DNA from: Botryococcus braunii
Lineage: Eukaryota; Chlorophyta; Trebouxiophyceae
Direction: 5' to 3'
Length of the DNA stretch: 25,000 bases
Assembly (NCBI GenBank): GCA_002005505.1
Contig: KV908358.1
Location: 528,683-553,682, forward strand
The notes beneath the pieces are model-generated. The model was not told the origin of the DNA. It searched no databases and saw only the letters and a list, made by a program, of their open reading frames with translations. Position 1 is the stretch's first letter; each line of letters opens with the position of its first letter. Of the stretch, positions 1 to 25,000 are shown in pieces. The translations under genes and the position numbers were made by a program.

Positions 1-272
1 GGCGTATATACGTGTGCTAGTAGTAGTAACGCCACTTATAATTTTATGCTGGAGAGTCGCGTGATACTTTGTTTATACTGATGTCACTCTCACATTTCTG
101 ATGAGGTCACTGAACAGATTTGGACTGAGGTCACCTTCATATTGATCTAACAGACCCGGACGAATTCGTACACACACGCCCGCAGAGATGAAGCCAAACA
201 GTAAAACTTCAAAGAATTCGGTTTCCTTGAAGTAGCACTGTGCGTCTTAAAGTCTGCGGGCGTGCGTGCGCG

Positions 273-273
<1 letters not shown>
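1..273. other. Unassigned leader region, no gene seen
   Basis: I see no convincing coding sequence here. Three loosely similar stretches around 80-140 (gatgtcact, gaggtcact, gaggtcacc) suggest a short degenerate repeat. The last 30 bases become alternating purine-pyrimidine (gcgtgcgtgcgcgc) and grade into the GT tract. Confidence 0.4.

Positions 274-367
<94 letters not shown>
274..367. repeat. (GT)n microsatellite
   Basis: About 47 uninterrupted TG/GT units, preceded by a GC/GT-alternating lead-in. The apparent ORFs of this region (Thr-His or Val-Cys runs) are just translations of the dinucleotide. It can be expected to be length-polymorphic and capable of Z-DNA. Confidence 0.97.
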
Positions 368-368
<1 letters not shown>

Positions 369-645
369 TGTCTCCACCCTATAGGCCTCCTAGCTAGAGG
401 CCTCCCATTACCTCCCACTATCTCTCCCCCACTCTTCTCCGCTGAAGTCTCTCATGCTGGCAACTGCCGCAAGATCATGTTTCAGCCCAAAATCTGCCAC
501 GATCGGGACTGACCCGACTCGGAAAGGAAGGAATTTGAGCTGAAAATCCACAAAATTCGACCTCGAGGGGGTTCCCACTCCTGCACAGGCGCTCGTGTAC
601 AACCGCACACCCACCCAAGCCCAACAGGAAGCAAAACTTGTAGAA

Positions 646-787
646 CCACATGTGGTGCACGATGCTCCTCAAAGCAATGATACTTTTTTTTTAAAAAAAA
701 GGGTGACATGTGGCTCTCGGGATCCTTGTCACCCTTTTTTTTAAAAAAAGTATCATTGCTTTGAGGAGCATCGTGCACCACATGTGG
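646..787. repeat. Long near-perfect inverted repeat
   Basis: The left arm (646-707) and right arm (728-787) are reverse complements over about 60 bp and differ only by a 2-base length difference in a T run. The centre is 20 bp. The outer ends read ccacatgtgg, and each arm contains a T-run/A-run block next to gggtgac. It may be a foldback/MITE-like element or two head-to-head copies of the flanking repeat. No coding capacity. Confidence 0.9.
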
Positions 788-1115
788 AGGCACATGTACA
801 TGTGCTGTACAGTGCTCCTCAAAAGCAATGCTTTCTATGGAAAGCATCCTTGTCTTTAGCTAAAGACACGGATGACAAGGATCCCGAGAGCCACATGTAC
901 ATGTGCTGTACAGTGCTCCTCAAAAGCATTGTTTTTTAAAGACTAGGATGACAAGCATCCTTGTCTCCAGATCCGGATCTCGAGAGCCATATGTACATGT
1001 GCTGTACAATGCTCCTCGAAAGCAATGCTACTTTAAAAACAAGGATGACAAGGATCCCGAGAGCCACATGTGTAGAGCCACACACACGTGTTGTACAATG
1101 CTCCTCAACATTTTC
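788..1115 (+). repeat. Degenerate ~90-105 bp tandem repeat
   Basis: The phrase acatgtacatgtgctgtaca followed by gtgctcctcaaaagca recurs near 791, 896 and 991, with a weaker copy near 1080. Between copies, gatgacaaggatcccgagag also recurs. The same words (gctcctcaaagcaatg, ggctctcgggatcc) form the arms and centre of the adjacent inverted repeat, so both belong to one repeat family. Confidence 0.8.
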
Positions 1116-1612
1116 CCTTCTTAATTTTAAAGATACAGCCTTATTCTGTAGATTCCAAAGGTGGTTCGCACGTCCGCCTCATGCATGTGCCACGGCGTAA
1201 GAGTGCGCTCAGACTCCACCTTCCTAATGGTACATTGCGGACCTTTATGCGATTTAGATTAGGGTGTCATGACCTTCCTATTGATAAAGGTAGACAACAA
1301 GGCATCCCTCGAGACCAGGGGATTTGCAAGAGGTGCTTTTTAGAGCTCGTTGGTAATGAACATCACCTGTTGTTCACTCGTCCGCCTGTACAACATGTAC
1401 GGCAGCAATTAATGCACATCTTCCAACAAAGGAGTCGATCTGTAGAAACGTTTATGTGGCAAGAAGACATTCAAGGGGTTGCCAAATTTGTGACTCGAGC
1501 ACTGGAGAGCTACCTAACTCTCCCAGGTGCTGTGCGACCTTATTTGGCTAGATATGGGTCATTCATTGTACTGCCGTCCTCTTCAGCCCTAGTGGCTGGT
1601 CTTTGGATGTAA
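1088..1612 (+). pseudogene. LINE-type C-terminal zinc-binding fragment (decayed)
   Basis: This is an open frame of 174 codons without a natural ATG at its start; the first bases belong to the upstream repeat. Residues about 50-110 read RFRLGCHDLPIDKGR, then ICKRC, then EHHLLF. That is the order of the zinc-binding region that follows reverse transcriptase in many plant and algal LINE proteins (Arg-rich lead, CX2C, then a His pair). The final Cys expected after the His pair is replaced by Thr (LLFTRPP). No reverse transcriptase lies upstream, so this is a 5'-truncated remnant. The identification rests on motif recall only; it could be a domesticated or unrelated small protein. Confidence 0.45.
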
Positions 1613-1749
1613 TCATCCTTCCCTCCTTAAGGGATTTTAACTGAAGGGCATTTGTCACGTTATATAACTATAAAACTGCACAACATGTCATCATACACGG
1701 ACCAGCCACTTGTTGTGCACGTATACGTGTCTTCAGATGCGTACACGTG
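1613..1749. other. Spacer, nothing recognised
   Basis: AT-rich spacer after the LINE-like fragment, with an acgtatacgt/gcgtacacgt near-palindromic stretch around 1720-1750. No gene seen. Confidence 0.4.
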
Positions 1750-2890
1750 TGAATGCTCCCTTTGGCAATTTTGGAGGCGCTGACACCCAAGTGCCGCGGT
1801 ATTTCTCTTCTGTCGTTCTGTCTTTCTCAGGATCGACACGCAGAGGTCCGGACATGTCCCTAAACCTTGACCCCTAAACCCTGAGCCGTAGTCCCGTACA
1901 CCCAGGATCCCTTTTGACACTTTTCAACCCGCTGAACCCAACTGACAATGTAGTGTGACACAAAGCAATACCAGTATCAATAGGAAAGAAATATTACGCA
2001 ACATTTCAAAATATTGCGTAATATTTCTTCTCGGCGTCAAAAGCGGGAGGAGCCCTTTGGCGGCACTGCATGCAGCCAGATGACTTGCCGTCTTGTTCCC
2101 TTTGGCACTATTCGACACGCTGACACCAACTGTCACGGTAGTGTGACACAAAGCAATACCGGTATCAATAGGAAAGAGATATTACGTAACAATTAGAAAT
2201 AATGCGTAATATTTCTTCTCGGCGTCATAAGGCAGAAGAGGTCCTTGGGCGGCACTGCAGCCATTTGGCTTACCGTGATGTTCCCTTTAAAGTGCCAAAT
2301 TTGGCACTATTTGACACGCTGGCACCAACTGTCACGGTACCGTGTCAGAAGGCAATGCCGGGTCATGCACACTTTACACTTTATCTTTCCCTAGTATTTT
2401 GTTCCCGGCGTCAAAAGCCGGAGGAGCCCTTTGGCGGCACTGCGCACCACCATGCATGCAGCCAGGCGACTTGCCGTGATGTTCCCATCGGCACTATTCG
2501 ACACACGGACACCAGCTGTCACGGTACTGTGCCAGAAGACGATGCCGGGTCATCCACACTTTATACTTTATCTTTCTCTAGTATGTTTTTCTCGGCTTCA
2601 AAAGCCGGAGGAGCCCTTTGGCAGCACTGCGCAGCACCATGCATGCAGCCAGGCGACTTGCCCTGATGTTCCTTTGGCTCTGTTCGACACGCGGACACCA
2701 ACTGTCACGATACCGTGCCAGAAGACAATGCCGGGTCATGCACACTTTACACTTCATGTTTTTCTAGTATTTCTTCTCGGCGTCAAAAGCCAGAGGAGCC
2801 CTTTGGCGGCACTGCATGCAGCCAGGTAACGTGTCGTCATTCCCTTTAAAGGGCGCCCCAGTCTTTAGCATTTTTCAACACACTACCACC
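1750..2890 (+). repeat. ~187-bp tandem repeat array
   Basis: The anchor tcggcgtcaaaagc + ggaggagccctttggcggcactgc starts near 2031, 2219, 2404, 2592 and 2777, i.e. a spacing of 185-188 bp. Each unit also carries gttccctttggcactattcg, acacgctgacaccaactgtc and a catgcatgcagcc block. More diverged partial units lie at 1755-1810, 1911-1990 and 2840-2890, and a solitary one near 3368-3425. Early units contain an inverted repeat (gaaatattacgcaa / ttgcgtaatatttc). The open frames across the array follow from the repeat and show no protein-family signal. A satellite is the simplest reading. Confidence 0.88.
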
Positions 2891-2915
2891 GAATGCCAAG
2901 CTTTAAGACACATAT

Positions 2916-2951
2916 GCCTCAAGAAAGTGCATGCATGCACTCTCTTGAGGC
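2916..2951. repeat. 36-bp near-perfect palindrome
   Basis: gcctcaagaaagtgcatg is followed directly by its reverse complement with one mismatch; the centre is gcatgc. There is no loop. It may mark the end of the satellite array or a foldback structure. Confidence 0.85.
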
Positions 2952-3014
2952 ACGTGTCAATCTCGGAATCCAATGGCCTGTAACTACATTTTAATTACAA
3001 TTCATTACATGACA

Positions 3015-3880
3015 ATGCCCTTAAAACTTGGTGAAGCTCTTCCAACAAAAAACTGGAAATCCTTAAAACCATGTTCAACCCAGCGCCGACCATCCGAATT
3101 CTCGGAAAATCTACGGGAAATATTCTTCCTCTCTTGTAAGAAAAGTATTTCGCTTCTAAACATGACTGATCAACGAATGCCGGGATGTACCAGTGGTACT
3201 ACCACGCCGATGTTCAGGGTCTAGGATGGAAACCTAAATTAATAAACCTTAAAACCCGACGGGTGGCACTGATCGACAAATGCCGGAGCGTATCATGGCA
3301 TCAATTATTCCTATGACAGAGATATCAGCAGTTCGAGTCGCGTACGCAATCAAAGTTTTTCTGATACCGGTATTTCTTCCTGGGCGTTAAAAGACACAGG
3401 AGTCTTCTGGCTGGCAGCTGCAGCCACACGACGCCGCAGTCCTGTGATGGACCTGTAAAGGCCTATAATGGCCCTGTAAAGGCCCTTTAATGGCCCTGTA
3501 AAGGCTCTTTAATGGCCCAATAAAGTCCATTTAAAGACCCGGTCCTGTGATGGCCCTTTAATGACCCTTCCATTTTGAAGTTTGGCGGAGCGCTTCCACC
3601 AAAACCTACAAAAATCTGAATGGGACTTGCTGGGAGAAATGGATGTGGAAGAGCTGCACGTTGGCGGCATGCAGCCAACCGGGCAGCTGTAAACGGGATA
3701 ACGTACCGTACTGCGCTGTGCAACCCGTGGGCCATGTGAAGCACGACTGATATCATCGACAAATGCCACCCCGCCCCGGATGTACATGTACCACTGGTGG
3801 CATCGGCGCGGAAGTACCCTGCCGAGGCTATGACTGAGGAACCGGGCAGGTTCGAGTCGCGTATGCAATCAAATTCGACG
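3015..3880 (+). repeat. Diverged direct duplication
   Basis: Two copies of a roughly 300-bp segment lie at about 3015-3360 and 3570-3880. Shared words in the same order are a ttaaaacttggtgaagctcttcc / ttgaagtttggcggagcgcttcc type block, actgat..atcgacaaatgcc, gatgtac...cca.tggta, and gttcgagtcgcgta(c/t)gcaatcaaa. The copies are separated by the 22-bp repeat. No coding signal is seen before the second copy runs into the GC-rich exon-like segment near 3880. Confidence 0.65.
3442..3568 (+). repeat. 22-23 bp tandem repeat (taatggccctgtaaaggccctt)
   Basis: About five to six degenerate head-to-tail copies of a unit containing aatggccctgtaaaggc. The unit is internally near-palindromic (aaaggcc / ggccctt). 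Confidence 0.85.
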
Positions 3881-4280
3881 CGATTTGCCGGAACACGGTC
3901 GCCGGGGAGCCCCCGGGCCCGGGCCCCGAAGAGACAGCGGAGCGGGCGTGCCACAAAACGACCGCGCCCAGAATCGGCAGCATGCACGCAGCGATGCATT
4001 TCCGGACGCCGGTCGACGAGCCAAGGGGCCAATTCAGGAGCACGTCGACGCCCACGTGCGAGCGGACCCCGAGAGCGTCGTCGGGGGCAACGGCGAGGCC
4101 GGCCAGGAACGCCCGCCTCTGCGTGATCTCCAAGACCACGTGGAGGATCCCCAGAAGCATGACTGTACTGCACTGTACCGCTGCCAGCACCTCCTCGCAC
4201 CCGACCGGGTGGGGACCCGACATCATTCTGTCGAGCGGGACGAGCGCAAACGCCAGGGCCGAAAGCGCCTTCACCACCAG
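3828..4280 (-). CDS. Candidate downstream exon of a multi-pass membrane protein
   Basis: On the minus strand a possible acceptor (tactgcgcag) precedes a frame starting LVVKALSALAFALVPLDRMM. It continues through EEVLAAVQCSTVMLLGILHVVLEITQRRAFLAGLAVA, a short loop, then RKCIAACMLPILGAVVLWHARS. Three hydrophobic stretches (about residues 3-20, 30-52 and 100-118) look like membrane segments, with Arg/His at their ends. GC content is much higher than in the flanks, as expected for an exon here. The exon probably ends between about 3880 and 3950, where the dispersed repeat begins; the donor is not identified. I do not recognise the family. The next exon upstream appears to be 11926-12174, across the retrotransposon. 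The frame is phase 0 at this acceptor, matching the phase-0 end proposed there. Confidence 0.45.
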   Translation of the reverse strand: MVVKALSALAFALVPLDRMMSGPHPVGCEEVLAAVQCSTVMLLGILHVVLEITQRRAFLAGLAVAPDDALGVRSHVGVDVLLNWPLGSSTGVRKCIAACMLPILGAVVLWHARSAVSSGPGPGGSPATVFRQIASNLIAYATRTCPVPQS

Positions 4281-4480
4281 CTGCGCAGTACGCCCCGCAA
4301 GAGGAGATCACAGTCGGGCAGGCGAGAAGTCGTCTTGCTTGTGACACGACTTTAGTGGGCATCCGCATTTGTGCTCGCAACAGGTTATCGCTGCCCTCAC
4401 AGTGTGCAAAAACCAACACCGCGGATGTCTGTACGAGCAGCAATTCAGCGTGCTCGGAATCGCGCGGGCATTAACACCGC

Positions 4481-4485
4481 GGATG
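4481..4485. repeat. 5-bp target-site duplication (left)
   Basis: ggatg directly precedes the left LTR and is repeated at 11498-11502 directly after the right LTR. Five bases is the usual duplication size for copia integrases. Confidence 0.9.
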
Positions 4486-5179
4486 TGTGAAAGGTTATGG
4501 GCAATCGGCTTTCCCTGTACAAAGCAGACAGGTCGTCAATAGACGAAGTTACTCCAGCTACAGTCCGTACGACTGTCTGCTGAGTGCCACACACAACTGT
4601 CGGACAAGACTAGCATCTGGTGATGCCCAGCATCTTTCACAACCAGTTCCGTTACATCATTATCTTGTACACAAGCACCGATCAAGCAATCACTAGATAA
4701 GGCTCTAGACGGCTACGTTCAAGTACATGCCTATACTCCCTGAAGTCACTGTCCCTTATCTGTTTGAGTGACTACAGGGTACACTAAGCTTGTTCACTCT
4801 CACAATAGCAACAATGATACAACACACACTGCCGCACCGTACCTGTACAAAGCAGACAGGTCGTCAATAGACGAAGTTACTCCAGCTACAGTCCGTACGA
4901 CTGTCTGCTGAGTGCCACACACAACTGTCGGACAAGACTAGCATCTGGTGATGCCCAGCATCTTTCACAACCAGTTGGTATTCACTCCGGTGGGGCAGCC
5001 TTAAGAGTTCATCCGACAAACGTGTGATCTAGATAGGATTGTACCTTATGTTCGAAAACGTCCAGAATCTGCCGTGTCTCAAGGTACCTTATGTTCTCAA
5101 TGGACCCATATCCTAATAGTGCACACATGAAGATCACTTAAAGCACAAGGCATTCAATAATAATGTTCAGAACTCAACA
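4486..5179 (-). repeat. 3' LTR of the copia element
   Basis: In element sense it starts TGTTGAGTTC and ends CCTTTCACA. It matches 10804-11497 at an offset of exactly 6318 bases, and I found no difference by eye. It contains two copies of a 135-bp block (4514-4648 and 4842-4976). Each block carries an inverted repeat, cagacaggtcgt / acgactgtctg. Confidence 0.97.
4514..4976 (-). repeat. Internal 135-bp direct duplication within the LTR
   Basis: 4514-4648 and 4842-4976 are the same sequence from cctgtacaaagcagacagg to tcacaaccagtt, 328 bases apart. The same pair is present in the other LTR at 10832-10966 and 11160-11294. Each copy can form a stem from cagacag(g)tcgt with acgactgtctg around a ~32-base loop. 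Reiterated LTR blocks are often regulatory, but no function is shown here. Confidence 0.93.
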
Positions 5180-5190
5180 CTTCCCCTTGC
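5180..5190 (-). other. Polypurine tract of the copia element
   Basis: In element sense gcaaggggaag directly abuts the 3' LTR start TGTTGAG. Position and composition match a plus-strand primer. It lies 9 bases after the gag-pol stop codon. Confidence 0.85.
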
Positions 5191-5199
5191 CTGCATGCT

Positions 5200-8100
5200 T
5201 TAAGTGTATCTTCTCAAACCTAGTGAATCACGATGACCAACAAACACGGGCTTGGCAAGTGGCTTGGTCATAATGTCAGCCACATTGCGTGCAGATTCCA
5301 CATAGAGGATATCTACCTGCCCAAGTGCCATAGCTTCCCTAGCGTAGTGGAAGCTTACTGCAACGTGCTTTGTGAATTTGGAATACAGGGGGTTCCGTAA
5401 ATTAGAAATGCATCCTTGGTTGTCACAGAAAATTTTGACCCTCCAAGGTGCAGCCCCTATCTCTTCCAAGAAGCCCCTTAGCCAGTTGGCTTCCTTCACA
5501 ATATGGCCAGCTGCCATAAACTCAGCTTGCACAGTTGAGGTAGCAACTGAGCTCTGCTTCTTGCTTCCCCAAACCACGGCACTACCATAGACTGATAGAA
5601 CATAGCCAGTGGTGGAATACCTGTGGTCCAGGTCCCCAGCATAGTCGGCATCAACATAGCCTTCTAGCTCAGGGCCCTTTCCACCCAGAGTAAGAGCTAA
5701 CTCTCTGGTATCTCTCAAGTACTTCAGCACTCGAATGGCCTCATTCCAGTGTGAGGTAGTGGGTGTCATTCTATACCTTGACAACACTCCAACAGCCTGA
5801 GAAATGTCAGGCCGGGTCGTATTGGCTATGTACAGTAACGATCCAATTAACTCGCAGTATCGATGACCAGGTGGCAGAGGGGTACCAGCCCCATGTGACA
5901 TACCATCTGAGGACTCGGGTCTGCTGCTAGCCACGAAGTCCTTGGACATGGGGGTATCAACCCCACGTCCATCATCAGCAACGCCAAACTTCTCCACAAG
6001 AGCATCAATCTTGGGAGTGCAACTCATGGAAATAGTGCCCTGAACTCTATTGCGTAGGACCTGACACCCCAGGAAATCATTCACCTCTCCCAAATCATGG
6101 ATGGTGAAGTCCTTCTTCAATAACTCTTTCCCCCACTCAATCTCTGCAACCACTCTGGCAACTATGAGAAGATCATCGACATAAACAAGAATAAACGACA
6201 GATTACCATCAGGGGCCCTCCTGATGTATACCCCAGCGTCGCTCTTGCACACACTATACCCCATCACGCTCAACTTGTCGCTCAAGGTCTTGTGCCAAGC
6301 CCGTGGGGCTTGCTTAAGACCGTAGAGTGCCTTCCTGAGCTTGCACACAACTCTCGTGTTGCCATTCTCAAATCCTGGTGGTTGGGTCACATAGACCTCT
6401 TCCTCCAACTCCCCATTGAGAAAAGCTGTCTTGATATCCACTTGGTGGATCTCAAGATTTTGTGTGGCAGCCACTGCCAGCACAGCTCTCCTAGCACCAT
6501 AGCTGCTGGTAGGTGCAAAAACCTCACCAACATCTATACCAGGAATCTGTCTGCAACCCTGGGCAACCAATCTTGCTTTAAACCGAGTGACATTCCCATG
6601 TGCATCGTTTTTTGTAGAAAAAATCCAATGAACAGGGATAACTTTCTGCCCATGGGGTCTTTCCACATACTGCATAACCTCATGGGTGTCTAAAGACTCC
6701 ATCTCCTCTTGCATTGCCTGCTGCCAAAACTCCCACTGAGGTGAGCGCTGGGCTTCCCTCAAGTTTGAGGGCACGTGAACTTTTCCCAACGTGACAGAAG
6801 GTACACTCTTTACCTTATGCTGTGGTGCAGCAGGGCTGTCAGCCTTACTGATGCTGTTCCCTTCTCTCTCTCTCTCTCCCTGGTTGCCAGAATAAGGTAC
6901 ATTATGTACCTTATGCTGGGACTGGGCAGTACTGCCGGGATTATCTGATTCCTTCTCAAGTCTCTCTCTCTCTCCTTGACTACTGGACTCATGTGCAGCA
7001 CCCTTACATTCTCGCACCTTCCGCAATGCAGAGGGGAGCAGCAGCTCTCTCTCTCTCCTGGACTCACACTTGGGCACACTACCCAGACTTGCCTGAGCTG
7101 CGCCTACAATGTCAGCCTGCACACCATAAGCATGACTAGCCAGTGACTGGGATTGGGCACCAGCTTCCCCTACTGCTGGCATGTCTAACCCACTGCTCTC
7201 ATCTCTTACATCTGCCCCGAACATAGCCTCGACTGTCTCAACCTGCCCCTGCATATCAGGGAGACCAACCATGTTTGGCTCACTCACAATTGCCTGACCT
7301 GGGTCAGGGGCATGCAATGGGATGTCAGAATGCTCTCTCCTAGCCACGCGCTGTACATAACGCTGCTCCCTTGTAAGGGTGGTCCCTGGAGGAAGGGGAA
7401 TTTGTGACTTCCCCTGCATTCGCAACCCCTCTTGTACCTTCTGCATTTTTTCTACCTGGGATTGAGTTTCTACACCCCCCCTGGCCAGATTCTGCATATG
7501 CTCAAGCACCGACCACGAGTGCTGAGATGGTTCTGGGGTCCCAACAGTAGAATCCAGGCTGGTGGGGTTTCCTTGGTCATGTGCTGCTGTAGTCCCGTCT
7601 CCAGACTGATCCCCAGCACAAAGTCCAGAGGTCCCAGGAGCCCCAGTGGAAAGCGTCTCCACTCCATGGTCATCCTCCTCATCCCAGAACGTGGGTGGAG
7701 CAGCAGAGGGAATTGCTTGAGGCGTTGCCAGATTCTCACTGCCAAGGGGGGGTGATATCCTAGAATCATAGACAGACCCAGGCTGGACCTTTGATAGACC
7801 CACTCTCTCAGCCCCCCTCAAGTGCTCGATAAAGCTGACGTCCCTACTCTCCTTCCACACTCCATTCCCCACGTACACACGATACGCTTTAGACTGGGGA
7901 CAATAACCAGTAAACATCCCAGGGATGGTCTTGGGCCCAAAAACAGACCTTTGGCCACTGGGAATGTGCACATGGGCTACACAGCCAAACGTGCGCAGCA
8001 CAGACACATCAGGTTTGACACCAAAGAATAATTCCATGGGGGTCAGGGACCTGCCTGAAGTAGGACCCACATTGTAGAGGAGGGTAGCTGTCTCAAGCGC

Positions 8101-10413
8101 CTCCTTCCAAAGGGAGGGGTCTGCTGCAGCATGGACCAACAGAGTCCTTGTTCGCTCCTTCAGGGTCCTATTCATCCTCTCCGCCACCCCATTCTGCTGA
8201 GGCGTGTAGGGCGCTGAGGACTCCATCTTAGTGCCCTGCTGAGCACAAAACTCTTTGAATTGCTGGTTCAGGAACTCTGAACCCCTGTCAGTCCTCACAC
8301 ACTTCACAACCGTGCCTCGTTGGGTCTGCCAAAAACGGAGCAGGTCTATCACAGCCTTTGGGATGCAATCCTTTGACTTCACAGGCAGGGAGGCAACTTG
8401 GTGTGAACTTTCATCCACTACAGTGACCCAATATCGTTCACCTGTGATGGCAGGAGGTGATATGGGACCCACAGTATCCACATGGACTCTATCGAGTGGG
8501 TGATGTGCAGGCCTGGAAGATACAGGGAAAGGAGGTCTGGAGTGTTTCCCTTGTATACACGATTCACAGTGCTTGGGGCACTCAGAGCAGGGAGCAAGGG
8601 AGATATTGATTCCTGTAACCAGATCTTCCTTGGAGAACCTCTGCATGCTGCTGGCACCAGGATGACCTAACCTAGCATGCCACAGAGATCTCTCGCTACA
8701 CACGTGTCCTTTCCTAAGATGAGATGCCTCAGCCATGTGATCAATATGTCTGCAGCCAACTTGCTGCCCTCTGACAGGACTAACAAACTCCAAAAAAAAC
8801 AGACCTCGTGCGCGGGTGATATCTCCACACCACCCTTCAGGTCCCTTCATGGCTGTGTAACCACCTGCAGTGTCAGTCAGGAAAGATGCTCCATCCTGAA
8901 TTGCACCAGTGACTGAAATGAGGTTGGTATGCGCAGAAGGAACACACTGCACATTGTGCAGCCAGAATACTTCGTGCCTTGCATTCACAAGGCATACAGA
9001 CCCAGATGCAATGATTCCTCCCTTGGCGTCTGAGGTTGCCAAGTGCAGAGGAAGAGGCTGTCTATGCATAACTGGATTATGGAGCAATGAGAGATCATTG
9101 ACTATATGCACAGAGGCACCACTATCTATTAACCAAGATGTGCTGCTAGCTCCATGCGAAGTTGGGGCAAGCACATTGAGAGAGATAAACATCGCCTCAC
9201 CAGAAGGAGGGGGTGGAGGTGGTAAATGCCACCCCGGAAACGTGTGTTGACTTGTTGGATAGTTATATGCTGAAGGAGGTCCAGGGCTGGAAGCGGATGA
9301 AGGCGGGCCACCCCGGCCAGATCCATGGTCCCACCAGGCTTGAGGAGACGACTGTGGGCCTCCCTGGCCCCAGTAAGCTGCAGGCCCAACGCTTGCCGCT
9401 TGCATGTTTTGATGAAGAGCCTGCAGCTGCCTGAGCGGTCCGCAGTCAGTCATGAAGTGGCCCTTTGCCTTGCAGAAGTGGCATGTAAGCTCCTCTCTGG
9501 GCCTTCTTGCCCTGCCAGGTCCACGCCCCCTGCCACCAAAAGTAGTTGCAGAGGGGCCAGCGGGAGGCTGTTCGTTTGCTGGTAGTGCTGCTCCAACTCC
9601 CGGTACTGCTCCCACTCCTGGTGCAGCTCCAGCGCTTGATGACGCTCCAGCTACCCCCCCAGAGGGACCAGCCACTGCTGCAGCTGCCATGGCCTGAGGT
9701 GTTCCCTCTGCAGGTGGGTCCTTGTACCCACGGCTGGCTGCGGCGCGCAGGATTCTTTGAATCAGCTCCAATGGCGGCTTGTCGGTTGCCATAACCTCCA
9801 GGGACTCGAGCCTCAGCACAGGAGGGAGGCCCTTCACCATCAGCTCCCCAACATTGTGGTCCAAGAGGATGAACGCGTTGTTTCTGAGACTTGTAGCCAG
9901 ATCCATCATTCTGTAGAGGTAGACCTTGAGTGTCTCCCCTGTCTTGATGCCCTGCTCCATTTCCTTGTACCACTCAAGGTTGATGTCTTGGTTGCTCCCT
10001 CCAGTGTGACTGTTCTTCACCCACGCGATGAAGTCGAACGCTGCTTTGTGGCATGAGATCTGAGAATGCCAGATGACTGGAACTGACTGGATCAGCCACT
10101 GCTTGATGGCTGAGTTCTCCACCGACCCTGGCATTGGCCTCTCCAAAGCCGCTCTGACCCCCTTGGTGTTTGCGCACGCCTCCAAATTTTCATACCAAAA
10201 TTCAAAATTGCGCCCTCCATCATCAAGCATGACAGTCATCTTTGGATTAGAGGTATTGGGGATGTAGGCTGCCTTGTCAATCTCCACCTTTGGTTCTGCA
10301 GTGGCTGATTGTGTCCCGGTCATAGACTGCCCTGGAGTGGCCCCACTGACTTCTCCAGGTTGAGACATTGCTGTTTCACTGCTACTTTCCTTTTCTTTGC
10401 CCCTTTTTGTCAT
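5200..10413 (-). CDS. Copia gag-pol polyprotein (1737 aa)
   Basis: One frame encodes the capsid protein and all enzymes of the element. Gag lies at about residues 55-235, with a CCHC zinc knuckle at 311-324 (CHFCKAKGHFMTDC). Aspartic protease: DSGAS at 430-434. Integrase zinc-binding motif: H579, H584, C616, C619. Integrase core: D646, D709, E745, with exactly 35 residues between the last two. Reverse transcriptase: D1326 in HQVDIKTAFLNGE and YVDD at 1411-1414. RNase H: D1588, E1631 and D1664 in CDNQG. A Ser/Gln/Glu-rich linker of roughly 330 residues (about 885-1215) separates integrase from reverse transcriptase and contains repeated GERER and QHKV..VP motifs. There is no frameshift or stop between gag and pol, so capsid excess would need another mechanism. 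The ATG chosen is the first of the frame, behind a leader of about 375 bases. All catalytic residues are present. Confidence 0.97.
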   Translation of the reverse strand: MTKRGKEKESSSETAMSQPGEVSGATPGQSMTGTQSATAEPKVEIDKAAYIPNTSNPKMTVMLDDGGRNFEFWYENLEACANTKGVRAALERPMPGSVENSAIKQWLIQSVPVIWHSQISCHKAAFDFIAWVKNSHTGGSNQDINLEWYKEMEQGIKTGETLKVYLYRMMDLATSLRNNAFILLDHNVGELMVKGLPPVLRLESLEVMATDKPPLELIQRILRAAASRGYKDPPAEGTPQAMAAAAVAGPSGGVAGASSSAGAAPGVGAVPGVGAALPANEQPPAGPSATTFGGRGRGPGRARRPREELTCHFCKAKGHFMTDCGPLRQLQALHQNMQAASVGPAAYWGQGGPQSSPQAWWDHGSGRGGPPSSASSPGPPSAYNYPTSQHTFPGWHLPPPPPPSGEAMFISLNVLAPTSHGASSTSWLIDSGASVHIVNDLSLLHNPVMHRQPLPLHLATSDAKGGIIASGSVCLVNARHEVFWLHNVQCVPSAHTNLISVTGAIQDGASFLTDTAGGYTAMKGPEGWCGDITRARGLFFLEFVSPVRGQQVGCRHIDHMAEASHLRKGHVCSERSLWHARLGHPGASSMQRFSKEDLVTGINISLAPCSECPKHCESCIQGKHSRPPFPVSSRPAHHPLDRVHVDTVGPISPPAITGERYWVTVVDESSHQVASLPVKSKDCIPKAVIDLLRFWQTQRGTVVKCVRTDRGSEFLNQQFKEFCAQQGTKMESSAPYTPQQNGVAERMNRTLKERTRTLLVHAAADPSLWKEALETATLLYNVGPTSGRSLTPMELFFGVKPDVSVLRTFGCVAHVHIPSGQRSVFGPKTIPGMFTGYCPQSKAYRVYVGNGVWKESRDVSFIEHLRGAERVGLSKVQPGSVYDSRISPPLGSENLATPQAIPSAAPPTFWDEEDDHGVETLSTGAPGTSGLCAGDQSGDGTTAAHDQGNPTSLDSTVGTPEPSQHSWSVLEHMQNLARGGVETQSQVEKMQKVQEGLRMQGKSQIPLPPGTTLTREQRYVQRVARREHSDIPLHAPDPGQAIVSEPNMVGLPDMQGQVETVEAMFGADVRDESSGLDMPAVGEAGAQSQSLASHAYGVQADIVGAAQASLGSVPKCESRRERELLLPSALRKVRECKGAAHESSSQGERERLEKESDNPGSTAQSQHKVHNVPYSGNQGEREREGNSISKADSPAAPQHKVKSVPSVTLGKVHVPSNLREAQRSPQWEFWQQAMQEEMESLDTHEVMQYVERPHGQKVIPVHWIFSTKNDAHGNVTRFKARLVAQGCRQIPGIDVGEVFAPTSSYGARRAVLAVAATQNLEIHQVDIKTAFLNGELEEEVYVTQPPGFENGNTRVVCKLRKALYGLKQAPRAWHKTLSDKLSVMGYSVCKSDAGVYIRRAPDGNLSFILVYVDDLLIVARVVAEIEWGKELLKKDFTIHDLGEVNDFLGCQVLRNRVQGTISMSCTPKIDALVEKFGVADDGRGVDTPMSKDFVASSRPESSDGMSHGAGTPLPPGHRYCELIGSLLYIANTTRPDISQAVGVLSRYRMTPTTSHWNEAIRVLKYLRDTRELALTLGGKGPELEGYVDADYAGDLDHRYSTTGYVLSVYGSAVVWGSKKQSSVATSTVQAEFMAAGHIVKEANWLRGFLEEIGAAPWRVKIFCDNQGCISNLRNPLYSKFTKHVAVSFHYAREAMALGQVDILYVESARNVADIMTKPLAKPVFVGHRDSLGLRRYT

Positions 10414-10789
10414 ACTATTGTCACTTCACCAGCCAAACTTACTCATAAACTTCTGGAATGCAGCAATACCCTACAATTCCCTCCATGTCATGGAAATTTA
10501 CCAGCCAGTCTTGCACAGTAGTAGCAGATATGTTCCCCTCAGAAGTTTGCGCCGGAGTCCGGCCCGACTCACTCAGTGCTTCTAGACAACGTCTATGAAT
10601 GATAAAGCACAGCTAAAACTTCAATTATGAATTTCCCAGAAAGGTAAACTGTGAGTAAGATAATGGTCCTGGTACACTCGAGTTCCCTTGCGCCGCTGCG
10701 CCATGCTCGAGCTCCTTTGTTGACGCTTACGTCTGACCCATCCGTAGACGACCTTCACTCCTGCTTTTACTTGGCTCAGCTGGAAGGGC
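10414..10789 (-). other. Leader between PBS and gag
   Basis: About 376 bases of untranslated leader in element sense, between the primer-binding site and the gag ATG. It should hold dimerisation and packaging signals, but I recognise none. No coding region is seen. Confidence 0.6.
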
Positions 10790-10803
10790 GTGGGCCCATA
10801 ACC
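10790..10803 (-). promoter_or_regulatory. Primer-binding site matching initiator tRNA-Met anticodon arm
   Basis: In element sense the 14 bases directly after the 5' LTR are GGTTATGGGCCCAC. This is complementary to GUGGGCCCAUAACC, the anticodon stem-loop (CAU anticodon) of eukaryotic initiator tRNA-Met, rather than to a tRNA 3' end. Drosophila copia and some relatives prime this way from a cleaved half-tRNA. The site also forms a 10-bp hairpin with the end of U5 (10811-10820). Confidence 0.88.
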
Positions 10804-11497
10804 TGTGAAAGGTTATGGGCAATCGGCTTTCCCTGTACAAAGCAGACAGGTCGTCAATAGACGAAGTTACTCCAGCTACAGTCCGTACGACTGTCTGCTG
10901 AGTGCCACACACAACTGTCGGACAAGACTAGCATCTGGTGATGCCCAGCATCTTTCACAACCAGTTCCGTTACATCATTATCTTGTACACAAGCACCGAT
11001 CAAGCAATCACTAGATAAGGCTCTAGACGGCTACGTTCAAGTACATGCCTATACTCCCTGAAGTCACTGTCCCTTATCTGTTTGAGTGACTACAGGGTAC
11101 ACTAAGCTTGTTCACTCTCACAATAGCAACAATGATACAACACACACTGCCGCACCGTACCTGTACAAAGCAGACAGGTCGTCAATAGACGAAGTTACTC
11201 CAGCTACAGTCCGTACGACTGTCTGCTGAGTGCCACACACAACTGTCGGACAAGACTAGCATCTGGTGATGCCCAGCATCTTTCACAACCAGTTGGTATT
11301 CACTCCGGTGGGGCAGCCTTAAGAGTTCATCCGACAAACGTGTGATCTAGATAGGATTGTACCTTATGTTCGAAAACGTCCAGAATCTGCCGTGTCTCAA
11401 GGTACCTTATGTTCTCAATGGACCCATATCCTAATAGTGCACACATGAAGATCACTTAAAGCACAAGGCATTCAATAATAATGTTCAGAACTCAACA
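10804..11497 (-). repeat. 5' LTR of the copia element
   Basis: Same 694-bp sequence as 4486-5179. In element sense this is the promoter-carrying copy. The duplicated 135-bp blocks lie at 10832-10966 and 11160-11294. I could not assign a TATA box or polyadenylation signal with confidence. Confidence 0.96.
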
Positions 11498-11502
11498 GGA
11501 TG
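11498..11502. repeat. 5-bp target-site duplication (right)
   Basis: ggatg immediately after the right LTR, identical to 4481-4485. Confidence 0.9.
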
Positions 11503-11519
11503 CCCCATCAACGATAGAC

Positions 11520-11700
11520 ACGCGAGAACTTCTTCGGTTGTGACGAGACTCATAGTCAGTCAGGCGGGGGAAGTTCTTCGCTTGAGACGAGACTCACCGT
11601 CAGTCGGACAAGAAAACGTTTCCGCTTGTGACCAGTCCTAAAAGTACAGCCATATGGGAATTACTTTGGATGTGACAAAAGTCAAAGTCTGTCAGACAAG
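11520..11700 (+). repeat. ~45-50 bp degenerate tandem repeat
   Basis: Four head-to-tail, increasingly diverged copies of a unit of the form aacttcttcggttgtgacga + gactcatagtcagtcagg. They lie in what would be the host intron next to the copia insertion. Confidence 0.7.
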
Positions 11701-11723
11701 GTTCATTAACGACAGCAGAGCTC

Positions 11724-11793
11724 TGCCCCTCCTCCCTTCCGGCCTCCCTCCCTCGTCCCCCTCCCTCCATCCCCCTCCCTCCCTCCCTTCCAA
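11724..11793. repeat. Pyrimidine (CCT)-rich tract
   Basis: Nearly pure C/T for about 70 bases (ccctccctccctt type). On the minus strand it is a GA-rich tract inside the presumed intron. The open frame running through it (Gly/Glu/Arg-rich) is probably not translated. Confidence 0.85.
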
Positions 11794-11925
11794 TTCTGCA
11801 AGAGCCACAACAAGCATTCCACCAGGAACCACCCCATGCCCTTCCTGCTCCACATTGTGTGGAACGGCAGCCATCCCCCTTGTAAGCCCTTTGGGGAGTA
11901 CTGGGGGGAAGGGTGGCGGGCGTAC

Positions 11926-12174
11926 CAGGCTGAATGGGGCCAAATTAGGCTCGAGAGCAGACCCCGTCCACTGCTGGCAGAGGTGATGGTTGAGGCACAT
12001 GTTTATACATGTCGTCAGCCACATGGCCGCCATGTGGGCTGTGAAGGGCAGAGGGAGCCCCGCGCTCAGCGCCAGGATGTTGATGAGGCAGCCACCCGAG
12101 ACAAACAGGTCCTGCCCCGCCACCAGGAGTGAGGGCTCTCCGCTGTGGGGCGGGTGCGTGAACGTCGCCCGGAA
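11926..12174 (-). CDS. Candidate exon of the multi-pass membrane protein
   Basis: Bounded on the minus strand by an acceptor (gggggccgacag) and a donor-like cagcctg|gtacgcc, giving 249 bases (83 codons, phase 0 at both ends). The peptide contains HPPHSGEPSLLVAGQDLFVSG, then a hydrophobic run GCLINILALSAGLPLPFTAH, and then AAMWLTTCINMCLNHHLCQQW. I recognise no family. A phase-0 end here joins in frame to the phase-0 start at 4280, so the copia element would lie inside one intron (4281-11925). Parts of this exon are repeated at 12296-12415 and, more decayed, at 12920-13080. The donor is a guess; ending earlier near the His/Cys-rich stretch is possible. Confidence 0.5.
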
Positions 12175-13140
12175 CTGTCGGCCCCCCGGTCCCCCTTTCC
12201 CCTGGTGAGATGCCTATTGCTTCCTCCCAGATTAGTAGAAAGATTACTACAACATTACTAATGGGATTACTAATGATGTTAGTAAACAGAGCGGTCCCCG
12301 CGCTAGGCTGTTGGTGACGCAGCCCCCCGAGACAAACAGGTCCTGCCCCACCACCAGGAGGGAGGCCTCTCCGCTGGGGGGCGGGTTAGTGAACGTCGCC
12401 CGTGACTGTCGCCCCCCCCCCCCTGGCGGGGGGAGCTGCCTGAGGAATAGTTGTTAACTCACTAGTGAGAGTACTGATGACATTACCCAAAAAAAAAGAT
12501 AAACATGACATTAAACATGATAAACATTTGGGGCGGATGCATTACCATCGCCCAGATCTGCCCCGCCCCCCCCCCCCCCCACCCCCCACCCCCGCCTCTT
12601 CACCTGGTTAGATGCCTGTTGATTGCCTAACCAGCTTCAGACTACTGAGAAGATAACCAGTAGGCTTACTTGGATTACTAGGATTAATTGGAGTACTAGG
12701 ATCACTGAGATTACTAATTAGATTACCTAAAAGCTTACTGACCATCGCCCGGCTCTCCCCTCTCCCCCCCCCCCCCCCGGCGGGGCGGCTCATCACCTGG
12801 GTAGCTGCCAGTGCATTGCCTCGGCACTCACCAGATTCAGACTTACTAGGAAGATACCTACTAGTGTTACTACTTAAAAATTACTGGTAAGAGTACTTAA
12901 AAAGATTACTATCCAGACGCACCACGGCTCTCAGCACCAGGATGTTGGTGAGGCAGAAGCCCCCCCCCCCCCCCCCGGGGCGGGGGGGGGTAACAGACAA
13001 GTCCTGTCAGCCCGCACTAACGCCACTGGTGTACTTTCAACTCATGCTGGTTGGCGAGTGCGCGAACCGTCCCCAATAGTGTCACCCCCCCCTTTTTTTG
13101 GGGGGGGGGGGGGGCCTGTGAGATGCCTGTTGATTACTCC
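12175..13140 (-). repeat. Tandem array of exon/intron modules with C/G tracts
   Basis: Units of about 180-320 bp repeat. Each has a poly-C/poly-G tract, then (plus-strand sense) a (g)atgcctgttgattgc-like word near 12209, 12432, 12611, 12802 and 13119, then gattacta-rich intron sequence, then an atcgccc(gg)..ctgtcg-like word. Two units also keep exon sequence. 12296-12415 (minus strand) is still in frame as far as GQDLFVSGGCVTN and then diverges. 12920-13080 is decayed and interrupted by a C-run/G-run. The 13270-13320 end of the next exon shares ctccgctgtgggg with the same family. Confidence 0.75.
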
Positions 13141-13237
13141 AACTTAGAAAAAGGGTCAAGTGTTCAGGACCCGGAACACCCGGAGAAGAGGTTTTACTAA
13201 GCACCACCATATTCCCCGATGATTACTCTTAACTTAC

Positions 13238-13636
13238 TAGTGAACTTCAGGAAAGCCTTTCCAATCCGAAAGGGAAGGGATCTCCGCTGTGGGGACCGTT
13301 TGCGCACCATGCTGTCTGCGACAGTGTGCAGGAGCCGGATGCCCAGGGTGAGGTACAGAAAGGACGCCATGTGTTCCACAGGGTTGCTCCATGTGACGAG
13401 ACGGTACACCAGGAGCGCATAGAGGCCCAGCAGGCAGATCAAAAGCAGGCCGCTTGTGGAGATTGTTCCCTCCCCCCACAGCAGGCGCGCCAGACAGACG
13501 GGCAACAGCAAGAGGCCGAAGGAGCAGGAGAAGATGAGCGCGGTCATCATAAAGCCCTTGAGCTGGTACCCGCGGTACTGGGCCTCCAGGGCTGGCAGGT
13601 GAAATGCCAGCGGCGACGTGCTCAACACCTCCAGAT
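13238..13636 (-). CDS. Candidate upstream exon of the membrane protein
   Basis: On the minus strand a good acceptor (ttgttcttgggtcgcag) is followed by the frame DLEVLSTSPLAFHLPALEAQ, and the segment ends at a consensus donor (ttcacta|gtaagt). Three hydrophobic segments are visible: FMMTALIFSCSFGLLLLPVC, then a segment reading TSGLLLICLLGLYALLVYRL, then a weaker one, SFLYLTLGIRLLHTV. A basic tail (RKRSPQRRSLPFRIGK) follows. This looks like a real membrane-protein exon of about 133 codons. Its phase (1-1) does not join directly to the phase-0 exon at 12174. Either another small exon lies between them, or the true donor is earlier; the basic tail overlaps the duplicated module. Family not recognised. 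Confidence 0.55.
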
Positions 13637-13642
13637 CTGCGA

Positions 13643-13942
13643 CCCAAGAACAAAAAATTTATTTTAAGACCATTTTAGAAGTATTTGAGACAGTTTTTAA
13701 GTTTATATAACCCCCATATTAATAATAAAAATCATAATAATAACGAAAGACAAAAAAACAACTTATCGGGGCAGCTGCCATGGCGCAAATTGCGGAGTGC
13801 AGGAAACTCGTCAACCACAACCCTGTTCATCACAAATGGCCTCCAAGTTGAAAACTGTGAAGGAATGTTTGTTGCCCCGCAGTACAAGGTTCTCAACACA
13901 TGTTTGTTGCCCCGCTGTGTAAAATGTCAGCAAAGGTTAGCT
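13643..13942. other. AT-rich intron or intergenic stretch
   Basis: AT-rich sequence with aataataaaaatcataataa near 13720. A word (tgtttgttgccccgc) occurs twice, near 13867 and 13901. No gene seen. Confidence 0.4.
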
Positions 13943-14147
13943 GGCCGACTATGTAGATACCGTGGTACTTTGGCGTCTATGTAGATACCGTGGTACCTTG
14001 GCCGTCTATGTAGATACCGTGGTACCTTGGCCGCCTATGTAGATACCGTGGTACCTTGGCCGTCTGTGTAGATACCGTGGTACCTTGGCCGTCTATGTAC
14101 ATACCGTGGTACCTTGGCCGTCTATGGAGACACCGTGACACCTTGGC
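13943..14147 (+). repeat. 29-bp minisatellite, ~7 units
   Basis: Head-to-tail copies of ggccgtctatgtagataccg + tggtacctt. The central units are almost identical and the last (14119-14147) is diverged. There are no unique spacers, so this is not a CRISPR array. Confidence 0.95.
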
Positions 14148-14202
14148 TCCATGATTGGCGGTTCTTGGCCTTCCGGATAACTACTAGTCATGGTACATCC
14201 TT

Positions 14203-14311
14203 GCCTATACTGTACTGGCTGTACAGGATTACTAACCTACACTGACCTATACTGTACTGGCAGTATAGACTTGGTTAGTATTGGCATATACTGTACGGAC
14301 AGTACAATGTT
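14203..14311. repeat. Three diverged copies of a tatactgtactggc word
   Basis: cctatactgtactggctgta, cctatactgtactggcagta and catatactgtacggacagta occur within about 110 bases. The second copy is also an inverted repeat (tatactg / cagtata). Confidence 0.7.
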
Positions 14312-15621
14312 GCTTAGCATTCACCTAGTCTACATGGCCCTGACCTGAGAACTGATGCAAAAACCCTTTAGGCCTAGAAGCTTGTAGGTCTTTCTTGGCG
14401 TACCAGATAATGACTCTTCAAGGTACCTTCTGACAATGTACTGTGCCCAGCTTTTGTTCCGGCGTTTGTCAGCCTGAGGGATGCTGACTCATCTAGATTA
14501 TTCTGAAAGTGACAAATAAACAGTAACAAAGTTCATATGGTCGCTGCTTGCTCTAAAAGAACATTTCAGGCAGTTCCAAGTTTACACTGCTGACTACCAA
14601 TCATTCTTTGTTTGTGGATGATCGCACGTGGAAAATTGCGTTCTTTCTATCAGATTACTCCACTGCCGAAACCATTTCTTGTCTAGGGTCGTTATAAACT
14701 CTTATAACGCTGTTCAAAGAGCAAATTCTATCTTTACCTCTCAAAAGATAAGGGCATAGGAAGGCATGGAAAGTTTGGGCTAGAGTTCCATTTTTAACCT
14801 TGAATGCATGTTCCGGCAATTTGCAAGCAAGCCATGAGGCAAACATATCTGCTTTCAAGTCTCGATAACAGATTAGGACGGCCCGACGCACTTAAATTTG
14901 AAAAGTCTGACAGCATGTGACCGCGACGGCGCTGAAGGCTAACAAGGCCGCTCTTTGTCATTCGCAAAGAATACCTTCACCACTATGAACGCTGGTCACC
15001 AAGTAACTTCATGGTCAGACAGGTTTGATCCAAGCTTGCATAAATAGCAAGCAATGCCCGAGGGCAGCAGACGTACCGGAAGGAAACAGTTTGGATGGGG
15101 GCGACATCTGAGCGAAAGCTGATGCTGGTAAATTAGATTCGATAACAATTGGAGACTGATAGTAATGAGTCGAAAGCTAGCCCATGGTCGACAGTTAATC
15201 CCGTGCGCGCGACCGGTCTTTCTTAGAAAACCCCGTTTGAAACTGCAGGAGCCCCAGGACACTTATACCTACAATGTCATCAACCACGTAGGATATCCAC
15301 GAAAAACACCTGAAAAATATAAATCACTCAAGCGATTGCTAGTGGGTTGACAGAAGGCCCTCTACAAGTGCACCTCCCCCGAGATCCGGGACCAACCTGT
15401 AACAGCAGTGGACACAAGCCTCTCGCTGTTTTAACAATGAATGATGTCTGGTAGCTAGACTTAAGTGGTTTGCTGCGGAGACATGAACAAGGGGCGGCGC
15501 GCTGAATCGGCTGTAGCTATGGGACCACTTACGTTGCAATGACCGCTCGACGCCTTCCAATCACCTTCAACATTTTATGCCTCTTGCTTCACGAAGACTG
15601 TCCTGGATGCTCGCCCCTCAC
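14312..15621. other. 1.3 kb without a recognisable gene
   Basis: I see several short open frames on both strands but no family motifs or convincing splice structure. The only structure noted is a perfect 8-bp-arm hairpin at 14690-14709 (cgttataa / ttataacg). The sequence is closer to average composition than the repeat regions, so an unrecognised 5' exon or UTR of the minus-strand gene cannot be excluded. Confidence 0.4.
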
Positions 15622-16053
15622 GGTCTCTTCGGCAGTTTATTTGGCAGGCTGATTTGCGTGCGGTTGTATCGTTCATCTCGGATGCCTTCCAGGCTCGTGT
15701 TGACTTACGCCGGACGCGGTGACTTGGCCGCAGCCACGTGTGTGGCTGCCCCTCCCCCATTTATTCCCCATTTCCCCATTTCGTTTACGCCGTTGCGTGT
15801 CTAGTCTTTGGTTGGCTACCTCGGGTGGCCCGCTTTTCTTTATTTCGTGCTAGCGTGTGTTGTGGACATCTTATCATGCCCTCGTGGCTGGACAGATGTA
15901 ACTTCTTCTTCCTTTACAAGAGTGGAGTAAAAAAGACCAGCCCAATGTTCAGGGACCCAAACCCCCAATGTGTCAAGCTATGAGTCACACCCGGCGAGCG
16001 GCCAGCTGGCGACCCACAGCCGCCGCAATGATGAAACTGACCCGACGAATGAC
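15622..16053 (-). repeat. LINE 3' end, copy A (ORF end plus 3' UTR)
   Basis: In element sense this holds the last ~23 codons of the LINE ORF (stop at 15985-15987) and about 360 bases of 3' UTR. It matches 16893-17332 through nearly its whole length, including ctcttcggcagtt, gacttggccgcagccacg, atgccctcgtggctggacag and gagtggagtaaaaaagacca. The most diverged part is a C-rich central stretch. Confidence 0.9.
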
Positions 16054-16788
16054 AAAATATCCCTCCACATCTTCTTGAGCAATGATGGCTTGGTTCAAAA
16101 GCCCCTGGAGCCTCTGCAACAAGGCCAGCGCATCAGCATGCAACCCTCCCAATGTTTCAAAAGCGAAGGCTTGGAAAGCCACAGGCGGCTGCTGACGCGA
16201 CAACAAGACAGCATAGCGGGTCTGCTTGTCTTGGGCAGCGCGCGCGGCGGCCCCACCCGGCACGAAGTGCAGCAAGTTGGCAACTGTGAGTGGGGAAGAG
16301 CCAACGATGTCGATATAAAGGTCACGCCCCTCCTCCCACGCATGGAGGCGGAGGTCTGCGCGACGGCGCTCCTGGCCAGGGACAGGGGTGGGAAAGGCGG
16401 GTTCCCGGGTGACCCGCTGACGAGCTGAGGTAAGGACAGCGTCCAGGCCGTTACGAACGGAGTAATGTCGGCCGACAATGGCATCATCCCCCCCTGAGGT
16501 GCAGTGGACCGCGTGGTCGCCCCAGACATCCAACTCCCTCAAGCAGCACGGGCATTGGGAGCCAGGGTGGAAAATGGGGATCAAGAGCTGGTATTGAAGG
16601 CGGCAGCGGAACGACTCTGGGGGCATGGTTTGCTGCAAATGGGGAACTGGGAGAGCCAGCAGCCAATCAGACGCTTCTTCTTCTTCTTCTTCTTCCGAAT
16701 CCAGCCGCTGTGAGACGGTACGGACGGATCGTACGATCACGCCCGAGATGTACAAAGGGGTACAAAGATTTAAACCCCAACCGAACAT
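15985..16788 (-). pseudogene. LINE C-terminus with restriction-like endonuclease motifs
   Basis: A 267-codon frame whose first ~40 residues are probably not original. Residues 32-38 are a Glu run made by a (TTC)n microsatellite at 16674-16694. From about residue 41 it shows the order typical of the C-terminal endonuclease of R2-like non-LTR retrotransposons. There is a zinc motif (C79, C82, H92, C96 in CPCCLRELDVWGDHAVHC), an RHN-like motif (R107, H108 in GRHYSVRNGL), TREPAF, then RADLRL (D145) and GRDLYIDIVGSSPL (D160), resembling a PD-(D/E)XK centre with Ala in place of Pro. No reverse transcriptase lies upstream, so the copy is 5'-truncated. The enzyme would nick target DNA for target-primed reverse transcription. 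Assignment to an R2-like clade is from motif memory. Confidence 0.7.
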
Positions 16789-16814
16789 TCACCAAAGGGA
16801 TCTTTTCATTTTGA

Positions 16815-16847
16815 CGATCTTTTCCGGGTTACTCCCGGAAAAGATCG
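16815..16847. repeat. Perfect 14-bp-arm hairpin
   Basis: cgatcttttccggg and cccggaaaagatcg flank a 5-base loop (ttact). It lies between LINE copy A and LINE copy B, in sequence not shared by the two copies. Terminator-like in shape, but there is no bacterial context. Confidence 0.85.
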
Positions 16848-16892
16848 TGCTGCGGTGCGGGACCGTTATCCCCACTTGTTTGTGGGTCCTTC

Positions 16893-17332
16893 TAGATCTC
16901 TTCGGCAGTTCATTTGGCACGCTGACTTGCGTGCGGTCGTCTCCTTTATCTCGGATGCATTCCAGGCTCGTGCTGATTTACGCCGGCTACGGTGACTTGG
17001 CCGCAGCCACGTCTGTGGCTGCCCCCCCCCCCCCTATCCCCCCTTCCCTTCCCCTTTTCGTTTGCTCAGTTATGCCTTCGCTCTTCGCTTGGCCACTTCT
17101 TGTGGTCGGTTCTTCCTAGTTTTGGCTTGTGTGTGTGTTGTGGACATCTCATCATGCCCTCGTGGCTGGACAGATGTAACTTCTTCTTCTTTTTACAAGA
17201 GTGGAGTAAAAAAGACCAGCCCAATGTTCAGGGACCCAAACCCCCAATGTGTCAAGCTATGAGTCACACCCGGCGAGCTGCCAGCTGGCGACCCACAGCC
17301 GCCGCAATGATGAAACTGACCCGACGAATGAC
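16893..17332 (-). repeat. LINE 3' end, copy B (5'-deleted)
   Basis: Matches copy A over the 3' UTR and the last ~23 ORF codons (stop at 17264-17266). Its coding part then jumps directly into a (TTC)n tract at 17333-17353, the same microsatellite that in copy A lies about 620 bases further upstream in the ORF. It therefore looks like a copy with an internal deletion ending in the TTC tract, or a separately 5'-truncated insertion. Confidence 0.85.
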
Positions 17333-17353
17333 TTCTTCTTCTTCTTCTTCTTC

Positions 17354-17820
17354 CCGGTTCCCTTCCTAATGCTCACTTCACACAATTACGGTGCCGCCTT
17401 TTCAACTTGAGGTGCTGCTCGTCCACATTTCACGCTTCCAACCTATCCTTCAACGGTCTCCGTTTTCCCACGAGGCCGTATTTTTTGGTCTGCAGAACAG
17501 GTACCTTTGTGCGCAGGCCCCTCACGTCCGCACGACCGTTTTCTCTAGGCTTTTCTTCTTCAAAATAATTACATAAGGGGGTCTTCCTCTGCTTCCTGAA
17601 TCGCAAGTTTCCAGGTCAAAGCACAATCCCTCGCGTCAAGATAAACGCCGAAAATTTCTGGTTACTAAGCACCATGACTATTACATAGTATAATCAGCAA
17701 GACTACTATAATTACACATTGCCATGACTATTCCATAATATAGCCATCGTCCGGAAGTTGACAGGGGCCAGTGGTTGTAACTCTGATTAAAGCCTCTAAC
17801 TTAGATCTAGAGGGCTTGGT
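17354..17820. other. No gene seen
   Basis: Unassigned. Around 17655-17750 the word ccatgactatt(a/c)ca(t/a)a recurs twice, in AT-rich sequence. There are no family motifs in any frame. Confidence 0.4.
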
Positions 17821-17960
17821 TCATTCCGTGTAGGCGGAAATTTTAATCACCTTCCCGATATCATTCCTTGTAGGCGGAAATTTAAATCACCTTCACGATA
17901 TCATTCCTTGTAGGAGTAAATTTAACTCACCTTTCCCTTAAAATCCTCCTTCACGATATC
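17821..17960 (+). repeat. 40-bp tandem repeat, ~3 units
   Basis: Units start at 17821, 17861 and 17901 with tcattcc(g/t)tgtaggcgg and contain aaatttaaatcaccttcacg. The third is diverged and is followed by a last cttcacgatatc. Confidence 0.9.
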
Positions 17961-18021
17961 GTTTGGGAGAGATATGTTGTAATTCCCCTCCTAAATTTGG
18001 TTTAAACCTGAGGGCAGATAA

Positions 18022-19140
18022 CAGATCCTCGCGAGGGCGGGACCGACACGTGTTTGCAAAGGATCATCCCAAGGGCAGGGCTGCCACGGGATCGCGTATG
18101 GGAAGTTTTGGAAGGGCCAAACTAATTAGTATATTATAAAGAGCCTCCCGGGGCGGGTCTTACAAGGGATCCTCCCGAGTGCGGGTCTCACAAGGGATCC
18201 TCCCGAGTGCGGGTCTCACAAGGGATCCTCCCGAGTGCGGGTCTCACAAGGGATCCTCCCGAGTGCGGGTCTCACAAAGGATCCTCCCGGGGCGGGTCTT
18301 ACAGGGGATCCTCCCGAGTGCCGGTCTCACAAGGGATCTTCCCGAGTGCGGGTCTCACAAGGGATCCTCCCGAGTGCGGGTCTCACAAGGGATCCTCCCG
18401 GGGCGGGTCTTACAAGGGAGCCTCCCGAGTGGGGTCTCACAAGGGATCCTCCCGAGTGCGGGTCCCACAAGGGATCCTCCCGAGTGCGGGTCTCACAAGG
18501 GATCCTCCCGGGGCGGGTCTTACAAGGGACCCTCCCGAGTGGGGGTCTCACAAGGGATCCTCCCGAGTGCGAGTCTCACAAGGGATCCTCCCAAGTGCGG
18601 GTCTCACAAGGGATCCTCCCGAGTGCGGGTCTCACAAGGGATTCTCCCGAGTGCCGGTCTCACAAGGGTTCCTCCCGAGGGCGGGCAGGATGAAAGATCC
18701 CGACTGCGCGGGGGTCTCACATTAGGGTTCTTCAGGAGGGCGGGCCTGACAAGGGATCCTCCTGATCAGCTCGAGTATGGGTCTCACGAGGGATCCTCCC
18801 GGGCGGGATCCTCACGAGGGATCCTTGAGGAGGGCGGGCCCGAGGTTGGATTTTTCAAGGGATCATCCAGATGGCAGGTCGGGTCGGACAACGGATCACA
18901 TAAAGGAGCTCCCCGACGGCGGGCTGGACAAGAGATCATGTAAGGGAGCTTCCGGAGGGCGGGCCAGACACCTTAGCTTCCCGAGGGCGGGCCTGCTGAG
19001 CAATCACATAAGGGATCTTCCGGAGGGCGGCCCGGACGAGTGACGGTCCCGAGGGCGGGTCTGACAAGAGATCCACCCGACGGCGGGTGGGACGTGCACT
19101 GTGGTGTTCTGAGGTCGGGTACCCAACGTGGGATACCCCA
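18022..19140 (+). repeat. 28-bp GC-rich minisatellite with higher-order structure
   Basis: The unit is gggatcctcccgagtgcggg + tctcacaa, present about 19 times between 18141 and 18690. Degenerate versions of irregular length flank it (18022-18140 and 18690-19140). A 27-bp variant (cccggggcgggtcttaca) occurs near 18147, 18286, 18397 and 18507, the last two intervals being about 110 bases (four units). The unit length is not a multiple of three and contains no stop in any plus-strand frame, so three overlapping long frames arise (254, 172 and 152 codons). These are unlikely to be genes. Confidence 0.95.
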
Positions 19141-19504
19141 GGAGGACCGGTCTAACAATGGATCGATCCGTCAGCTTATAAGATTTAATTAAATCAACTT
19201 CTAGGCAAAAAGCTTTCGACACTCTTCTCCTGCAGCAAGCTGGCTGGAAGTTCTTTAAAGGAAAAGTGAAATATATCAGTCTCAGTTCTGCCGTATCCAG
19301 ACGGGTGATACTCACCCGTCCTGGACTCCCATGATTACCCAAGGAACAAACGCAAATTAGGGTTTAAACCCTAATCACCATCACTCAAGGACTAAAGGAG
19401 CAACGTTGATGTTATTCCTTTCGAATTACACGTATGAGGAAATCACACCCCCCGCACCCTCAAGCAAAACCATCCCCCAAACCTACCCTCGCACATCAAC
19501 CCCC
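19141..19504. other. Spacer with a telomere-like palindrome
   Basis: No gene seen. 19356-19375 is a perfect palindrome of attagggttt and its complement, i.e. little more than one plant-type TTTAGGG repeat on each side, head to head. Positions 19446-19506 are C/A-rich. Confidence 0.5.
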
Positions 19505-19622
19505 CCATAAGGGAGCCTCGCAGCCAATTGCCGCCCCACAGCCCGGGCAGTCGCGAAGCTCACCCTCCAATGCGTAGAGAACCATATTAGGTCCTCATGC
19601 ATGCGCTCCTAAAGCCTTATTA

Positions 19623-19676
19623 ACAAGCTTGTTAAGGCCTTAAGTTCTTAAGGCCTTAAGGCCTTAAGGCCTTGCA
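19623..19676. repeat. aaggcctt palindromic short repeat
   Basis: Four to five overlapping aaggcctta units, each self-complementary, next to the palindrome ttaacaagcttgttaa. It lies within the decayed LINE copy. Confidence 0.85.
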
Positions 19677-19961
19677 AGCCTCCAATTGGAGCCGCTTCAA
19701 GCACTCATCTGCTGCCGTATCGAAACCCCCAAATGCTTCGAAGGCGGAAGGGGCGAAAATGCACGCGTGGCGGCTGCATGAGCAAGACCTCCCTATCGGA
19801 GGCCAACTTGCCAACCGCCGCCCGCACCGCCGCCCCCCCCCCCCCCCAAAGTCACCAAATCCCCCCCACCAGCCCAATAAGAGGCAGCGAGTGGAGGGGT
19901 CCCCACAACATCGACATACAGATCCCTACCCCCATCCCAATCAGCAAACATTAAGTCCGGC

Positions 19962-19966
19962 CGACG
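19962..19966. repeat. 5-bp target-site duplication of the TRIM (left)
   Basis: cgacg directly precedes the left LTR and is repeated at 20574-20578 after the right LTR. Confidence 0.9.
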
Positions 19967-20121
19967 TGTAGTGCGGAGCGGATCGGGATCTCTTGTCCCC
20001 GGTCCGGCTCGGATACATAAGCAGGCGATTATTCGTACAAGTACCTTGGTACTTTTAGCCGATCGGTTAGAGCCGCGACTCTGGGTCGAGTCGGTCGAGG
20101 GTTCGATCCCCCGGCACAACA
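19967..20121 (+). repeat. Left LTR of the TRIM
   Basis: Begins tgtagtgcggagcgg and ends cccccggcacaaca. It contains a perfect 7-bp-arm inverted repeat (aagtacc tt ggtactt) directly before the tRNA-like part. Confidence 0.95.
20056..20110 (+). promoter_or_regulatory. tRNA-like A box and B box in the TRIM LTR
   Basis: tagccgatcggttagagc (from 20056) resembles the D-arm/A-box region of a tRNA gene (TAGC..AG.CGGTTAGAGC) with one base fewer. ggttcgatccc (20100-20110) fits the B-box consensus GGTTCGANTCC at 10 of 11 positions. Their spacing of about 44 bases is in the tRNA range, and cgactc/gagtcg between them can form a stem where the anticodon stem would be. The acceptor and T stems do not pair, so this is not a functional tRNA gene. 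The same boxes recur in the right LTR at 20508 and 20552-20562. Confidence 0.6.
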
Positions 20122-20123
20122 TT

Positions 20124-20140
20124 TGGTATCGGCGATCTGG
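20124..20140 (+). promoter_or_regulatory. PBS-like site of the TRIM
   Basis: tggtatc lies three bases... two bases after the LTR end, the usual place of a PBS, and equals the complement of a tRNA-Met 3' end GATACCA. The following ggcgatctgg differs from the plant consensus TGGTATCAGAGC, so the primer tRNA is uncertain. Confidence 0.6.
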
Positions 20141-20409
20141 TTGATGGGCCATTTTTCATGGTAAAATCGCCTCGGGTATGAGCGCGAGGCTGAAATGGGC
20201 CCAAATCGATCGCAGGTGCTTGGTGCACGTGTTTGAGGCCCCACGGGAGTGGCCACGTGATCAGGCACAGTGCGAAGGGGAGATTCGGTGATCGGTGGCG
20301 ATAATCGCGGGATGTCAGCGCGGTATATCTCTTTCCCTGGCGGCCAAGCGGGCCGTTGAGTAACGCCTAAGAGTGGTGGAGTGCGAGCGAGGACGCTCGA
20401 TTCTTAGGT

Positions 20410-20418
20410 GGGGGGAGA
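20410..20418 (+). other. Polypurine tract of the TRIM
   Basis: ggggggaga directly abuts the right LTR start tgtagtg. Confidence 0.8.
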
Positions 20419-20573
20419 TGTAGTGCGGAGCGGATCGGAATCTCTTGTCCCCGGTCCGGCTCGGATACATAAGCAGGCGATTATTCGTACAAGTACCTTG
20501 GTACTTTTAGCCGATCGGTTAGAGCCGCGACTCTGGGTCGAGTCGGTCGAGGGTTCGATCCCCCGGCACAACA
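20419..20573 (+). repeat. Right LTR of the TRIM
   Basis: 155 bp, differing from the left LTR only at 20439 (a instead of g) by eye. Followed directly by the cgacg target duplication. Confidence 0.95.
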
Positions 20574-20578
20574 CGACG
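20574..20578. repeat. 5-bp target-site duplication of the TRIM (right)
   Basis: cgacg, same as 19962-19966. Removing the element and one copy restores an unbroken frame across the PD motif of the LINE endonuclease fragment. Confidence 0.9.
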
Positions 20579-20860
20579 TGCCTCAAACCCCACTACCCGA
20601 ACCGGGAGGGGAGGCTCCCGGGTGACCATCGCCTCAACCTCCTTTCCTATCCAAAATAACACGTCCCACACCGCACTATGGCGAACAGTAACCGCAACGT
20701 GGTGCACCCCACGCTCCACCCGACACTGAACGCGGTCACCCCATCGATCCATCTCCTGACCACACTGGGAAAACGGGGCCGGGCTGTCTGGGAACATGTG
20801 TATCCACAATTGGCACCTGAATCTACACCGAAATTCAAATATTCGCTATGACTTGGCCCA

Positions 20861-21294
20861 TCCGCTCGACTTGGAGCGCTAGAAGCCACCCATGAGCATG
20901 ACGCCGGGCCGCAGACTCAATTACTCCTTTCCCTGTCTAAAAAGGCAACTAAAAAACAGGTTGACTCAACCCGAAAGGAGAGCGCCGATTGGCCGAGAAA
21001 AATTGGCCGACCAAACCTCGTCATGATACAATCACGGTCAAAGGCCGATAAGCAGTGATGCTTCTCTCCCACAACCCACAGCCTCCTCCCCAGTCTAGTA
21101 GCAGGAACTGAAGCATTGCCTTCTAACATTGCGAGCGTTTGTTACTGTATTCCTGCTCTGCCACTCGTTATGCATCGTCGGGGCCAGAGAGGCCCGACGC
21201 AGTTGGTATAGTGGGTCCATTGGCGCTGAAGCTGTTCCAGCCTGTCGATGTTAGGCGTGGTGGGCCAGAAAATTTTTGAAGTGCTTTGGTCTAC
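20861..21294 (+). promoter_or_regulatory. Presumed upstream region of the hydrolase gene
   Basis: No gene is seen between the LINE fragment and the hydrolase start codon, so the promoter should lie here. gattggcc and attggccg near 20989-21011 are two close inverted CCAAT motifs. cgtcggggcc / ggcccgacg at 21176-21199 can form a hairpin around agaga. No clear TATA box. Confidence 0.4.
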
Positions 21295-21591
21295 ATGCTG
21301 GGGTGTCCCCTTTGCCTGCCGCTAGCCGAATTACTACTCCTTTGCGTGATCAGTGCTCATGCAGGTTCAGCACAAGTTCAGGCGAAGGATTCAAACCCAT
21401 TTAAGTTCATCGATGGTGACCAAATCTTAAAGCAGCATGTGTTGGAGGAAGGCAATACCTCCCGTAGGTTGCTTGCAACCCTGCAGTCAAGCCATCCTCG
21501 AGAGCCTGCCAGTAGAACCTCGTTGAGGATTGTGCGATCTCAATCCTCGAAAGTGTTATTGCAAGCAGAACCTCCGATCCAGGCTGTGCTG
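21295..21591 (+). CDS. SGNH/GDSL-type hydrolase, exon 1 (signal peptide)
   Basis: This first coding exon starts at the ATG at 21295 with MLGCPLCLPLAELLLLCVIS and AHAGSAQ. A hydrophobic core of about 18 residues followed by small residues looks like a secretory signal peptide with cleavage near AGSA|Q. The remainder (KDSNPFKFIDGDQILKQHVL and onward) has no family motif and ends QAEPPIQAVL. A donor (gctg|gtaagc) ends the exon after 99 codons in phase 0. An earlier in-frame TTG is not a credible start. The protein would enter the secretory pathway. Linkage to the downstream GDS exon is inferred from order, strand and splice sites. Confidence 0.65.
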
Positions 21592-21744
21592 GTAAGCATC
21601 GGTAGCGTCAGTTTGTATGTTTATCCTGTGAGTCTTATCCTGCCATGGGCGCTTCATTGTAAAGGTCTCTCTTCGTCGAAAGCAATCCTCAGAGCTGCTT
21701 TTTTGAAAAACACGTTCTATCCGTAACTTTTTGTTTGGTCGCAG

Positions 21745-21960
21745 GATGATAAATCAACTGTAAGGGCATCCCTTGGGGCCCTCAAGGGAGTGTCAACAGC
21801 CGCAGAACGAAGGAGAAAGCGGCTGAAAAGGACCAAAAAAGGCTCGTCGGCACAGAGCATTGTCTTCAAGGAGTTCCCATGGGCTTTCTCCCTTGAAGAT
21901 TCCGGTGCATTAGGTCCAAACTGGGTGAGAAAGCACGCTCAGCACAAAGCCGCGATAAAA
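21745..21960 (+). CDS. SGNH/GDSL-type hydrolase, exon 2 (basic linker)
   Basis: A pyrimidine-rich acceptor (tttttgtttggtcgcag) precedes 72 codons starting DDKSTVRASLGALKGVSTAA. A very basic stretch follows (ERRRKRLKRTKK), then FKEFPWAFSLEDSGALGPNW and KHAQHKAAIK. A consensus donor (aaaa|gtaagt) ends it in phase 0. An alternative donor, aactgg|gtgagaaag, lies at 21924. Exon 1 joins in frame. The downstream GDS exon needs phase 1, so either a small exon was missed or a donor differs. Confidence 0.6.
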
Positions 21961-22079
21961 GTAAGTTTCTCTTTGGCGCGTTGAACCCAGAGACCCTCCT
22001 TCAGCTCTGTTTATGCACCCTCGGCTGAGCGATTCAGCAGCCCCATATGAGCATGTTGAGCATGCACAGTGCATACTCC

Positions 22080-22113
22080 CACACACGTGCGTGCGCGCGC
22101 GCACGCGCACACG

Positions 22114-22176
<63 letters not shown>

Positions 22177-22211
22177 ACGCACACGCATACACACACACAC
22201 AGACACACACA

Positions 22212-22258
<47 letters not shown>

Positions 22259-22282
22259 ACACGCACACACACATACATGCGT
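22080..22282. repeat. (CA)n microsatellite with interruptions
   Basis: About 200 bases of CA repeats with scattered variant units (ata, aga, aaa, ccca, cgca) and a GC-alternating lead-in (gtgcgtgcgcgcgcgcacgcg). It sits in the hydrolase intron. The frames through it (Thr-His, Val-Cys) are not genes. Confidence 0.97.
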
Positions 22283-22359
22283 GCGCTCTCAGGTATGCAA
22301 AGGCTGGAAGATGGGGGTGGGGGGGGGGCGGTGAATGAGGCATCGCACGGTATGAGTAG

Positions 22360-22530
22360 ATCTCGTCGAAGCTGTGCTGGCGGCTGCGCAGGAGGTTGAG
22401 GAAGGAGGGGGTGTGGATATTATACTGTACGGCGACTCAATGGTGGAGATGTGGGGAGGAAGCTACATGGGCACGCAGTGGACAGTCTGTTCCCCTGGAC
22501 CAGCCTGGGGTCTGGGAAGCTTTCTACCCC
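22360..22530 (+). pseudogene. Decayed duplicate of the GDS exon
   Basis: After gtatgagtag the sequence parallels the exon at 22576, encoding DLVEAVLAAAQEVEEGGGVD, then IILYGDSMVEMWGGSYMGTQ. It then loses frame: small insertions after gcagtgg shift the VWES region, and a T-rich stretch replaces the end, with no donor. The copy starts 216 bases before the intact exon. The intact exon is phase 1 at both ends (68 codons), so a duplicated copy could have been spliced in without shifting the frame before it decayed. Confidence 0.8.
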
Positions 22531-22575
22531 TTTTTTTATAATTACATCTTTTTTGGGTGTAATCGGTAGATTTAG

Positions 22576-22779
22576 ATCTCGTCGAAGCTGTGCTGGCGCC
22601 TGCACAGGAGCTGGAGGAAGCCGGGGGCGTGGATGTGATCCTGTACGGCGACTCGATGGTCGAGATGTGGGCAGGAACCTACATGGGCACGCAGTGGAGC
22701 CTGTTCCGAGACCAGCCGGACGTCTGGGAAAGCTTTTTCGGCCACGAGAATTTCACCATCAAAGCCTTCGGCTTCACGG
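22576..22779 (+). CDS. SGNH/GDSL-type hydrolase, exon with the GDS nucleophile motif
   Basis: Acceptor ggtagatttag and donor cttcacgg|gtgcgt bound 204 bases (68 codons, phase 1-1). The peptide runs DLVEAVLAPAQELEEAGGVD, VILYGDSMVEMWAGTYMG, then FRDQPDVWESFFGHENFTIK and AFGFTG. GDS with the following hydrophobic and acidic pattern is block I of SGNH hydrolases (Ser is the nucleophile). FGFTG at the exon end should lead into the block II Gly/Asp. The closest subgroup from memory is the PAF-acetylhydrolase-like esterases. The oxyanion Asn and the His/Asp block must be encoded by later exons, which I do not see before the window ends. Substrate unknown. Confidence 0.8.
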
Positions 22780-22825
22780 GTGCGTGTGCGCAGAGCCGCT
22801 GCTTCTCATATAGCGTTTGATTTAT

Positions 22826-22886
22826 CCGTCTGCATCTCATCATGCCCTCTGGGGTGGACTAATGTATTTTTTTCTTCTTCATTCCG
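22826..22886 (-). repeat. Short relic of the LINE 3' UTR
   Basis: gcatctcatcatgccctctg, then gggtggactaatgta and ttcttcttcatt parallel the 3' UTR words catctcatcatgccctcgtg, gctggacagatgtaa and cttcttcttt of LINE copies A and B, in the same order and orientation. About 60 bases survive, in the intron after the GDS exon. Confidence 0.6.
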
Positions 22887-23084
22887 TTTTCATTCTTTTG
22901 TGGTCCGGTCGGGTGAGGTGCTTCGCCGACCTCGCAGATCCATGACGGAGATTCCTATGCGAATAAGAGTTATATTCAGGAGTTATAATGTTATATTGCA
23001 TCAGTTATGTCTCATGAGTTACAATGTTATATAGCAATTGTCAATTTTCTCCCTCTTTCTCTTCCCCCCCCCCCTAATTGGGCC
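22887..23084. other. Intron sequence, nothing recognised
   Basis: AT-rich stretch with a near-repeat (gagttataatgttatattgc / gagttacaatgttatatagc) around 22978-23036, followed by a C run. No exon is recognised. Confidence 0.4.
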
Positions 23085-23400
23085 TGAGATGGCTGTCGGG
23101 CTGTACAAGGTCCAAGATGTGCCCAGCACCTCTGACCTCAGATGCCCATCGGATGTGTACCGCCTTGTTGTACTTCTTGTCACATGTGCAAGTTCCAAGA
23201 TGTGCCCATCACCTCTGAACTCATATGCGTCAGAGGTGTAGCGCCTCAAGCTGATTGGCCCTAAGATGGCTGGGGTACGGCTGTATGCCTGTTGGACTGT
23301 ACGCCTGGATGGCTGTCGGGCGGTACAAGTTCCAAAATGTGCCCAGCACCTCTGAACTCATATGCCCTTCGGATGTGTACCGCCTTCTTTTGGCTGTACT
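23085..23400 (+). repeat. Degenerate ~100-220 bp repeat (ccaagatgtgcccagcacctct)
   Basis: The block tccaa(g/a)atgtgcccagcac, ctctgaactcatatgccc, tcggatgtgtaccgcctt occurs at about 23110, 23195 and 23331. ggctgtcgggc(t/g)gtacaag precedes two of the copies. Confidence 0.85.
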
Positions 23401-24160
23401 GCCCTAAAACTGCCGTGGGGCTGTATGACTGTATGAATATGGCCGTACGAACGTATGGATCTAGGTCTGAGCAGCTGTACCGCCGTAGGCATATTTGGCT
23501 GTAGGGTGGTCCACCTGTTGGGTTGTAGGGCTGTCCAGCTGTGGGCTATAGGGGTGTATGGCCGTGGGGCTGTATGTTTGTACGGCTGTACATCTGTGGG
23601 GCCATACGGTTGGGCAGTCCGGCTATAGGGCTGTACAGCTGTAAGGCTGTGAAGCTGTTGGGCTGTATGGCTATACAGCTGTAGGCCTGTGAAGCTGTGG
23701 GGCTGGGGGGCAGATGGCTGGGGGGCTGTAGGGCTGTACGGGTGTATGTCGGGCTGTAGGGCCGTTCGGCTTTGGAGCTGTACAGCTGTGGGACCAAGGG
23801 GCTGTAGGGCAGTATGGCAGTCTGGCTGTATGGCTGCAGAGCGGCATGATTAAGGGGCTGTTGGGCAGTACAGCTGTAGGGCTGTAGGGCTTTACGGCTG
23901 TAGGGATGTTCAGCTCTGGGGCTGTGGGGCAGTACGACTGTATGGCTAAGGGTGTGAGACTGTAGAGCTGGAGGTCTGTATGGCTGTACGGCTGTGGGTA
24001 GGTAGGGCTGTAGGGCTGTGGGGCAGCCGGCTGTGGGGCTGTGGGGCTGTATGGCTGTACTACTGTGTGGCAGTACTGCTGTATGGCTGTATGGCTGTGT
24101 CGCAGTACGGCGGTGGAGCAGTATGGCTGTGGGGCTGTATGGCCCAACCATGGCAGCAGG
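23401..24160 (+). repeat. 8-bp GGCTGTAN minisatellite
   Basis: About 750 bases are built of ggctgtac/ggctgtag/ggctgtgg/ggctgtat units, with occasional insertions. On the minus strand two long stop-free frames result (210 and 158 codons; QPYSPTAV-like octads, rich in Pro, Ser, Thr, Tyr). The octad is exactly three 8-base units. No start context, splice signal or family match suggests a gene, so I annotate it as repeat. Confidence 0.9.
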
Positions 24161-24770
24161 GCTGTGAGGGGGTTGCATCCGCCCTGTTGGAGGGCTTGGG
24201 AGACTGACTCGAAGGGTTTTGTGGCATCAGCTTGGAGGGCTTGCGAGACCGACTTGGGAGGGGTTTGAGAGACCAGCTTGAAGGGCGTGAGAGACCGACT
24301 CGGGAGGGTTTTGTGGGACCGGCTTCGAGGGCTTGGGAGACTGACTCGGGAGGGCTTTGTGGGACCAGCTTGAAGGGCTTGAGAGACCGACTCAGGAGGG
24401 TTTTGGGAGACCGACTTTGGAGGGCTTGGGAAAGGACTTCAGGGAGGCAACTGAAAAGACCACTTTAGAGGGCTTCGGACGCTGCTTTGCATGGGTTGGG
24501 GGACCAAATTCGAGGGGTTTGGGAGACCAGTTTGTGGAGGGCGTGGGAGACCAGTTTGCGGAGGTCACTTTGGGGTCCTTGGGACGCTACTGTGGAGGGC
24601 TGGGGAGACCACCTTGTAGGGCTTGGGAGACCGCCTTGGAGGGCTCGAGAGGCCACCTTTTAGGGCTTGGGAGACCACCTTGTAGGGCTTGGGAGACTGC
24701 CTCGGAGGGCGTGGAACCATACTTGGAGGGCTTGGGAGACCAGCGTGGAGGGGCTCTGGAGGCCCAAAGC
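24161..24770 (+). repeat. ~24-bp GGGCTTGGGAGACC minisatellite
   Basis: Degenerate head-to-tail units of the form gagggcttgggagaccgact. Spacer bases vary, and there are alternate ggttttgtgggaccagctt units in the first half. Some 25 copies, less regular toward the right end. The minus-strand frames (LPSPTRWSPQPS type) are repeat translations. Confidence 0.9.
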
Positions 24771-25000
24771 GGCCAAGAACAGATATCTTTCCAAAAGGGT
24801 GGGGGGTTGGTTGGGGGGGGGGGGGAAGATGGAGTGGGACCGCTGATGTGGCGCCTTCTGGACAGACAGATTATATGGTACCATTTTTTCATTATTTTTT
24901 TTCCCTTTTTTTGGGAGGGGGTGGTGGGAGGAGGGTGGGCACGTAGGGGATACCTTTCCAAGATGTGGCAGGTGGGGGGGAGGGGGGGGAGGGGAGGGGG
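24771..25000. other. G-rich end of window, no gene
   Basis: Contains several long G runs (near 24800-24826, 24914-24935 and 24975-25000) that could form G-quadruplexes, and a T-rich stretch (24884-24911). No exon seen. Confidence 0.5.

Follow-up and report, generated by a model that had tools for sequence, protein, structure and literature searches.

The window, a 25,000-nucleotide stretch of the Botryococcus braunii genome (C24:528683-553682), carries at positions 19967-20573 a complete 607-bp TRIM, read on the forward strand, in which two LTRs enclose 297 bp of non-coding DNA and PBS, PPT and TSD are all present. The 5' LTR (19967-20121) runs from TGTAGTG to CACAACA and differs by 1 mismatch from the 3' LTR (20419-20573); each is 155 bp long, and the pair is bracketed by copies of the TSD CGACG at 19962-19966 and 20574-20578. 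Within the internal region (20122-20418), the PBS TGGTATCGGCGA lies at 20124-20135 and the polypurine tract GGTGGGGGGAGA at 20407-20418, and a TTTTT run at 20152-20156, 52 nt after the start of the B box described below, is a possible Pol III terminator. The first-pass annotation had described such an element (155-bp LTRs, a cgacg duplication, PBS-like and PPT sites), and all of these parts were confirmed at exact coordinates. The PBS can base-pair through 12 nt with the 3' terminus of a host tRNA, CCA being added by rule for the comparison; this tRNA lies at three genomic places, one of which (C53) is also an Rfam tRNA match. Priming of the TRIM by a host tRNA is a well-supported prediction; the tRNA is probably initiator-Met, judging by its T-arm motif.

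The 3' part of the LTR is a conserved tRNA-like block (R-U5; 20042-20121 in the 5' LTR) that holds an A box, TAGCCGATCGG, at 20056-20066 and a B box, GGTTCGATCCC, at 20100-20110, with their counterparts in the 3' LTR at 20508-20518 and 20552-20562. The earlier claim of a tRNA-like A box and a near-consensus B box about 44 bases apart is thereby borne out in both LTRs. The stem that had also been proposed between the boxes holds in part: an anticodon-arm-like hairpin, GACTCTGGGTCGAGTC, places GACTC opposite GAGTC at 20077-20092, but the overall fold of the block is unremarkable. Upstream of the boxes, a TATA-like TACATAA occupies 20014-20020, at -35 from the tRNA-like +1, and a near-palindrome with a TTTT end, AAGTACCTTGGTACTTTT, covers 20039-20056 and may constitute the R region. 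The block closes on the LTR tip CACAACA (20115-20121), which is also the tip of the LTR of a gypsy partner in which the same PBS is found.

A search of the 176-Mb genome listed at least 52 TRIM matches, with the best 40 of 124 candidates scored, and a 20-mer spanning the B box has 159 matches when up to 2 mismatches are allowed, as against 0 for the reversed control. Among 26 complete copies, a perfect 5-bp TSD flanks 15 and is missing from the other 11; several of these 11 sit in tandem or nested arrays, for example at C114 and C74. The 5-bp TSDs and TG..CA ends establish LTR-type integration, and the family has moved recently, since the LTR pairs of 12/26 complete copies are identical. The copies at C218 and C506 have the same TSD and immediate flanks and may be a single insertion seen twice. 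Several TRIM copies (e.g., L004, L006, L009, L012 and L035) are, by raw tally, embedded in or adjacent to coding sequence of copia or gypsy type, as might be expected if a chromodomain guided insertion into other transposons.

We aligned 76 LTRs, taking only matches that span position 9 or earlier to position 154 or later and leaving partial LTRs out, and these group as lineages A (32), B (36) and C (8). The LTRs have diverged in their first half and hardly at all over the final 80 columns: lineage majorities differ at 21/80 (A-B), 12/75 (A-C) and 12/79 (B-C) columns in the 5' part and at only 1, 1 and 0 of 80 columns, respectively, in the 3' part, and variable columns number 52/94 upstream, including a 14-bp insertion in one copy, versus 11/80 in the block. 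The tRNA-like block is conserved at the level of the lineages. TACATAA, the A box and the B box are each present in 76/76 LTRs, the tip CACAACA in 75/76, and both TTTTAGCC, from the near-palindrome at 20039-20056, and the TTTT that abuts the A box in 74/76; AATTACC replaces AAGTACC at the near-palindrome in many LTRs of lineages B and C. The expectation that the boxes would be more conserved than their surroundings passed weakly, with 0/22 box columns varying against 11/80 in the whole block (hypergeometric P = 0.022, on 11 variable columns among related young copies and with box limits chosen by the analyst); the value is weak evidence because the copies are young and related and the limits analyst-set.

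The column pattern fits constraint on an R-U5 region as well as constraint on the boxes. The block could be the plain R-U5 of a Pol II LTR, perhaps derived from a tRNA or SINE, retained for RT or RNA structure or kept uniform by LTR recombination, and not a Pol III promoter. We regard this alternative as possible but, on balance, doubtful. It is favoured by the conservation boundary at LTR position 76, which is 28 nt past the first base of TACATAA and in the place expected for Pol II initiation, and it is opposed by the complete lack of variation in the box columns.

How strong is the resemblance to a tRNA? The A and B boxes start 44 nt apart in the LTR, and the same distance is 42-45 nt in 23 of 24 distinct host tRNA genes and 52 nt in the remaining one. 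A box-pair score trained on those same 24 genes gives the LTR 21.5, with a perfect B box and a weak A box (2.1 bits), just below the weakest of the 24 genes themselves (22.3-30.8). This is the top score in the window on both strands; the best site fully outside the LTRs reaches 15.9, and a minus-strand site scoring 16.5 overlaps the 3' LTR. Beyond the boxes, the 72-nt block aligns to host tRNAs with a score that is matched by 2/1000 shuffles and by 26/8488 background segments with tRNA neighbours left in, or by 13/8842 once ARAGORN tRNAs are masked, and 9 of those 13 look by eye like tRNA pseudogenes. The block's similarity to host tRNAs is moderate: among host tRNAs sought as a parent, the best were Pro-TGG and Lys-CTT with a score of only 18, and none was clear. 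Among the host tRNA loci, C79 (L074, L087, L089) holds a cluster of tRNA-Asn genes together with degraded tRNA-Asn-like copies.

ARAGORN called no tRNA gene at the LTR block, and Rfam scans gave neither a tRNA match (window, E<=5; block, E<=10) nor a 5S match in the window or the block; the block is not a functional tRNA. A resemblance arising by chance would accord with these empty scans, with the weak A box, with a fold z-score of -1.2 that 26/200 shuffles equal, and with one site scoring 21.5 when 400 kb of a single strand was simulated (an expectation of about 0.1 for each 25-kb window). We nevertheless give chance very little credence, for the block lies within a 155-bp LTR with exact tRNA spacing, its similarity extends past the boxes, and a B box also precedes the PBS in a second repeat family.

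The signals for Pol III transcription point both ways. A TATA-like motif lies at -52 to -20 in 16/30 host tRNA genes versus 36/590 control stretches, and the LTR TATA at -35 falls within the zone of the host tRNA-gene TATAs; together with the spacing of the boxes, this position speaks against a plain Pol II R-U5, although the same TATA could equally serve Pol II. CAA start motifs were considered as further support and dropped: CAA occurs upstream of 12/30 host tRNA genes versus 185/590 controls and gives no Pol III support, because it is not clearly enriched there. Downstream, the first run of at least four T within 60 nt of 30 host tRNA genes is T4 in 12, T5 in 8 and longer in 7, and is absent in 3. 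The TTTTT at 20152-20156 sits where a tRNA-gene terminator would, and a T run follows the PBS in 26/26 complete copies (T5 in 25, T4 in 1). A Pol III transcript beginning near 20040 would therefore be expected to stop after about 115 nt, and the conserved run argues against a full-length Pol III RNA, a point in favour of the Pol II R-U5 alternative. The TTTT beside the A box would also count against a Pol III promoter, as would the weakness of the A box itself. We view transcription of the TRIM by Pol III as possible.

If Pol III does act here, the block and the upstream TATA would recruit TFIIIC and TFIIIB, and transcription would start at approximately 20040. A full-length Pol III RNA would have to read through the TTTTT at 20152-20156 and stop at the TTTT at 20505-20508 in the 3' LTR, which would leave an R of about 17-18 nt (~17 nt by these coordinates). 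Alternatively, Pol II may make the genomic RNA from the same TATA, with Pol III making only the short RNA of about 115 nt.

The probable helper of the TRIM is a young Ty3/gypsy chromovirus of about 5.95 kb, whose LTR we call LTR_X. Its domains were read on two ORFs of a copy at C50 and comprise RT, RNase H, integrase (H2C2 and core) and a chromodomain; the RNase H region of that copy is interrupted by a frame break. LTR_X followed by the PBS and gypsy interior occurs at at least 14 places with 96-100% identity (best 40 of 76 candidates scored), and at least 8 of the 14 have, by coordinates, a partner LTR_X at a distance of about 5.95 kb; LTR_X is 350 bp long at C50 and 337 bp in the other full-length copies examined. 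The helper and the TRIM have in common 21 bp, CACAACATTTGGTATCGGCGA, made up of the CACAACA that ends the LTR plus 14 nt around the PBS, and TGTTGTGC begins both LTR_X and 7/8 LTRs of TRIM lineage C. The bodies of the two LTRs are dissimilar: neither strand of LTR_X contains a B-box core, LTR_X lacks a TATA match, and its tRNA alignment score is at most 14 versus 18 for the TRIM block. On this comparison, the LTR tips, the PBS and the type of PPT are common to the two elements and the LTR body is different; that the helper's LTR does without a tRNA-like block again tells against a plain R-U5. Mobilisation in trans of the TRIM by this chromovirus family of the same genome is a prediction well supported by these features.

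TRIM and helper sequences are also found joined. At C50 (L091), TRIM LTRs flank gypsy genes, with TGGCA on both sides (by eye), in the order TRIM LTR, gypsy interior, internal LTR_X, whole TRIM interior and TRIM LTR, and both junctions fall within the shared 21 bp. The same anatomy is present at both ends of C74:487755-493987, of which all but about 3 kb in the middle was read. A TRIM LTR precedes gypsy interior at at least 5 places (best 40 of 155 scored); two of the five were read through, and the others are at C96, C109 and C319. In the LTR_X search, alignments stop at query position 371-372, which marks LTR_X plus the shared PBS, at at least 11 places; 7 were read, and 5 of these run into TRIM interior (C50, C74:493197, C249, C319 and C195), whereas the other two (C193:278985 and C74:494005) do not and are inverted junctions. 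Inverted joins of TRIM and helper near the shared LTR tip and PBS form palindromic junctions in L042/L043 (C74:487144-494341) and L058 (C193:278985-279501).

As we read their junctions, the composites are products of recombination between helper and TRIM DNA at the shared 21 bp. An earlier reading of C50 as an autonomous gypsy with a tRNA-like LTR, and of the TRIM as its deletion product, was dropped once the internal LTR_X was found, because its presence makes C50 a composite. The broader proposal that the TRIM derives by deletion from a 6.2-kb autonomous gypsy with its own tRNA-like LTR can draw on C50 and C74, which carry the TRIM LTR on both sides of gypsy sequence, yet we judge it highly improbable: the right end of each holds an internal LTR_X and then the whole TRIM interior, both junctions lie inside the 21 bp that the TRIM and helper have in common, and at least eight helper copies have two LTR_X, each copy about 5.95 kb long. 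Retention of the block in composites of about 6 kb favours the Pol II R-U5 alternative. Ty5 offers a possible parallel, for tandem elements are said to have been traced by Ke and Voytas in 1997 to retrotransposon cDNA recombination; there, too, LTR-flanked units are joined at common sequence, whereas here two different elements are joined, at a 21-bp LTR tip plus PBS. Composites recombined inside the shared 21 bp are new here, as is the probable helper of this TRIM.

The origin of the block can be approached through its relatives. The suggestion that a tRNA-derived SINE head had been captured by an LTR element found no support: block motifs of 20 and 24 nt occur 159 and 156 times, versus 192 for a 19-nt U3 motif, all at up to 2 mismatches, and since the block motifs are no commoner than the U3 motif, no free SINE population with the same head is indicated by these counts. 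In a search with the head (best 40 of 166 candidates scored), 30 loci were fetched, and all lie in whole or partial LTRs of the TRIM family. Scanning for B boxes that immediately precede a PBS gave 80 places, of which 67 read as the TRIM family, 7 more fit it by length, and 6 read GGTTCGATTCCGCTGAGCGCTACA-AG-TGGTATC. With up to 2 mismatches allowed, this last 24-mer is present at 40 places, among them 6 same-strand pairs 347-351 bp apart (for example C16:656615/656962), and in 4/6 pairs the upstream copy is one of those that the PBS follows. The coordinates indicate a second short LTR-type element, new here and known by those coordinates, whose LTR would have a B box close to its end, which speaks against the Pol II R-U5 alternative.

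From the start of the B box to the end of the LTR there are 22 nt in the TRIM and 24 nt in the second element (proposed end), and the sequences are unlike. These distances are close to that in a tRNA, where by standard numbering box B lies 22 nt from the 3' end, or 25 nt with CCA. An unlikely scenario would be tRNA capture at the primer site, in which RT switched at initiation from the PBS to a tRNA template and replaced U5, with no SINE landing involved; a cassette acquired in this manner and closed by the TTTTT behind the PBS would yield a short Pol III transcript that stops just past the PBS. Because the helper LTR also has the final 7 nt of the TRIM LTR, these need not be tRNA-derived, and this sharing would count against capture.

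The first-pass annotation held that a tRNA-like TRIM LTR was not widely described, a view now superseded by Kojima 2024 (PMC10886601), which names as Helenus the TRIMs with tRNA-derived LTR sequence found in fungi, animals and one plant, Selaginella. Helenus elements are given there as 311-1263 bp in total, with TSDs of 5 bp in fungi and plants and 4 bp in animals, and most of their LTRs contain the box A motifs TRGCY and YGG and the box B motif GGTTC. All three motifs are in the TRIM LTR, and TAGCC..CGG with GGTTC is in 76/76; the element measures 607 bp with two LTRs and has the boxes in the LTR, an interior bounded by the PBS and the PPT, and a 5-bp TSD like those of fungal and plant Helenus. 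By each Helenus feature compared, the TRIM is a new example of Helenus and not a new kind of element. In the library searched, no further paper on such elements came up under Helenus (2024 onward) or TRIMp3.

We consider it probable that the element is a non-coding TRIM of Helenus type, with a tRNA-like block ending its LTR, moved by a chromovirus and, by conjecture, served by Pol III. Kojima predicts that a TRIM and its autonomous partner are unlikely to have a long part of the LTR in common (PMC10886601), and the LTR body here is likewise not in the partner. The same paper infers helpers for Helenus and Ajax from resemblance of the PBS or interior, and proposes both as Pol III genes, a proposal for which it reports no experiment; the present case differs in having a probable helper in the same genome, together with helper-TRIM composites. 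It also differs in pairing a chromovirus helper with a 5-bp TSD, whereas in Kojima's account fungal Helenus goes with Copia and 5 bp and animal Helenus with Gypsy and 4 bp.

Among other TRIMs, Cassandra (PMC7215508, PMC10886601) is similar in having a Pol III-type promoter, putative here, in its LTR and in forming tandem copies; its R is given in Kojima's introduction as 18 bp between start and terminator, comparable to the possible 17-18 nt here, but the present LTR is tRNA-like and has no 5S match in Rfam. Ajax, a nemertean TRIM with a 5S fragment (PMC10886601), likewise has a promoter piece derived from a small RNA in its LTR, but it is 5S-derived and an animal element. For plant tRNA-gene signals and TRIM tandem arrays, we drew on the pertinent parts of PMC11700998, PMC11899658 and PMC7215508.

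A TRIM and its probable helper thus occur in one genome, both apparently active recently, with tips and PBS in common and LTR bodies that differ. This makes it testable which features in trans a helper must recognise, and whether the genomic RNA is a Pol III product even though a T run lies behind the PBS, and the composites offer a route by which a helper could gain a new promoter.

Elsewhere in the window, an inverted repeat at 646-787 has 53-nt arms that are 96% complementary and 36 nt apart, looks like a MITE-like palindrome, and gives a MIR9783 score below gathering on both strands. Minisatellites lie at 18144-18685 (28-bp unit, 19.5 copies), where they give long overlapping ORFs, and at 24187-24752 (46/92-bp and 22/66-bp units). 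A Ty1/copia element at 4486-11294 has an intact gag-pol ORF of 1737 aa (5200-10413, minus strand) and repeats that are 100% identical over 300 nt (4486/10804) and 135 nt (4842/11160), and because these repeats are identical we read it as a very recent insertion.
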